From positions 1 through 52,690 of IMG/VR virus record IMGVR_UViG_3300031237_000006: a stretch of 52,690 nt of DNA, one strand, 5' to 3'. Positions 1-52,690 of the stretch are shown in pieces. Below the pieces are notes generated by a model. It had not been told where the DNA came from. It made no database searches and saw only the letters and a program-made list of their open reading frames with translations. Each line of letters starts with the position of its first letter. Position 1 is the first letter of the stretch. The stretch is from a virus. Position numbers and translations under genes: made by a program.

Positions 1-88
1 CATCTACGACAAGTACGTCCGTAATCCGAGCATGAAGAGCACGATCCGCTGGCATCGTGAAGGGCCTCACGGTGGTCCCCCACGATGA
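1..88 (+). CDS. 3' end of small hypothetical protein (same gene as 52454-52630)
   Basis: The frame starting at base 2 reads IYDKYVRNPSMKSTIRWHRE and stops at TGA 86-88. This is the C-terminal half of the 58-residue protein whose full copy lies at 52454-52630; both copies sit in the terminal repeat. The base difference at 22 is silent (Arg CGT versus CGC). It is partial only because the window opens inside the gene. Confidence 0.8.
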   Translation, partial: IYDKYVRNPSMKSTIRWHREGPHGGPPR

Positions 89-148
89 CTGACACCCCAG
101 CGGGCGAGCGTTGTAAGTGCCGTGGTCACAAGTGTCAACGACCTGCGA
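1..148. repeat. Terminal direct repeat, left copy
   Basis: Matches 52543-52690 over 148 bases with a single mismatch (T at 22, C at 52564). The last 126 bases are identical. It carries the end of one small gene and the start of the next in frame, so the two window ends join into a continuous molecule. It could be an assembly overlap of a circularly permuted genome or a true short terminal repeat; the mismatch indicates strain variation or two distinct copies. Confidence 0.95.
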
Positions 149-204
149 GCACGACCGTCGGTTTGTGTGGACGATGCTTCGTCTGGTGTGTGGTATCAAG
201 ATGA
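85..204 (+). CDS. 39-residue Cys-rich mini-protein, possible zinc knuckle
   Basis: Starts at ATG 85, overlapping the previous stop as ATGA, and ends at TGA 202-204, which overlaps the next start. The peptide begins MTDTPAGERCKC and has six cysteines, in CxC, a lone Cys, CxxC and a final Cys, with a histidine nearby. That pattern suggests a small metal-binding fold. Its first codons share a 15-base repeat with the next gene, so the two starts may be related by duplication. Function unknown. The right-hand repeat carries only its start (from 52627). Confidence 0.6.
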   Translation: MTDTPAGERCKCRGHKCQRPASTTVGLCGRCFVWCVVSR

Positions 205-218
205 CCCCAGCGGGCGAG
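94..218 (+). repeat. 15-base direct repeat at two adjacent gene starts
   Basis: ACCCCAGCGGGCGAG occurs at 94-108 and 204-218, each just after the start codon of an adjacent gene (starts at 85 and 201). Both copies encode TPAGE. This suggests local duplication of a start region. Confidence 0.75.
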
Positions 219-539
219 GGGCGGGTGGACTATTTGCAAAGTCTCCATGATGATGCTTGCTCCTTGCGAGCAACCGGACGCTGCGACGTGTGTATTCTTT
301 TGGCTCGCCTCCGCGCGGTCGAGGGGGAGCGGGATCGGATAGGTCAGCACGCTGTATTTCTTGAGGATCAGTGGGGCGCGACTAAGAAAATGCTCAACGA
401 GGCCCAGGCCGAGGCCCGGCGGCTGCGGGAATATGTGCGGCACAAGGATCGATCTGTGCGCCATCGTGGGCGGCTACAGCTACGGCTGCACCTGTGGCCT
501 CACACCCCCGCCCGTGGGGCCAGGAGGGGCGTGAGATGA
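201..539 (+). CDS. Hypothetical protein with coiled-coil segment
   Basis: 112 residues from ATG 201, chosen because it overlaps the upstream stop as ATGA. The N-terminus MTPAGEGRVDYL repeats the TPAGE of the preceding gene. Residues 20-35 have two cysteines (CDVC), followed by a long charged helical stretch with heptad-like Leu/Ala spacing (about 35-85). The C-terminus is Arg-rich and reads like run-on sequence. It is part of the rightward chain of small genes. No function can be assigned. Confidence 0.6.
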   Translation: MTPAGEGRVDYLQSLHDDACSLRATGRCDVCILLARLRAVEGERDRIGQHAVFLEDQWGATKKMLNEAQAEARRLREYVRHKDRSVRHRGRLQLRLHLWPHTPARGARRGVR

Positions 540-1171
540 GCGAGCGGGTGGAGGACGACATCAAGATCGCAGTTCAGGCCCTGCTTGAGCGGGTGGAAGG
601 TATTCGACAAGACTTGGCTGAATACGTTGAAGAGGGGCGCAATGTTGGGGAATCCGTATGGCGAAACGACGTGTCGGTGGTCCTCGCTGCTTACGACGCC
701 CTCAAAGCCCAGCTCGCCGACGCGGAGCAGGCACTGAGCGTCTACCGAAACGAATGGCCAACGCTGAATCTCGCCTACATGGAACAGGGTGCATTGCGTG
801 CCCAGCTCGCCGACGCGGAGCGGGCGCGCCTAGAACTGTTGCGAGACTTTGACGAGACCTTGGCCGATTTCGCACAGGCCCTCGGACTTAGTGAGCGGAT
901 TGAATCTGATGGCATTCGATGCGAGCCCGGTCATCCACAAATCATGGCCGCCATCACCGCCGCCACGCAGCGCGAAGGGGCGCTGAAGGAGGCGCTGGTG
1001 CAGACTACGACATTCTCTGGTCATGGACACTGGGACAACGAAGGTACGCGTGGTGCGAATTGTTCACTATGCATCGCCAGGCGTGAGTGGCTGGAGAAGT
1101 ACGAGCCTCTGTTCCGGCCCGCCCTCCTCACGCCGCCCCCGGGGCGGGAGAAAGAGAACTCAGATGCCTAA
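536..1171 (+). CDS. Hypothetical coiled-coil protein
   Basis: 211 residues from ATG 536, which overlaps the preceding stop (ATGA). Residues 1-120 are strongly helical and charged, with two repeats of the AQLADAE type encoded by a 22-base direct repeat (707-728 and 800-821). The C-terminal third holds HGHWDNE and a CSLC pair, a plausible small metal site. The protein ends in a Pro/Gly/Arg-rich tail (TPPPGREK) that overlaps the next gene. Similar coiled-coil plus CxxC proteins are common in phage accessory regions, but I do not recognise a family. Confidence 0.65.
   Translation: MSERVEDDIKIAVQALLERVEGIRQDLAEYVEEGRNVGESVWRNDVSVVLAAYDALKAQLADAEQALSVYRNEWPTLNLAYMEQGALRAQLADAERARLELLRDFDETLADFAQALGLSERIESDGIRCEPGHPQIMAAITAATQREGALKEALVQTTTFSGHGHWDNEGTRGANCSLCIARREWLEKYEPLFRPALLTPPPGREKENSDA
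707..821 (+). repeat. 22-base direct repeat inside coiled-coil gene
   Basis: The 22 bases at 707-728 recur exactly at 800-821, 93 bases (31 codons) apart and in frame. They encode the AQLADAE heptad units. The likely cause is slippage or unequal recombination extending the coiled coil. Confidence 0.85.
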
Positions 1172-1475
1172 GTATCGCAAGAAGCCGGTGGTGATCGAAG
1201 CGGTTCAACTGCTATGGACGAACTGGGACGAGATGTGTGAGCACGCCGATGTCGGCAAGCTTAGTGAGGGCAAGCCGGAAGGTTGCTATGTCGATACGGT
1301 CGGCAATCGGACCGAAGACGCAAACGGCCGGCTTGGGCTCAACATCCCGACGTTGGAGGGCCTCATGCTCGGCGTGGAGGGGGACTGGATCATTCGCGGC
1401 GTGAAGGGCGAACTCTACCCCTGCAAGCCCGACATCTTCGCGGCGACGTACGATCCTGAGCCCCCGGGGCGGGAG
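1136..1475 (+). repeat. 15-base GC-rich element repeated at two gene junctions
   Basis: CCCCCGGGGCGGGAG occurs at 1136-1150 and 1461-1475, in each case 11-13 bases before the next start codon and inside the 3' end of the upstream gene (encoding PPGRE). The CCCCGGGG core is self-complementary. It may act as a recombination linker between small gene cassettes or as a short translation-coupling hairpin. Confidence 0.7.
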
Positions 1476-1490
1476 GGAGCGGAGGGATGA
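1164..1490 (+). CDS. Conserved phage protein of the MPKYRKKPVVIEA family
   Basis: 108 residues from ATG 1164. The N-terminus MPKYRKKPVVIEAVQ and the C-terminal segment EGDWIIRGVKGELYPCKPDI are hallmarks of a small protein widespread in tailed phages; its function is not established. In between is a phage-specific stretch (residues 30-70). The start overlaps the previous gene by eight bases. The C-terminus ends in PPGREGAEG, encoded by the same CCCCCGGGGCGGGAG element that ends the upstream gene. Confidence 0.8.
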   Translation: MPKYRKKPVVIEAVQLLWTNWDEMCEHADVGKLSEGKPEGCYVDTVGNRTEDANGRLGLNIPTLEGLMLGVEGDWIIRGVKGELYPCKPDIFAATYDPEPPGREGAEG

Positions 1491-1663
1491 GGAGCGTGTC
1501 GGCTGACTTGCGAGAGATGGTGAATCAGGCTCGGCGGGAGGAACGCGAGCGGGCGCGCCGCATCATCCTAGCCCACGACAAGGGTTGCACGAGCATAGAC
1601 CCATTGTGCCTGCGCGTAATCGCGGATCAGATCACGCGGCCAGCGGTAGGAGAGACTCTGTGA
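1487..1663 (+). CDS. 58-residue hypothetical protein
   Basis: Starts at ATG 1487 overlapping the upstream stop (ATGA), with the GA-rich ribosome-binding stretch GGGAGGGAGCGGAGG just ahead. It ends at TGA 1661-1663, which overlaps a GTG start. The sequence is basic and helical at first (LREMVNQARREERERARRII), then has two cysteines. No family recognised. The perfect overlaps on both sides support it as a real gene. Confidence 0.65.
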   Translation: MRSVSADLREMVNQARREERERARRIILAHDKGCTSIDPLCLRVIADQITRPAVGETL

Positions 1664-1998
1664 CCCCCACCCCCGAGGCCAGGCGGGTGGCGGCATGGAA
1701 CACGGTCCAAGAGTGCCCGCATCAACAAGCTCAGTACCATGCGTGCCTTGACTGCATCACCACCGCCCTCACCCGCGCTGCTCAGTTGGCCGCTCAAGAG
1801 GCGAGGGAGGAGATGATTAGGCGCTTCCGCCGCTGGCAGGACAAGTTCCCTGATGAGATAGTTCCATGGCAAGTGATTTATGTCGATGATCGACCACCAA
1901 CTGAGGCAGAATTGCTGCACGCAATGGAGATCGCGGCGACCCTTCAAGCAACAGAAGATAAACCACTTGACGGCTTTACCCCGAATCTCCAGCGATGA
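1660..1998 (+). CDS. Hypothetical protein with CPHQ..C..C N-terminus
   Basis: 112 residues if started at GTG 1660, which overlaps the preceding stop as GTGA. An N-terminal segment (CPHQQAQYHACLDC, residues about 19-32) resembles a one-site zinc binder. A long amphipathic helix with RRFRRWQ follows, then an acidic C-terminal half. The start is inferred from coupling. Function unknown. Confidence 0.6.
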   Translation: MTPTPEARRVAAWNTVQECPHQQAQYHACLDCITTALTRAAQLAAQEAREEMIRRFRRWQDKFPDEIVPWQVIYVDDRPPTEAELLHAMEIAATLQATEDKPLDGFTPNLQR

Positions 1999-2119
1999 GA
2001 CTACGTCGTTGATAGCTTATGTGACCGGCATGTTTCTCGGCACAGCTCTCGTCATCTGGGGGATCTGTGCGGCGTTGTACGGGGCCGCATGGATTGTGAA
2101 AATGATTGGCGGGTGGTGA
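1967..2119 (+). CDS. Small single-pass membrane protein
   Basis: The C-terminal 36 residues contain one clear transmembrane helix (from Ala-Tyr-Val to Trp-Ile-Val) and end in KMIGGW. The start is uncertain: TTG 1967 overlaps the upstream gene and gives 50 residues; TTG 2009 or GTG 2021 would give 32-36. It is the last gene before a short non-coding gap that carries a promoter-like motif. It could be an inner-membrane accessory protein. Confidence 0.45.
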   Translation: MTALPRISSDETTSLIAYVTGMFLGTALVIWGICAALYGAAWIVKMIGGW

Positions 2120-2125
2120 ATATGT

Positions 2126-2139
2126 GTGGGCAAGCCCAC
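2126..2139. promoter_or_regulatory. Short perfect palindrome upstream of OB-fold gene
   Basis: GTGGGCAAGCCCAC is a six-base perfect inverted repeat with a two-base centre, immediately upstream of an extended -10 motif. It could be an operator or the stem of a weak terminator for the preceding genes; no T-run follows. Confidence 0.4.
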
Positions 2140-2140
2140 G

Positions 2141-2156
2141 TATGACGTGGTATGAT
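2141..2156 (+). promoter_or_regulatory. Extended -10 promoter, shared motif with 45689-45705
   Basis: TATGACGTGGTATGAT carries a TGG extension before a TATGAT -10 box at 2151-2156. The same block occurs in the control region as ATGACGTAGTATGAT (45691-45705), and a relative, TACGTGGTATAAT, lies at 45589-45601. No good -35 is visible. The -10 is 40 bases upstream of the OB-fold gene start, so it probably starts the DNA-metabolism transcript. Confidence 0.55.
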
Positions 2157-2195
2157 GCGTCTCAAACTAGAAGTTCACTCTAGACAGGAGGGCAT

Positions 2196-2687
2196 ATGGC
2201 CTACGTCGAAGTTGGAAACGAGAAGGGCAGTACGGGCGGAAGTCACAGTTCGCCGATCCAGAAGTGGAACTCGACCGGGCAGATCGTCGAAGGTATTTAC
2301 AAAGGTCAGCGGGAAGGTAAGTTCGGTCCGTTGATGATCGTCGAGACCTCAGCCGGGGAAGTCGTCTACGGAGTCAAGGCGGTCCTGAAACGGAAGCTGG
2401 AACACGCCAAGCCTGGGGACAAGATCAAGGTCGAGTACCTCGGGAAACGGAAGAGTCAGTCAGGAACTGAGTACGGCGACTTCCGTGTGCTCGTCGATTC
2501 AGACCAGGGTAATCAGAGTGCGCCCACGCCTGGTAATTCGGTTGAGTTTGACCGCCTTGTCGGTCTGATCCGTAAAGACAAGGGCGACGGGATCGCCAAC
2601 GCGCTTGCGGCAGCGGCGAAGATGGCGGGCGACCCGGTCACGTCGCTCCGGGAAGCAATGGCGCAGATCGGGGTGGTGAGTTTCTGA
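2196..2687 (+). CDS. OB-fold protein, probable ssDNA-binding protein
   Basis: 163 residues with a strong ribosome-binding site (GGAGG, six bases before ATG 2196). Residues 27-105 alternate short beta strands in the pattern GxYKGxREGKFGPLMIV...VKAVLKRKLEHAKPGDKI...EYLGKRKSQSGTEYGDFRV, which I associate with phage OB-fold proteins that bind single-stranded DNA. The C-terminal part is a Gln/Asn/Pro linker and a helical domain. It is first in the cluster with the Cas4-like nuclease and prim-pol/helicase, a fitting place for an SSB. Family placement is from motif memory, not a search. Confidence 0.6.
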   Translation: MAYVEVGNEKGSTGGSHSSPIQKWNSTGQIVEGIYKGQREGKFGPLMIVETSAGEVVYGVKAVLKRKLEHAKPGDKIKVEYLGKRKSQSGTEYGDFRVLVDSDQGNQSAPTPGNSVEFDRLVGLIRKDKGDGIANALAAAAKMAGDPVTSLREAMAQIGVVSF

Positions 2688-2863
2688 TGAAATATCCAAA
2701 GATGATCTACGTTGAGAATGGGCATCAGTCTTCTGATGGAGAAGGGTATTCGGAGTATCTTGAGGATTTTGAGGATGGCGTGATAGTAGGAGTTTATGAA
2801 CTAGTCGGTGAAGGCAAAATAAGTAGAGAAGTTCGTATTACCAGTATCAAGAAAAAGAAGTAA
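2687..2863 (+). CDS. 58-residue acidic hypothetical protein
   Basis: Begins at ATG 2687 (TGATG overlap) and ends at TAA 2861-2863 (TAATG overlap), so it sits exactly between two confident genes. Acidic middle (GEGYSEYLEDFEDG) and a Lys-rich tail (IKKKK). Its codons are more AT-rich than its neighbours, which hints at a separate origin. Function unknown; its place suggests an accessory of the replication cluster. Confidence 0.65.
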   Translation: MKYPKMIYVENGHQSSDGEGYSEYLEDFEDGVIVGVYELVGEGKISREVRITSIKKKK

Positions 2864-3663
2864 TGCTCGCCCGTGACCCGGACGCCGAGGTAAGGCTATA
2901 TGACGCCCTCCGGGACAGCTTTGCTCGTGATGAGCGAACCGGAATCCACCTCTCCTCCCTGCTCAATCCGATGCAGGAGCACTGGCGACGTGCCCTCGGC
3001 CGTCCTCCGCTGACGAACGCCGAGATCGGCTACTTCACGGCGGGACGTGGACACGAAGACATCCTGACGAAGTTGTTGGAATCTGATTTCGTCAGCACGC
3101 CAGAGGAAGAGATCGACGGGATTCATTGCCGTCCAGACTTCATCGCGGTCACCGATCGAGTCATTCCAAAAGGCAGCCATGCCGAACTGAAGACCCGGCG
3201 AGCGAATCTGCCGAAGTCTGACGCGGACGCGCAGACTGCGTTCGAGAGTTACCGGGCACAAGTCCGGGGGTATATGGCCCTGAAGCGGCAGAATGAGATG
3301 TATCTCATCGTTCTCTCGCTGACCGAGGGAAAGACGAGAGACCCGCTCAGTACGTCAGCGCCGGTCATCGCGGTCTACAAGGAAGTAATGACTGATGAGG
3401 AACTTGAGCAGACACGGCAAGAACTTCGTGAGCGGAGAGGATACCTAGAGAACGGAAGAGTTGATCGCTTGCCGCTCTGTTGGTCCTTTTTGTGCGGGCG
3501 CTGGTCGAAAATCAAAGTTGGGAAAGAAGTGACCTGGCTATACCTGCCGAAATGTCCCTACTACGCTGACTGCCAACCTCAACTCCGTGACCCCAAGCGA
3601 GGAATGCGTGACCGACCTGAACCAGCTTCCGCTGAAGCAGGCAGCCCTGGAATATGCAGCTAG
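2863..3663 (+). CDS. Cas4/RecB-like PD-(D/E)XK nuclease
   Basis: 266 residues. GRGHE at 61-65, RPDF with Asp92, and E108-x-K110 form the PD-(D/E)XK active site. Cys206, Cys211, Cys231 and Cys237 (the last two in CPYYADC) match the iron-sulfur cluster ligand pattern of Cas4- and AddB-type nucleases. By family knowledge it should resect DNA ends, here for phage recombination or replication next to the OB-fold protein and prim-pol/helicase. No CRISPR array or cas1/cas2 is present. Its 3' end overlaps the next gene by 56 bases. Confidence 0.75.
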   Translation: MLARDPDAEVRLYDALRDSFARDERTGIHLSSLLNPMQEHWRRALGRPPLTNAEIGYFTAGRGHEDILTKLLESDFVSTPEEEIDGIHCRPDFIAVTDRVIPKGSHAELKTRRANLPKSDADAQTAFESYRAQVRGYMALKRQNEMYLIVLSLTEGKTRDPLSTSAPVIAVYKEVMTDEELEQTRQELRERRGYLENGRVDRLPLCWSFLCGRWSKIKVGKEVTWLYLPKCPYYADCQPQLRDPKRGMRDRPEPASAEAGSPGICS

Positions 3664-5062
3664 AGGGTTTCATGTCATTCCATGTCGCACGAAAGATAAG
3701 CGTCCTCTTGTCGAGTGGAAGGACTTTCAGGTTAATGCGCCAGATTTGGAAATGGTCGATGCTTGGTGGTCACTTTGGCCGGATGCGAATATCGCCGTGA
3801 TCCTCGGGAATGGCCGGATTGCGGTCGATGTGGATGGGGCCGAAGGACATGACGCCCTGAAAGCCGCCGGGATCGAGTTCCCGCCTGATACCCCGACAAG
3901 CTTGACCGGGCGGGGAGTCCATTACCTCCTCCGGGGGCAGGCTGATGACCGAATCGGGCTGCTCCCGAAGGTCGATATCCGGGGGAAGGGCATTATCGTG
4001 GTCCCGCCGAGCGTTCATGAGTCCGGGAAGGTCTACACATGGCTAGTCCCGCCAACGTCGCTCCTGGAGGCTCCTAGGAGCTTACAGAGGCTCCTAGAGA
4101 CCCCCTCGGCAGCCCTCCAAACCCCCCTATCCGGCCATGATTGGGTTACCGAGGCGATGCAGGGGGTCGGTGAGGGGGTCAGGAACGTGACCTGTACCCG
4201 GCTGGCGGGGTACTTCTTAGCGAAAGGCGTCCCGCCTGATGCGGTCAAGGCATTGCTGACCGGCTGGGCAGCGAAGTGCAGGCCTCCGCTCCCGTTCAGC
4301 GAGGTGATGGCCAGCGTCGATTCGATTGCTCAGCGGGAAGGCGCCCATCACGACGAGCCGAAGAGCCTGTTCGACGATCTCATGTCGGTGAAGCAGCTCT
4401 ATGAGAAAACCCCGAACGAACACCAGTGGGTTGTCCGAGACTACATGCCGAAGGGTGGTCTTGTGCTCCTGTCTAGCGCCGAGAAGGCCGGGAAGTCAAC
4501 GTTGAGCTACGCGCTGATCGCCTCAGTCTCTAAGGGCCTAGACTTTCTCGGGAAGAAGTCTGAGAAGGGGAGCGTCCTGGTGCTCGCTGTTGAGGAACAC
4601 GCTGTAGACGTGAAGATGCGAGCTATGAAATTCGGGATCGAAGAGGCTGACCCGGTGTCGTTCTTTGTCGGCGATTTCCCTCCGACACAAGAGTCCTACA
4701 CAGAATTACGTGATATGATCCTGGCGCATAAGTTCTCGTTGGTCATATTGGACACACTGGGGCACCATCTGGCTGGCATCATCGACAATGAAAACGACAA
4801 CATGGTGATGTTGAAAGCCCTCAAGCCGTGGCTGCGGCTCGCGCGAGAGACAAACGCGGCGGTTTTGGTGATCCATCATAAAGGAAAGGGCGAGCAGGCG
4901 TACCGTGGCGCGTCGTCGCTTGGCGGTATCGTGGACCAGATACTGACGTTGAGATATGGCGGAGACTACCGGCGTGTCCTAGAGGCGCGTGGGCGATACT
5001 GGAACACGCCGAAAAGCATTTGGATTGAACTGCGTGACAATCAGTATGTGGTCCTTCCGTGA
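3608..5062 (+). CDS. Bifunctional primase-polymerase / RepA-like helicase fusion
   Basis: 484 residues from GTG 3608, chosen for the GAGGA site five bases ahead; GTG 3587 is also possible. Residues 8-150 are a prim-pol domain: the DVDG motif gives Asp74 and Asp76, and GRGVHYLL gives His105. Residues 280-480 are a RecA-like AAA ATPase of the RepA type, with Walker A SAEKAGKST (290-298), Walker B LVILD (378-382) and IHHKGKG. It should make primers and unwind DNA at the fork. No separate DNA polymerase gene is seen, so synthesis probably relies on the host. Confidence 0.85.
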   Translation: MTDLNQLPLKQAALEYAARGFHVIPCRTKDKRPLVEWKDFQVNAPDLEMVDAWWSLWPDANIAVILGNGRIAVDVDGAEGHDALKAAGIEFPPDTPTSLTGRGVHYLLRGQADDRIGLLPKVDIRGKGIIVVPPSVHESGKVYTWLVPPTSLLEAPRSLQRLLETPSAALQTPLSGHDWVTEAMQGVGEGVRNVTCTRLAGYFLAKGVPPDAVKALLTGWAAKCRPPLPFSEVMASVDSIAQREGAHHDEPKSLFDDLMSVKQLYEKTPNEHQWVVRDYMPKGGLVLLSSAEKAGKSTLSYALIASVSKGLDFLGKKSEKGSVLVLAVEEHAVDVKMRAMKFGIEEADPVSFFVGDFPPTQESYTELRDMILAHKFSLVILDTLGHHLAGIIDNENDNMVMLKALKPWLRLARETNAAVLVIHHKGKGEQAYRGASSLGGIVDQILTLRYGGDYRRVLEARGRYWNTPKSIWIELRDNQYVVLP

Positions 5063-5436
5063 AGCGTGGGATTTGGACCAAATATGGAATGACGGAAGCT
5101 CAGTACAAGATATTCCTCTCGATCAAGCCAGGGTGTTGGATCTGTGGCCGTATGAAGAAGAATGACGGATCACCCGTGAAACTGTTTACTGACCATGATC
5201 ATGCTACAGGCAGGGTTAGGGGAAGACTTGACTACCCTTGCAATCGCCGGTTGATCGGTCGGAGACGGGACGGAGACCTTTATCGTCGCGCGGCGGACTA
5301 CCTCGACTCCACGTTTGACGGCAGAAACATCGAAACGCAAACCGAAAGCGGCAAAGCCCCCAAAGCCAAAACCCGAGCCGCCAAAGTACGACTTCGCCGA
5401 CAGCTACCGAGGACCGATGACGACGCTCGTCAATAA
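5059..5436 (+). CDS. Endonuclease VII-like (HNH/His-Me finger) nuclease
   Basis: 125 residues from GTG 5059, overlapping the helicase stop (GTGA). The order CWIC (26-29), TDHDHATGRVRG (44-55) and CN (61-62) matches recombination endonuclease VII, which resolves branched DNA before packaging. Oddly, the position where the family has the third zinc cysteine is Asp58 (LDYPCN), so only three of four expected ligands are present. The last 40 residues overlap the next gene in another frame. Confidence 0.7.
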   Translation: MKRGIWTKYGMTEAQYKIFLSIKPGCWICGRMKKNDGSPVKLFTDHDHATGRVRGRLDYPCNRRLIGRRRDGDLYRRAADYLDSTFDGRNIETQTESGKAPKAKTRAAKVRLRRQLPRTDDDARQ

Positions 5437-5629
5437 CGCGACGCAGAAGACGAAACGCCGCTGGGTCACGTTGACCGAGTGGCCGGGAAGTCTCGTCCAG
5501 GCGTATGACGCGGGGATTCTCTACGGCGAGGCGGAACTGCTCGGCAAAGCGATGAAAGCGATGTCCTCACATCCATGGCGTTGGGCGATCACAGCGTATC
5601 GGAAGCCGACGCCGCCTGTGACAATATGA
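5315..5629 (+). CDS. Hypothetical protein with Lys/Pro-rich N-terminus
   Basis: 104 residues if the TTG at 5315 is used; ATG 5417 would give 70. The Lys/Pro-rich N-terminal linker looks like real coding, but it overlaps the nuclease gene for 122 bases, so the later start cannot be excluded. The body (from TTLVNN to AITAYRK) has a Trp-rich alpha/beta character. It ends as ATGA with the HNH gene. Function unknown. Confidence 0.5.
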   Translation: MTAETSKRKPKAAKPPKPKPEPPKYDFADSYRGPMTTLVNNATQKTKRRWVTLTEWPGSLVQAYDAGILYGEAELLGKAMKAMSSHPWRWAITAYRKPTPPVTI

Positions 5630-6174
5630 TAGATAAACTTCTTGAATACGCTGAACCAGAACCCAATACAGGTTGTTGGCTCTGGACTGGAGGCACAACA
5701 AATTCAGGGTATGGTTCTCTCTGGGTAGAAACTGAATCAGGTCGCAAAAAGGTTGGCGCTCACAGAATTGCTTATCAATGTGTGTACGGGTCTATCCCAC
5801 CAAAGATGACCATAGATCACCGATGCAAAATAAAGCGCTGCGTTAATCCTTCTCATCTTCGCCTGCTCTCGCATAGAGAGAATATCCTGCTTGCTGATCG
5901 TGGTGTCATCTCGGAGAACATGGCAAAACTCACGGCTCCTTGCGGTCACCCCTATACCGTACGATGGGGTAACGCTCTCCGGTGCCTGCCTTGTTCACAA
6001 ACCTACATGCGAACCTGGAGAGCCAATCGTGGAATTACTCAACGTTGCGCCCAGACGACTCTCAATTCGGACGAAATGGGAGGAGATGCGCGTGATGTTC
6101 ATCGGGGATCTCCAATGGGCGGGGAAGAAATCACACGGGACGGCTCTATCAAAGTTAAAAGAAACGATAGCTGA
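5626..6174 (+). CDS. Free-standing HNH homing endonuclease
   Basis: 182 residues from ATG 5626 (ATGA overlap). CWLWTGG (17-23), HRIAY (46-50), IDHxC (63-67) and CVNPSHL (72-78) are the HNH signature of phage homing endonucleases. A zinc-ribbon-like tail follows (CGHPY at 106, CLPC at 120-123). Codons are more AT-rich than the flanks. From about residue 136 the frame runs over the next gene and looks non-native, as if the element landed at that gene's 5' edge and lost its own stop. Confidence 0.8.
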   Translation: MIDKLLEYAEPEPNTGCWLWTGGTTNSGYGSLWVETESGRKKVGAHRIAYQCVYGSIPPKMTIDHRCKIKRCVNPSHLRLLSHRENILLADRGVISENMAKLTAPCGHPYTVRWGNALRCLPCSQTYMRTWRANRGITQRCAQTTLNSDEMGGDARDVHRGSPMGGEEITRDGSIKVKRNDS

Positions 6175-6892
6175 GGGAGTCGAACGAGGCGCTTATTTCA
6201 TAGGAATGGGCGATATGATAGATTTCATGTCGCCATCAAATCGCCAGCGACTACGCTCTGCTGCACTATATGACACAGCAGAAGATGTTATTGATGATAA
6301 GGCCATGGAACTCACTCAGGAAATATTCGACCTGGCGCTCAGGCCAACTGTTGGACGATGGCTCGGACTTGTGGAAGGGCACCATTTCGCGCAACTGAAG
6401 ACCGGCGATACCACGGATATGCGTCTCTGCCAGATGCTCAAGGCGCCGTTCCTCGGGACGTGTGGTGTCATCCGGCTTGTTTTCGACCGGAGTGGGTCAC
6501 GGGTGCCGGTCACGCTTTGGGTCCACCACGGGCATGGAAACGGACAGACGGGGTATTACCCACTTAGCAGGTTGGAGCGCACATCAGCCGACCAGGAGGG
6601 CGTTGATGTCTTCGCCATCGGACATACAACCAAGTTGGGCCACCTCGTTAAGAATCGTATGGGCTACCGATGGGATCACGGTGGAGCTGCATACCACCGA
6701 ACTGTTCACCTTATCGGAACTGGAGGATATAGTCGGGCATATATCGAAGGTTCTAGACAGGGACGAGTACCCCGAGGTGGATATGCGGAGCAACAGATGC
6801 TGGGTCCCGCCGTCATCGGTTCTCCGACCCTCATCATCCGCCCGACGCGCTCGAAAGACTCGCACTACCCGATCCTGAAGGTTGAGGCATGA
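6086..6892 (+). CDS. Metallophosphoesterase
   Basis: 268 residues from ATG 6086; ATG 6095 fits the GGAGG spacing better, and GTG 6029 would add 19 plausible residues. Motifs follow the calcineurin-like order: FIGDLQ (Asp8), GMGDMID (40-46), EGHH (97-100), HHGHG (147-151) and GHTTKLG (179-185). The usual GNH is EGH, and the first DxH is DxQ, so the metal site is variant. Substrate unknown; it could act on nucleotides or nucleic-acid ends. The 5' end is overlapped by the HNH gene, and the stop overlaps the next start. Confidence 0.75.
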   Translation: MRVMFIGDLQWAGKKSHGTALSKLKETIAEGVERGAYFIGMGDMIDFMSPSNRQRLRSAALYDTAEDVIDDKAMELTQEIFDLALRPTVGRWLGLVEGHHFAQLKTGDTTDMRLCQMLKAPFLGTCGVIRLVFDRSGSRVPVTLWVHHGHGNGQTGYYPLSRLERTSADQEGVDVFAIGHTTKLGHLVKNRMGYRWDHGGAAYHRTVHLIGTGGYSRAYIEGSRQGRVPRGGYAEQQMLGPAVIGSPTLIIRPTRSKDSHYPILKVEA

Positions 6893-7380
6893 CCGCGCTC
6901 TATATCATTGGTTCACTCCGTAATGAGCGAGTCCCTGAGATCGCCAGGACTCTCCGTGATGCCGGGTACGATACATTTGACGACTGGCATGCGGGAGGAC
7001 CTGAAGCTGATGACGAGTGGCAGCGATACGAGGGGACGCGAGGACGGACGTACAAGGAAGCCCTCGCCGGATTTCATGCCCGGCATGTGTTCGAGTTTGA
7101 CAAGTACCATCTGGACCGAGCAGACGCCGCTGTACTCGTTCTTCCGGCGGGGAAGAGCGCACACTTAGAACTTGGGTACATGATTGGAAGGGGGAAGGCT
7201 GGATACGTACTATTTGACAAGGAACCAGATAGGTACGACGTAATGTATCTATTTGCTACACAGATTTGTTTCAGTATAGAAGAACTAACACAGGAACTAG
7301 ATCGCATCAGCAAACTAGACACCAAAATTAAGGAGCAAGTTCGCTCCTATCGCAATGCCCCGTGGAATTGGGATCGGTGA
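6889..7380 (+). CDS. Nucleoside 2-deoxyribosyltransferase-like enzyme
   Basis: 163 residues. The N-terminal LYIIGSLRN, the mid DDWHAGGPEADDEW, DRADAAVLVLP (76-86) and SAHLELGYMIGRGK (90-103, Glu94 as likely nucleophile) match the nucleoside 2-deoxyribosyltransferase superfamily. Known members exchange or cleave bases on deoxynucleosides. In a phage this points to nucleotide-pool salvage or modification, or NAD-like nucleotide handling. The last 50 residues are helical and AT-rich. It is coupled to the metallophosphoesterase by ATGA, so the two may act in one pathway. Confidence 0.7.
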   Translation: MTALYIIGSLRNERVPEIARTLRDAGYDTFDDWHAGGPEADDEWQRYEGTRGRTYKEALAGFHARHVFEFDKYHLDRADAAVLVLPAGKSAHLELGYMIGRGKAGYVLFDKEPDRYDVMYLFATQICFSIEELTQELDRISKLDTKIKEQVRSYRNAPWNWDR

Positions 7381-7387
7381 ATACGCT

Positions 7388-7579
7388 ATGGGTAAGCATG
7401 ACACGTTTCTCAAGGGTGATCCGGTCAAGTTCCAGGACCGTACGTTTACGTGGCGGGAAGGGGAAGTCCAGTGCGTCGAGCGCAGCTCGGTCCATGTCTT
7501 GTACCGGGACTCGGCGAAGCGTCAGATGCGGGTTATCGTCCTTCCGACGAAGCGAGTGAAGCCAGCGGTGAAAAACTGA
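7388..7579 (+). CDS. 63-residue beta-rich basic protein
   Basis: Starts at ATG 7388, seven bases after the preceding stop; an upstream in-frame ATG at 7355 would overlap that gene. The pattern KGDPVKFQDRTFTWREGEV...VHVLYRDSAKRQMRVIVLPT suggests a small SH3- or Tudor-like barrel. Ends TGATG with the next gene. Function unknown. Confidence 0.6.
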   Translation: MGKHDTFLKGDPVKFQDRTFTWREGEVQCVERSSVHVLYRDSAKRQMRVIVLPTKRVKPAVKN

Positions 7580-7797
7580 TGAAATCCTACGAGCGTGCCT
7601 TGGAGCAGCGTGGGTATACGCCGTTGATCAGCATCGGCTTCAGGAAGCGGGCAGATGGTGTCCAGACGATCAAGCTGGCGGCGAGCCCCGTTGTCCGCCA
7701 GTTCAGCCCGGCAGACTGGGAGAAGATCCGGGAGACGATCATCGGGGCGCTCGATAGGCTGGTTGAGAGTCCGCTAGATGATCTGGAGTTTGAGTAG
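7579..7797 (+). CDS. 72-residue hypothetical protein
   Basis: ATG 7579 overlaps the previous stop (TGATG). One predicted beta hairpin (TPLISIGFRKRADGVQTIKL) is followed by an acidic helix rich in Ile/Leu. Soluble, near neutral. No family recognised. Confidence 0.55.
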   Translation: MKSYERALEQRGYTPLISIGFRKRADGVQTIKLAASPVVRQFSPADWEKIRETIIGALDRLVESPLDDLEFE

Positions 7798-7799
7798 CG

Positions 7800-8009
7800 A
7801 TGCGCTGGTTCTGGCTCCTGCTCGCAGGGATCTGGTCCGGGGTCGCACTGCTCTATTTCCTCGGCTGCTGGCTTCTCGGGCAATGGCCGTGGCATTTCTG
7901 GAAAGAAGCGTTGCCGGATATGTATGACGGGAAAGAAAGCTATGATCAGTGGGCAACGAAGATGGAACAGGCACGGCGGCTTCAGGCGAAGGAGGAGGAA
8001 GACCAATGA
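7800..8009 (+). CDS. 69-residue single-pass membrane protein
   Basis: N-terminal Trp-rich transmembrane helix (residues 3-28, from FWLLLAGIWSG to LLGQW), then a charged cytoplasmic tail ending in KEEEDQ. Coupled to the next membrane gene by ATGA. The layout resembles small phage inner-membrane proteins; a spanin or holin accessory role is possible but unproven, as lysis candidates lie in the late block. Confidence 0.6.
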   Translation: MRWFWLLLAGIWSGVALLYFLGCWLLGQWPWHFWKEALPDMYDGKESYDQWATKMEQARRLQAKEEEDQ

Positions 8010-8197
8010 TCATATTAGGGATTGGATTGATCTTCTTCACATGGATGATTGCTATTCCTCTTGGGAGAGCAGCGGCACAGTGGGAAGATCGAGCAGGGTA
8101 TGCAAATAAATTATTCACATGGCGGGCTTGGCTACTTATGGGAGTAGGTTTTGTTCCAGCTATTACTGGGGGTCTTCTTCTCATTTATTATCTATGA
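8006..8197 (+). CDS. 63-residue two-pass membrane protein
   Basis: Two hydrophobic helices (residues 2-22 and 41-62) with a short polar loop (AAAQWEDRAGYANK). ATGA junctions on both sides. More AT-rich than its neighbours. It sits between another membrane protein and the oxygenase, so this group may act at the cell envelope. Confidence 0.6.
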   Translation: MIILGIGLIFFTWMIAIPLGRAAAQWEDRAGYANKLFTWRAWLLMGVGFVPAITGGLLLIYYL

Positions 8198-8916
8198 CTA
8201 CAACCTACTGTACGGACCCCTTCGAGCACTGGGTTCTCGACGACTTCCTCCCACCTGACCAAGCCTGGCGAGCGTATGCCCATTTCTACGGGGGAGACGG
8301 CACGTGGACGCACCGGAATCACCTGTACTGCCGGAACAAGGAGACGCGGACTCATGGCCTTCATCCTGACGTGGAGCAGGTTCTTCAGGGACTCGAAGGC
8401 CAAGCTCTCCGGCACTACTTTTCTGTCCTGACAGGACTCCCCGAGCTAGAGGCTGACCCTGACCGCTTCGGCGGGGGACAGCATGTCATTCGACGGGATG
8501 GGTTTCTCGGGATACATGCCGACTTCACGCACCATCCGACGACAGGGATGCGTCGGGCGTTGAACGTACTGATCTACCTGAACGCGCACTGGAAGAAAGG
8601 TGACGGCGGGGAGCTAGAGTTGTGGGCACCGGATATGAGCCGGTGTGTGACGACGGTCGAGCCGTTGTTCAACCGAGCTGTAGTCTTCAAGACCGGGCTG
8701 AAGAGTTTTCATGGTCACCCGGAGCCGTTGCGGGCGGAGGAGCGACGGAGCTTGGCGGTGTATTACTACGTGCCCGTAATCAAGGAACAGGCGCCGCCTG
8801 CTACGCCCTACGCATGGATTGGTGGACCTATTCTCAAGACGACCGACTACCGCCCCCGGCCATGGGAGTACGGACTGAGGATGCGGCGGTGGCTAAGCAA
8901 GAGGATCAAGAGATGA
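8194..8916 (+). CDS. 2-oxoglutarate/Fe(II)-dependent oxygenase (prolyl-hydroxylase type)
   Basis: 240 residues from ATG 8194. The double-stranded beta-helix core shows GIHADF with iron ligands His108 and Asp110, a distal His173 in SFHGHPE, and the 2OG-binding Arg of RRSLAVYYY. GGELELW is typical of the family. Members hydroxylate protein side chains, sugars or small molecules. The genes downstream include a glycosyltransferase, so hydroxylation of a glycan or sugar carrier is a reasonable guess. A role in DNA base hypermodification is a less likely alternative. Confidence 0.8.
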   Translation: MTTTYCTDPFEHWVLDDFLPPDQAWRAYAHFYGGDGTWTHRNHLYCRNKETRTHGLHPDVEQVLQGLEGQALRHYFSVLTGLPELEADPDRFGGGQHVIRRDGFLGIHADFTHHPTTGMRRALNVLIYLNAHWKKGDGGELELWAPDMSRCVTTVEPLFNRAVVFKTGLKSFHGHPEPLRAEERRSLAVYYYVPVIKEQAPPATPYAWIGGPILKTTDYRPRPWEYGLRMRRWLSKRIKR

Positions 8917-9035
8917 GGGTTATATGGCTCGCTGCTGGTGCCCTCTGGGCTCTTGCGTATGTCATAGATGGTGAGCCACATGCTGCCATTGTTGCCACGC
9001 TCTGTTGTGGATTTTATGATCTGTTAAAAAAGTGA
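8913..9035 (+). CDS. 40-residue membrane mini-protein
   Basis: ATG 8913 overlaps the oxygenase stop (ATGA). Almost entirely hydrophobic: MRVIWLAAGALWALAYVIDG, then EPHAAIVATL and a Cys pair before LLKK. Probably two short membrane segments. Its stop overlaps a GTG at 9032 that does not lead to a convincing gene. Confidence 0.5.
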   Translation: MRVIWLAAGALWALAYVIDGEPHAAIVATLCCGFYDLLKK

Positions 9036-9051
9036 CCCCGGAGGAACGTGA

Positions 9052-9210
9052 ATGGTATCCCGTTCTCCGCTATCTCGGGCCGGTGATCGAGTGGGGTATA
9101 CGCTGCTCGTGGTGGCTGCTTTGGTCATGGCGTGGACAGGATGGATGCTGTACCGCGTGTATGAGCGGCAGGGGATGATTCTTTACGTGCTTAACGGGGG
9201 GTGTCTATGA
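9052..9210 (+). CDS. 52-residue single-pass membrane protein
   Basis: ATG 9052 is preceded by GGAGG at a good distance. One transmembrane helix (TLLVVAALVMAWTGWMLYRV), then a short polar tail. The stop overlaps the next start (ATGA). It continues the run of tiny membrane genes around the oxygenase. Confidence 0.55.
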   Translation: MVSRSPLSRAGDRVGYTLLVVAALVMAWTGWMLYRVYERQGMILYVLNGGCL

Positions 9211-9590
9211 GATATACGATTGCTGATTTTCAAGCATGTATCGAGAAGGTGAATCTTCCTTCTCCTATCAAAACTGTCTGGAAAGCGTGGGGACGTGGGC
9301 CTGGAGGGGCTAGGGGGCTTGGTTCGTGGGAAGGTGGATTTCTCTGTACGCTCCAGGATGGAAGCGATGTTTATATCGTCGGGAGCTGTGACTACACCGG
9401 CTGGGGCTGACAGGATGAAGCACAGATTATCCCCGTGCGGGATCGTTATAAATTCAAGTGTTCACGCAGTAAGGACTCACATTACGATAGTTATGATGAA
9501 GACTTTAAAAGTCATGTAGAGGACGAAGAGATCGACAGCGAGCCGATTGATCTCAATAACTGGATCAAATGGGGATGCCCAGAACCATGA
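9207..9590 (+). pseudogene. Phage protein with in-frame TGA at 9408-9410 (DYTGW motif family)
   Basis: The first part, ATG 9207 to TGA 9408-9410, encodes 67 residues ending GSCDYTGWG. The same frame continues from 9411 for 59 good codons to a TGA that overlaps the next start as ATGA. I recall a phage family in which this motif reads CDYTGWDCQ, so the TGA falls where a cysteine is expected and is followed by Gln. Elsewhere in the window TGA is clearly used as a stop. Options are a recent nonsense mutation, stop readthrough (UGA followed by C), or selenocysteine. A small hairpin, ATCCC/GGGAT, lies 19-33 bases after the TGA. Confidence 0.6.
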
Positions 9591-9706
9591 TCCTCGGCAC
9601 CCTCCGGGTCTGCCCACGGTGTCAGCGGCATGTCTATCCGTATCCGACGTGGCGGCCTACGTGGTGGGCATGTCCGCGCTGCGAAGCGGTCTGGGAGGAT
9701 CTGTGA
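9587..9706 (+). CDS. 39-residue zinc-ribbon mini-protein
   Basis: MILGTLRVCPRC, a Tyr/Pro/Trp-rich bridge, then CPRCEAVWEDL: two CPRC knuckles spaced as in a minimal zinc ribbon. ATGA overlap upstream and TGATG overlap downstream. It probably binds nucleic acid or protein; no more can be said. Confidence 0.6.
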   Translation: MILGTLRVCPRCQRHVYPYPTWRPTWWACPRCEAVWEDL

Positions 9707-9810
9707 TGATTCTCTCCAATATCGCCATCTGGTGTTTCGTGCATTTCTTCGCCCGGCATGAGGTACGTGGCGTGACGATCATTGAGTCGATTCGGATGAC
9801 ATGGTGCTGA
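9706..9810 (+). CDS. 34-residue membrane mini-protein
   Basis: ATG 9706 overlaps the previous stop. Hydrophobic N-terminus (ILSNIAIWCFVHFFA), then a charged amphipathic tail ending MTWC. Support is mainly from exact gene packing. Confidence 0.4.
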   Translation: MILSNIAIWCFVHFFARHEVRGVTIIESIRMTWC

Positions 9811-9811
9811 C

Positions 9812-10057
9812 ATGACCACCTCCCGTGATAGATTCTTGGCTCAGCTTGAACGATGCGTCCGGTATCAGAATGAGAATATCACGCTCCCTGATCCTCCACG
9901 CTCTAGTGAGTCAGTGCATGACACGAGCGAGTTCATCCCAATGGACCCGATGGGCAACGGGCAGCCGCAGGTTGAGGTAGAACGTGATGCGGTATGGGGA
10001 TTGAGGCCGCCGGGGGACGATGGACCGTCGGTCGTGGGGGATGGAGGATGGGCATGA
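9812..10057 (+). CDS. 81-residue hypothetical protein
   Basis: Starts one base after the preceding stop. Helical N-terminus (SRDRFLAQLERCVRYQNE), then a low-complexity Pro/Ser/Asp/Gly tail. It ends as ATGA with the glycosyltransferase gene. No family recognised. Confidence 0.5.
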   Translation: MTTSRDRFLAQLERCVRYQNENITLPDPPRSSESVHDTSEFIPMDPMGNGQPQVEVERDAVWGLRPPGDDGPSVVGDGGWA

Positions 10058-10746
10058 TCCACTTCTGCATCGTTACGCTCGGGTCGGATGATCTGGTTGC
10101 TCTCGCGCTCAGGAGTATCGAGAAGTACGTCAGCACGCCGCATTCGGTGACGACGATTCATCTTCCGCTTGACACGGATGATCCGGCAGCGCATGGCCGG
10201 GCGATTGACGAATGGCGGAGACAGACCAAAGGGCTCGTCTGGGCTAATGACATTGTCGTCGTGATGGACCCGGACGTGGCGATCTTGAGCGGGTGGTGGG
10301 AAAAGGAATTGTTGAACGCGTTCAGCGACCTACAGGTCGGGATCTGGGGCGCCGGGTCTAAAGAAGACTTCGGCCCGCGTGTTCATGCGTCAATGATGGC
10401 GATCCGGGGGAGATTGTGGAATACGAGTAAGAAGAGTTTTATCCCAACAGATTCAACTCATCATCCCCGCGAGTGGCGTGATACTGGCGGGCTCTATTGC
10501 CAGAATGCAGTAGATAACCAATGGGCACTCAAACCAGTCGAACGCCGCCCTGATGATTGGGAAGGCTACTCTTGCTGGGCCATGCCGAATACCGGAGGCT
10601 CAGTCCTCCTCTGGACCCACCTCGGCGGGGGTTCACATAGCGACGTAACCCGGATGACGTGGTATCAGCGCATCAGACGGTATCAAGCGATCAGGGAACG
10701 GGAGCGATGGAAACGGCTGGTCAGTGAGCATCTGGGATGTTCCTGA
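10054..10746 (+). CDS. GT-A-fold glycosyltransferase
   Basis: 230 residues from ATG 10054, with GGAGG six bases ahead and an ATGA overlap. It opens with a Rossmann-like strand (IHFCIVTLGS), followed by ALALRSIEKYVS, and has VVVMDPDVAIL at about 70-80, which supplies the DxD-type metal and nucleotide-sugar site. GLYCQ and the WAMPN region may bind the acceptor. Members move a sugar from a nucleotide donor to a glycan, lipid, protein or modified DNA base. It lies between the oxygenase group and a multi-pass membrane protein, which favours envelope glycan work. Confidence 0.7.
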   Translation: MIHFCIVTLGSDDLVALALRSIEKYVSTPHSVTTIHLPLDTDDPAAHGRAIDEWRRQTKGLVWANDIVVVMDPDVAILSGWWEKELLNAFSDLQVGIWGAGSKEDFGPRVHASMMAIRGRLWNTSKKSFIPTDSTHHPREWRDTGGLYCQNAVDNQWALKPVERRPDDWEGYSCWAMPNTGGSVLLWTHLGGGSHSDVTRMTWYQRIRRYQAIRERERWKRLVSEHLGCS

Positions 10747-11642
10747 TCCTGGCTGCCTATATCACCCTCGGCTGCTACTTGATCCGCCGTCTCCCGTGGA
10801 ATGATAGTGAACGGTCCTATCTGGACGTGGACCATATAGAGATGGCACGGCGGTATCGGGAGGAATTCGGAGAGGTCATGCCACGGCGGATGCCATTTCG
10901 GCTTCCGGGGGAATATCTGATCTACGCTTGGGTGCCGAGACACCGGCCGGCACTCGGCCGAGTTGCGGCGCTCATCGTCAGCTCATTCGGCGTCTACCTG
11001 ATGATGGCATATGCGAGCCATCTGGCAGGGCCGAGAGCGGGGCTCATAGCCGGATTGATCGTCCTGTCGAGCCCGACGCTCGTCAGCCTGCTCTGCTCAG
11101 CGAGCTACGTAGCCCCTGTGGCGACCTTGTGGGTCGGGGGCTGGTACGCGCTCGACCTAGGCTGGCCGAGCATTGCACTCGGCTGCGCGGTCCTGCTCGC
11201 CCTGCTCAGGGCCTCGGCGTGGGGGATGAGCCTGGCCCTGCTCGCGTTCTTGCCCTACGGGTATAGTCTGCCTGCTGCCTGGCTGCTCATCGCATATCTC
11301 TGGGGCTGTCAGAGAGAGGTTGTTCTAAGTCAGGGCTGGGCTAGACTGATCCGCCGGGAGCCCTGTCCGGTCTGGGGGATACCCCAGGACGGATGGCACT
11401 ACGGCTTCCGGGTACTCGTGAGGCGTTATGAAGGGCTGATTCCGTGGGTGCTGTTTGCGGTGATTATGGGGGTCTATTCTTCGCAAGGAGCGCGGATATT
11501 AGCTATCACTGCGGTTGTATTCGTAGCCACTCATCTTCCACGGGCGTTGATCCGGCCGAAGTGGACGGTCGGCTATGTACCGGAGTTCCTGCTAGTCGCA
11601 GCAGTCGGAGTAAGCGCCCTACTCGCTCACGCTACTCCCTGA
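10737..11642 (+). CDS. Multi-pass membrane protein, possible GT-C glycosyltransferase-like
   Basis: 301 residues with about seven to eight hydrophobic helices. After the first helix comes a periplasmic-type loop (LPWNDSERSYLDVDH) with acidic residues, as in GT-C enzymes where an Asp near the first loop is catalytic. Short helices rich in Ala/Leu/Gly follow. It overlaps the glycosyltransferase gene by ten bases, so the two are probably made together. The 3' end overlaps the last late gene by 24 bases on the opposite strand. GT-C assignment is tentative; it could be a flippase or polymerase-like protein. Confidence 0.5.
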   Translation: MFLILAAYITLGCYLIRRLPWNDSERSYLDVDHIEMARRYREEFGEVMPRRMPFRLPGEYLIYAWVPRHRPALGRVAALIVSSFGVYLMMAYASHLAGPRAGLIAGLIVLSSPTLVSLLCSASYVAPVATLWVGGWYALDLGWPSIALGCAVLLALLRASAWGMSLALLAFLPYGYSLPAAWLLIAYLWGCQREVVLSQGWARLIRREPCPVWGIPQDGWHYGFRVLVRRYEGLIPWVLFAVIMGVYSSQGARILAITAVVFVATHLPRALIRPKWTVGYVPEFLLVAAVGVSALLAHATP

Positions 11643-12020
11643 GTAATACGCCCACACGTTCCCAGGCCAGTTGGCATTCAGGTTCGCCGGGTCATTCTCG
11701 ACACCGACAGGTGCCCAACGCGAGGACATGAACTTGGTGAACGCCTCAGATAGTCTGCCCTGAGCATCGACCGGCCATTCCTTGAACCGGGCGACGTAGC
11801 GGTACTGGTTATTTCTGACACTCAACGCGGCCACACGAGCCTGCGCTTCGTAGGTGTCAGCGGCTTCGCTCAATACCCCGAACTCACGTCCTGGTCTGCC
11901 ATTCTCTGCCAGGCGGATCGCCGCGAGAAACGCGGCGGGGACGCCGATGTCGGCTGCCGTCCGCAGAATGACGGCCTGTTCCTCCTCAGGCAGATTTGCT
12001 GCCTTCCCTGTCAGCTTCAT
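11619..12020 (-). CDS. Lysozyme/transglycosylase-like protein, endolysin candidate
   Basis: 133 residues from ATG 12020, which has AAGG-type spacing upstream; earlier in-frame starts fall inside the structured leader. AAIRLAENGRPGREFGVLS (about 32-50) carries the likely catalytic Glu in AENG. RVAALSVRNNQYRY and the C-terminal NDPANLNANWPGNV match phage lysozyme-like proteins as I know them. No signal peptide, so export would need the holin candidate just upstream. It is the last gene of the leftward block. It could instead be a virion-associated hydrolase. Confidence 0.6.
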   Translation of the reverse strand: MKLTGKAANLPEEEQAVILRTAADIGVPAAFLAAIRLAENGRPGREFGVLSEAADTYEAQARVAALSVRNNQYRYVARFKEWPVDAQGRLSEAFTKFMSSRWAPVGVENDPANLNANWPGNVWAYYSGSSVSE

Positions 12021-12033
12021 GATATAGTTACCT

Positions 12034-12182
12034 TGCTCGCTGCGGCGTGGTGAGTACACGCGCGCTCTGACCATTAGTCACGGCCGGGGGATTGCTCATG
12101 GCCCTGGTGAGACAACGGGGCGTCGGGTCACCTCCGTGACGCAAGTGTTGCCCGGAGCCGGTTTGAATCCGGCCAGCGAGCA
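12034..12182 (+). ncRNA. tRNA-shaped structured element with large insertion
   Basis: The 149 bases lie in the 163-base gap between the holin and lysozyme candidates. TGCTCGCTG (12034-12042) pairs perfectly with CAGCGAGCA (12174-12182). Directly before the latter is a T-arm-like hairpin, GCCGG-TTTGAAT-CCGGC (12157-12173). Two bases after the 5' strand is a D-arm-like hairpin, GCGT-GGTGAGTAC-ACGC (12045-12061). This is tRNA geometry at both ends, but about 95 bases, including a GTCAC-CTCC-GTGAC hairpin, separate the D-like and T-like arms and no normal anticodon arm is clear. The leftward transcript would carry the complement as the lysozyme leader. Confidence 0.4.
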
Positions 12183-12183
12183 C

Positions 12184-12411
12184 TTATTCAAACACACCAG
12201 TAGCATGATCTCGGACGTGCTCGTCTATCTTGGTTTCGATCCGGTTGACGGTCGTCATCATCGCTTCATGGTTGATGTCTATTTTCTGATCGAGATGGGC
12301 CAGATCATTTGTTCGCATCGTCTGGATCATCTTGAAGATGAACAGGAGTGCCCCGCTGAGCAGGGTGACGATTGCGATGTAGTCAGCGACGGATAACGCG
12401 GGCCAGTTCAC
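12184..12411 (-). CDS. Holin candidate (one transmembrane helix plus coiled coil)
   Basis: 75 residues. Residues 10-31 (ADYIAIVTLLSGALLFIFKM) form one transmembrane helix. The rest is an amphipathic, charged coiled coil (DLAHLDQKIDINHEAM...RIETKIDEHV). Size, topology and place just before the lysozyme candidate suit a single-helix holin. It overlaps the preceding gene by four bases (ATGA). Confidence 0.6.
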   Translation of the reverse strand: MNWPALSVADYIAIVTLLSGALLFIFKMIQTMRTNDLAHLDQKIDINHEAMMTTVNRIETKIDEHVRDHATGVFE

Positions 12412-13844
12412 GGCTTGGCTCCGGGGAACATCAACGGTCCGTATTGCTGGGCCATCGGGCCTACAAGGTCTAGCCCAGCACCAATGCCCTGTGAAGCTCC
12501 AAAGTTCAGCCCAGTTTGCTGACCGGGGCTGATCGCCAAGGGGTTGCCTACGAATCCAGGGCTCCCAAGCTGGAAACGGGCATACGCGGCTCCGGGAAGC
12601 GGAAGCACGCCGGCAAGGGCGGCAGCTTTTCCAGTAGGAGACATTACGTCTTTGCGGCCCATCGTCTCAGGAGAGAGCCGGAGGGCCTTTGCGAGCGACC
12701 AGTAGCCTTCCTCGCCCATCCGGTTCACCCAGTCCTTGCGATTCTTAGCAAGGGCGCCCTGAAGGGCGTCCTGATTGAACGCGGTTCGTGTATGGACCTT
12801 CTTTCCGAAGGCTTTGGGAAGGAGCCCTGACTTCTCTCCGATCAAAGCCATCCCCGCCTCGTAGGCCCCTCTGGAATCATTGAACGTCGTAACAGCCTCT
12901 GGGTGGATCAGGCTCAACTGGCTCTGGAACGCTCTAAGTGACTCCGCATAGAGTTGCTTGGCTTGTGCTCCGGTGATGTTCTCACCGAGAACTTTGTATT
13001 CCTTATGTGGGTGCATCCGCTTGACGGCAGACCCAAAAGCCGTGAGCTGATCTCGCGCTTCCTGCCATTGACCATGTTGTCCAGGTCTATCAGCCCCAAG
13101 CAGCGGGAACTGAATCTTCGTCCCTTGCTGTGCTTTCTGCTCGATCAGACTCCCGATCTTAGCGTCAGCCTGATCCATGAAAGCCCCGAGCTTGGCTTCC
13201 CCGACACTGACAGATCGCCCGGTTTTGGGGTTTTTGACATATCCGTTGACCAGGTTCTCAATGCCTTCAGGCGTCGGAGGTACATCGTTGAACACGCCCT
13301 TGAGCTTAGGATTCTGTTTGAACGCCTGGACCACCTCAGCAGCCCCGATTTTGTCCATCTTGGCTGCTGCCCGATCCATCCCGACCTTGCGGAGAAAGTT
13401 GACCCCAGCGCCGATAGCCTCTCCAGTCAGCCCGGCAGCAGCACCTTGACCAGCGCCCTTAGCTGCCGTCCCGAGACTGAGTTCCCCTTCACCTGCAAGC
13501 GCCCCGGCTGCCCCACCGAGGGCAGCAGCGCCAACCCGAGTTGCTCCACGGGCGATGGGAGAGGCCATTTTTGAGGCGACAGGGCCAGCGCCAAGGGTTG
13601 CGGCAGCAATACCTAATTCCGTCGTATTCTGCGGGACGAGCATCCTGCCAGCTAGTCCGCCCATCGTCTGTCCGAACGCCGATGGCCCACCGAGGACTGT
13701 ACTGACGATCTTAGTCAACGGAGAGGCTACGTAGTCTTCATACGCTTGGCTGACGACAGGCCGACGCGGCTGTACTGTCAGCCCTGCCTGGCCGCTGATC
13801 GCATCCTCAAGTGGCACCAGTCCTGGAGGAAGAGGCTCAGCCAT
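12408..13844 (-). CDS. Internal virion / DNA-ejection protein candidate
   Basis: 478 residues from ATG 13844 (TAATG overlap). After a Pro-rich start, residues 60-160 are Gly/Ala-rich helices (GAAALGGAAGALAGEG type) that could insert into membrane. The middle is helical and charged. The C-terminus is Gly-rich with QQTGLNFGASQG. Such proteins next to other Gln/Ala-rich proteins are typical of the internal or ejection proteins of short-tailed phages. No enzyme motif seen. Confidence 0.55.
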   Translation of the reverse strand: MAEPLPPGLVPLEDAISGQAGLTVQPRRPVVSQAYEDYVASPLTKIVSTVLGGPSAFGQTMGGLAGRMLVPQNTTELGIAAATLGAGPVASKMASPIARGATRVGAAALGGAAGALAGEGELSLGTAAKGAGQGAAAGLTGEAIGAGVNFLRKVGMDRAAAKMDKIGAAEVVQAFKQNPKLKGVFNDVPPTPEGIENLVNGYVKNPKTGRSVSVGEAKLGAFMDQADAKIGSLIEQKAQQGTKIQFPLLGADRPGQHGQWQEARDQLTAFGSAVKRMHPHKEYKVLGENITGAQAKQLYAESLRAFQSQLSLIHPEAVTTFNDSRGAYEAGMALIGEKSGLLPKAFGKKVHTRTAFNQDALQGALAKNRKDWVNRMGEEGYWSLAKALRLSPETMGRKDVMSPTGKAAALAGVLPLPGAAYARFQLGSPGFVGNPLAISPGQQTGLNFGASQGIGAGLDLVGPMAQQYGPLMFPGAKP

Positions 13845-15619
13845 TACTTGACCTCCTCCCAGCCCTTCGGTACGGGATAGCCCTTCTGGAGCTTGGCGTA
13901 ACCACCCTTGCCGTCTGTGACGAGCTTCTCGCCTGGCTGGAGACCGGCACGGGTGTTCTTCCACGTATCCCGAGTCATGCGATCCAACTGGGCGAGCTTC
14001 TCCTTGAGCGCGGTCGGTGTCTTACCGGGGACTCCGGCAACCTGTGAGATGACTGCCTGCTGCGCGGCGTCAATGATGTCGCCCATCAAGGCGATCTTCA
14101 CCGCCCGAGACGTTTTGGTATCGAAAAACGACGATGTGGCTGCTGACTGCCAACGGGTCACGTCCTCGTTCGTCATCACACCAGACTCCACCATCCTGGC
14201 GAGATACGACGTCGCCGCCGCAGTAGAATCTTGGTAGGCACGTGCAATAGGATCTGATCCTGTCCGAGCGCCGACGTGCAAGCGAATTCCCTGAGCCAAT
14301 GCATCCTGCCATCGGTCAGCCGTAATGAGCTTATCCGCGATAGCGTTCATATCGCCAAACGCCGTTCTCTGCGGCTGCAACGCCATCAATGCTTTCTGCT
14401 GCTCTGGGCGGGCGAAGCGGTAGCTCCCCTTACGAAGCTCTCCGACGGTGATTCCTTGCGGAGGTTTGATGATCTGCCCACTCTGGACGAGGGCAGTCAC
14501 GTCGATATGCTGATCGCGTTCCTCGGCCGGTGCAGGCATCGTCATAGCGAGTTCAGCGGCAGCAAGCCCCTTCTTCAAGGACTCTTGAATCCGCTGATCC
14601 TGGGCCGCCTTGACCGCTCCAGCGATCTGTTCTTTCGACGCCAGGGCAGGGGTTAGCGGCTTTCCATTCGGCCCGGTATACATCGCCGCAAGAAGCTCCT
14701 GCGCGGTCTCTGTCATCTTCGGGCCTTCCAGGGCCTTCAGGGCGGCCTCGCCAGTCGATAGGCCGATATTGGCGATGTGCTTCTCATTCTCCTTGTTCGC
14801 CACATACTGATTGAATACGCGCTGTAGTGTAGGAGACTTTTCTAGCGTCTCCTTGACCTGTGGATCGGTCAGGAATTTCTGCATATCTAGCGGGTTATCT
14901 CGTGAGCCTCCAAGGCTCGCCACGACCTTTGGCAGCACATCCTGAACCATCGCCAGAGCATCAGCGTCCTTCTGTTCCCGCCACCGCTTCAAGACTTTCT
15001 CGTTATCCTCGGTAGATTTGGTCTGTCCTAGTTCAGCGAGGATACGCGGCTGATCTTTCTGCCATAGCGGATCGTTGAACATCTCGGAATACGTTCCGGC
15101 AACATCACGGGATGTCAGAGCCTGCTCGATGATGTCTGGGCGCATATTCATCCCAGCCATCTGTGACCGCTGGGTCAGGATTTGCTGAAGATACGGCTTT
15201 ATAGTCTTCTGCTGATCTGGGGCATACGTGTGAAATTTATCGAGCTGCTCGACCATCTCTTTGTATGTCTGTTGCTGAAGCTGGCGTTCCTGTGACTTGA
15301 TATTCGCTATGCCTTGGAGTTTTGGCAGCTCGTTCAACGCATAGAGATACGCATCTTCCGCTGAGGCCGTATTCTTTGCGGCCGGATTGAACCCGCTGAT
15401 CGCCTGGAGATTTCGAGTGATCATCTCCTCGACATTCGGAACATTACCGCCAATTGAAGTTAGCGGAGCACGCTGGAATCCAGGCATCGCAGAGGTGGCA
15501 GGTGGACGTGGAGGGAGAGGCGATCCCCCAATCGGGAGTCCGCCCTGCGCTCCAGGAGCTAGAATGCTCCCTTGCTGGGGAGTGAATCCTGACGCGAATT
15601 CTTCGAGCGGATCAGCCAC
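13844..15619 (-). CDS. Large internal virion protein candidate
   Basis: 591 residues, nearly all helical after a Pro/Gly-rich first 50. Long stretches rich in Gln, Lys and Glu (QERQLQQQTYKEMVEQLDKF; RVFNQYVANKENEK) and no cysteines in most of the chain. It lies between the Gln-rich 269-residue protein and the membrane-active 478-residue protein, forming a three-gene set like the ejection proteins of podoviruses. No lysozyme motif is visible in it. Confidence 0.6.
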   Translation of the reverse strand: MADPLEEFASGFTPQQGSILAPGAQGGLPIGGSPLPPRPPATSAMPGFQRAPLTSIGGNVPNVEEMITRNLQAISGFNPAAKNTASAEDAYLYALNELPKLQGIANIKSQERQLQQQTYKEMVEQLDKFHTYAPDQQKTIKPYLQQILTQRSQMAGMNMRPDIIEQALTSRDVAGTYSEMFNDPLWQKDQPRILAELGQTKSTEDNEKVLKRWREQKDADALAMVQDVLPKVVASLGGSRDNPLDMQKFLTDPQVKETLEKSPTLQRVFNQYVANKENEKHIANIGLSTGEAALKALEGPKMTETAQELLAAMYTGPNGKPLTPALASKEQIAGAVKAAQDQRIQESLKKGLAAAELAMTMPAPAEERDQHIDVTALVQSGQIIKPPQGITVGELRKGSYRFARPEQQKALMALQPQRTAFGDMNAIADKLITADRWQDALAQGIRLHVGARTGSDPIARAYQDSTAAATSYLARMVESGVMTNEDVTRWQSAATSSFFDTKTSRAVKIALMGDIIDAAQQAVISQVAGVPGKTPTALKEKLAQLDRMTRDTWKNTRAGLQPGEKLVTDGKGGYAKLQKGYPVPKGWEEVK

Positions 15620-16429
15620 TTAGAACCCCCAGAGATTCTTGATTCCCTGACCTGACGTGCCCGGCCTGGCTCCGCCAGTGATGGGATTCGTCCCGGTCCC
15701 GTAGTACAGATCCATCCCTGCCTTCGCGCCGCCGAGGATATCCCCAGCACCGAGTGACCATGTAGGTGACTTGCTTGTACCGCCGCCGCTCGTCGTTTGT
15801 GTCATCGGAGAGCTAGCAATGCGCTGTTGGGCAAGCTGGTTCCCGAACGAGTACGACCCAGGCTGTGCCTGCGCCAACTGAAGCCGGTTGTTCGCCGCGT
15901 TCTGTTGAAGCTGCTGCCCGAAGTCGAGAACGCCACGGTACAGGTTCTGATTCTGCCCGCTCAGATCGAGCGCAGACTTGGCCTGCTGCCCGCCCATCTG
16001 GGCTTGGTAATTTGCCAACTGGCGTAGGTAGTCTCCGCCGATAGGCGAGTCACTAATTGTCATCCCGCGTCGTGCGGCTTCCTGCGATGCGGTTTGCTGC
16101 ATCTGGGCGAGCTGGGGCGCCATGATTGACTGGTAATACTGCTGGAGTGCCTGTTGCTGGGCTGGATTGATTAACTGCTGCCCGCCCATAATTCCCTGAA
16201 GATTAGTTGCAGCCTGCCCCTGGAGGCCCTGAAGCTGCCCGAACAGCGGGCTTTGCTCGTATTGCTGCTGTGCTTGCATCGCCCGCTGAAGCTCCTGAGC
16301 CTGCTGCTGGGCGACCTGCTGATTGATCGTCTGGAGCAACGATTCCTGAGACGACATCGGAGCGATGTTCCGCGTCATTGTCGTTGTCTGCGGCTTCGTC
16401 TTGCTGCCGCCACCAAATGTGACCGACAT
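15620..16429 (-). CDS. Gln-rich internal virion protein candidate
   Basis: 269 residues from ATG 16429 (TAATG overlap with the acetyltransferase gene). About a fifth of the residues between 20 and 190 are glutamine (QQVAQQQAQELQ; QQLQQNAANN), with a Gly/Thr/Ser-rich tail. This composition is common in podoviral ejection proteins. First of the three-gene internal protein set. Confidence 0.6.
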   Translation of the reverse strand: MSVTFGGGSKTKPQTTTMTRNIAPMSSQESLLQTINQQVAQQQAQELQRAMQAQQQYEQSPLFGQLQGLQGQAATNLQGIMGGQQLINPAQQQALQQYYQSIMAPQLAQMQQTASQEAARRGMTISDSPIGGDYLRQLANYQAQMGGQQAKSALDLSGQNQNLYRGVLDFGQQLQQNAANNRLQLAQAQPGSYSFGNQLAQQRIASSPMTQTTSGGGTSKSPTWSLGAGDILGGAKAGMDLYYGTGTNPITGGARPGTSGQGIKNLWGF

Positions 16430-16812
16430 TAAAGGCTCCTCAACCACATGGTTCCGTGACCGTTGTTGACCGCACCGAGCTTCGGCATCACCTCGTTCAC
16501 CTCACGCTTCTCTCCGACAAATGCGGCCCAAGCAGTCACCCCGAGCGAGCGGAACAGTAGTTCCAGTGACTCCCAGAGCTTGACGGCGGCTCGGCCTTTC
16601 TGGTGCTCGGGGAGTACGCCCATCTCGGTCACAATCGCGTAGGGGTGTCCGGCCATTCCGGCGATGAACCCGATCACCTGAGCCTGTCGCTCCGCGACAA
16701 GGAGAATTCCTGTCCAATGTGAGTAATCCAGACCGTCAGTCTTGATCCCGCACTGTTCAACAATGTCGGTAATCGCCGGGATATCTTCCTGCCGAGCGGG
16801 GCGGACGATCAT
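16429..16812 (-). CDS. GNAT-family N-acetyltransferase
   Basis: 127 residues. MIVRPARQEDIPAI at the N-terminus, the beta strands around ILLVAERQAQVIGFIAG, and the acetyl-CoA loop VLPEHQKGRAAVKLWE (68-83; the usual Q/RxxGxG/A is QKGRA) define GNAT. It sits among tail genes and overlaps both neighbours, so it is made late. It may acetylate a virion protein, a host factor or a peptidoglycan or sugar group; the target is unknown. Confidence 0.75.
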   Translation of the reverse strand: MIVRPARQEDIPAITDIVEQCGIKTDGLDYSHWTGILLVAERQAQVIGFIAGMAGHPYAIVTEMGVLPEHQKGRAAVKLWESLELLFRSLGVTAWAAFVGEKREVNEVMPKLGAVNNGHGTMWLRSL

Positions 16813-17426
16813 ACGGTCTCCACGGGCCAGCGATATGTGATGCCGTTGAGCGAGAGCGTGGCGTAATTTGTGGGAGGCGGCGGTGGAGTTGAAGCAGTAC
16901 GAGTGCGCCCTTGGATGAAATATTCATACTCAGTCGGAACTGAGTTGAGTACAGTCCCGTTACCAAAGAAACGGATAACCGCACCGATCTGGTAGCCATG
17001 CCCGGCCACGTTGGGGGTCATGCCGCCAATGCGAAGCGGGGCTGCCAACATACGCCTGGATACCGGGCTTAACGGGGCCACTCCTGGCGGGCCCATCCGA
17101 GTGATACTGTTGACTAGGACCGCCTCAGACATCTCGGCTCCGTTCTCGGCTAGAAACTTGAGCCGATAGTCGGGGACTGCAATGGCTGTTCCCGCCGTGG
17201 TGATGTCATACAGCCCGAGATAGACATCCATAGCCGTGCCTTCGATGCCACCCGGGTTGGCATAAACAATATGGGCGCATTCAGCACCTAGGATCTCGAC
17301 ATCGACATTCTCGTTAGGACCCCATACGCTGTCCTGATTGAACGGACCTGGATAGTGCCACGCCTGAGTCGTCTGGAAGTCCTGAAATGGTAGCGTGAAC
17401 GAGTCGCTGACGTAAAATGAAGCCAT
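16809..17426 (-). CDS. Tail-associated hypothetical protein
   Basis: 205 residues, beta-rich, few charged helices, with a six-Pro linker (TPPPPPPT-like at about 180) before a short C-terminal domain NYATLSLNGITYRWPVETV. It lies directly after the tail-fibre gene and is coupled to it, so a fibre tip, baseplate or attachment protein is plausible. No family recognised. Confidence 0.5.
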   Translation of the reverse strand: MASFYVSDSFTLPFQDFQTTQAWHYPGPFNQDSVWGPNENVDVEILGAECAHIVYANPGGIEGTAMDVYLGLYDITTAGTAIAVPDYRLKFLAENGAEMSEAVLVNSITRMGPPGVAPLSPVSRRMLAAPLRIGGMTPNVAGHGYQIGAVIRFFGNGTVLNSVPTEYEYFIQGRTRTASTPPPPPTNYATLSLNGITYRWPVETV

Positions 17427-18415
17427 TAGCTCTCCTGAGGTCCCATTGCCATGACGTAGACTTGATCTGCATCAATCGCTGTGCCTGTTGCTGCGGCAGC
17501 CGTATGAATAATTGTCGAGGTGGAGGACATGCCTCCCTGCTGTACAGAGGCAATCATCAACCCTGGCCCTGTCGATTGCATTGCTGTCGCCATAACGAGG
17601 TATGCTGATGCTTGCTGGAACGGTCGAGACCAAGTGATCGTATATTGCCCATTAGAATCACGGACTACGGAACTGACGCCAAAAGATGCGTAAATAGATG
17701 CGCCGACTTTTCCTCGGAACGTGACCCACGCGCTCGGAACGTTCTCTTTGTACAGCGCATGACGCTGCGGAGGAGACATGACACTGGCCGGGACAAACGC
17801 CGTCGCGACTGTGACATCGACGGTATCAGCAGAGCCTAGTGTGAGTCGCCCCGTGCCCTTCGTATCAATTGTTAACGGGATATTGGTGTCAGCACCAGCC
17901 ACGTCGATGACGACAGCAGCCGTTGTCTGCGACGGCGTGACCCGAAGGTAGTTTGTCGCGTTGGTATACGCGCTCGCCTGAAGGACGATCCGCCCAGCCG
18001 AGACCAGGTTGACAGTCCCGGCGGTCAAGCTCATCACGCCATCGTCAGGACCACCGAACGCGAGGGCAGGGTAGAACCGCTCATTGATCGAGCCATCACG
18101 CTTGAACTCGACATAGGACGTACCGGTAGTCCGTGCGACAACGCTGAACGCCGTAGCCCCGCCGGCAGTCAGGCTGACTTGATCGGCACCAGGGGATTCA
18201 AGGCCGGTATTCGTATCCCCGGTAAACGCGAGTCCGGGGGATGATGCGGTCCCCCTGGCGAGGTCTACGAGGGAGAACCCGTCGAAGTCCAGATTCTGTG
18301 TTAGCGGGGTTATGAGCGAACCCGCGTTGTCGATCAAATTGTTAAACTCGGCGTTCAGATCGGACGCACTCAGGACTTCCCCTGAGATCCAGTTATGTAC
18401 GCGCGATAGAGCCAC
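17426..18415 (-). CDS. Tail fibre protein
   Basis: 329 residues. The N-terminus has HNWISGEVLSASDLNAEFNN, the usual start of fibre proteins that attach to podoviral tails. GLAFTGDTNTGLESPGADQV (about 61-80) and SLTAGGATAF are phage fibre repeats. Beta-rich shaft to about 230, then a C-terminal domain likely to bind the receptor. It probably docks on the tail hub encoded upstream. Confidence 0.75.
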   Translation of the reverse strand: MALSRVHNWISGEVLSASDLNAEFNNLIDNAGSLITPLTQNLDFDGFSLVDLARGTASSPGLAFTGDTNTGLESPGADQVSLTAGGATAFSVVARTTGTSYVEFKRDGSINERFYPALAFGGPDDGVMSLTAGTVNLVSAGRIVLQASAYTNATNYLRVTPSQTTAAVVIDVAGADTNIPLTIDTKGTGRLTLGSADTVDVTVATAFVPASVMSPPQRHALYKENVPSAWVTFRGKVGASIYASFGVSSVVRDSNGQYTITWSRPFQQASAYLVMATAMQSTGPGLMIASVQQGGMSSTSTIIHTAAAATGTAIDADQVYVMAMGPQES

Positions 18416-18424
18416 TACACGCTC

Positions 18425-18625
18425 CTACGAAGGCAAGGATTCGTCAACACCGTGGATCTCCATGAACAATTCGAGGTAATGTGGCTCCATATCCTGACTC
18501 GAAGAACTCTGATACCAGCGGAGCTGGAGATCCCTGAAATCCCCGTTCATCCTGAATGGAATGGTCCGATACTGGCCACCACCGAGAGTACCGAGCGTCG
18601 AGTTATCGAGGGTAAATGTGCCCAC
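18425..18625 (-). CDS. 66-residue beta-rich virion protein candidate
   Basis: Starts one base into the hub gene's stop region and ends ten bases before the fibre gene. TFTLDNSTLGTLGGGQYRTI then FRDLQLRWYQSSSSQDME suggest a small beta sandwich. Its place between hub and fibre suggests a connector or fibre adaptor. Confidence 0.5.
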   Translation of the reverse strand: MGTFTLDNSTLGTLGGGQYRTIPFRMNGDFRDLQLRWYQSSSSQDMEPHYLELFMEIHGVDESLPS

Positions 18626-20034
18626 TAGGCGAGCGTGTTACCGCCTCCCTGTGAAATTGTCTGAGTCTGTGCGGCACTAGTATCTCGGGTATACTCGAAC
18701 GAGAAGTTGTAATTGCCCTTCGGACGAAGCGACCAGAACCCCGCATGAGCGCCCTTCTTGATTGCACTCGACCCGAAGTTCAGGAACGGTGTCTGCACGT
18801 CTCCGGTATACGCAGTCCCGCCAGCGATGCTACGGTCCGATACGTCAAGCTGATGCACATATCCGCCGCTTGTCCCGGCGAAGAGCTTGTGTCTCCGGCC
18901 GAGGATCTGCATCACCGCGAGACAGTTGGCGTTGACGTAGTTAGTATTGACGCCCCAGGACGCCCAGCGTCCAGGCTGGAAGCGGTAGTCATAGACGAGG
19001 TAGACAGACTTGGTAGTAGTGCCAGCAGGGGCGAAGGACCAAACCGCCTGGCCTTTGGCCTGGTAGTTGACACCCCAGCACTGGTTCAGGACGGTATGGT
19101 TCAGCGAGTCCTGGTAGTAGCTCAGGATAGGCCGTGCCAGGAACGCTTCAACGTAGTCACCGAATGCGGCTGTCGCGGCGAGAGAATGGAGCCCTCTGGG
19201 GCTGGGGAATACCAGGTCATCGTTGATCCTGAAGACCCCGTTATGGTTGACTGCGCCTACGCCGGTCACGAACGGTACTCGGGCGAAAGCATCACTCCCG
19301 CTTGCTGCTGACCCAGTAATCCGGTGGACGCTGAGCCTGTTCGGTCCCTTGGTGACGATCAGTTCATTCTTGTGGCTCGTGATACTCGTGATCCTGTCAC
19401 CGTCGTCAGGGTCGATGTCGATCGAGCCACTGCCGCCACCGGACCATGTAGTCGGGTCCAGGGTGTCGCTGAAGTAGAGCCGAGAGGGATTGGCTGCTAC
19501 CCCTGCCGCCCAGAGCAGGTTCTTGTGCTTGACCATGAACGCGAAGTTCGGAGCCCCAGCCCCGAGGTCGCTGGTCGATCCTGCTGAGCCATCCCATTGC
19601 TGAGGGACATCGACGTTGCTCGTCGACGCCCAGATCATCTTCGCGGTAAACGTCTCGAAGCATGGCTCCTTCGCGGTCTCCAGGCCCGTCTTGATGGCTG
19701 ACCATGTTCCGCTCAGGCTGGTCGACCTGAGGAGCTGAGTCCCCGCGTTGGCGATGTAGTTCTGTGTCTCCGAGCCTGCGGTGCCCTGGAGCCAGAAGTC
19801 GTAGAGCCCCTGGACACTGACCGCCGAGCCTGATTCGTCGAGCCTGGGACCGTACAGCGTGCTTCCGCCAACCTTGTGAGGTGCCCCGTCAAGCTCGTAA
19901 AAGACGTTATCCGACCTGAGCAGGAAGGGGACGTTGAGCGCATTGCCTTGTGGCGCTCCTGTGTAGACTGGGCCGAAGTCAGTTGCCCAGCCGCCACCGA
20001 TGGTGATGATGACCTTGCTTAAGCGGTCACTCAT
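18625..20034 (-). CDS. Tail hub / nozzle protein (podovirus tail tube-like)
   Basis: 469 residues, rich in beta strands, Gly, Ser and Trp. Motifs such as NVDVPQQWDGSAG, RLYFSDTLDPTTWSGGG and SIDIDPDDGDRITSI are those of beta-propeller-like tail hub or stabilisation proteins of short-tailed phages (P22 gp10-like in role). It directly follows the adaptor gene, as expected for neck-to-tail order. Confidence 0.65.
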   Translation of the reverse strand: MSDRLSKVIITIGGGWATDFGPVYTGAPQGNALNVPFLLRSDNVFYELDGAPHKVGGSTLYGPRLDESGSAVSVQGLYDFWLQGTAGSETQNYIANAGTQLLRSTSLSGTWSAIKTGLETAKEPCFETFTAKMIWASTSNVDVPQQWDGSAGSTSDLGAGAPNFAFMVKHKNLLWAAGVAANPSRLYFSDTLDPTTWSGGGSGSIDIDPDDGDRITSITSHKNELIVTKGPNRLSVHRITGSAASGSDAFARVPFVTGVGAVNHNGVFRINDDLVFPSPRGLHSLAATAAFGDYVEAFLARPILSYYQDSLNHTVLNQCWGVNYQAKGQAVWSFAPAGTTTKSVYLVYDYRFQPGRWASWGVNTNYVNANCLAVMQILGRRHKLFAGTSGGYVHQLDVSDRSIAGGTAYTGDVQTPFLNFGSSAIKKGAHAGFWSLRPKGNYNFSFEYTRDTSAAQTQTISQGGGNTLA

Positions 20035-20266
20035 CTTCCCCGTTTACCTCGAATCCTAGGATGAACATTCGCCCGATGACATGCTTCTGTGAGTCCCAGA
20101 ACTCTTCCTGGGCGTCCATAACGCTTTCAACTTCGGCATGACTCAGCCCGGTCCGTTCGCAGAGATATGGGATCAGGACCGCGCTCAGGCGCTCGACTTC
20201 TCGTTTCAGATCACCGTCATGCACCCCGTCACTCACGTCGTCATTCACGGAACGAATTCCAGGCAT
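20027..20266 (-). CDS. 79-residue helical hypothetical protein
   Basis: From ATG 20266 (an upstream in-frame start at 20299 lies deeper in the adaptor gene). Helical and acidic (DGDLKREVERLSAVLIPYLC; AEVESVMDAQEEFWDSQK). It overlaps the adaptor end by 26 bases and the hub start by eight, so translation is probably coupled. A neck or chaperone role is a guess. Confidence 0.55.
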   Translation of the reverse strand: MPGIRSVNDDVSDGVHDGDLKREVERLSAVLIPYLCERTGLSHAEVESVMDAQEEFWDSQKHVIGRMFILGFEVNGEDE

Positions 20267-21281
20267 CCGGGTTGGTCGTAAACCGTGACCCTGAGCCACG
20301 AGCGAAGAAGTACGGCTTGGTCGTCCTGGCCGGAATGATCCTCGGGTAATCTCGTTGTGGGTTCGAGTCTCCAGCTGCCCGCTTCACGCCGTCGGTGTAC
20401 TCGGTGTACGCTTCCTGTGACCGCTGGTCGTCTTTCTGGTCTCGATACCAGATAAAGCTGGCGTAACTGAGCAGGATATGCCGGTATCTGACTGGGATGA
20501 TCGGCTCATCAGCATCAGCGCTCATCTCGGTCTGCCCTACGCCAGCACTAGACACGGCTAGGTTCCGAGTCATGTACCGATACGGGATCGAGTACGCTTG
20601 GTCCGGGTGAGGGTAGAAGACGACCCTCGGGCGCCAGTCAGCGCTCCCTGACGGCCCGAGTTCTATCAACGTGCAACACTGCGGCGCATCGGCACGGATC
20701 GCATTTCTCGGGATCTTCCGGTAGAACTCGGCTGCGCCGAGAACCGGGATGTGCATTACGTCGCTGAACTGCCGAATATCGACAAGCCGGAAGAAGTCAG
20801 ACGCGAGCGCGTATTCGTCTTCGTAGTACCGATAACTGCCGTAAGCCAGGGCATAGGTCGAGGCGACATCAATGTCCTGGGTATACCGGGAACTGAGAGT
20901 TATTGACGTATCTGACCCGACCGACGAGACGGTGTAGACCTCTCCGCCGGTCGAGATATAGACCTTCCCGCCAGCGTTCGCGTTATTGAATCCCATCCCG
21001 CTGACAGCAGTATTCCAGAGCGTATTACTGCCTTCGAGCGTAGTCCGGCTCGTTGAGGCGATAGAGACAGAGCCGGTCGTATAGGGCGGCCGGGTGATCA
21101 ACGTCGCCGTCCGCTCTGCCCACGGCCAGTTCTGCTGGATATGGATGTCGTGGAGTGCGATGTTCAGGTAGCGCTTTGCAATTTGCTCTGATGCCCCGCT
21201 CGCGGTACTATCTGCTCGCATCCGGACGAGCAAATCACCAAATAATTCAGCAAATGTAGTAGGTTGACCAGTGGTAGCCAT
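20241..21281 (-). CDS. Head-tail adaptor / tail tubular protein
   Basis: 346 residues. Residues 15-50 (LLVRMRADSTASGASEQIAK, then RYLNIALHDIH) and the RTATLITRPPYTTGSVSIA strand match the adaptor proteins that bind the portal in podoviruses. A beta domain follows to about 150, then helices with YRDQKDDQRSQEAYTEYTDG. Its leader is interrupted by the homing endonuclease on the other strand at 21297-21716; no good ribosome site is left before ATG 21281. Confidence 0.65.
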   Translation of the reverse strand: MATTGQPTTFAELFGDLLVRMRADSTASGASEQIAKRYLNIALHDIHIQQNWPWAERTATLITRPPYTTGSVSIASTSRTTLEGSNTLWNTAVSGMGFNNANAGGKVYISTGGEVYTVSSVGSDTSITLSSRYTQDIDVASTYALAYGSYRYYEDEYALASDFFRLVDIRQFSDVMHIPVLGAAEFYRKIPRNAIRADAPQCCTLIELGPSGSADWRPRVVFYPHPDQAYSIPYRYMTRNLAVSSAGVGQTEMSADADEPIIPVRYRHILLSYASFIWYRDQKDDQRSQEAYTEYTDGVKRAAGDSNPQRDYPRIIPARTTKPYFFARGSGSRFTTNPDAWNSFRE

Positions 21282-21296
21282 GGTATATTACTTGAT

Positions 21297-21716
21297 ATGA
21301 AGAGAATGGCCTGGCATGATGCCAAGTGGCTCGCTGGAGTGCTTGATTGCGAGGGTTGGATTGGAATGGTCCGTGTCTCGCACGCCAATAACCCCAAGTG
21401 GTCTACCTATTACTGCGGAGTCACAGTAGGCAACACAAATAGACGCCTTATCACTCGGCTCATACGAATGACTGGTGTGGGCGTATATAGTCGTTTCGAC
21501 ACCAAGGATGGCGTGAGAAAAGTTCGCCATGCTTGGGATGTTAGACGCCGTCAGGAGGTTCGGGATATCCTGACGGCAGTTCGTCCGTATCTTCTGTTGA
21601 AGCGACAACAGGCTAATCTTATTTTGTCCCTTCCCTCTGGTTTCAAGCATGTGCCTGCGCTCCGAAAGAAGGTCCATGAGCAATTACGCCTTCTGAACAA
21701 GAAGGGGATTGCTTAG
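21297..21716 (+). CDS. LAGLIDADG homing endonuclease, antisense in the late block
   Basis: 139 residues. WLAGVLDCEGWIGM at 11-24 is a LAGLIDADG motif with the catalytic acidic residue (LAGVLDCEG). There is only one motif, so it should act as a homodimer. The C-terminal helices (VRDILTAVRPYLLLKRQQAN) fit the family. It is the only rightward gene within the leftward virion block and sits exactly between two genes, the mark of a free-standing homing element. No intron boundary is evident. Confidence 0.75.
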   Translation: MKRMAWHDAKWLAGVLDCEGWIGMVRVSHANNPKWSTYYCGVTVGNTNRRLITRLIRMTGVGVYSRFDTKDGVRKVRHAWDVRRRQEVRDILTAVRPYLLLKRQQANLILSLPSGFKHVPALRKKVHEQLRLLNKKGIA

Positions 21717-21737
21717 TCGGCTGGCCGTATGTGGACA

Positions 21738-22094
21738 CTAGGCGTCCTTCTCGTCCCCGTACTCACAGCCGGTAGGATAGAGACGCTTCGCCTGCTCGAC
21801 TGGGAGCACGCGCTTGACCGTGATCCTGCCGCCAGCTTGACCGACTGTCAGGTACGCCCAGTCTGGAGTTCCGGTCGAATCCAGATGAATGAATAGATCT
21901 CGCTCAGGCCACGAGATGACCCGCCACTCGGGGCCAATCTGTGCCAACTGGCCGCCGTTCTCACAGACGGTCACGATCTGGCTGGTCAGGGTGGCATCGG
22001 TATAAGTCCGAAACGGGAACGGTGGTGCTGAGGCTGCCATGACAGGGGCAACCATCAGCATAAGACTCAATGAGATGAGAAGCAGTCGCTTCAT
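21738..22094 (-). CDS. Secreted or periplasmic hypothetical protein with signal peptide
   Basis: 118 residues. KR followed by LLLISLSLMLMVAPVMAASA is a clear signal peptide with an AxA-type cleavage site near residue 21. The mature part has two cysteines (VCENGG and TGCEYG) that could form a disulfide, and a beta-rich body. It follows the phospholipase-like gene. A role in the envelope during lysis or in superinfection exclusion is possible. Confidence 0.65.
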   Translation of the reverse strand: MKRLLLISLSLMLMVAPVMAASAPPFPFRTYTDATLTSQIVTVCENGGQLAQIGPEWRVISWPERDLFIHLDSTGTPDWAYLTVGQAGGRITVKRVLPVEQAKRLYPTGCEYGDEKDA

Positions 22095-22405
22095 TTATTC
22101 CACGCTTTCTGCCCGAACCATTTGACGCCCACCCAGCGCCACCAGCTCATCGGGCTTATGACACCAAAGACAGAACGAGACTGGATGACTTGACGGAATC
22201 TGGCGTCAGCTTCAGACTTGAAGATCGGCTCCCCGTCGAGCCATTGATGGGTTCTGTAATGGCAGTCATGTTCGAGGCAGGCATCGAGGTAGAAGTCTGG
22301 GACGCCTGAGCAGCCGTCAGCCTCAAGCTTCTTTGCGCGGACTCGAACGTGCAGCCAGTAACTATCCTCGGGAGGAGGAACAGACTTCTTCCAGTACGGT
22401 GCCAC
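22091..22405 (-). CDS. Phospholipase A2-like protein
   Basis: 104 residues from GTG 22405, abutting the previous stop. DGCSGVPDFYLDACLEHDCHY (31-50; Cys32, Asp37, Cys43, His46, Asp47, Cys48) has the Cys-x-x-His-Asp arrangement of phospholipase A2 and of small phage proteins with that fold. The C-terminus is Trp-rich (SPMSWWRWVGVKWFGQ), suited to membrane contact. It may attack phospholipid at lysis or entry. Disulfides and calcium binding are inferred, and it lacks a signal peptide. Confidence 0.55.
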   Translation of the reverse strand: MAPYWKKSVPPPEDSYWLHVRVRAKKLEADGCSGVPDFYLDACLEHDCHYRTHQWLDGEPIFKSEADARFRQVIQSRSVFGVISPMSWWRWVGVKWFGQKAWNK

Positions 22406-22519
22406 TTACTTGAGCGCACCTCCGAAGCGAGACTTCAGGATCGAGATGACTTCAAGCCCGGCGGCAAGGTCGCCGTTGTAGGCTTGCCAGCAGAGACGAA
22501 TGAATCGGAAATACGCCAC
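22406..22519 (-). CDS. 37-residue hypothetical mini-protein
   Basis: GTG 22519 overlaps the preceding stop (TAGTG) and the TAA abuts the next GTG. Reads VAYFRFIRLCWQAYNGDL then AAGLEVISILKSRFGGALK: basic, amphipathic, perhaps membrane-associated. Supported by exact packing only. Confidence 0.45.
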   Translation of the reverse strand: MAYFRFIRLCWQAYNGDLAAGLEVISILKSRFGGALK

Positions 22520-22629
22520 TACGGCAGCAACGCCTTCACATAGCTCGACAGGTCCAGGATGGCGTCAGCCGCCCAGCCGGTCAGGAACGCGATCAACTTG
22601 CCGTAGTGCTTCGCAAACAGGTCAGCCAT
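22519..22629 (-). CDS. 36-residue amphipathic mini-protein
   Basis: ATG 22629 is preceded by AAGGAG at about eight bases. Sequence MADLFAKHYGKLIAFLTG then WAADAILDLSSYVKALLP has one hydrophobic patch. It forms a tiny coupled set with the next two genes, ending in the phospholipase-like protein. A small membrane effector is plausible. Confidence 0.5.
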   Translation of the reverse strand: MADLFAKHYGKLIAFLTGWAADAILDLSSYVKALLP

Positions 22630-22651
22630 GATATATCTCCTTATGGGTTAT

Positions 22652-23170
22652 TTACGACGCCTGCACGGTACCGACGCGCAGGTACAGGTAACCAGCAGTC
22701 CCAGTGGACTTGGCTGTAGCACTCTGATTCAGTAGATTGACGTGAAGCTGGCCGAGGCCGTCCGCGTCTTCATACGGGATGCTCAGGCCATCGACAAACC
22801 AGGCGAACATGGTCCCGTATGCCGTAGCGACGGCGAACCGTCCACCGGGCCAGCTCGCCGGGAGATTGTCGGTCGTGCCGAGCAGGTTGACATATCCGAT
22901 CAGGTTGGGAGGAAAGTACGTCGCCGTATTGACCGTCTTGCTCAGCGTGCGCTTATGGAACTCGACTCGCCAGTCAAGATCCTGGGCAGCGATGGCTTCA
23001 ATCGTCGTGATGAAGCTTTTGATCGGCCCGCCACTCGCCCCCTCATTCGCAGACTGGCTGGCTCCACCGACAGTCAGATCGGCGAAGTCACTCGCGCTCG
23101 GAACAATCGCATCTGTGAAGTCGGTCGTCGCGGATTCAAAACTGAAATGTGATTCGGAAATCTGAGCCAC
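22652..23170 (-). CDS. Virion protein candidate, beta-rich
   Basis: 172 residues with an AAGGAG-type ribosome site. Beta-strand-rich, no cysteine. Contains WRVEFHKRTLSKTVNTATYF and a Gly/Ala/Thr-rich C-terminus. It belongs to a series of three proteins of similar style (to 24228). Probably tail or decoration; function unknown. Confidence 0.5.
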   Translation of the reverse strand: MAQISESHFSFESATTDFTDAIVPSASDFADLTVGGASQSANEGASGGPIKSFITTIEAIAAQDLDWRVEFHKRTLSKTVNTATYFPPNLIGYVNLLGTTDNLPASWPGGRFAVATAYGTMFAWFVDGLSIPYEDADGLGQLHVNLLNQSATAKSTGTAGYLYLRVGTVQAS

Positions 23171-23191
23171 TCGTCTATCTCCTTATGTGAT

Positions 23192-23824
23192 CTATCTACC
23201 TACAAAGAATCCGCGTCCGATACCGCGTCCGAAATGCTGCTGAACAACATCGCCACCCTGGAGCGTCAGGCGGAAGTGGGCGAGGCCGTTGTATTTAGTT
23301 GTGCCCAACGCCGATGTGACAACATGCACCGTCGTGGTGGCGAATGCTTGCGTCACTGTCGCGCCCGTCCAAGTTGTGGTGGCTGTGACATTGGTCACCG
23401 TAGCATCGCGGAAATGGTCATCGCCGTCAGCGAATCCGGCCCCACCATTTGTGGCATCAATCACGGTCGTCGTATCGTCTTTGATGACGCCGGCCGCGTA
23501 GTCCACACCGCCGCCGCCTTCTCGGCCAAACGCGACATCGACCGTATAGGTTCCTGCCCCTGGAGCCGATCCGCTACTGAGATCAATTTGAAAATCTATG
23601 CCTACCGAGGGGGTCCCTCGGACGCGCCCGGCGATTCTCGGGTCATTGCCCACAAGGAGGTTTGACGCATCATCGGGGGTCGCGGTCCACCCTGCGTTGA
23701 GTGACAAACCGTTTCCATTGGTATAGGTGTTCGGATAGACTTCGGTACTCGCAAAGCAGGCGTAGGCGGGGTCCGTGACAAACACGCTCGTGGCGCGGAA
23801 ATCCCACGCGAGGTCGAACGCCAT
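23192..23824 (-). CDS. Virion protein candidate, jelly-roll-like
   Basis: 210 residues, Gly/Thr/Asp-rich beta sheet character (GIDFQIDLSSGSAPGAGTYT; VTNVTATTTWTGATV). It is preceded by a gap of two bases. The C-terminus is Gly/Phe/Arg-rich. Likely a receptor-contact or decoration protein among the fibre genes. Confidence 0.5.
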   Translation of the reverse strand: MAFDLAWDFRATSVFVTDPAYACFASTEVYPNTYTNGNGLSLNAGWTATPDDASNLLVGNDPRIAGRVRGTPSVGIDFQIDLSSGSAPGAGTYTVDVAFGREGGGGVDYAAGVIKDDTTTVIDATNGGAGFADGDDHFRDATVTNVTATTTWTGATVTQAFATTTVHVVTSALGTTKYNGLAHFRLTLQGGDVVQQHFGRGIGRGFFVGR

Positions 23825-23826
23825 GG

Positions 23827-24228
23827 CTAGAAGGCCAGCATCGCCTCTTCAACATTCGCGAGGACCGCTGCCACTCCAGCGTCAAGCTGAGCCTGATTCG
23901 TGATCGTTGCCGTACTCAGATTTGTGGCCCACGTCATCAGGTTGTTATGGACCGCAGTCATATCCCCTGATGCAATTCCAATGGCTGCGGCACCACCAGC
24001 AACCTGTGTAGGATACTTGTCATAAATCGCCTTGTTCATGGCGAGTCGCTGGAGAAACGCATTACCGAGATCCCGGACGGCCTGCTGAGCAGCGGCAAAC
24101 GTTGGAATAGTTCCGGCCGCCACACCCTGCTGAATGATAACGACGTTCTTCCGCATATTGTTCTGCATCGTGGAAAGATTCTGGCAGAGCTGAACAACAC
24201 CAAAGAAGCGATCAATCGTGGTGGGCAT
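23827..24228 (-). CDS. Helical hypothetical protein
   Basis: 133 residues, mostly helical with Met/Asn/Gln/Ala (LCQNLSTMQNNMRKNV; AAAQQAVRDLGNAFLQRLAM). No cysteine cluster. It sits between a coiled-coil protein and beta-rich virion proteins; it could be a chaperone for fibre assembly. Confidence 0.5.
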   Translation of the reverse strand: MPTTIDRFFGVVQLCQNLSTMQNNMRKNVVIIQQGVAAGTIPTFAAAQQAVRDLGNAFLQRLAMNKAIYDKYPTQVAGGAAAIGIASGDMTAVHNNLMTWATNLSTATITNQAQLDAGVAAVLANVEEAMLAF

Positions 24229-24243
24229 CGAGTCGTGTTGCCC

Positions 24244-24768
24244 CTAGCTCTGCATGCTCCGCAAGGCCATTTCGATGGCGAGACCGAAGTCTCGCTTATG
24301 TGTCCCCGGGAATTCCTTAATGAGTTGGGCATAGGTCTGGTGCCGCTTCGCTTCCCCACCCATCCCATCAGGATAGGGAGCCTGAACCAGTTCCTTCGTC
24401 CGTACCAGCACGTCAGGATTGATCTGAGTCTTCTCTAGCTTGCTAACAAGAAGATCGTTCAGATTCGACACCTTCTGCTCAAGCTCACGGATCGTACTAT
24501 TCTGAATATTTGACTCAACAATCAGCGCAGCCTTCTCTTGCTGCGTCTTCGCACACGTCGGGCAGGGAGGAGGCTCCAAGAAAATCTGAGGCCGCTCAGT
24601 CAGTTCGGCTTCTTTCTGAGCCAAGAGCGATGCCTGTTTCCCGACTGTTTCCTGAAGGCTCGCCAGGTTACGCTGTATAGTCGGACATGTCGGACACGGA
24701 GCCGGAGGCTTCTCCTGCCATCCACCCTGACGCGCAAGCCACAAACCGAGTGATTCAGTCCAGCTCAT
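24244..24768 (-). CDS. Coiled-coil protein with two CPTC knuckles
   Basis: 174 residues. CPTC pairs near residues 25 and 69 flank a coiled coil (QETVGKQASLLAQKEAELTE), and a second coiled coil follows (IRELEQKVSNLNDLLVSKLE). The two CPTC pairs could share one zinc ion in an antiparallel hairpin. A ribosome-binding GGAGG lies just upstream, inside the end of the preceding mini-gene. Confidence 0.55.
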   Translation of the reverse strand: MSWTESLGLWLARQGGWQEKPPAPCPTCPTIQRNLASLQETVGKQASLLAQKEAELTERPQIFLEPPPCPTCAKTQQEKAALIVESNIQNSTIRELEQKVSNLNDLLVSKLEKTQINPDVLVRTKELVQAPYPDGMGGEAKRHQTYAQLIKEFPGTHKRDFGLAIEMALRSMQS

Positions 24769-24770
24769 CC

Positions 24771-24944
24771 TTATCCTCCTAGAAGATGGAACAGCACCCA
24801 GACGTGATGTCTGAATCGGCTATACGTATCGAAGTACCGGCGTTGGCGGAGCCTGGCATCAGCGGCACTCGTATCGCCGCCAGCAGCAGCGTTATCTGCT
24901 CCAGCTAACTTCCAGCGTCCAACAGGCCCAAACGCAGTCAGCAT
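24771..24944 (-). CDS. 57-residue hypothetical protein
   Basis: ATG 24944 overlaps the preceding stop (TAATG). Ends TAA at 24771-24773, two bases before the next start. MLTAFGPVGRWKLAGADNAA then an Arg-rich segment (RLRQRRYFDTYSRFRHHVW). The first part resembles small phage tail-region proteins that begin with AFGPVGRW; function unknown. Confidence 0.55.
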   Translation of the reverse strand: MLTAFGPVGRWKLAGADNAAAGGDTSAADARLRQRRYFDTYSRFRHHVWVLFHLLGG

Positions 24945-25969
24945 TAGGCCGGGTCAATGCTCGTGACAATGGCGGTCACCGCTTCCGTAGCGACTGTCGC
25001 CGTCCACTCAGTCGTGGTATCGTTGTTACTCGTGACTGTCAGCGTCCCGGCAGCAATGCTGACTTTGTTCCTGAGTGCCATCAACGCCTGGCCAACAGTC
25101 CGGCCACCAGACGCTCCACGGGTCAACGTGCGCCCGAGAATGTCATCAGCATAGGTACTGCCGATGGTTGTGATCTTGCCGTCAAGGTAGTCTGTCGCGT
25201 GGTACATCCGCTGCATTACCTTGCCGGCGGTGTTGTCCGTCTGGTGAGCCCCGTAGATGACTTCATCCCAGACGCCATCGGCGATCTCTGCAACCGCATC
25301 CGCAGCAAGCTCTGCTGCTCCGATAGCATCTGTAGCGATCTCGCTGGCTCCGATGGCATTGGCAGCAATAGCAGCGGCGTCAATGGCTCCGGCCGCAAAA
25401 CTTGCCGTCGTGATGGCTCCGGTATCGACCACGTTGACCGTCTGCCCGGTCGCCGGAGCGCTCCTGGTTGAGATGGCAGCATCTACGTACTGAGTAGCAA
25501 AGTACGTCCTGGCCAGGGCCTTCTCGACACTATTATCAGCCATGGACGTGAGTGCAATCGTCTGCTTCACGTCAATCGGCATATACCCGGCGGTAACCGG
25601 CGCGGCAATCGCCGTCCCATTGATCCCGGCGACGTTGGCGTAGGCACTGGCCGTCGTGATGAGGAGATACTGGGTCGCCGCATTCGTGGCGACAAAGCGA
25701 AGCATGACGTAGGGAGACGCCGTCGGCAACTCTGGAGCAGCCAGGAATCCCCCGTAGACTCCAGTGGCGGCGATCTCTGGAAACGCACCACTGAGATTCT
25801 GGAACGCATTCCCCTTGGCTGTTGCACCGCCAGGCGTAGCACCGTCAGCAGTGTCACTCCATGCGATCCAGGTTCCGGTGACCGCTAGACCGGAGAGTGT
25901 CAGTCCACCCGTCGAGATCATCGGGAAGGACACATAGGTACTGGCGTTTGCGACGCGGCGAAGTTCCAT
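24944..25969 (-). CDS. Tail fibre-like protein with heptad-type Ala/Ile repeats
   Basis: 341 residues. N-terminal beta domain (1-130) with Trp/Gly strands, then a shaft of AAAIAANAIGASEIATDAIG type repeats (190-225) that form trimeric coiled fibres, ending IADGVWDE, a known fibre motif. C-terminal beta domain. A typical modular fibre or spike-stalk protein. Confidence 0.65.
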   Translation of the reverse strand: MELRRVANASTYVSFPMISTGGLTLSGLAVTGTWIAWSDTADGATPGGATAKGNAFQNLSGAFPEIAATGVYGGFLAAPELPTASPYVMLRFVATNAATQYLLITTASAYANVAGINGTAIAAPVTAGYMPIDVKQTIALTSMADNSVEKALARTYFATQYVDAAISTRSAPATGQTVNVVDTGAITTASFAAGAIDAAAIAANAIGASEIATDAIGAAELAADAVAEIADGVWDEVIYGAHQTDNTAGKVMQRMYHATDYLDGKITTIGSTYADDILGRTLTRGASGGRTVGQALMALRNKVSIAAGTLTVTSNNDTTTEWTATVATEAVTAIVTSIDPA

Positions 25970-25972
25970 TAT

Positions 25973-26668
25973 TTAGGTCCGAAAAATTCCCAATCCGATT
26001 GGACTGGCAAAAGAAGAACGGGTAGGCGCATCATTGGCATTCCCAAGCGCACCTGTCACAGTGGGATTTGTCGTGACGGTACTTCGAGGCGTTGTCGTCC
26101 CTAGCGTTTCGATATGTTCGATGAGACCTGTAGGATAGATTTCTGGACTGGCTCCAGCCGCAAGATTGGTGACTTGATCCTGCGTGAGCACGATGCTCCA
26201 GAGTCCGAATCGGGACAGCAATCCGTCCCAGCATTTGCTCTGGTCTGCGACACGATTCCCAATCCACCACGCGGATGCTGTCGTATCCACGGTTCCACTC
26301 GGATCGACTCCCTCCTGCGTAACGACCTGACTCACCCCGTCGAGATACATGATGGGATTATTCGTTGTGGCTGTGCCAGCGTACGTAACACAATAATGGT
26401 GCCATTCACCCGCAGTTCCACGAGGGGCTCTCCATGTTCCATCAGCTCCAGACCAAATCCGAAAGAACCTGAAAGCGTCATTTGCTGCCCAGTTTCCAAA
26501 AATTACTCGCTCAGAGGCTGTTTCGCAAAACGCTCCGAATCCATCCCCGCCGTCTCCATTCCGAAATGCCCAGATAGCAATAGACAGGGACGCCGGAGTC
26601 GTCGTATTCGCTGAGACGATTCGGTCGGTCGTCGCCGTTCCGAATGTTGCGTTGAACCCGCGCGACAT
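25973..26668 (-). CDS. LamG/concanavalin-like lectin-domain protein
   Basis: 231 residues. TPASLSIAIWAFRNGDGG, GEWHHYCVTYAGTATTNNPI and MYLDGVSQ in order are the strands of a LamG-type jelly roll (the WHHY...YLDG pattern). Such domains bind sugars, fitting a receptor-binding or decoration protein next to the beta-helix spike. The C-terminus is a short Thr/Asn-rich tail. Confidence 0.75.
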   Translation of the reverse strand: MSRGFNATFGTATTDRIVSANTTTPASLSIAIWAFRNGDGGDGFGAFCETASERVIFGNWAANDAFRFFRIWSGADGTWRAPRGTAGEWHHYCVTYAGTATTNNPIMYLDGVSQVVTQEGVDPSGTVDTTASAWWIGNRVADQSKCWDGLLSRFGLWSIVLTQDQVTNLAAGASPEIYPTGLIEHIETLGTTTPRSTVTTNPTVTGALGNANDAPTRSSFASPIGLGIFRT

Positions 26669-26670
26669 AG

Positions 26671-28533
26671 CTACGCGATTGCCAGCGTGATCGTCTGTGG
26701 CGTCGAGACCATGAATACGGCAAGTTGAATCACGTTAGAGAAGACCTCGGTCCCGAAGACCGTCCCGTCCGTGAGCGCGGCGCCAGCTCGATAGTGTCCA
26801 GACTGGCCGACAGGTACGGAGTACGAGTCAGCAGTCGAGCCAAGGGCTCTCGTGGCTGACTGGACATCAGTGAATGTAACACCACCGTCCGTACTCCGCT
26901 GGAAGCGTACACGTACACCCGTGTAGTTAACCGTATGCTCTAGAACCTGATTCGTGATCGCTACGTTGAGAATCGCCATGATCCCTGATCCCTCATTCTG
27001 TGCCGCGTTGAGTGTGTCGAAGTTGACGCCAATGTCTGAGCCATCTGCCGCCGTACCGATGAGTGGGCTTCCAGTAAGCAGAACCCCGGTTGAAAGATTG
27101 ATCCCGGCTGCGCTCGCGGAAGGCTGGAATACGACTCCGGCCAGTTGGCTTGCACTGCTCGCGCCAATCTCATGATTCGCTACGAACTCCCGGTCGGGAA
27201 CGAATCCGTCAAAGGCTGCTGTCGTCGGCTGTGCGCCTTGCGCTGTCACTCCACCGCTCAGCCCTCGTGCGTAGGCGTTGTGCTTGACGGTCAAGCGCGG
27301 CATCAGGTTCGGACCGTCCCAGGCGAAGAACATGCTCGTCGGTAGCAACGGGCCTTGGTTCGGTCCCTGGAGCGGGATACAGGTATTGTGCTCGATCCAC
27401 ACGTCATCGCATTTGTGGAGGAGCATGAAGAAACGCCCGACAATATCCACAAACATGTTATTCAGGAAGGCAAGCCTCGCGTGTGACATGCCATCCCAAA
27501 TTGTATTCACCGAGATTCCGCCGTTAGCGTTGCGGACGATGTTGTGGCGGAACATCACATCCTGCGTCGGAAGGCCCCGGTTCGAGAGCCCACCGTTGTA
27601 CAGGATGCTCGTCCCGTCCTGGCCTTGTGGCCAGCAGTTCGTCATTCGGTTGCCTTCGACAAGAATCCGGCGTCCAACCTTGATCTCGAAGTTGTTCTTG
27701 ATCGACCACTGTGTCCCTGACGGCGGAGGTATAAAATCAGGGTTTGCCGAACCATCCCGCAACAGTCGAAGCCAGTGGATCGGCTTGAAGAAGTCATTCC
27801 GCCTGAAGACGCCATCCGATGACCAAGTTGTCGTGGCTGCGCCTTCGTCACCCAGGATGACGCACTCGGCCGCGCCTTCGAGTTGACAGTTCTCAACATG
27901 GAAGCGCGTATTGTTGCGGAAGAAGATCGCCTGCGAGTCGCTATTGCCTTCGTTCTGCGCCTCGCTGATCCAGCAATCCCACAACTGAATATCGTCGGCA
28001 CCATAGATGAACATATCGCGGACAAGAAGCTGGTCCGCAAACCCATGAATGTAGCAATGCTCCAGAATCCAGCGATGACTGAACCAGATGTCGATGAGCC
28101 CAAACTGGAAACTGGATATGGCATGTTTTGCTTCCATGCCCTTGACGATCCAGCCATTAGATCCAAACGTTGCAGTCTGGCTGATAGCCCGCTGTGTATC
28201 ACCGGCGACAACCTGAAAACACTCGGCCGTATCAGCAGGCGTTACCCTGGTTCCGTCAGGCGGCAGGTTGCCAGACGAGATGATCCGCGTCCAGCCGGGG
28301 CCAGTTGTCGGCGGGAAGATGAGTTGGCTGTAGGTCACTCCGGCGGGCACGACAAGCGTATCGCCCTTGTGCGTACCGTCTGGATTCAGGGCCGCATTGA
28401 TAGCGGCCTGAAGATCACCTGGATTGCCTCCGACGCTGACGGTCGTACCGCCAAGATTAGCGGGCGGAGCCTGGGCAGTCCCACGCTTTTCGTTGACTGG
28501 CGTAGGGCTTGTCGGGGGGATTGCGTCAGCCAA
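26671..28533 (-). CDS. Right-handed beta-helix tail spike, depolymerase candidate
   Basis: 620 residues. Residues 30-75 (GGNPGDLQAAINAAL, then GDTLVVPAGVTYSQL) are the usual cap of pectate-lyase-like beta helices. From 125 to 400 there are repeating short strands with Asn/Gly turns (FFRNNTRFHVENCQLEGAAE; VMFRHNIVRNANGGISV). A C-terminal beta-sandwich domain (about 520-600) may trimerise or bind receptor. By family knowledge it could bind and cleave host surface polysaccharide; catalytic residues cannot be picked by eye. Confidence 0.7.
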   Translation of the reverse strand: MADAIPPTSPTPVNEKRGTAQAPPANLGGTTVSVGGNPGDLQAAINAALNPDGTHKGDTLVVPAGVTYSQLIFPPTTGPGWTRIISSGNLPPDGTRVTPADTAECFQVVAGDTQRAISQTATFGSNGWIVKGMEAKHAISSFQFGLIDIWFSHRWILEHCYIHGFADQLLVRDMFIYGADDIQLWDCWISEAQNEGNSDSQAIFFRNNTRFHVENCQLEGAAECVILGDEGAATTTWSSDGVFRRNDFFKPIHWLRLLRDGSANPDFIPPPSGTQWSIKNNFEIKVGRRILVEGNRMTNCWPQGQDGTSILYNGGLSNRGLPTQDVMFRHNIVRNANGGISVNTIWDGMSHARLAFLNNMFVDIVGRFFMLLHKCDDVWIEHNTCIPLQGPNQGPLLPTSMFFAWDGPNLMPRLTVKHNAYARGLSGGVTAQGAQPTTAAFDGFVPDREFVANHEIGASSASQLAGVVFQPSASAAGINLSTGVLLTGSPLIGTAADGSDIGVNFDTLNAAQNEGSGIMAILNVAITNQVLEHTVNYTGVRVRFQRSTDGGVTFTDVQSATRALGSTADSYSVPVGQSGHYRAGAALTDGTVFGTEVFSNVIQLAVFMVSTPQTITLAIA

Positions 28534-28535
28534 TG

Positions 28536-29237
28536 CTAGCCTTCGGCGACCTTCGCCTCGCGCTTCGCCTTGGCCGCTGCCTGCGCCCGGGCCAGGGCCT
28601 CAATCTGCTTGGGTGTGCGCTCCTTCTTCTGGGCCTGGGCCAGCGGGGAGTTCGCCGTACCCTGTGGCGGCATCTCGGCAGGCCAATTGGCCTTGGCAGC
28701 AGGACTGAAAGCGAAGTTGCCTGGGATCTGGGCGTCGCTCATGAACGTCGCCGTCCCGCCGGTATCGTGAATACGCTCCGGGCGGAACCGCTCGACGTTG
28801 GCGAGGTCCGGGTCCTCGTTCCCAGGCTCAAGGACGAGCTGCGCCCGTTTCCACTGCTGAATCGCCTGCTTCGTCGGCTTGGCGTTCTCGATCCGCATGA
28901 ACCGGCCGACCGAGCCAGCCGGGTTTCGGCGCATATCTTCCCGAGGAACGAGGGCGGGGCGGATGTCCTGCTCCATCACCTCAGCCGCGAGCTTAGCGAT
29001 CAGGTCCTTCTTCTCGCCCTGGACCGGCTTGGCGATCTGGTGATCAACCATCTTGCCGAGTTCCTTGGCCTGCATCGCAGCCTTGCCACGGTTCGCGCCG
29101 GTCTGCCACGCGGGGCTCCCGGCGATGTCCTCCAGCCGGGCTTTCTCGCGGTTATATTCGTCAACCTGGTGATACCGGAGTGGGTTCTGGGGCTGGTCCT
29201 TCAGGGCGTGTTCGAGCTGCTTGACGGCCTCACTCAC
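28536..29237 (-). CDS. Structural or scaffold-like hypothetical protein
   Basis: 233 residues, highly charged, with helices rich in Lys/Ala at the C-terminus (IEALARAQAAAKAKREAKVA) and a mid segment with DTGGTATFM. No cysteines. It overlaps the preceding gene by four bases. Place between small head/tail proteins and the spike suggests virion assembly. Confidence 0.5.
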   Translation of the reverse strand: MSEAVKQLEHALKDQPQNPLRYHQVDEYNREKARLEDIAGSPAWQTGANRGKAAMQAKELGKMVDHQIAKPVQGEKKDLIAKLAAEVMEQDIRPALVPREDMRRNPAGSVGRFMRIENAKPTKQAIQQWKRAQLVLEPGNEDPDLANVERFRPERIHDTGGTATFMSDAQIPGNFAFSPAAKANWPAEMPPQGTANSPLAQAQKKERTPKQIEALARAQAAAKAKREAKVAEG

Positions 29238-29470
29238 GATGCGCCTCCAGTTTGCGTATATCCATTATCCGAGGTAATGTTTGTCATTACATTGCCACTA
29301 CTACCGATTCCGCTTAATCCGCTAGTATCTCCGCCGCATGTAATCGTATACGGCTGGTAATAGGGATACGGCCAAGTGGTAGGATAGGGCCAGTAATACT
29401 GAACTGGACGTGGCGTATGTCCGCATGTCGGGCAATGGCCACAACTCGGGCAGGGCTTCTGGTCACTCAT
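29234..29470 (-). CDS. Small protein with CPSCGHCPTCGH zinc ribbon and Tyr/Pro-rich region
   Basis: 78 residues from ATG 29470. CPSCGHCPTCGH at residues 7-18, then PRPVQYYWPYPTTWPYPYYQ, an unusual aromatic/Pro stretch, then a Gly/Ser tail. Phage proteins with this CPSCG-CPTCG start occur next to structural genes. Possibly a virion surface or assembly protein; function unknown. Confidence 0.55.
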   Translation of the reverse strand: MSDQKPCPSCGHCPTCGHTPRPVQYYWPYPTTWPYPYYQPYTITCGGDTSGLSGIGSSGNVMTNITSDNGYTQTGGAS

Positions 29471-29711
29471 GTGGGGTCTCCTGTGGGACTTCTTGTGGAA
29501 CAACAGTTGGTTTGTTCTGGTTGATAATCTCTTGCATCACAATCCTGAGCATCTTGTAGGCCGTCTCTGGCGTGACTGGCCCGGTCATTCCCTCGATCTG
29601 GTAGTTGATCGCGTTCGTCTCGTACATCGTAATGACGATCTCAGCGACCGGGCGAGGATCGAGCAACTGGCCCATATACTGCGCGAGTGGGGCAAAGAAT
29701 TGCTGGCTCAT
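29463..29711 (-). CDS. 82-residue hypothetical protein
   Basis: ATG 29711 overlaps the stop of the O-antigen ligase-like gene (ATGA). Helical core (MLRIVMQEIINQN) and a Pro/Glu/Val tail (VVPQEVPQETPHE). The coupling shows it is made together with the membrane gene. No family recognised. Confidence 0.55.
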   Translation of the reverse strand: MSQQFFAPLAQYMGQLLDPRPVAEIVITMYETNAINYQIEGMTGPVTPETAYKMLRIVMQEIINQNKPTVVPQEVPQETPHE

Positions 29712-30784
29712 CCAAGTCGCGCCATGATCTGAATGAGACAGAGCGCGGCCAGGCCGACGATAGGTGCGACGCGGACTGGGAAGTTCCCCAGAGAGGCGAT
29801 CAGCATGGCTAGGACGCATCCGGTGTAGGGATCTCCAAGCGACAGCCCTGAAGACACTGACCAGGCGTACCACACCAAGGCGACCACACCGAGTACGCCG
29901 TACTCGTACAGAAACTCGACGTAATCATTGTGAGCTTCCTTGTACTCTTCGCTCAGCTTGTGGTTGTAGATCCACGTCCGGCCATCTTCGTGAAACGAAT
30001 CCCCGCCATGACCGATCAACCAATACGGCCAGACCTGAGTCTTCCACAGAGCGACTCGCCAGACTGTTAACCGAGTCCTGACGGCATCATTCAGCAACCG
30101 TGCCTTGACATGCCCACTATTCCACTTGACGAACCGATGAAGCACTCCGGCGATCAGTCCGAATACCGCGACGGGCCAGAGTTGTGGCTGGACCCACATC
30201 AGCCCGGCTGAGGCGGCAGCGTAACCGACGCTGGACCTTGCTAGGATCAACCCAGGCAGGTACAGAGCCGCGAGCACCCAACCGTACCCAGTCACAAACC
30301 CGAGCGGGATGAGCATCCCGAGATAGATACCTAAGCCCGTCCGATGCCCGAGCGTTCCGATCACATGCCCAGGAATACGTAGGAGCGGCCATTCTTTCCA
30401 CTGACTGAAGGCAAGTCCGCTCTGGAACACACCGACTGCCAGCGCCAACCATACCCCTGCCAGTCTCATCTCCGGCGGAGCTTGCAAGCCTACATAGACG
30501 ACCGCAGCAGCAGTGGGCCAGAGGAGGCCACCCGAACGGATGACCCACCCCCTGACCCACCACCACCCCGTCGCCTGTGCCGCGAGGAGGCCCCAGGCGG
30601 GCACGACACAAGCGGCGAACAGGGCTCCGATACCCAGTCTGAAAATCGCTCCCGGCACTTCGCGTGTGGACCACGCGCGACCACGCCACGCCAGAGACAC
30701 CAGAACGATGCCCAGCGGGAGCAGTGCGATAAGCACCGGCAAGAGCCCTGCCGGATTCATCAACGTACTCACTGGCGTACCCAT
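29708..30784 (-). CDS. O-antigen ligase/polymerase-like (Wzy/WaaL-type) membrane protein
   Basis: 358 residues with about ten hydrophobic helices. The signature is the long periplasmic loop before the last helices: GHGGDSFHEDGRTW, then AHNDYVEFLYEYGVLG (about 284-299), the HNxxL/VxxxxExGxxG motif of the O-antigen ligase family. Arg-rich RTRLTVWRVALW precedes it. Known members polymerise O-antigen or join it to lipid A core. In phages such genes change the host surface. It is embedded in the virion operon between a methyltransferase and tail genes and overlaps both. Confidence 0.75.
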   Translation of the reverse strand: MGTPVSTLMNPAGLLPVLIALLPLGIVLVSLAWRGRAWSTREVPGAIFRLGIGALFAACVVPAWGLLAAQATGWWWVRGWVIRSGGLLWPTAAAVVYVGLQAPPEMRLAGVWLALAVGVFQSGLAFSQWKEWPLLRIPGHVIGTLGHRTGLGIYLGMLIPLGFVTGYGWVLAALYLPGLILARSSVGYAAASAGLMWVQPQLWPVAVFGLIAGVLHRFVKWNSGHVKARLLNDAVRTRLTVWRVALWKTQVWPYWLIGHGGDSFHEDGRTWIYNHKLSEEYKEAHNDYVEFLYEYGVLGVVALVWYAWSVSSGLSLGDPYTGCVLAMLIASLGNFPVRVAPIVGLAALCLIQIMARLG

Positions 30785-31365
30785 GTGACGCAGAGATAGC
30801 CGTCTGGGTCGTCATCTTTCTTGGCCCAGATATTCGTGTCTTGTCGTGTGTGAGCATGTCCACGCCAGAGAAACCCAGTCTCCTGACACCAGTCCTGTAC
30901 TTCCTTGATCGTGACAACCCGATGCTTCTCAGCGATACTTGACTGCGTGGCGACTGGCCCTGCCATCATGACCAGCAACCCGCCGGGCTTCAGCACCCTG
31001 GCGCATTCCCGGAGCATAGTGATGGGGCCATCTGGCCTTAGATCATCTCCATACCGCCCTGTCCCGACGTGACAAATGACACAGGTACTTGATATGGCAT
31101 CAAATGTTTCATCATCAAACGGCTGCTGACATGCGTCTCCAAGCTTGACATCAACCTCTGGACCGATCAGCGATGGTGGAGTCCGTATATCGAGATACGT
31201 GACCTGCCATTCCTGCTTGACCAGCGATCGAACCTCTTTCATTGGCGACCCGATGATTAAGCATCGGCGCTGCTGTCCGAGGCCCAACGCCTGAGTCGCC
31301 CAGATTTCTGCGGCTCGGTACGTCGGCAAATCCATCCATGATTCGTCTAGTGTTTGATAGACCAT
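30769..31365 (-). CDS. Class I SAM-dependent methyltransferase
   Basis: 198 residues. Rossmann core: RCLIIGSP (motif I, diverged, no GxGxG), VTYLDIRTPP, VKLGDACQQPFDDETFDAIS (motifs II-III) and ECARVLKPGGLLVMMAG (post-II LKPGG). This layout is that of small-molecule, sugar or lipid methyltransferases (Methyltransf_11-like) more than DNA methylases, which would carry DPPY or PCQ motifs. It overlaps the O-antigen ligase-like gene by 16 bases, so glycan methylation is a fair guess. Confidence 0.75.
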   Translation of the reverse strand: MVYQTLDESWMDLPTYRAAEIWATQALGLGQQRRCLIIGSPMKEVRSLVKQEWQVTYLDIRTPPSLIGPEVDVKLGDACQQPFDDETFDAISSTCVICHVGTGRYGDDLRPDGPITMLRECARVLKPGGLLVMMAGPVATQSSIAEKHRVVTIKEVQDWCQETGFLWRGHAHTRQDTNIWAKKDDDPDGYLCVTWVRQ

Positions 31366-31404
31366 ACGGCGGGAGCCTCCCGACCCCGCGTGTGACGGTA
31401 AGAG

Positions 31405-32463
31405 TTAGACGCTGCTGATAATCTGGTAGACCGACGCGACGCCCACGTTGCCCGGAGGCAGATCGGAAGCGTTGCCGTTGTTACCGCCGTAGCACTCTAC
31501 GAGCGAGATCACGCCAGTTGCCCAGTTATCGACCTGCGAGTTGGCTGCCGTGCTCAGGCGCGGCGGGAAGCGACAATCGTGCGCCGCTACCTTATTTGCC
31601 AGCGTTCCGGCATTGGTCCCATCAAGGCTTACACCAATGCCAGTCGTGCCCTGTGCGGTCCACGTGCAATGCTTGATGAAGACGTATCCAGTTCCGGTTG
31701 CCACGGCGAATGGAGACGCCCACGCGCCAGACCTGTTGTGGAAACGTCCACCGACGACAGTCAAATCGGCCGTCGCGGTCAGAATAGCCGGTCCATTCGC
31801 TCCGGCAGACACCGCAGCGAAATGTGCAAGATACGCAGTCGCCCGCTGAGAAGTCTGAGTCAGCCGGGTCATCGAGCGAGTTGCCAGCCCTGCCGTGTCC
31901 GCCCGGTATCCGAAGTCGATACCAGACGTATCGAGCGAAACCGCCCCCTTCGTCAGATTCAGCACGAAGTCATGCATATACAGACCGTCAGGGGAGGCGT
32001 TGCGGAAGATGACTCCACCGAAGCCGGAAGCAGGCTGAATCTCCAGGAAGCAGATTTCGACGTTATCCGCCTCGATAGAGAATCCAGGGGCAGCCGCCGT
32101 AGCGAAGCTGACGATGCTCTTCATCCCCGAGCCACTCAGAGCCGAAGAGGTAACAACGTCCGAACCAAACGCGCTACGGACACCCGCGATGGTAATGCCA
32201 GCCTTCTGCACGCGGACAGTAGCAGAAGGCGAATGCGTCCCTTCGAGTAGAACGATAGCCTCCCCAGCGGAGGCGGTAATATTGGTCAATGCCTGACTAA
32301 TCGTCAGCAGCGCCCGCTCGGGGCTCAAGCCGTCATTGTCATCGCTCGCGCTAAACGAGCGCCCGTCTACCGTGTAGCTCGCAGACGGTGCGACGAAATG
32401 GACCCGGCCGAGCTGAGCCGGGACAGAGCCGAAATACGTTCCATACTTCGTGAGATACGGCAT
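31405..32463 (-). CDS. Right-handed beta-helix virion protein (second spike candidate)
   Basis: 352 residues. SFSASDDNDGLSPERALLTI (about 36-55) followed by QALTNITASAGEAIVLLEG is the N-terminal cap of parallel beta-helix proteins (DUF1565-like). Repeating strands with Asn/Gly turns run to about 300. It lies after the head genes, far from the main spike at 26671-28533, so it may be a head fibre or a second spike. Confidence 0.65.
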   Translation of the reverse strand: MPYLTKYGTYFGSVPAQLGRVHFVAPSASYTVDGRSFSASDDNDGLSPERALLTISQALTNITASAGEAIVLLEGTHSPSATVRVQKAGITIAGVRSAFGSDVVTSSALSGSGMKSIVSFATAAAPGFSIEADNVEICFLEIQPASGFGGVIFRNASPDGLYMHDFVLNLTKGAVSLDTSGIDFGYRADTAGLATRSMTRLTQTSQRATAYLAHFAAVSAGANGPAILTATADLTVVGGRFHNRSGAWASPFAVATGTGYVFIKHCTWTAQGTTGIGVSLDGTNAGTLANKVAAHDCRFPPRLSTAANSQVDNWATGVISLVECYGGNNGNASDLPPGNVGVASVYQIISSV

Positions 32464-32521
32464 AGTGGCGTTAGTCCTTTATGGGCACCGCACCCGTTGC
32501 CCTGAGTGTGTGCGTAAGTGG

Positions 32522-32749
32522 TTAGTCCACGCCGTCCTTGACGACGCGGGTTTTGACGATAGGAAACTTGGCCGTCCGGTTCAGCGACGTACCCCAGTTC
32601 GGACCCGGCTTCGGCCAGTTGATCGGGTCATCCTTCTGCGCGCCGTCATGCTCAGCGCCAAAGTGCCCCTTCCGTGCTTTGACGCCAGGACCAGAACTAT
32701 TCTTGTTCTGGCGGCGTGACTTGAACTCGCTGTAATTCTGATTGCTCAC
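32522..32749 (-). CDS. 75-residue basic hypothetical protein
   Basis: ATG 32749 overlaps the preceding stop (ATGA). Polar and basic (SEFKSRRQNKNSSGPGVKAR), likely disordered, ending KTRVVKDGVD. Might be a head-completion or nucleic-acid-binding peptide. Function unknown. Confidence 0.55.
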   Translation of the reverse strand: MSNQNYSEFKSRRQNKNSSGPGVKARKGHFGAEHDGAQKDDPINWPKPGPNWGTSLNRTAKFPIVKTRVVKDGVD

Positions 32750-33111
32750 TTCATACCTCCGAGCTTCTTCATGTAATCCATCAGCGACTTGGCCGGTGCA
32801 GGGGATTCCTTCTGCATCGGCTTCATCGACTTACGCATCTCCTGCATGGTCCCAGGCTGACGCCTCGCCGCCTGCTCAGTCATCCGGTCCATCGTGGCGT
32901 ACGGGTCGTCCTGCTCTGGATGCTTCGGCGGAGAATGCTTGATGACCTTCCGTCCCATGCAGGACTCACACGCACCTGACTTGCTCGAATAGCCTTTCAT
33001 CTTGTTTTTGGTGGCGTAGAAGACGCGCTCTCCTTTCTCACTGCCGTACTCGGCTTTCATCTTCTTCATGACAGACTCGCCTTTCCCGCCGTAATACTTG
33101 GAGAGCGGCAT
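32746..33111 (-). CDS. Conserved phage protein with YGSEKGERVFYATKNK motif
   Basis: 121 residues. MPLSKYYGGKGESVMKKMKA, then YGSEKGERVFYATKNKMKG, is a motif I know from small basic phage proteins encoded beside capsid genes. A CESC pair at about 48-51 and Met/Lys-rich helices follow. Possibly a minor head or DNA-associated protein. Begins one base after the preceding mini-gene. Confidence 0.6.
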   Translation of the reverse strand: MPLSKYYGGKGESVMKKMKAEYGSEKGERVFYATKNKMKGYSSKSGACESCMGRKVIKHSPPKHPEQDDPYATMDRMTEQAARRQPGTMQEMRKSMKPMQKESPAPAKSLMDYMKKLGGMK

Positions 33112-33112
33112 C

Positions 33113-33187
33113 CTACTTCCCCTTCTTCCCCTTGACGCGGATCTTCTTCACGTAGTTGAGTGACTTCGGCCAGCCCTTGCCAGGCAT
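33113..33187 (-). CDS. 24-residue Lys-rich mini-protein
   Basis: Starts at ATG 33187, overlapping the capsid stop (ATGA), and ends one base before the next start. Reads MPGKGWPKSLNYVKKI then RVKGKKGK: nine Lys and one Arg in 24 residues. It is too short for most gene finders, but the exact packing and the capsid coupling support it. It may bind DNA or the capsid interior. Confidence 0.5.
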   Translation of the reverse strand: MPGKGWPKSLNYVKKIRVKGKKGK

Positions 33188-34113
33188 CAGCTGACCTGCG
33201 AGCCGAGAATCCAGCGCCAGTCCCTCCAGCCGAGGCCGTAGCGGGCGTAGAGCCGCCACTTCCCGACGAAGGTGTCGAAGTCCTCAACCATCCCGAACTC
33301 CTGCTTGACGCGCTCGACCCATTTCAGCGCGTCCTTCATCATCGAGGAATCGACCATGAACCAGTCGTTCGTATCGGTCAGATACTCCCAGTCCTTCCCG
33401 GAGTACCCGCCTTTGTGAACGTTCTTGTTGTTGTTGGCAGTATCAGGCAGCCCCTCAGACTCGATGATCTCGTAGGCGGTCTGATACAGGTTGACAGGGT
33501 AGATGAGCGTATCTGGCATCACGCTGATGCGCTCCGCCCGGTCACCACGGAAGCCACGGAACTGAATCCGAGCCGCAGCAACTGACACTGCCGATAGCGC
33601 GGCGGTAATCATGTTGTCGAAACCAGCCGAGGTGCTTGCCCCAGAGGTCGTTGTATGCGAATTGGAGCAAAGCGCAACGCCTTCGGTGTTGTTCAGCCAG
33701 GTAGTGTCAATGCTGAAAGCATTGTTGAAGACAGAAGCCGCATGCTTCTGGCGCGTCCGCTGGAACGCGGTCGCCATACCACGGGGCTTGCCGTCGATGA
33801 TACCCGTCAGGTCGTCATCGAACAGCTTCCGGTCGATCTGGAAGCCCTTCGAGTATTCCTTCGGGGTGATCGTGACATCGTAGCCCTGGTTCACGTCATC
33901 GTAATTGACGGTCCCCGTGTGCTCTTCAACGTCACCGAAGGTACCGACCGCCGACATGACGTAACGATCCTTCGTCGGGGCATCGGCACCACTGACCACA
34001 TCGTAGAAATCGCTGATGCGGTCATGAAGCTGCTTGTAGGTATCGTTGTAGACTTTCTGAATCCGAGGGTCGAGCAGGTCTGCAAAGTTTGCAGACGTGG
34101 ACGGAACAGCCAT
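33187..34113 (-). CDS. Major capsid protein (Mu gpT-like, HK97 fold)
   Basis: 308 residues. ANFADLLDPRIQKVYNDTYK at the N-terminus, KEYSKGFQIDRKLFDDD, and ALCSNSHTTTSGAS resemble the Mu gpT-type major head subunit, which has the HK97 fold. Length is in the family range. The GGYSGKDWEYLTDTNDWFMV segment and the basic C-terminus fit. It lies downstream of portal and scaffold and is preceded by an 80-base leader with a strong hairpin. Confidence 0.8.
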   Translation of the reverse strand: MAVPSTSANFADLLDPRIQKVYNDTYKQLHDRISDFYDVVSGADAPTKDRYVMSAVGTFGDVEEHTGTVNYDDVNQGYDVTITPKEYSKGFQIDRKLFDDDLTGIIDGKPRGMATAFQRTRQKHAASVFNNAFSIDTTWLNNTEGVALCSNSHTTTSGASTSAGFDNMITAALSAVSVAAARIQFRGFRGDRAERISVMPDTLIYPVNLYQTAYEIIESEGLPDTANNNKNVHKGGYSGKDWEYLTDTNDWFMVDSSMMKDALKWVERVKQEFGMVEDFDTFVGKWRLYARYGLGWRDWRWILGSQVS

Positions 34114-34148
34114 AGTAAGTTGGTCCTATGTGTACGGCGGGTACTGAT

Positions 34149-34174
34149 GCGGCGCCCGTCGAAGGCCGCGCCGC
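34149..34174 (-). promoter_or_regulatory. GC-rich hairpin in the capsid gene leader
   Basis: On the minus strand GCGGCGC pairs with GCGCCGC around GGCCTTCGACGG, which itself can close as CC-TTCGAC-GG. It lies 36-61 bases before the capsid start in the only sizeable gap of the head cluster. There is no T-run, so it looks like an mRNA stability or processing hairpin rather than a terminator. Confidence 0.45.
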
Positions 34175-34193
34175 TAGCCTGAGCGAGAACTCG

Positions 34194-34958
34194 TTACGCG
34201 AGCGGCTGGATCAGCAGACGAACCGGCTTGCTGTAGAGATAACCGTCCAGACGGCCACGCGAAGGCGAGTTGATGTCATAGGAGATATCGAGGTGAGCAA
34301 ATCGCACACCGGCCGTGGTCGATGCGACAGACGCATCCGCCTCGGTCGCCAGCGTGCCCGGGGTCGCCGTGAGGGTGAGGTCGTCGCCACCCACGACAGT
34401 CGCCGCACCCGGGAAGTAGGGGACGGCGGTGAACGTATCCCCAGACGCGATAGCATAGGGGAAGGGCACGACCACGGTGAAGACGGTCGCGCTGACGGTC
34501 GTGATCTTCCGGCGCTGCCCGGCGTTGGCGCCCGTCAGGCAGATCAGGGTACCGTCCAGCATGGTGGGCGAGTTCGGTACGATATCGCCCGTGGTGATCG
34601 TGACCGCCGTGCCACCCGACGAGGCCGCCGAGTTGGTGATGAGCGGCAGCGCGGTGCCGGCCGTGGTCGACCCGGACATCCGATTGCGGATCACGGGGTC
34701 ACCATTGACCACGAGCGAAACCTGCGCGGCGCCGCTCGCCTGAATCGTGGACTGCGTGGTGGTGTAGGTAGCCGTGTCAAGCGACAGGCCGACGTACTCA
34801 GCTAGCGTGCCAGCCGCCATCGGGGCTACACCAGCCGTGGTGGTGGCGCTCGCAATCGCCGGGCAACCCGCGACCGTGAAGTCGGGAGTACCGGCGGCGA
34901 CCATGTATTTCTTGATGACGGGAGCCCCGCCACCGAGGAGATAACCAAGATTAGACAT
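34194..34958 (-). CDS. Head decoration / minor head protein candidate
   Basis: 254 residues, mostly beta, Ala/Thr/Gly-rich, with a regular series of short strands (TTAGTALPLITNSAASSGGT; LICLTGANAGQRRKITTV). No cysteine cluster. It is directly upstream of the capsid gene in the transcript, where decoration or cement proteins are usually encoded. Confidence 0.55.
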   Translation of the reverse strand: MSNLGYLLGGGAPVIKKYMVAAGTPDFTVAGCPAIASATTTAGVAPMAAGTLAEYVGLSLDTATYTTTQSTIQASGAAQVSLVVNGDPVIRNRMSGSTTAGTALPLITNSAASSGGTAVTITTGDIVPNSPTMLDGTLICLTGANAGQRRKITTVSATVFTVVVPFPYAIASGDTFTAVPYFPGAATVVGGDDLTLTATPGTLATEADASVASTTAGVRFAHLDISYDINSPSRGRLDGYLYSKPVRLLIQPLA

Positions 34959-35309
34959 TTACCGTTGTGTCCTCAGGGACCATCGCCCACGCCTGGTCGA
35001 GATAGGACGGTTCTCCCATTCCCCGACGAGATCGTGAGTTGATTGGTGAATAAACGCACGGCCATGGAGCGTATACTGCCCGCATCCGTCACACAGGCCA
35101 TGCACGTATGTTTCTCTCCGCCACGTCTCGTAGCGGTTCTTTCGTGGATTGAACTTCGGGTTACAGAACTCACAGAAGACGACCATCGCCGACTGCTCGG
35201 TCAGATCGCTCACGTGACTGCCAGCCAGCTTGCCACGCGGGCCGACAGGAGCGGCAGCCATGTACTCAAAATCTGCTGCCGCGATACGAGATGCTTCAGC
35301 CACGCTCAC
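34959..35309 (-). CDS. Zinc-ribbon protein in the head cluster
   Basis: 116 residues. CEFC at about 51-54 and CDGCGQYTLHGR at about 74-85 form a four-Cys zinc ribbon. The C-terminus is Arg-rich (RPISTRRGRW). It overlaps the scaffold gene by 14 bases and abuts the next gene. It could help capsid assembly or bind DNA. Confidence 0.6.
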   Translation of the reverse strand: MSVAEASRIAAADFEYMAAAPVGPRGKLAGSHVSDLTEQSAMVVFCEFCNPKFNPRKNRYETWRRETYVHGLCDGCGQYTLHGRAFIHQSTHDLVGEWENRPISTRRGRWSLRTQR

Positions 35310-36111
35310 GTGCCCCAGTCCCCTGCCGGACCTTCCGACCCTTCGGGATGTACTGAGCTTCCTCGATCATCTGCTCTCGGCTATACCCTTTCCGCTCCCA
35401 GAAACTGATATACGTCGGATCAACATCCTTGAGCGGATCAGCGCCGTTGGTCTGCGCAGCTGGTGTTCTCACGCCTCCAGTCCTAGTTTCAACATGGGGA
35501 AGTGAATCCGTTCGTGACTGCTGCCGCCTCTGAGAGGAGGCCGTCATCCGCTCTAGACTGCCATACGTGGCACGGAGCGCCGCCCGCTGGACCCGAAGAT
35601 CCGTGACAGGGAGCCCCATGTCTTCTGACAGCCGGTACGCTTCGTCAGCCACTTTCTGAAACTCCTGCGAGTTGTTATCCCGCAGGCTCGGAACCTTGCT
35701 GATGTACTGATCGACTTCGGTCTTCGCCGCCTGAAGCTTTGTCGCCAAAGTCTGCATCTGGACCGCCTGCAACGTCGTCTGCGTCGCCGCCGCCTGCGCG
35801 TTCTGCTTGCTCAGGATGTCAGCGGCCTGCATCGGGGTGATCCGTCCCTGGTCTACGAGAGCCTGGAGTTGATTCGGGTCCACGTAGACCGGGCCAGTCT
35901 GTTGCGGCCTCTGCTGCTGTTGCGCCTGCTGGAGCATGCCTTCCATCCGAGCCGCACGCTCTTCAGCCTGTTTCATCCGGGAGTACACCTCTTCAAACCG
36001 GGCACCCCCAGGCTGGAGCGGATGAGGAGCCTCAGTCGTTTCCTGAGTAGTCTCAGTCACCTGTTCAGTCTCGACGACCTGTTCAGTCTGCTGCTCAGTC
36101 TCTTCTGGCAT
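35296..36111 (-). CDS. Scaffolding protein candidate
   Basis: 271 residues. A very acidic, Thr/Glu/Gln-rich N-terminus (EQQTEQVVETEQVTETTQET), a Gln-rich helix (MLQQAQQQQRPQQ), long helices, and a short basic C-terminus (RKVRQGTGARERG). This charge layout, and the place between portal and capsid, is typical of phage scaffolds, whose basic tail binds the capsid protein. No protease is seen nearby. Confidence 0.7.
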   Translation of the reverse strand: MPEETEQQTEQVVETEQVTETTQETTEAPHPLQPGGARFEEVYSRMKQAEERAARMEGMLQQAQQQQRPQQTGPVYVDPNQLQALVDQGRITPMQAADILSKQNAQAAATQTTLQAVQMQTLATKLQAAKTEVDQYISKVPSLRDNNSQEFQKVADEAYRLSEDMGLPVTDLRVQRAALRATYGSLERMTASSQRRQQSRTDSLPHVETRTGGVRTPAAQTNGADPLKDVDPTYISFWERKGYSREQMIEEAQYIPKGRKVRQGTGARERG

Positions 36112-36152
36112 ACTGTTCTCCTACGCCCTTTCGATGGCGGCTCGTTGAACGA

Positions 36153-36548
36153 TCACGACCCTTTGGTGGTCGACCCCGCTAGCGGCGACCTAGCAATATC
36201 TCGCCCGATTTCTAGTGCTTGTGGAATCAGGGACGCGGCGTACCGGAGTCCGGCAATCTCCGCGTCCATCGCATTCAGGTTGATCTTCAGCAGTTCAAGG
36301 TCATGGCCCATCTCGTTCCCGGTCACCATGCGCTCGGCCGTCGCGTCGCGCTTCCCCTGGATCTCCTTGATCCGTGACTCGATCTTGTCGGCGTACATCT
36401 GCCAACCTGGGTGATCCAGGACCATCTGAGCCTTGTGTGTGATATCCATGATCTGCGGCATACGCTGCTCGAACACATGCCGGACATGTTCCTTCTCCGA
36501 TTGATTCCGGCGCTCCAGCAGATCAATGTATTCCTTCAGGTCAGGCAT
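36153..36548 (-). CDS. Helical coiled-coil protein between portal and scaffold
   Basis: 131 residues, almost wholly helical and charged (DLKEYIDLLERRNQSEKEHV; MELLK-type heptads in the centre). Coupled to the portal stop by one base. Likely a head-assembly or portal-associated factor. Confidence 0.55.
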   Translation of the reverse strand: MPDLKEYIDLLERRNQSEKEHVRHVFEQRMPQIMDITHKAQMVLDHPGWQMYADKIESRIKEIQGKRDATAERMVTGNEMGHDLELLKINLNAMDAEIAGLRYAASLIPQALEIGRDIARSPLAGSTTKGS

Positions 36549-39085
36549 CAGCCGGTTACCCCCTGGCCCTGTGTACCCCCGCCGGCAATCTCTGACTGTG
36601 TCGGCGCTTCCGTCTGCATCTCAGGAGCCTCGCCGCCCATCGGCGCGCCAGCGCCCTGGCCCTTGTTCCCCATCATGGCCTGGAATTCCTGGCTGGCCTG
36701 GATCGCCATCTGCTTCTGCTGTTCCTGCATCGCGGCAGATTGAACTTGCTGGAGGTATTCCTTGACGAGCCCGAGGTTCATCCCGGCGACCCGGCCGAAG
36801 TCATCGCTCTGATACCACTTGGCGAAGGTCTCGAACGCGGCAATCGGCCCTTCGACGAAGTTCACGCCCGGAGGCATCTTGCCCTCGACAAGCATCGTGA
36901 TCGCGTCATTCGCGCTCATCGGCGGAGTATCCGGCGTCCCGGCCGGGCGCATGATATAGCGCTGTGGATCGAGCTGCGCCGAGTTGATCTTGTCCTTGGC
37001 CCACTGGTAGAACTGCTGAGGCCCGACAAGGCCCATCTGGAAGCTGAGCGGATTAAAGATCGCCTGACCGATCTCGGTCAACGACTGCGACATGATCCCC
37101 TTGTTCGTATTCAGCAACGTCGCGCCAAACTCGAAGTTGACCGGAGCCTGGATATCCTGGGGGCGCACATCCGCATAGGCCGCATCGCTATCCGGGTCTT
37201 TCCCTGTGATGAGGATGCGCTTACGATCAGGGAGGAACTTGGTATTCAGCATGTGGAACTGGGCGTAAACCTGTTGGAGCCAGTGAAAGAATCGGCGAAG
37301 GATCTGCTCCGGTAATGCCGCCCCCTGCTGTAGAATGGCCATCGTCGTACCGACCGTGCGAAGAGCGCTGGCCTTACCTTGCGGTACTTGGCCGAACTGG
37401 AGGCTCCCAACCTGGATCAGCCGTTCGCTCAACTGCTGAACCAGCCCGATCATGTTGAAGGACCATGACTGGTCGCTATGCGGGTATTGGACAGCAGCAG
37501 CGTCATCCTTCGGATTGTCTACAGGTATCCAGTCTCCGGGACGGGCTCGCATCTCTTCGGGTTTGATACCACTCGAAGCTCGATAGAGCATGACCGGCAA
37601 ATTAGCGATGTCACCCCGATCCAAGTTGGAGTTGAAAAGCTCGTGGAGCAAATCGTGCAAACCTTCGAGCACTTCGGGCACCGATAATCCGTAAATGCAG
37701 TCGGGCACTGGAATGAAACATTCATACCCAAACGGCCTCCATTGCGGTGATCCGGGGCATACTTCGCTCAGATATCGTGCCCGAGCACAAATCCCGTTCC
37801 CTTCTGATAGATCGAAGACGTGGGCGACGATCTCACACTCGTAGCCATCTGGGAGCGTATACGACCCGTACCACTCGACGAGATCAAGCCATTGCTTGTC
37901 CTCGTCCAGCCCGGACCAGTCGGCGTTCAGCCCGGCCTGTGCTTCTTTCTCTTCCTTGATCCGGTCCTCACCCTGCCGGGTGTCGGGAGCATGGCGGGTA
38001 TCAGCGTAGGCGATGAGTTTGTCCCAATCATCGTCAGTCAGCAGATCGTAGGTGCCATTCTCCTTGCGACGGTGGATCGTATCGAGATTGACACGGAGAC
38101 GGCGGGCGATCCACGGAGCCCCGTAGGGATTCTGGGGCGTAACCGGCTGCGGGTTCAGGGAGCGAAGTGGGAGGACGACATCCTCAAGCTGGTGAATGAT
38201 CGCCGTCGGGCCGTCGAACGTGACCGCATCCCAGCGCATCTCAATGTCGAGCTTGCCGTCCTCCCGGTCCCAAACCTCGATCTCGACTTCCTGATCCTGG
38301 CCCTCAGCGTCCTTCCACGTCCCGGTCCAGTTGTACCCGTCTGATGTTTCGTCAGTCAGGCTTTCGAGCCCGTCGATGATACTCGGCAGCGTATTGACGA
38401 GATAGAATGACAGGTCGACATCTTCAGGAGGTCCGGTGATGACTCGGACATCCGTCATCTTCCGGGAGTCCTTGACCCACGGCTGATACGAGAAGATCGT
38501 CCCGTCATCACAGAACTGCTGAACTGCCTGGCTGATCTTCTGCTCGCCGTCAGCTTCGTGCATCAGCTGGAACTCGATCAACTGGGACGCGGTGTCAGCC
38601 GCGTCAACCTTGTCACGGCGCAGTGCCTTACCCTGCATGATCGGCTTGTTGCCCATGACGGCGTTGAACAGCCCGGCCTGAATTCTGAGGCTGTTCGACA
38701 TGATCAACGGGACGTGCTCGTTGTGGGCGCCGTCCCACGGATACGTCTGCTTCTGCCGCCAGCCACGGAGCTTGGCATAGCGGATCAGGCGAAGTTCCAT
38801 CCAGTCCGCACGTTCATCCCGGGCGCGCTCGACGCTGTCGATGACCCGAGTCGCCAGCTTCTCTCGGTCTACCTTGAGCGAGCGACGGCGGCGCCGTGGC
38901 GCTTCATCGAGCGTTGACGTAGAATCCGGCTCGGGGGCCGTCGGGACAGATCCGTCCATCAACATCCCTGCCGAGGCCTGTTGCGCTGGCCCGCCGGGCA
39001 GGGGCGCAGGCTGCGGCGCCTGCCACGGCTGCTGAGGTGGCATGGGCACGCCGAACGGGAGACCGCCGGGGCCGAGTTCAGCCAC
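36548..39085 (-). CDS. Portal protein
   Basis: 845 residues, in the upper range of podoviral portals. After a Pro/Gln-rich first 45 residues comes a basic linker (RRRRRSLKVDREKL), then the core with WMELRLIRYAKLRGW and, at about 300-330, LRSLNPQPVTPQNPYGAPWI. Long helices near 560-640 (QQLSERLIQVGS; QILRRFFHWLQQVYAQFHM) fit the stem and clip. The C-terminus is Met/Gln/Gly-rich, as in barrel-bearing portals. It follows the large terminase with only small genes between. Confidence 0.8.
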   Translation of the reverse strand: MAELGPGGLPFGVPMPPQQPWQAPQPAPLPGGPAQQASAGMLMDGSVPTAPEPDSTSTLDEAPRRRRRSLKVDREKLATRVIDSVERARDERADWMELRLIRYAKLRGWRQKQTYPWDGAHNEHVPLIMSNSLRIQAGLFNAVMGNKPIMQGKALRRDKVDAADTASQLIEFQLMHEADGEQKISQAVQQFCDDGTIFSYQPWVKDSRKMTDVRVITGPPEDVDLSFYLVNTLPSIIDGLESLTDETSDGYNWTGTWKDAEGQDQEVEIEVWDREDGKLDIEMRWDAVTFDGPTAIIHQLEDVVLPLRSLNPQPVTPQNPYGAPWIARRLRVNLDTIHRRKENGTYDLLTDDDWDKLIAYADTRHAPDTRQGEDRIKEEKEAQAGLNADWSGLDEDKQWLDLVEWYGSYTLPDGYECEIVAHVFDLSEGNGICARARYLSEVCPGSPQWRPFGYECFIPVPDCIYGLSVPEVLEGLHDLLHELFNSNLDRGDIANLPVMLYRASSGIKPEEMRARPGDWIPVDNPKDDAAAVQYPHSDQSWSFNMIGLVQQLSERLIQVGSLQFGQVPQGKASALRTVGTTMAILQQGAALPEQILRRFFHWLQQVYAQFHMLNTKFLPDRKRILITGKDPDSDAAYADVRPQDIQAPVNFEFGATLLNTNKGIMSQSLTEIGQAIFNPLSFQMGLVGPQQFYQWAKDKINSAQLDPQRYIMRPAGTPDTPPMSANDAITMLVEGKMPPGVNFVEGPIAAFETFAKWYQSDDFGRVAGMNLGLVKEYLQQVQSAAMQEQQKQMAIQASQEFQAMMGNKGQGAGAPMGGEAPEMQTEAPTQSEIAGGGTQGQGVTG

Positions 39086-39453
39086 TAGACCCTATTCGCT
39101 AGGACGTAGAAGGGAAGCCAGCGACACGGACGCCCAGCAGCGGTGACTTCACGCTCGATCTTGGGGCCGCTCACGACGTTGACGGAATGCACGAGCACGT
39201 AGAGGTCTTTCTGATGCTCACGTGGCTGAGCACAGAGCCAGAGCGTGACGTTCCGACCTGATTTGGGCTCTTTCTTCAGGTCATGGTCAAGGGAGAGGAC
39301 ATCCCATTCCTTCTCACGGGAGAGGAGTCGGATCGCCTCGTCAGGATCGTCGGTGAATACGAGTTCATCCGCGTCCTTGTACTGCTCCTTGAACCATTCG
39401 ATCCGCTTGGGGTCGTCTTCGACTACGAGAATGTTCCACAACCCAGTCGCCAC
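39085..39453 (-). CDS. cREC-type receiver-domain protein
   Basis: 122 residues. ILVVEDDPKRIEWFKEQ (8-24; acidic pair Asp13-Asp14) and WDVLSLDHDL (50-59) with Arg and Lys nearby are the signature of the cyclic-phosphate-processing receiver domain (cREC_REC), a receiver-like fold linked by comparative genomics to nucleic-acid end processing. It lacks a kinase or output domain. It lies between the terminase cluster and the portal, which is unusual, and its stop overlaps the portal start. Confidence 0.65.
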   Translation of the reverse strand: MATGLWNILVVEDDPKRIEWFKEQYKDADELVFTDDPDEAIRLLSREKEWDVLSLDHDLKKEPKSGRNVTLWLCAQPREHQKDLYVLVHSVNVVSGPKIEREVTAAGRPCRWLPFYVLANRV

Positions 39454-39612
39454 TTAACCCCTCCCTGAAAGACCCCGGACGATATCTCGTCCTAATTCAC
39501 GGGCAAGTAATTCATCCAACGCCTGATCGGCAAACCACCAATATTCGCGTTCAGTCATGCCACCGTACTGTTCGACGAACTTACGCTCCAATACCTCAAT
39601 CCCTAGCTTCAT
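39454..39612 (-). CDS. 52-residue hypothetical protein
   Basis: ATG 39612 overlaps the zinc-ribbon gene's stop (TGATG), and its own stop abuts the cREC gene. Helical, with MKLGIEVLERKFVEQYGG then MTEREYWWFADQALDELL. No family recognised; its position supports a head-packaging accessory. Confidence 0.55.
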   Translation of the reverse strand: MKLGIEVLERKFVEQYGGMTEREYWWFADQALDELLARELGRDIVRGLSGRG

Positions 39613-39932
39613 CAACCCCTCCTCATTCTGTTCCCACACGCGATACACGTCACGTTCGTCATCTGGCCTTTGACGTAAGGAGGCATGCCGTTGACCGGCT
39701 GGAGCACGCTGAAGTATATCCCTGCACGACCTTTCCATTCATGCTGCCAAACTTGATATCCAGGGACCTTGCAGTGCTCGCATACGACATCACCGTCGTG
39801 CTCATGCCTGCCGGAGCAGTGCTCGGGGCAGGAGGGATTCGGGATGTAGGGATACTCGACCTTCGGGACGGCAGGCATCGAATTGGGTAGATCGCCACCG
39901 TAGACTTCTTGCCAGGAAGGGAATGTTCTCAT
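39612..39932 (-). CDS. Zinc-ribbon protein after the large terminase
   Basis: 106 residues from ATG 39932 (ATGA overlap with terL). CPEHC at about 35-39 and CEHC at 51-54, then a C-terminal CIACGNRM. At least six Cys and several His point to one or two zinc sites. It may assist the terminase or bind DNA ends. Confidence 0.6.
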   Translation of the reverse strand: MRTFPSWQEVYGGDLPNSMPAVPKVEYPYIPNPSCPEHCSGRHEHDGDVVCEHCKVPGYQVWQHEWKGRAGIYFSVLQPVNGMPPYVKGQMTNVTCIACGNRMRRG

Positions 39933-41647
39933 CGAGCCCCTGACAGGATTGGCACGTGTCTCTCGCGCACAGGTCCGCGCACGTAACCTCCACCAACCGT
40001 GTACCGGCGATACGTTGGGGAGTCGAGAGCGAGATACCGGATCAGGTCAGGGAAGTCCTTCGCCTTGTCCCGGACCTTCTCCTTAGGCTCTTTGTCGCCA
40101 GTCCTGACGTGCTCATCCCAACTCCACGTTCGCATCCCTTTGATGAATCGCTGGCACGTATTGAACGCCCTGAACCTGGGTCTGCGGGTATTACGATCAG
40201 GCTTCAATAGCTCGTTTACGTTCTGGATGCCAGCATTGATCTCATCATTCGCAAGATCGCAGCGCAGACCCACGTCATCATACGCCCGGCGGATCGTCCA
40301 GCCACGGCCAAGCTTGTCATTCGTCTCGGTCGCAATGTTCGGGTCCATCAGCCGCTTGCGGACTAGGAAGCGATAGCGTGACTCAATATCGTCGATGACA
40401 CGCTTCACGTCAGCAGCGGTACCATCAGCTTCAGCTTCAGCGACTAGGACTACATCGTCAGAAGGCGTAATCGCAAACCAGCCAATCGCGTCTTTCTTCC
40501 TCGGATGTGGGTCGATGACCATGACGATGGGCCAATTATTCGGGACCGGATGCGGCTCGATGACATGCGTGAACGTCTCGATATCGTCGCTCTTACAGGT
40601 GACGCAATGACCGTCAACCGTGATGATTCGCTTCTGGCACTTGAAACACCAGACGCTCTCACCATCCGTGAACAGGGAGTAGATGACCCCGGACAGGTGC
40701 AGGAAGTTTCCGTGCATCCGGACTTCCCGCTGCTCATCGGTCAGCTTCGAGAGCAGCTCGGCAATCGCCTTCGGGTCGAGAATCGAGTTGTTCTCGGTAA
40801 ACAACCGGATGGTCTCGAATCCCAGCTTCTGTTTCAGGCCGGGTTCGTAGACTTCGTCGTAGAACCACGTCACGTCAGCCCGGCTCATCCCGATCTCGTC
40901 AGGCGGGGTGAAGGCGGTGTATGTCCGGCCTCGTACGTCTAGCGTACGCAGTCGATTCTCGCGATAGATGTCAGACGGCGGTAGCTCGTCATGACCGATC
41001 CAATGCATGCTCGAACCAGAGAACGCACTGAGATCCTGGTCGTAGCTGAGGAACTGGCAGGTTGAAGTGCCCTTAACGCTGCATGTGCTGCCGTCAGCTC
41101 CTGTCCAGTAGTTATCGACGGAGACGGACAGCGTGCGGTATTTCTCGGAGTAGGCTTTCTCCCAGGTTCCGCCTTTGAGGCAGTGCTGAGGAATCCAGCC
41201 CCAATGCCCTCGGCCCTCGTCGGGATCTCCCACGCCATTCCACTGATCCCACCGGAGCTTCGGCTTGATGACCGGCTCCAGCGTGTCAGTAAGACTGTTA
41301 CAGACAACCCGAGCACGGATAGGCAGAGCAGCCAGTTTCTCACGCGGGTAGCTCGACTGGAGTGACATCGGCACATGCCCGGTCATCCGAATGGCGAGTT
41401 CCGCCATCATCGTGTCAGTCTTACTGCTCCGGTTGCCTCCGACGATGGCGACTTCCCGGGCGAGAGTCTCATGAACCCGGCGAGCCATCGGGTTGGCGAG
41501 GTTGTAGTACGCGAGTTGATGTCTCTTCTTGTCCTCTTGATATTCTGCAAGGAACTGAGGAAGAAGATCAGGGTTAAGTTCCAGCTCAGCCCGTACTTGC
41601 TCAGGCGTAGCCTTCTTGACAAACTCAATAAACTCACCAGTATTCAC
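39929..41647 (-). CDS. terL: Terminase large subunit with embedded zinc ribbon
   Basis: 572 residues. Walker A GGNRSSKT (70-77) and Walker B MHWIGHDE (214-221) form the packaging ATPase; a TAFTPPDE segment follows at 244-251. The nuclease domain begins at IVMVIDPHPRK (Asp379) with a second acidic site at LMDPN (about 434) and a third at KDFPDLIRY. Between the two domains lies CFKC (334-337)...CVTC (348-351), a zinc-ribbon insertion. It cuts and pumps DNA into the head through the portal. Confidence 0.9.
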   Translation of the reverse strand: MNTGEFIEFVKKATPEQVRAELELNPDLLPQFLAEYQEDKKRHQLAYYNLANPMARRVHETLAREVAIVGGNRSSKTDTMMAELAIRMTGHVPMSLQSSYPREKLAALPIRARVVCNSLTDTLEPVIKPKLRWDQWNGVGDPDEGRGHWGWIPQHCLKGGTWEKAYSEKYRTLSVSVDNYWTGADGSTCSVKGTSTCQFLSYDQDLSAFSGSSMHWIGHDELPPSDIYRENRLRTLDVRGRTYTAFTPPDEIGMSRADVTWFYDEVYEPGLKQKLGFETIRLFTENNSILDPKAIAELLSKLTDEQREVRMHGNFLHLSGVIYSLFTDGESVWCFKCQKRIITVDGHCVTCKSDDIETFTHVIEPHPVPNNWPIVMVIDPHPRKKDAIGWFAITPSDDVVLVAEAEADGTAADVKRVIDDIESRYRFLVRKRLMDPNIATETNDKLGRGWTIRRAYDDVGLRCDLANDEINAGIQNVNELLKPDRNTRRPRFRAFNTCQRFIKGMRTWSWDEHVRTGDKEPKEKVRDKAKDFPDLIRYLALDSPTYRRYTVGGGYVRGPVRERHVPILSGAR

Positions 41648-44046
41648 TACGCGACGTACCCGAGTTGACGGAGGAGCGCATACAGGTCAATGCCGCCGGT
41701 ATTTCCAACTCCCGGCATATTAACTGGAGCGCCCTGAAGGTTCTGCTGAGCTGCGGCGATGATCTGGTCCGCATTCTGCGTCAAACCCTGTGTGCCCTCG
41801 ACAAACTGCCTGAGCTGCTGTAATACGGGGTCATTCGCCTGCTGCTCGGCAAGTTGACGCTGGTAATCCCCGGTGAAGAACTGGTTAAACCCGAGTGCAT
41901 TCTGGCCCTGTGCGCCACCGAAGAGTCCACGAAGCCCAGCTTCAAGCCCGCCGGGCTGGATACCCTGGAGCGCCGCCTGCGCCTCTGGAGACCACTGAGG
42001 CACGTTCCACGGGATCGTCCCGGCGTTCTGCGCGTTGATCAGATCCTGCTCGGACACCCCCTTGTACGGCTGGTAATTCGCAGCCAGCCAGGGGTTCATC
42101 TCCGTTGCCCCGCTGGTATACGAACCAGACTCAGGATCGACGTAGTAATTCCGGCTCCCGAACGTGCGAGCGGCGGTCTCCGGGGTAAACGCCCAGTCGC
42201 CACCACCCGGAGGTGCGGTCATTCCGGCGCCCTGGAGAATGTCCTGCGCCCGGAGACGACCGTAGTCCATCGCCTGGAACGACGGGCCGAGCTGGGACAT
42301 CAACGCGGATGACTGATTCGGCTGAAGGAACGACGGACCCATCGCCCCGCCCTGACCCTTCTCGACGATGGCTTCGTAGCCAGGGGACTTGCCAGTCCCC
42401 GTCGGATCGCCGCCCTGCCAGTTCCGCTGGAGTGTCTGGAGCTGTTGGTAGATCCTGGCCGCATCCTCGGGGGAGGTGGTCCCGCTCGCCAGCGGGTCCA
42501 TGATCCCAGGGGCGCCCTGCACATCGCTGAGCATCGTCGGCAAGCCCCGCTCGAACTGGCGGGCCATGAACTTCGTCTTCCGGGCTTCAGCGGCGGCTTC
42601 GAGCATCTGGTTGATCGTATCGACCGTCATGCCGATAGCCCACGGCGCAGCGACGATAGCGCCCGTCGCTCCTGCCCCTAGGCCGCCTAGAGCGGCACCT
42701 GAACCAGCGGGAGCAGCCGTAGCGCCTAGCGCCCCGCCTGTCCCAGCTGCGGTCACCCCTGCGCCAAGGCCAGCCGAGCCGCCGGCTGCGGGAGCTGCGG
42801 CGCCTGCCAGGTTGACGCCGAGAGCGCTCAACCCTTGGCCAGCAAGCCCTGACAGCGACGGCAGGTTGGTCCCGAGGAAGTAGTTAGCGAGGGGAGCCGC
42901 GCCAGCGTAGAGCCCAGCAGCGCCTCCTGCGGCCTGCATCGGATCACCCTGCTCGACCCCCTGGTAGAGCCCGTAGGCCCCGCCAAGCCCGCCCAGACCA
43001 GCACCGACAAGCCCGAGGCCCTGCGAGCCGAGACCGAGGTACTTGGACAGCGCCATGATCGTCTCAGGCGCCATCTGGGACAGCCCGCCGAGAGTCCCTG
43101 ACGCTCCACCGAGGAGAGCGCCAACGTCGCCAGTCTGGGCGCCTCCGTAGAGTGAATAGAGACCTTGGAGCGTACTGAGGCCGCCACCGAGGAGGTCTCC
43201 GGCGGGAGGAGCTTCTGGGCCTAGGGCGGTCGCTGCGGAGCCGCCCGGGGCAGTCAACATCGTCTCGTTAGCCCCAAGAGGCTCAGGAGCACTCGGGAGA
43301 AGCCCGCCTTTGCCACTCAGGTCTGGACCGGCAGGTGGGAGCGTCGGACCAGGTATCACTGGTCCTGGCTCCTGGAACAGCCCTAGGCCGGGCTTCTCTC
43401 CGGCATTGAAGACGGCAGGGAATGCTGGGAACGTCTGCCGTTCTCCCGCTCGCTGCTCCTGGACCGCAGGCTGCTGCATCTGCTGGCCCGGATCGAACGC
43501 GGTTCCGGTTCCCGGGCTGAACAGCCCGGCGATAGACTGCCCGGCGTCGAGGACATCACCTGCGCTGACTGTGAAGCCGCCACCGCCAGGCTCCTGACCG
43601 CCGACCATCTCGCCACCGCCAAACCCGCCCTGAATCGCGGCGGTCTGGGCCATCGGGAGCTGTAAGGACGGCAGGCTCAGCGCGCTGGGCTGGCTAGGCG
43701 GGGTGCCGAGAGGGGACTGCGACGCCGACTTCCCGAACGTCCCCTGCGCCAAGCCTCCGGTGATCGACTCCGGCGAGACGCCAGACGCTGACTCGAACGG
43801 GGACAGGCTGAACGCATTCTGGCCTTGCCCCTGGAAGAACTCGGGACCCTGGCTCTGATAGCCGAGCGTCTGGAGCGTCGTCGGAGGACCCTGCTGCTGG
43901 CCCCGGAGACCCTGAAGGCCAGGGAACTGGGCTAAGAGCGCCTCGATGATCTGCGGGTCCAGCTCAGGCGTCGAGGTAGCGCCGGACAACCCCCCAGGGC
44001 CGAAGAAGGCCACTAGGCAGGCTCCGGCAAGGAGCAGGTAGACCAT
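41647..44046 (-). CDS. Large Gly/Gln-rich virion protein, possible ejection protein
   Basis: 799 residues. It begins with a hydrophobic helix (VYLLLAGACLVAFFGPGG), then a long disordered Gln/Pro/Gly half (to about 330). Residues 330-500 are repeated Gly/Ala-rich hydrophobic helices (GLGLVGAGLGGLGGAYGL) ending at AIVAAPWAIGMTVDTINQML. A polar C-terminal half follows. The glycine-zipper helices suggest membrane insertion during DNA entry. Its place ahead of terL is unusual for such a protein. Confidence 0.6.
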   Translation of the reverse strand: MVYLLLAGACLVAFFGPGGLSGATSTPELDPQIIEALLAQFPGLQGLRGQQQGPPTTLQTLGYQSQGPEFFQGQGQNAFSLSPFESASGVSPESITGGLAQGTFGKSASQSPLGTPPSQPSALSLPSLQLPMAQTAAIQGGFGGGEMVGGQEPGGGGFTVSAGDVLDAGQSIAGLFSPGTGTAFDPGQQMQQPAVQEQRAGERQTFPAFPAVFNAGEKPGLGLFQEPGPVIPGPTLPPAGPDLSGKGGLLPSAPEPLGANETMLTAPGGSAATALGPEAPPAGDLLGGGLSTLQGLYSLYGGAQTGDVGALLGGASGTLGGLSQMAPETIMALSKYLGLGSQGLGLVGAGLGGLGGAYGLYQGVEQGDPMQAAGGAAGLYAGAAPLANYFLGTNLPSLSGLAGQGLSALGVNLAGAAAPAAGGSAGLGAGVTAAGTGGALGATAAPAGSGAALGGLGAGATGAIVAAPWAIGMTVDTINQMLEAAAEARKTKFMARQFERGLPTMLSDVQGAPGIMDPLASGTTSPEDAARIYQQLQTLQRNWQGGDPTGTGKSPGYEAIVEKGQGGAMGPSFLQPNQSSALMSQLGPSFQAMDYGRLRAQDILQGAGMTAPPGGGDWAFTPETAARTFGSRNYYVDPESGSYTSGATEMNPWLAANYQPYKGVSEQDLINAQNAGTIPWNVPQWSPEAQAALQGIQPGGLEAGLRGLFGGAQGQNALGFNQFFTGDYQRQLAEQQANDPVLQQLRQFVEGTQGLTQNADQIIAAAQQNLQGAPVNMPGVGNTGGIDLYALLRQLGYVA

Positions 44047-44067
44047 GGAGCCGAGCGTACTACCATG

Positions 44068-44244
44068 CTAGAACCACCTCAAGTAGAGATGAATCAGCGT
44101 CACAACACCCAAGACCCCGCCTACCGCGAACCCGATACCCAGAAGCATCCCAGCCCAGTCAGACTCGCGGAGGAACTCGTCCTGCGCCTGAGTCTGGAGG
44201 CGCTGGCGCTCAGCGCGCTCAGGGCCTGCGGAGCTTGTTGGCAT
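44068..44244 (-). CDS. 58-residue single-pass membrane protein
   Basis: From ATG 44244, three bases after the previous stop. A charged N-terminal helix (RAERQRLQTQAQDEFLRE) and one transmembrane helix (GMLLGIGFAVGGVLGVVTLI), ending HLYLRWF. Could be a spanin- or holin-like protein, but its distance from the lysozyme candidate makes this weak. Confidence 0.55.
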   Translation of the reverse strand: MPTSSAGPERAERQRLQTQAQDEFLRESDWAGMLLGIGFAVGGVLGVVTLIHLYLRWF

Positions 44245-44246
44245 AG

Positions 44247-44420
44247 TCAGGCGGAACGACCTTCTTGTGTCAGCGGGCTGACATGCAAGAGCCATTCGTC
44301 CGGCAAGAATCCAATCCATTCGACGGCCCCACACGCCTGGCATGAGATAGCGAGAATAGGCTGAGCGAGCGCAAATACCCGCCAATCTGACCGCTGACAT
44401 CGCCTGCACTCACTCGTCAT
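44247..44420 (-). CDS. 57-residue zinc-ribbon mini-protein
   Basis: ATG 44420 overlaps the HNH gene stop (TGATG). CRRC at residues 5-8 and CQAC at 27-30 (MTSECRRCQRSDW...ISCQACGAVEWIGF) form a compact zinc ribbon. The frame is favoured over the overlapping Arg/Ala-rich alternative because of the Cys spacing and exact packing. Confidence 0.6.
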   Translation of the reverse strand: MTSECRRCQRSDWRVFALAQPILAISCQACGAVEWIGFLPDEWLLHVSPLTQEGRSA

Positions 44421-44854
44421 CACCCACGCTCGCCGTTCTCGAAACTCTTGATAACATTACAGTTTGCACACAATCTTTGGAACTGTTCTGGGTGGTCGAT
44501 GATGCGCTTCCAGAAACGCTCTCCGTACTTACGATCAGGGTGATTCTTCCCAACTGGCGTCACATGATCTACCTGAAGTGCGCGGGCGTCATCAAAGCCA
44601 CACCTGACGCACTTATGTCCAAGTAAATCAAGCGCTTGCTGCTTCTTCTCCGCATGGCGAAGACGCCGCCATGCATACCGCTGAGCGGGAGTTACTCCCT
44701 TTGCCCATTTCAACAGGGCGGGGAGGCTACGGCCCCGTTTCCTCTTCAGGTACTCCTGCCCCCTGGGCGTGGCTAAGTACTTAATTTTCCTGGCGGATTC
44801 AGACACCTTTGTGGTTCCGCCCTGTACCCATGTGACTCCCTCGCCCATGCCCAC
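44420..44854 (-). CDS. HNH endonuclease
   Basis: 144 residues (ATG 44848 is an alternative start). CVRCG near 92, ALQVDHVTPVGK (DH of the HNH core), a linker with NHPDRKYGERFW and LCANCNVIKS near 130 complete the HNH fold with its structural zinc. The basic first 60 residues should bind DNA. HNH genes beside terminase often assist packaging, and others are homing elements; the AT-richer 120-base gap upstream leaves both open. Confidence 0.75.
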   Translation of the reverse strand: MGMGEGVTWVQGGTTKVSESARKIKYLATPRGQEYLKRKRGRSLPALLKWAKGVTPAQRYAWRRLRHAEKKQQALDLLGHKCVRCGFDDARALQVDHVTPVGKNHPDRKYGERFWKRIIDHPEQFQRLCANCNVIKSFENGERG

Positions 44855-44974
44855 ACTCGGATGGCTGCCGACCTACCCCCTGCCTACTATGACTCATCAC
44901 CTGGCTAGTCAACATCCTACCTGGTATGCGCCATAACTAGCTGATACATAAGCAACTTAACATAAAATTCCTTA

Positions 44975-45397
44975 TCAGACGACATGGGACTTATTGCCTG
45001 ACTCGATGATCTGAGCGTTTTCAACCGATGCGAGCGGGTGAGTGACGGGTTCTACGCCTACTATGCTTGCTTCAGCATATTGTGCAGGTCTAAGCGCTCG
45101 TGCCAGCTTGTCCATCACATTACCAATATCGTGTCTGTGTGAGTGCAGGTGACCCGTAATCTCAGTTGGTCTGCCCTTCAGCAATAAGACCTTCTCTGTG
45201 CTGATACCACCAGCAACAGCCCAGCGTTGTGCGCTGGTCGCATCGCCAGACTCAACAGCCTGCGTCAGTCTGTCCTGAATCGCCAAGGCGTTATGTGACC
45301 ACTTGTACTCAAGGCCGTCTGTGACCGTGGCGATCTGGGCCTGCGTGGGCGGTCTCAGGGCAGGAAGGCTAGTCTTGGTCGGGATCATAGTCCGCAT
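44975..45397 (-). CDS. Candidate terminase small subunit
   Basis: 140 residues; ATG 45388 is an alternative start. After a Thr/Pro-rich lead, residues 30-60 are helical (ALAIQDRLTQAVESGDATSA) and GGISTEKVLLLKGRPTEITG matches a helix-turn motif seen in phage small terminase or terminase-like proteins (GIxxDKxLLLxGxPTE). Being two genes before terL's cluster and at the head of the late transcript fits. No clear N-terminal HTH is seen, so confidence is moderate. Confidence 0.5.
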   Translation of the reverse strand: MRTMIPTKTSLPALRPPTQAQIATVTDGLEYKWSHNALAIQDRLTQAVESGDATSAQRWAVAGGISTEKVLLLKGRPTEITGHLHSHRHDIGNVMDKLARALRPAQYAEASIVGVEPVTHPLASVENAQIIESGNKSHVV

Positions 45398-45518
45398 ACG
45401 GCCATGAGTCGTCTGGCGGCTCTGGCAGCTCAGGGAAGTCTTGCTCTCGCCTGGCGCGTTCTAAGCGCTTCAAGTCTAGGCTATCGAGTATCTGATCCAC
45501 GGTCGGTCGCGGAGGCAT
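45369..45518 (-). CDS. 49-residue first gene of the leftward transcript
   Basis: ATG 45518 lies 18 bases after the -10 box of the leftward promoter (about 11 after the likely start site), with only a short GA-rich leader (ACCTACT). Reads MPPRPTVDQILDSLDLKRLE then a charged stretch rich in Arg, Glu and Pro ending DPDQD. It overlaps the next gene by 29 bases. Possibly a late regulator or packaging factor. Confidence 0.5.
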   Translation of the reverse strand: MPPRPTVDQILDSLDLKRLERARREQDFPELPEPPDDSWPYADYDPDQD

Positions 45519-45535
45519 AGTAGGTCACTCAACGC

Positions 45536-45564
45536 ACCATAGCACACTTGACATGACGTGTCAA
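45536..45564 (-). promoter_or_regulatory. Main leftward (late) promoter
   Basis: On the minus strand TTGACA (complement of 45559-45564), a 17-base spacer and TATGGT (complement of 45536-45541) make a near-consensus sigma-70 promoter. It faces the whole virion block. Its -35 box is one arm of the palindrome at 45547-45565, so a repressor bound there would block it. Confidence 0.7.
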
Positions 45565-45565
45565 G
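45547..45565. promoter_or_regulatory. Operator-like palindrome CTTGACA-N5-TGTCAAG
   Basis: Perfect seven-base inverted repeat with the centre TGACG. One arm forms the -35 of the leftward promoter. Size and symmetry suit a dimeric repressor or a phage switch protein; no such protein is recognised in the window. Confidence 0.6.
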
Positions 45566-45592
45566 CAAAATGTCTCGGGCATATTGTCTACG

Positions 45593-45601
45593 TGGTATAA
45601 T
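45593..45601 (+). promoter_or_regulatory. Rightward extended -10 promoter (TGGTATAAT)
   Basis: A perfect TATAAT at 45596-45601 with the TGG extension. No good -35 at the usual distance. It is 244 bases before the first rightward gene and shares TACGTGGTAT with the motif at 2141-2156. Confidence 0.55.
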
Positions 45602-45649
45602 GGCATGCTCTGTGCTCATATGACACATTTCAGGACATTCTGACCAGGG

Positions 45650-45666
45650 TGTGTCAGTCAGACACA
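45650..45666. promoter_or_regulatory. Inverted repeat TGTGTC-N5-GACACA
   Basis: Six-base perfect palindrome between the two rightward promoters in the control region. Possible second operator; different in sequence from the other two palindromes. Confidence 0.4.
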
Positions 45667-45688
45667 GGCAAAGAGTCTAGGTCATCGC

Positions 45689-45717
45689 ATATGACGTAGT
45701 ATGATATTACGTCATAT
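45689..45717 (+). promoter_or_regulatory. Promoter inside ten-base palindrome ATATGACGTA-N9-TACGTCATAT
   Basis: Ten-base arms at 45689-45698 and 45708-45717 enclose a TATGAT -10 box at 45700-45705. Any protein bound to the palindrome would cover the promoter. One half site with the same -10 occurs again at 2141-2156. A partial half site (TTACGTCATATCGTG) is also found inside the gene at 47449-47664. Confidence 0.6.
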
Positions 45718-45844
45718 CGTGTAGTTATAGCGCTGCCTATCTTCGTTGACGACTGGCACCAGGATTGCTATACATGAGGGAAACTAGTCAATCCGAGCGG
45801 CCCGAGGCCAGTAGCGGCCCACAGAGGCCAGAAGGAGACGAGAG

Positions 45845-46063
45845 ATGAGCAAGCTCATGGAGATTGAATACGAGACTCGTGACCTTGGCTATGGCTCCGA
45901 GAGAGGTCTGATCTACGGTTATCTCACGAATGACGTAGACACGTGGGGCAAGCGTACCGTCCGCGTGGTCAAGGCCGACGGTGACCTTGAGACGTGGTAC
46001 CTCTTCGAAGATGAGTACCGCGCCCGCTTTCTCGCGGCGTGCGGGGTGGAGGGTCAGTCATGA
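45845..46063 (+). CDS. First gene of the rightward transcript, hypothetical
   Basis: 72 residues with a good AAGGAG site before ATG 45845. Beta-rich (MEIEYETRDLGYGSERGLIY; TVRVVKADGDLETWYLFEDE). Being first after the control region it may be an early host-takeover or regulatory protein. Its leader of about 130 bases after the palindrome is otherwise plain. No family recognised. Confidence 0.6.
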   Translation: MSKLMEIEYETRDLGYGSERGLIYGYLTNDVDTWGKRTVRVVKADGDLETWYLFEDEYRARFLAACGVEGQS

Positions 46064-46335
46064 ACGAGAAAGACATTCGGATGATGTTTCATTCGGCAGA
46101 TATGGCTATCGAGGATTTGTTGGACTATGCCCAGGAAGCAGGTGCTGAGGTTGCCACGGCGCGCTATCACATGAAGGAATCGCGCGCCGTGCGGCTATCT
46201 CAAGCATTTCGGGCCGCGACGAAAGACCCTAAGCTTCTCACAGCCTTCGCAGACGGGTACAAATCAACTTATCAGGATCTTGAGAACGCTGAGGTAGTCA
46301 AGGCTGAGATTCAAGTAGAGGAGCCGGAGCGATGA
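46060..46335 (+). CDS. Helical early protein
   Basis: 91 residues from ATG 46060 (ATGA). Helical and charged: ADMAIEDLLDYAQEAGAEVA, ATARYHMKESRAVRLSQAF, then AFADGYKSTYQDLENAEVVK. Phage proteins of this type often accompany recombination genes, but I cannot name one. The stop overlaps the next start. Confidence 0.55.
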   Translation: MNEKDIRMMFHSADMAIEDLLDYAQEAGAEVATARYHMKESRAVRLSQAFRAATKDPKLLTAFADGYKSTYQDLENAEVVKAEIQVEEPER

Positions 46336-46634
46336 GCGCATCGCATACGCCGGGGCCGTGGAGAGTAGAGACGACGCTGACTGACTCGCGCTTGTTCGTC
46401 TATGGCGTCGAGGAGGGGTCATTGATTGCCACAGTCCACGGACCAGCCCTCGGCGTAACGAATAACGAGCCTAACGCCCGCCTCATTGCCGCCGCGCCCG
46501 CGCTGCTTGAGGCGTTGAAGCATATCGCCAAGGTTGATCTGCGTGGCTCCGATGATCTTGAGCATTTGGTGACGCTTGCTAGAGGGATGCAAATTGTGGC
46601 TCGCAAGGCTATCCAGCAGGCAACCAATGTTTAG
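46332..46634 (+). CDS. Conserved phage protein, HTPGPW / NARLIAAAPALLEAL family
   Basis: 100 residues. HTPGPWRVE at the N-terminus and NARLIAAAPALLEALKHIA (48-66) are the hallmark of a very widespread small phage protein; its C-terminal helix contains ARKAI. Function unknown despite its abundance. ATGA overlap upstream. Confidence 0.85.
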   Translation: MSASHTPGPWRVETTLTDSRLFVYGVEEGSLIATVHGPALGVTNNEPNARLIAAAPALLEALKHIAKVDLRGSDDLEHLVTLARGMQIVARKAIQQATNV

Positions 46635-46788
46635 GTTCCATTGGTGCGTACTCGAACGGCATGCGGAATGCCCGGCCATTTGGTCAGCAATGACGCCGGG
46701 AGGACTTCAGTGGATTTGTCAATGCGAATGTCATGACACGACCCGCGCCGCCATCGCGCAAGCTCGTGGAGAGGATCGAGGACGGTAG
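46627..46788 (+). CDS. 53-residue Cys/His-rich protein
   Basis: ATG 46627 overlaps the preceding gene by eight bases. FHWCVLERHAECPAIW and WICQCECHDTTRAA hold five Cys and three His in two clusters, a likely zinc site. Small phage proteins with the CQCxCH pattern are common accessory genes. Function unknown. Confidence 0.55.
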   Translation: MFRFHWCVLERHAECPAIWSAMTPGGLQWICQCECHDTTRAAIAQARGEDRGR

Positions 46789-46792
46789 TCCC

Positions 46793-47068
46793 ATGCCTAG
46801 GCGCATCAGTCTCCGCTGTAACCCCGCCAGCGGTCATCACGATCCCATCGACTGCGTGTGCCCGGCGAAGTGCCAAGAATGCGGGGCGCCAGAGCTGTCG
46901 CTGTGTACGTGTCCGCGCTGTATCGTCTGCCGTCGTCTCGTCAAAGATAACGAAGCGCTCTGTCCTGAGTGTACGCAGGCAGAGGCGGAGTATTGGGCAG
47001 GGGATGATCTGAGCAAGCGGGCGTCCTATCTCAGCGAGTCAAGGCCGCAAAGCGGCCCAGGAGAATGA
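46793..47068 (+). CDS. Cys-rich protein with several CxxC knuckles
   Basis: 91 residues from ATG 46793 (GAGGACGG upstream); ATG 46733 would overlap the previous gene. There are 13 cysteines in about 60 residues (CVCPAKCQECG, CTCPRCIVC, CPEC) with a HH pair, enough for two or three zinc sites. It resembles a tandem zinc ribbon. Confidence 0.55.
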   Translation: MPRRISLRCNPASGHHDPIDCVCPAKCQECGAPELSLCTCPRCIVCRRLVKDNEALCPECTQAEAEYWAGDDLSKRASYLSESRPQSGPGE

Positions 47069-47069
47069 C

Positions 47070-47270
47070 ATGATCTCTACTTATGACCGATTGATGCAAC
47101 GTGGCTTCGCCACACACGACGCGCGGGTCACCCGCAACCGGGAATCGACGTATGACCACCGTGACCCGTATGACCTGATCCGACAGCTCCAGGCCGAGGT
47201 AGAGGCGCTACGGAGCCACGTTCAGCAGATGCGGCAGGCGATGAAGCAGACCGCACGGGGGATGGAATGA
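47070..47270 (+). CDS. 66-residue protein with C-terminal coiled coil
   Basis: Basic N-terminal half (THDARVTRNRESTYDHRDPY) and a heptad coiled coil (LIRQLQAEVEALRSHVQQMR). Ends ATGA with the next gene. Could dimerise; function unknown. Confidence 0.55.
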   Translation: MISTYDRLMQRGFATHDARVTRNRESTYDHRDPYDLIRQLQAEVEALRSHVQQMRQAMKQTARGME

Positions 47271-47452
47271 GCTTCAAGCAAATACACCACGATGGAGGAG
47301 TGTGCGTCGTGTGTCCGCTACACTACGCCGCGCCAAGGATGCTGGCGTGGATCAAATCACGTCTCTGCCATAATGAGCAGTGCGAAACGTGTCATAGTGG
47401 CCGCGCCATTCTACGCGACGTAGAGAGTGAAAATCAAGGAGGAACAACGTGA
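47267..47452 (+). CDS. 61-residue Cys-rich hypothetical protein
   Basis: ATGA overlap. GVCVVCPLHYAAPRML and LCHNEQCETCHSGRA give six Cys and three His in a CxxC...CxxxxCxxCH order, a haem-binding-like CxxCH but more likely zinc, since there is no signal peptide. An AGGAGG-type ribosome site for the next gene lies at its end. Confidence 0.55.
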   Translation: MSFKQIHHDGGVCVVCPLHYAAPRMLAWIKSRLCHNEQCETCHSGRAILRDVESENQGGTT

Positions 47453-47664
47453 GCACACAAATCAAGGTACGCGATTTGCGAGATCAAATCGGCATGGAAA
47501 CGCAGCGTGAGGTGTTGTATTGCCCTAACTGTCTAGCTGAATACAGCGCCAATGCCGGTGATTATTGGAATTGGGAACCTGGCGCTGTGTTCAGGCATTG
47601 TCGCCGCAACATGCGCCTCGGGGTAAAGGTTACGTCATATCGTGAGCTGGAGCCACAGTCATGA
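47449..47664 (+). CDS. 71-residue CxxC protein
   Basis: GTG 47449, with AAGGAGG upstream. A short helix with LRDQIGMETQREVLYCPNCL, then WNWEPG and a lone Cys (FRHCRRN). One CPNC pair. Its 3' part contains a copy of the half-palindrome TTACGTCATATCGTG found in the control region, though here inside coding. Confidence 0.5.
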   Translation: MSTQIKVRDLRDQIGMETQREVLYCPNCLAEYSANAGDYWNWEPGAVFRHCRRNMRLGVKVTSYRELEPQS

Positions 47665-47858
47665 GCGCACGAATCAAATACCCAACAGTCGTAATTGATC
47701 TCGCCCAGTACGCATATGAACACTTGGGTTTTAGTCGCGCTCAATGCGTGGCACTCAAACGAGTAGCGTCTAGGATCGTAGCCTCACCGAAATGGAGTAA
47801 GGATGCTCACTGTTGTGCTCCGGGTGAGGGCTGCAACTGGCAGGCGGGAGGAAAATAA
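47661..47858 (+). CDS. 65-residue hypothetical protein
   Basis: ATGA overlap. Helix with LAQYAYEHLGFSRAQCVALK, then a Cys-rich end (DAHCCAPGEGCNWQAGGK). No family recognised. Confidence 0.5.
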   Translation: MSARIKYPTVVIDLAQYAYEHLGFSRAQCVALKRVASRIVASPKWSKDAHCCAPGEGCNWQAGGK

Positions 47859-47860
47859 CA

Positions 47861-48034
47861 ATGACTAAGCATAAAGATACTATCGAAAACTGTCAGTGGG
47901 AGCGAGACCTGTACCTTACTGCATTGCTTGAAATTGCAGACCCATTTTCACATCCTTTAGCTAAACCAGAATCAACACTTGTAGCTTTACGTGAAATAGC
48001 CCGTAAAGCCCTAATCCAGGCTAGCGGTGTTTAA
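47861..48034 (+). CDS. 57-residue helical hypothetical protein
   Basis: ATG 47861 two bases after the previous stop with GGAGG about ten bases ahead (GCGGGAGGAAAATAACA). AT-rich codons unlike the flanks. Sequence: MTKHKDTIENCQWERDLYLT, then a helix and ALREIARKALIQASGV. The end has the look of phage proteins that close with a short Arg/Lys helix. Function unknown. Confidence 0.55.
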   Translation: MTKHKDTIENCQWERDLYLTALLEIADPFSHPLAKPESTLVALREIARKALIQASGV

Positions 48035-48038
48035 CGAT

Positions 48039-48284
48039 ATGAGTCCGACAAGAGGGGAGGTTAACGGAGGTCTACAGTGGGCAACATATGAAGATCAAGA
48101 AAAACACGTAGACATTCAACTCGCTATGTCTTGTTGGTACCGTCCTGGGAAAGAAACTCACCTTGTAAGGTGCCTGTGTCATGGACGATGGATGGTATTG
48201 CATCATCGGCATGATGTGCTTCCGTTATGTCAGTGGCGTCTCTGCTGTGGACACTATCCAAAAGGCCAGGAGAAACCAGAATGA
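48039..48284 (+). CDS. 81-residue His/Cys-rich hypothetical protein
   Basis: ATG 48039, four bases past the previous stop; GTG 48027 would overlap. LVRCLCHGRWMVLHHRHDVL and CQWRLCCGHYPKG hold five Cys and five His, probably a zinc site. Trp-rich. Ends ATGA with the next gene. Confidence 0.5.
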   Translation: MSPTRGEVNGGLQWATYEDQEKHVDIQLAMSCWYRPGKETHLVRCLCHGRWMVLHHRHDVLPLCQWRLCCGHYPKGQEKPE

Positions 48285-48475
48285 CAAAAAGGCGTCATCT
48301 CGTCCCTATCGTTCAGATCATGCCAATGCGTGAAACCGATTTCCATTTTCTCATGCTTCACGAAGATGGGAGTCTCAGCGGAGGCATTGTAGATAGTTAT
48401 CACTCCGTCCGGCTTTTCCCGCTAGGGATACTTGATCCTAAACGTCGGGATCATCATCCCGCAGATCCGCTATGA
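48281..48475 (+). CDS. 64-residue hypothetical protein
   Basis: ATG 48281 with CAGGAG eight bases ahead. His-rich beta protein (ETDFHFLMLHEDGSLSGG; DSYHSVRLFPLGIL). A stem GTCGGGATCATCATCCCG appears near its end in the DNA. The stop overlaps the next start. Confidence 0.5.
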   Translation: MTKRRHLVPIVQIMPMRETDFHFLMLHEDGSLSGGIVDSYHSVRLFPLGILDPKRRDHHPADPL

Positions 48476-48726
48476 GCGCCATCAAAGACGCTCAGGCCCA
48501 CTTCGAGCTGGCGTGGGCCCAGATGTTCAAGGTCTACCGGCCCCTGTTGAATGCGGAGGACAACACAGCCCTCGTGCATCGGGTCTCGGTGATGAAGGGA
48601 CTGGCCTGGAACCTCTACCTCCAGGGGAGAACGGATGAGATGGCTCGGCAGCTTATGGCGTCTAGGGCAAGTGCTTTAGCACGTAGCCGATTCAACGTAG
48701 CTGCGCTACGCAAGGAGCACACATGA
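48472..48726 (+). CDS. 84-residue helical hypothetical protein
   Basis: ATGA overlap. All helical: IKDAQAHFELAWAQMFKVYR, VSVMKGLAWNLYLQGR, then a basic C-terminal helix (ASRASALARSRFN). No cysteines, unlike most neighbours. Function unknown. Confidence 0.55.
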   Translation: MSAIKDAQAHFELAWAQMFKVYRPLLNAEDNTALVHRVSVMKGLAWNLYLQGRTDEMARQLMASRASALARSRFNVAALRKEHT

Positions 48727-48896
48727 TATGTCTTGGCTGTGGTCACGATATAGCGCCGGATGAGCCACGGGTAGAACGCAAGCCGTGGGACGGCAGTACA
48801 TGGCATTTCAAAACAGAATGCATGCAGTGGATGATGCATACAGCAGCTCGTGAAGAAAACGAGGCTTTAAAAGCCAATCTAATGGAAATGCTATGA
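48723..48896 (+). CDS. 57-residue protein with N-terminal CLGC
   Basis: ATGA overlaps on both sides. MICLGCGHDIAPDEPRVERK, then WHFKTECMQWMMH and a short acidic coil (REENEALKANLMEML). Three Cys plus His could bind one zinc. Function unknown. Confidence 0.55.
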   Translation: MICLGCGHDIAPDEPRVERKPWDGSTWHFKTECMQWMMHTAAREENEALKANLMEML

Positions 48897-49057
48897 GACC
48901 TGGCGCTATAAGACTTCTCATAAGTCTCTTAATACTATCGCTTGCCATTACAGGTTACTACTTCATCGCACTTGTATCTTGGAAGTTGGCAATAGGGGTA
49001 TTTCTACTCTTATTTGCACGTAGCTTAGCAAAACGGATACCGCGTTCTTGGAGGTGA
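48893..49057 (+). CDS. 54-residue two-helix membrane protein
   Basis: ATG 48893 overlaps the previous stop. Two hydrophobic segments (RLLISLLILSLAITGYYFIA and LAIGVFLLLFARSLA) with a short polar turn, and a basic end (KRIPRSWR). AT-rich. GGAGG at its end serves the next gene. Confidence 0.55.
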   Translation: MRPGAIRLLISLLILSLAITGYYFIALVSWKLAIGVFLLLFARSLAKRIPRSWR

Positions 49058-49060
49058 AAT

Positions 49061-49552
49061 ATGACCACCAAATGCTGCTACTGCGCCGGCCGGGGCTGGA
49101 GCTGGGTCGGGATCGCGTCGAACGCCGTCAGAGAGCCCTGCTATCCGTGTGACGGGCAGGGGAGGCTTCCGGTCAACTGGCATGGCGTGACCGGATTCGT
49201 CCTCGTGCTCTTTAGCGCGATGTTGATTCTTGGTGTGCTCACCTGGGGGGTGCGTGCAGCATATGGGCACAATCCGCTCCGTGGCGATGCCACGTTATAT
49301 GGCTACTACCTAGGGTATGTGTGGCTTGTGGGTCCGTTCACTGACATGAAGTCATGTCAGGATACGAGGCAGTTTCAGTTGAGGCATGGGATCAAGGATG
49401 TTTCTGAGTGCGATATTATCCTTGACGACCATGATACGCTAGAACGCAGCATTACACCTCTAGCGTACATTGCCACGGAAGGAGGCAGCGATGACTGCGC
49501 GACGCAGCAAAGAGAAGGCAGGGGTGACAGCAATAAGTCCTCCGATCATTGA
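49061..49552 (+). CDS. Zinc-ribbon plus membrane-anchored protein
   Basis: 163 residues. CCYCAGRGWSWVG and CYPCDGQGRLP (5-34) form a CxxCxGxG pair like the DnaJ zinc-finger repeats. A transmembrane helix follows (VTGFVLVLFSAMLILGVLTW), then an outside domain with two Cys (MKSCQDTRQF; SECDII). The last 25 residues overlap the next gene and may not be native. Perhaps an envelope-stress or exclusion protein. Confidence 0.55.
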   Translation: MTTKCCYCAGRGWSWVGIASNAVREPCYPCDGQGRLPVNWHGVTGFVLVLFSAMLILGVLTWGVRAAYGHNPLRGDATLYGYYLGYVWLVGPFTDMKSCQDTRQFQLRHGIKDVSECDIILDDHDTLERSITPLAYIATEGGSDDCATQQREGRGDSNKSSDH

Positions 49553-49793
49553 AAACGTCGAAGTGGAACGGCCATTGCAATCACGGGGGCACTGGCAGGT
49601 TGATGATGATGTCAAGTTGATCATGGAAACAGCAGAAAGCGGGAAAGCTAGGCGGATCGTCATGAGCGAAGCGGATCTTCTGCGAAAGATTCATATGCAT
49701 ATCCGGCATGCAGGACGGGTCAAGGGATACAAGCTCCGGTACAAGAAGCTTGACGACCGGACGCTCATCACGTGGATGGAGCGGCTGAAGTAA
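49491..49793 (+). CDS. 100-residue basic hypothetical protein
   Basis: ATG 49491 preceded by AAGGAGG at the right distance; it overlaps the previous gene by 62 bases. ERPLQSRGHWQVDDDVKLIM, then a basic helical C-terminus (LRKIHMHIRHAGRVKGYKLR) that could bind nucleic acid. The stop TAA 49791-49793 abuts the stop of the leftward gene. Confidence 0.6.
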   Translation: MTARRSKEKAGVTAISPPIIENVEVERPLQSRGHWQVDDDVKLIMETAESGKARRIVMSEADLLRKIHMHIRHAGRVKGYKLRYKKLDDRTLITWMERLK

Positions 49794-50072
49794 TCATGCA
49801 TGCGGACTCGTAGGCGGGATCTTTAGCCGACGATGGACAGCTCTGAGACGGCGAGGCGGGTACAGGTCTCTAAGGCTAGCAGGCTTAGTCTGCTCGGCCA
49901 GATCGAGGACCAGCTTCGCCTGGACCAAGTGCAACCCGATCATGCGGATGACCTCCTCTCCGGTCAGGGTGACGCTGGGCGTCAGCGCCCCGTCCAGGTA
50001 GACAGGGAATCGGTCCTCCGGGTGGAGGAATCGGCTCATCCGCGAGTCACAGGGCTCGTGTTTGATCTCCAT
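49794..50072 (-). CDS. Lone leftward gene in the early block, hypothetical
   Basis: 92 residues from ATG 50072 (TTG 50090 also possible). The core has HPEDRFPVYLDGALTPSVTL, then a helix (MIGLHLVQAKLVLDLAEQT) and a basic C-terminus (LYPPRRLRAVHRRLKIPP). It faces the opposite way to all its neighbours and diverges from the gene at 50316 across 243 bases. That layout suits a regulator, but no DNA-binding motif is clear. Confidence 0.55.
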   Translation of the reverse strand: MEIKHEPCDSRMSRFLHPEDRFPVYLDGALTPSVTLTGEEVIRMIGLHLVQAKLVLDLAEQTKPASLRDLYPPRRLRAVHRRLKIPPTSPHA

Positions 50073-50111
50073 GGGCCAGTCCCTATGCAAGACTGGAACC
50101 TACAAAAGAGT

Positions 50112-50134
50112 ACGTATGCCAATTCTGCATATGT
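50112..50134. promoter_or_regulatory. Operator-like inverted repeat in divergent gap
   Basis: ACGTATGC at 50112-50119 and GCATATGT at 50127-50134 are inverted with one mismatch around CAATTCT. It lies in the 243-base gap (50073-50315) between the leftward gene and the next rightward gene. The rest of the gap has no convincing gene or promoter by eye. Confidence 0.35.
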
Positions 50135-50315
50135 CTCCCATCCAATCATGTCCGATAAGAGGCAGATCGTCAGGTTGATGACTACCTGTAGTGTCAAGAT
50201 GTTTCATACCCCTTCAGGATGTGGCAAGGCAGTATCCAGCAGTACCCTGTCTCTTGGCATCCTTGGTGTATACGCTGTGTACCGGCCTACCCAGTCACTG
50301 AAAGGATCTGCCACT

Positions 50316-50531
50316 ATGCCCCACTCTGCTCACCACTCCGACGCGGAGATCCAAGCATGGGTCCTAGAGTTCAGGACGGGCGTCTTTCGATCTCTGACGC
50401 TCTACCGGAGGCTCGCGTTAGCCGGACCGATTACTCAGGAAGACGATCTGATAGGTCTTGTCGATCTGTGTAATCTGATCGAAGAGGTGATGCAGGATGT
50501 GGAGTTTCTTCCAGACATGCCTACTAGCTAA
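50316..50531 (+). CDS. 71-residue helical hypothetical protein
   Basis: ATG 50316 with AAAGGA ahead. HHSDAEIQAWVLEFRTGVFR, SLTLYRRLALAG, then an acidic helix (DLIGLVDLCNLIEEVMQDVE). The longer upstream frame is antisense to the leftward gene and is rejected. It is the last gene before the palindrome-rich region. Confidence 0.6.
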   Translation: MPHSAHHSDAEIQAWVLEFRTGVFRSLTLYRRLALAGPITQEDDLIGLVDLCNLIEEVMQDVEFLPDMPTS

Positions 50532-50592
50532 TACGTCTATGTGCCAGTCAAAACAAACAGAAAGACAAGAAACACCCCTGGAAATGCCTCTT

Positions 50593-50631
50593 GGCGCTAT
50601 ATAGCGTTATAGCGCCATATCGCCATAACGC
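50593..50631. repeat. Nested inverted repeats, GC core
   Basis: GGCGCTATA (50593-50601) and TATAGCGCC (50608-50616) form a perfect nine-base hairpin around TAGCGT. GCGTTAT (50604-50610) can instead pair with ATAACGC (50625-50631), so two exclusive folds exist. CGCCATA is repeated at 50613 and 50621. Left half of the origin-like region. Confidence 0.7.
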
Positions 50632-50690
50632 GGTATATACGTATGCCTTTTATATAAACACCTTACGTATAGACCGTAGAATGGATACTA

Positions 50691-50869
50691 CTAGGTAATG
50701 AGTAATGTATAGGATCTTAGATCCTATGGTAATGAGGTATCCTACATTACCTCATTACCTACATATGTACATATACTGCATTACTGCATATACCATGCCA
50801 CGCACTGGTAGCTTTTAGAGAAATGAGGGCTTGTGAAATGAATCACGTGAATATCTGATGAGACATTAC
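50691..50869. other. Iteron-like, palindrome-rich AT region, origin candidate
   Basis: The 326-base gap 50532-50857 has no gene. It holds the hexamer GTAATG/CATTAC at 50695, 50702, 50729, 50745, 50753 and 50779, and once more at 50864 inside the next gene. ATAGGATCT and AGATCCTAT (50709-50727) form a nine-base palindrome; GGTAATGAGGTA and TACCTCATTACC (50728-50759) form a twelve-base hairpin. The sequence is much more AT-rich than the genome. Iterons, hairpins and low melting energy together suggest a replication origin or a dense regulator-binding region. Confidence 0.55.
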
Positions 50870-51319
50870 GTCAGAGCAACCAGTATGATCTCACGGGCAC
50901 CGAAGGTAACTGATATTACGCGCTGTGTCATCTGCGGGGCGAAGTTCCCGCCTCCGATCCGGTTGAGTGGCCGCCCGAGGCAGTATTGCTCCGACGCCTG
51001 CCGCCGGGCAATGGCCCGGAAAGCGGACCAGGAGTACCGGGACCGGCGGAAACGGGGGGAGTTGGCACCGCCGTCGGAGCGGGTAGAGATCATTCGAGAA
51101 CCCCAGCGTCCCGTGATGTCAGTCGCATGGTGGTCGGAACAGGCGAATAAGATTGACGAAATCTGTAAAGCCTGTCATGGCCCGGTGTTCGGGGTCTACG
51201 TTGCCCCGACGAAAGAAACTGTTGGAGAATGCGCGGTTGTCGCGCATTGCCGGATCTGCGGCCGGGAGTGGATGATCATTTCCGGCCGAATGGGGGTGCC
51301 GTATGGCCAAGAAGTTTAG
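50858..51319 (+). CDS. Double zinc-finger protein
   Basis: 153 residues from ATG 50858; ATG 50885 gives 144. The N-terminal CVICGAKF (23-30) and YCSDACRRAMARK (43-55) form a treble-clef-like finger found in phage and plasmid DNA-binding proteins. A second site is CKAC (104-107) and CRICGREW (131-138). It is the first gene after the iteron-like region, so it might bind that DNA. It overlaps the next gene by 17 bases. Confidence 0.65.
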   Translation: MRHYVRATSMISRAPKVTDITRCVICGAKFPPPIRLSGRPRQYCSDACRRAMARKADQEYRDRRKRGELAPPSERVEIIREPQRPVMSVAWWSEQANKIDEICKACHGPVFGVYVAPTKETVGECAVVAHCRICGREWMIISGRMGVPYGQEV

Positions 51320-51629
51320 GACGATCCTTCACGGGACATGCCTGTTGAAAGGCAAGCACCCTCCGGGATCGAAGCTTGCCAAGGAGTGCCCGGTTCTACG
51401 CCTCCAGGAGTGTAAAAATGTCCTCGAAACCGGGGGGTCGCTATCTCCCTACGTACCCCCCTCAGAGTCACTAGAAAAAGATCAGCAAAAACAGGATATT
51501 GCAGGTATAGTTTCGAGGACTCCTCGGGGCGGGAGACCACGGATACACGAAACGGACCAAGATCGGTGGCGGGAAGCGAAGAGACGGAAGCGGCAGTCAT
51601 GGCCCATGGAGCCCCGCGATGACGAGTGA
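51303..51629 (+). CDS. Basic hypothetical protein
   Basis: 108 residues. A basic Cys-containing N-terminal half (KFRTILHGTCLLKGKH; ECPVLRLQECKN) and a disordered basic C-terminus (RGGRPRIHETDQDRWREAKR). GRPRIH resembles an AT-hook-like tract (GRPR), so minor-groove DNA binding is possible. Confidence 0.55.
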   Translation: MAKKFRTILHGTCLLKGKHPPGSKLAKECPVLRLQECKNVLETGGSLSPYVPPSESLEKDQQKQDIAGIVSRTPRGGRPRIHETDQDRWREAKRRKRQSWPMEPRDDE

Positions 51630-51641
51630 GGGGGAGGGGCG

Positions 51642-52163
51642 ATGAGCATGCACACGCTGACAATGCCGTTTGAGATCGGGGCTACGTACTGGCTCCCGAG
51701 CACTTCGCCGAGGTGCGAAGTGGAGCCGTGTCCGGTGTGTTCAGGTTCCAAGCACGTCACCGTGCTGGCGGGGTCCGAGACGTTCGTCGTGGACTGCGAC
51801 GCCTGCGGGCTCGGCTACAAGGGGCCGCAGGGAACAGTGAGCGTGTACCACTACGATCCACATGCGGAGCCCTTCACCATCGCGGGCGTGGTGCGGATGG
51901 ATGACGACGGGTGGACGGTCAAGAGCACAGACCTCAAGCAGGCTCGCTTCAACACGCTATGCACGACTGAGGAGGCGGCTCTTGACGTGTCCAAGGCCGC
52001 GTATCTTGCCCAAGAGGAGCACAACATGCGCCAGCGGGGGCACCGTCGCAAGGGCGTGAGCAAGGCGACGTGGACCGTGCGGTATCACACCGAGGCTATC
52101 AAGAAGCTAGAGCGAGAGTTAGCCTACCACCGGGGCAAGATTGGAAAGGGGCAAGCATCATGA
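51642..52163 (+). CDS. Zinc-ribbon protein with helical C-terminus
   Basis: 173 residues with GGAGGGG before ATG 51642 (ATG 51648 is also possible). CPVCSGSKHVTVLAG (30-44) and CDACGLGYKGPQG (52-64) form a four-Cys ribbon. A beta region with ARFNTLCTTEEAALDVSKAA and a basic helical C-terminus follow. Common phage zinc-ribbon type, often next to single-strand DNA or recombination genes. Function unknown. Confidence 0.6.
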   Translation: MSMHTLTMPFEIGATYWLPSTSPRCEVEPCPVCSGSKHVTVLAGSETFVVDCDACGLGYKGPQGTVSVYHYDPHAEPFTIAGVVRMDDDGWTVKSTDLKQARFNTLCTTEEAALDVSKAAYLAQEEHNMRQRGHRRKGVSKATWTVRYHTEAIKKLERELAYHRGKIGKGQAS

Positions 52164-52450
52164 CCCCCGACCCGGCGCGGGCCGAGGTGGAGCGGGTGGC
52201 GGTGCGAAGCCACTTGCGGGCCACACTACTATCTGTGTGGCGCAAGCATGGAGTCAAGCAGGCGTCGCTCGCGTTGGACGTTGAGAACGCCATCCTCATC
52301 TGGCACGAGGATGTCCTCCTCACCCGCGAGCGCGCTGCCCGGCGTCTGGCGTTGGAGGAGGCGGCGCAGATCATGGACAAGTACGCGAGCGGGAACCATG
52401 ACGATATAGCGCGCGCCGCCGCTATCCGCGCCCGCGCGAAGGAGGCGTGA
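52160..52450 (+). CDS. 96-residue helical hypothetical protein
   Basis: ATGA overlap at 52160. MTPDPARAEVERVAVRSHLR, then helices with Ala/Arg/Glu (LLTRERAARRLALEEAAQIM; ARAAAIRARAKEA). No cysteines. Its MTPDPA start is like those of the neighbouring genes at 85 and 201. Function unknown. Confidence 0.6.
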   Translation: MTPDPARAEVERVAVRSHLRATLLSVWRKHGVKQASLALDVENAILIWHEDVLLTRERAARRLALEEAAQIMDKYASGNHDDIARAAAIRARAKEA

Positions 52451-52453
52451 GAG

Positions 52454-52630
52454 ATGGATAAAGACGTACAGGCGTTGATCAAGGCGTGCCACTGGATTGA
52501 ACGCTCGACGAGCGAGCGCATGAAGCGCGCCACCGCCGAGTTCATCTACGACAAGTACGTCCGCAATCCGAGCATGAAGAGCACGATCCGCTGGCATCGT
52601 GAAGGGCCTCACGGTGGTCCCCCACGATGA
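52454..52630 (+). CDS. 58-residue hypothetical protein across the terminal repeat
   Basis: ATG 52454 with GGAGG-type upstream sequence, stop TGA 52628-52630 overlapping the next start as ATGA. DKDVQALIKACHWIERSTSE, then IYDKYVRNPSMKSTIRWHRE and a Gly/Pro end. The second half repeats at the window's left edge. The reading frame continues through the repeat, which supports circular or permuted ends. Confidence 0.65.
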   Translation: MDKDVQALIKACHWIERSTSERMKRATAEFIYDKYVRNPSMKSTIRWHREGPHGGPPR

Positions 52631-52690
52631 CTGACACCCCAGCGGGCGAGCGTTGTAAGTGCCGTGGTCACAAGTGTCAACGACCTGCGA
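52543..52690. repeat. Terminal direct repeat, right copy
   Basis: Right-hand copy of the repeat at 1-148, differing only at 52564. It lies inside the gene starting at 52454 and the first part of the gene starting at 52627. Coding continuity across the repeat supports a closed or permuted genome of about 52,542 unique bases. Confidence 0.95.
52627..52690 (+). CDS. 5' part of Cys-rich mini-protein (full copy at 85-204)
   Basis: ATG 52627 starts the same gene as ATG 85; the window ends inside it after MTDTPAGERCKCRGHKCQRP. It is partial only because of where the window ends. Confidence 0.6.
   Translation, partial: MTDTPAGERCKCRGHKCQRPA

Follow-up and report, generated by a model that had tools for sequence, protein, structure and literature searches.

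An undescribed family of phage proteins very probably has the second cysteine of its motif CDYTGWxC repeatedly swapped for a UGA-encoded selenocysteine, with the gene at 9207-9590 of the DNA analyzed here (the window, a 52,690-base virus contig that makes up a whole record) as a diverged member, a reading drawn from sequence comparison. Relatives from unrelated samples share the UGA at the Cys codon and a downstream hairpin is enriched among them, and a host-decoded selenoprotein is therefore the most likely explanation. Taken more broadly, there is a good chance that this is a widespread, unreported bacteriophage selenoprotein family relying on host Sec machinery, with several Cys/Sec exchanges and the window gene as an extra Sec lineage in a Cys subfamily. 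The UGA would be decoded by the host SelA, SelB and tRNA-Sec, a stem-loop some 16-23 nt past the UGA serving to recruit SelB, and the full-length product would have about 127 residues. Support for the window gene itself is weaker than for the family.

The window carries phage-type genes, including a primase/polymerase, an endonuclease VII, a portal, an amidase and a terminase-like gene. Translation of the frame reads MRYTIADF...GSCDYTGWG*QDEAQ...WGCPEP*, with 67 codons leading to a TGA (9408-9410), followed by 59 sense codons and a terminal TGA (9588-9590) that overlaps the ATG (9587-9589) of the next ORF. This bears out an earlier note on this DNA, which had described the in-frame TGA, the 59 further codons and the ATGA overlap. 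The TGA is the sole internal one of the frame and lies at the Cys position of the CDYTGWx[C]Q of homologues. The gene aligned in full with a Cys-protein subfamily, the C-terminal DxxPxDLNxWI included, and the half after the TGA was homologous to the Cys relatives end to end (DSEPIDLNNWI compared to DDEPADLNKWI in L063), so the open frame following the TGA is not a product of chance. TGA terminates 18 of the 37 called window ORFs longer than 150 aa, and the view of the same note that it is an ordinary stop here therefore stands. No tRNA or tmRNA genes were found in the window. The third-position G+C of 9207-9590 was 0.46-0.48 compared to 0.6-0.7 for most window genes, as if the gene had been recently acquired.

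Table 1. Positions in the window of the CDYTGW-family gene, its elements and its neighbors.
Feature	Position	Strand	Remarks
CDYTGW-family gene	9207..9590	+	127 residues if UGA is selenocysteine; full-length alignment with Cys homologues, also past the TGA
Conserved motif C-D-Y-T-G-W-x-[Cys/UGA]	9387..9410	+	First Cys 9387-9389; C61-W66 and the Cys/Sec column invariant in 69 members
Predicted selenocysteine codon, an in-frame UGA in place of the second Cys	9408..9410	+	TGA at the same codon in 12 other homologues; control codons without stops; no TAA/TAG
Candidate bacterial SECIS hairpin GAT-T-ATCCC(CGUGC)GGGAT-C-GUU	9425..9447	+	Loop 9434-9438, 23 nt past the UGA; agrees with bSECIS rules; p about 0.2 alone
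Next small ORF	9587..9706	+	Begins with ATGA overlap on the readthrough stop
Neighbor, 2OG-Fe(II) oxygenase-like protein	8119..8916	+	PF13640, 6e-18; context only; about 300 bases upstream of the window gene

The window protein used as a query gave no significant match in phages, plasmids, IMG/VR or GTDB, a search for close phages via a neighboring window gene found no relatives, and it was the motif search alone that opened the family. A DNA pattern for CDYTGWx[TGN]Q run on IMG/VR identified 71 contigs, in which the second Cys was encoded by TGC/TGT in 61, TGA in 10 and TGG in none. The motif CDYTGWDCQ that the earlier note had given, with the stop replacing Cys, is thus real (61 Cys contigs), and the check it had proposed, whether phages related to this one share the TGA, was positive, with TGA at the window's codon in 12 other homologues from IMG/VR and bacterial MAG contigs. 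At all 10 TGA loci of IMG/VR the homologous frame goes on past the TGA, and the Cys homologues are all single continuous proteins across this position. The TGA form had four matches in GTDB, two of them in the family, one in a Ratteibacteria MAG (L073) and one in an Actinomycetes MAG (L076). A relaxed pattern (Gln free, second Cys free, W/S before CDYTGW) resulted in 25 homologous loci, consisting of 23 Cys and two TGA. TGA is a usual stop in the contigs of nearly all TGA loci. The family was found in none of the other genomes among the 99 searched around G012.

When stops were allowed at the first Cys, the Trp or the Gln of the motif, the pattern returned the same 61 Cys loci and nothing else, and TAA or TAG at the second Cys codon gave 0 matches. 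Freeing the Tyr-Thr codons produced 26 extra TGA matches, all without homology to the family and attributed to chance. The second Cys accounts for about one in five of the single-base paths to a stop at the four motif codons, and the chance of ten independent nonsense mutations all falling there is near 1e-7 by our own arithmetic, the TGAs being in fact non-independent through shared ancestry. An intact TGA-bearing gene inherited through shared ancestry is, however, itself evidence against nonsense mutation.

The 13 TGA rows require five changes on the best tree, at least three of them on well-supported branches, and the tree contains one TGA-only group of nine rows that is weakly supported. 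TGA members thus represent several lineages, with downstream sequence that has diverged yet is intact. Related TGA pairs differed mostly at third codon positions; after the TGA, dN was lower than dS in the three pairs with estimable dS, and third-position changes usually dominated elsewhere. The eight nearest relatives of the window gene all carry Cys and its branch is very long (2.52), making the TGA of the window a singleton.

Bacterial SECIS (bSECIS) rules place a hairpin 16-37 nt downstream of the UGA whose loop has a G in its first two positions (PMC13188914). TGA members displayed a 6-7 bp hairpin whose loop (AGUU, GGU or GGC) starts at +23/+24. A hairpin with its loop at +23 to +25 was present in 9 of 13 TGA members compared to 2 of 56 Cys members (p = 6e-7), with search parameters set after inspection of the folds, so that such narrow-window p-values are somewhat optimistic. 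Against a null of redrawn synonymous codons the Fisher p was 5.7e-5 among TGA members and 0.93 among Cys members, a result with which whole-segment folding agreed at the family level. The Val codon was GTT in 8/8 TGA members compared to 8/28 Cys members, and the stem was preserved through changes of both partners (A-T/G-C and C-G/G-C; pairs read by eye). The loops of TGA members resemble the E. coli fdhF loop (GCAGGUCUGC) and the loop of the L076 MAG's own fdhA (GGCCGGUCUGGCC). Four loci (L023, L042, L058 and L073) fall outside a strict implementation of the bSECIS rules.

In the window, the ATCCC/GGGAT hairpin that the earlier note had seen 19-33 bases downstream was confirmed as ATCCC(CGTGC)GGGAT at 9429-9443 (+19 to +33 past the TGA), extending to GAT-T-ATCCC/GGGAT-C-GTT with a stem pair probability of 0.90-0.96. 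With a 5 bp upper stem, the loop CGUGC 23 nt from the UGA and an MFE of -9.1, it agrees with the bSECIS rules quoted in PMC13188914 and may function as a SECIS element. Taken alone, however, this hairpin was non-significant (p = 0.19-0.27, synonymous null), and 22% of window TGAs, including 8/43 gene-end TGAs, pass loose bSECIS rules, so it is chiefly membership of the family that supports the Sec reading of the window gene. An equally stable hairpin stands behind 8% of window TGAs. Most family loops (AGUU/GGU) are near the fdhF loop, whereas the CGUGC of the window differs from GGUCU; it resembles the loops of L046 (CGUGU) and, in one fold, L076 (CGUGG), a likeness noticed afterwards.

Selenocysteine now outranks a fresh nonsense mutation, the simplest account in the view of the earlier note, because the neighboring codons are stop-free, no TAA or TAG occurs at the codon and the hairpin is associated with TGA. 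For the window gene taken singly, the alternative is a nonsense mutation private to this phage, or a sequence error, that turned the TGC/TGT of a Cys gene into TGA with no link to the family's Sec members. This would require one base change and would fit the Cys of all its nearest relatives, its long branch and atypical codon-position G+C, and a hairpin that is non-significant alone. We nevertheless consider this unlikely, since the stop hits the one codon that is TGA in 12 homologues while the other tested motif codons are stop-free across 71 contigs, the downstream frame is intact and closes in a gene overlap, and the hairpin is of the form given in the published bSECIS rules.

Decoding of the UGA by other means has less to recommend it. 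A UGA with C as the next base counts as leaky, and that context, to which the earlier note had drawn attention, is present in the window; it carries little evidential weight, because the search pattern itself required TGACAR in the pattern-found TGA members. Together with the stem-loop that follows the UGA it would suit a programmed, selenium-free readthrough by a near-cognate tRNA (e.g., Trp) giving short and long forms, but such readthrough is very improbable given that the codon alternates with Cys only and never with TGG, that TAA and TAG never occur there, and that the loops obey the SECIS rule of a G in their first two positions and match those of the fdhF type. A split gene, in which the upstream part stops at the TGA and a separate peptide begins at a start codon of its own, GTG 9435, is hardly credible: the corresponding 51 aa ORF exists, but the Cys homologues are all continuous here and the conserved motif would be cut. 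Phages with reassigned TGA exist, and a changed code (TGA as Trp or Gly) thus has precedent; its probability here is nevertheless negligible, with many long ORFs ending in TGA in the window and at nearly all TGA loci, no suppressor tRNA in the window and Cys as the residue replaced.

The host side of the selenocysteine reading is represented by L076. Its actinobacterial MAG encodes selA, selB and tRNA-Sec within 5 kb and a formate dehydrogenase (Fdh-alpha) that contains UGA, and the L076 contig appears prophage-like, with a tyrosine recombinase and phage-like ORFs (read by eye). In the Ratteibacteria MAG of L073, which may be incomplete or misbinned, SelA had no match, and neither SelB nor tRNA-Sec exceeded the cut-off. 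The phage records were searched for tRNA-Sec, SelB and SelD, with nothing over the cut-offs. The 81 kb virus record of L042 (G006) displayed several tRNA-like matches and an EF-Tu/SelB-like 408 aa ORF (C1:36317-37462), which is probably EF-Tu and possibly host DNA.

The family matches nothing in Pfam, PHROG, NCBIfam or PDB apart from two weak matches, each isolated and confined to a single member, and a fold search of PDB and BFVD with the predicted structure (pLDDT 78, pTM 0.73) gave no convincing match. The neighbor genes of family members are mixed (DNA polymerase, RecT, methyltransferases) without a consistent partner, the assignable ones including DNA-metabolism genes. A second invariant Cys lies seven residues upstream of the Cys/Sec column (CX6C/U) and, because Sec swaps with Cys alongside it, the family protein is probably a redox or thiol-chemistry protein, in which the CX6U pair would be redox-active.

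In having a UGA at a Cys position, Sec and Cys homologues and a downstream hairpin, the family resembles bacterial selenoproteins with an in-frame bSECIS (E. coli fdhF); unlike these, it is phage-carried, matches no known selenoprotein family and has no Sec genes of its own in the records tested. It is also comparable to GOS_B, GOS_C, DG, DW, DF and other uncharacterized selenoprotein families, which are hypothetical proteins (PMC13188914), as small proteins without annotated function found by Sec/Cys pairing, and none of the 69 members matched the NCBIfam models that define many of the uncharacterized families in that work. Neither phage nor virus is mentioned in a 2026 review of prokaryotic selenoproteins (PMC13188914), and the open-licence papers searched describe no selenoprotein family typical of bacteriophages, which makes the novelty provisional. 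Basilisk-like Bacillus phages, for which a tRNA-Sec gene was reported (PMC6145125), share a link between phage and selenocysteine; there it is a tRNA gene, whereas the CDYTGW family is a UGA-containing protein with no phage tRNA-Sec over the cut-off. If the selenocysteine reading is true, gene callers cut these phage proteins short at the key residue, the selenium metabolism of the host is a requirement for some phages, and the family offers a natural set of Sec and Cys forms for asking why a virus would choose Sec. Elsewhere in the window, 75 bases at 1379-1453 matched a hypothetical gene of Gordonia phages at 88-89% identity; the first 25 kb had no other near DNA match in the phage collection.
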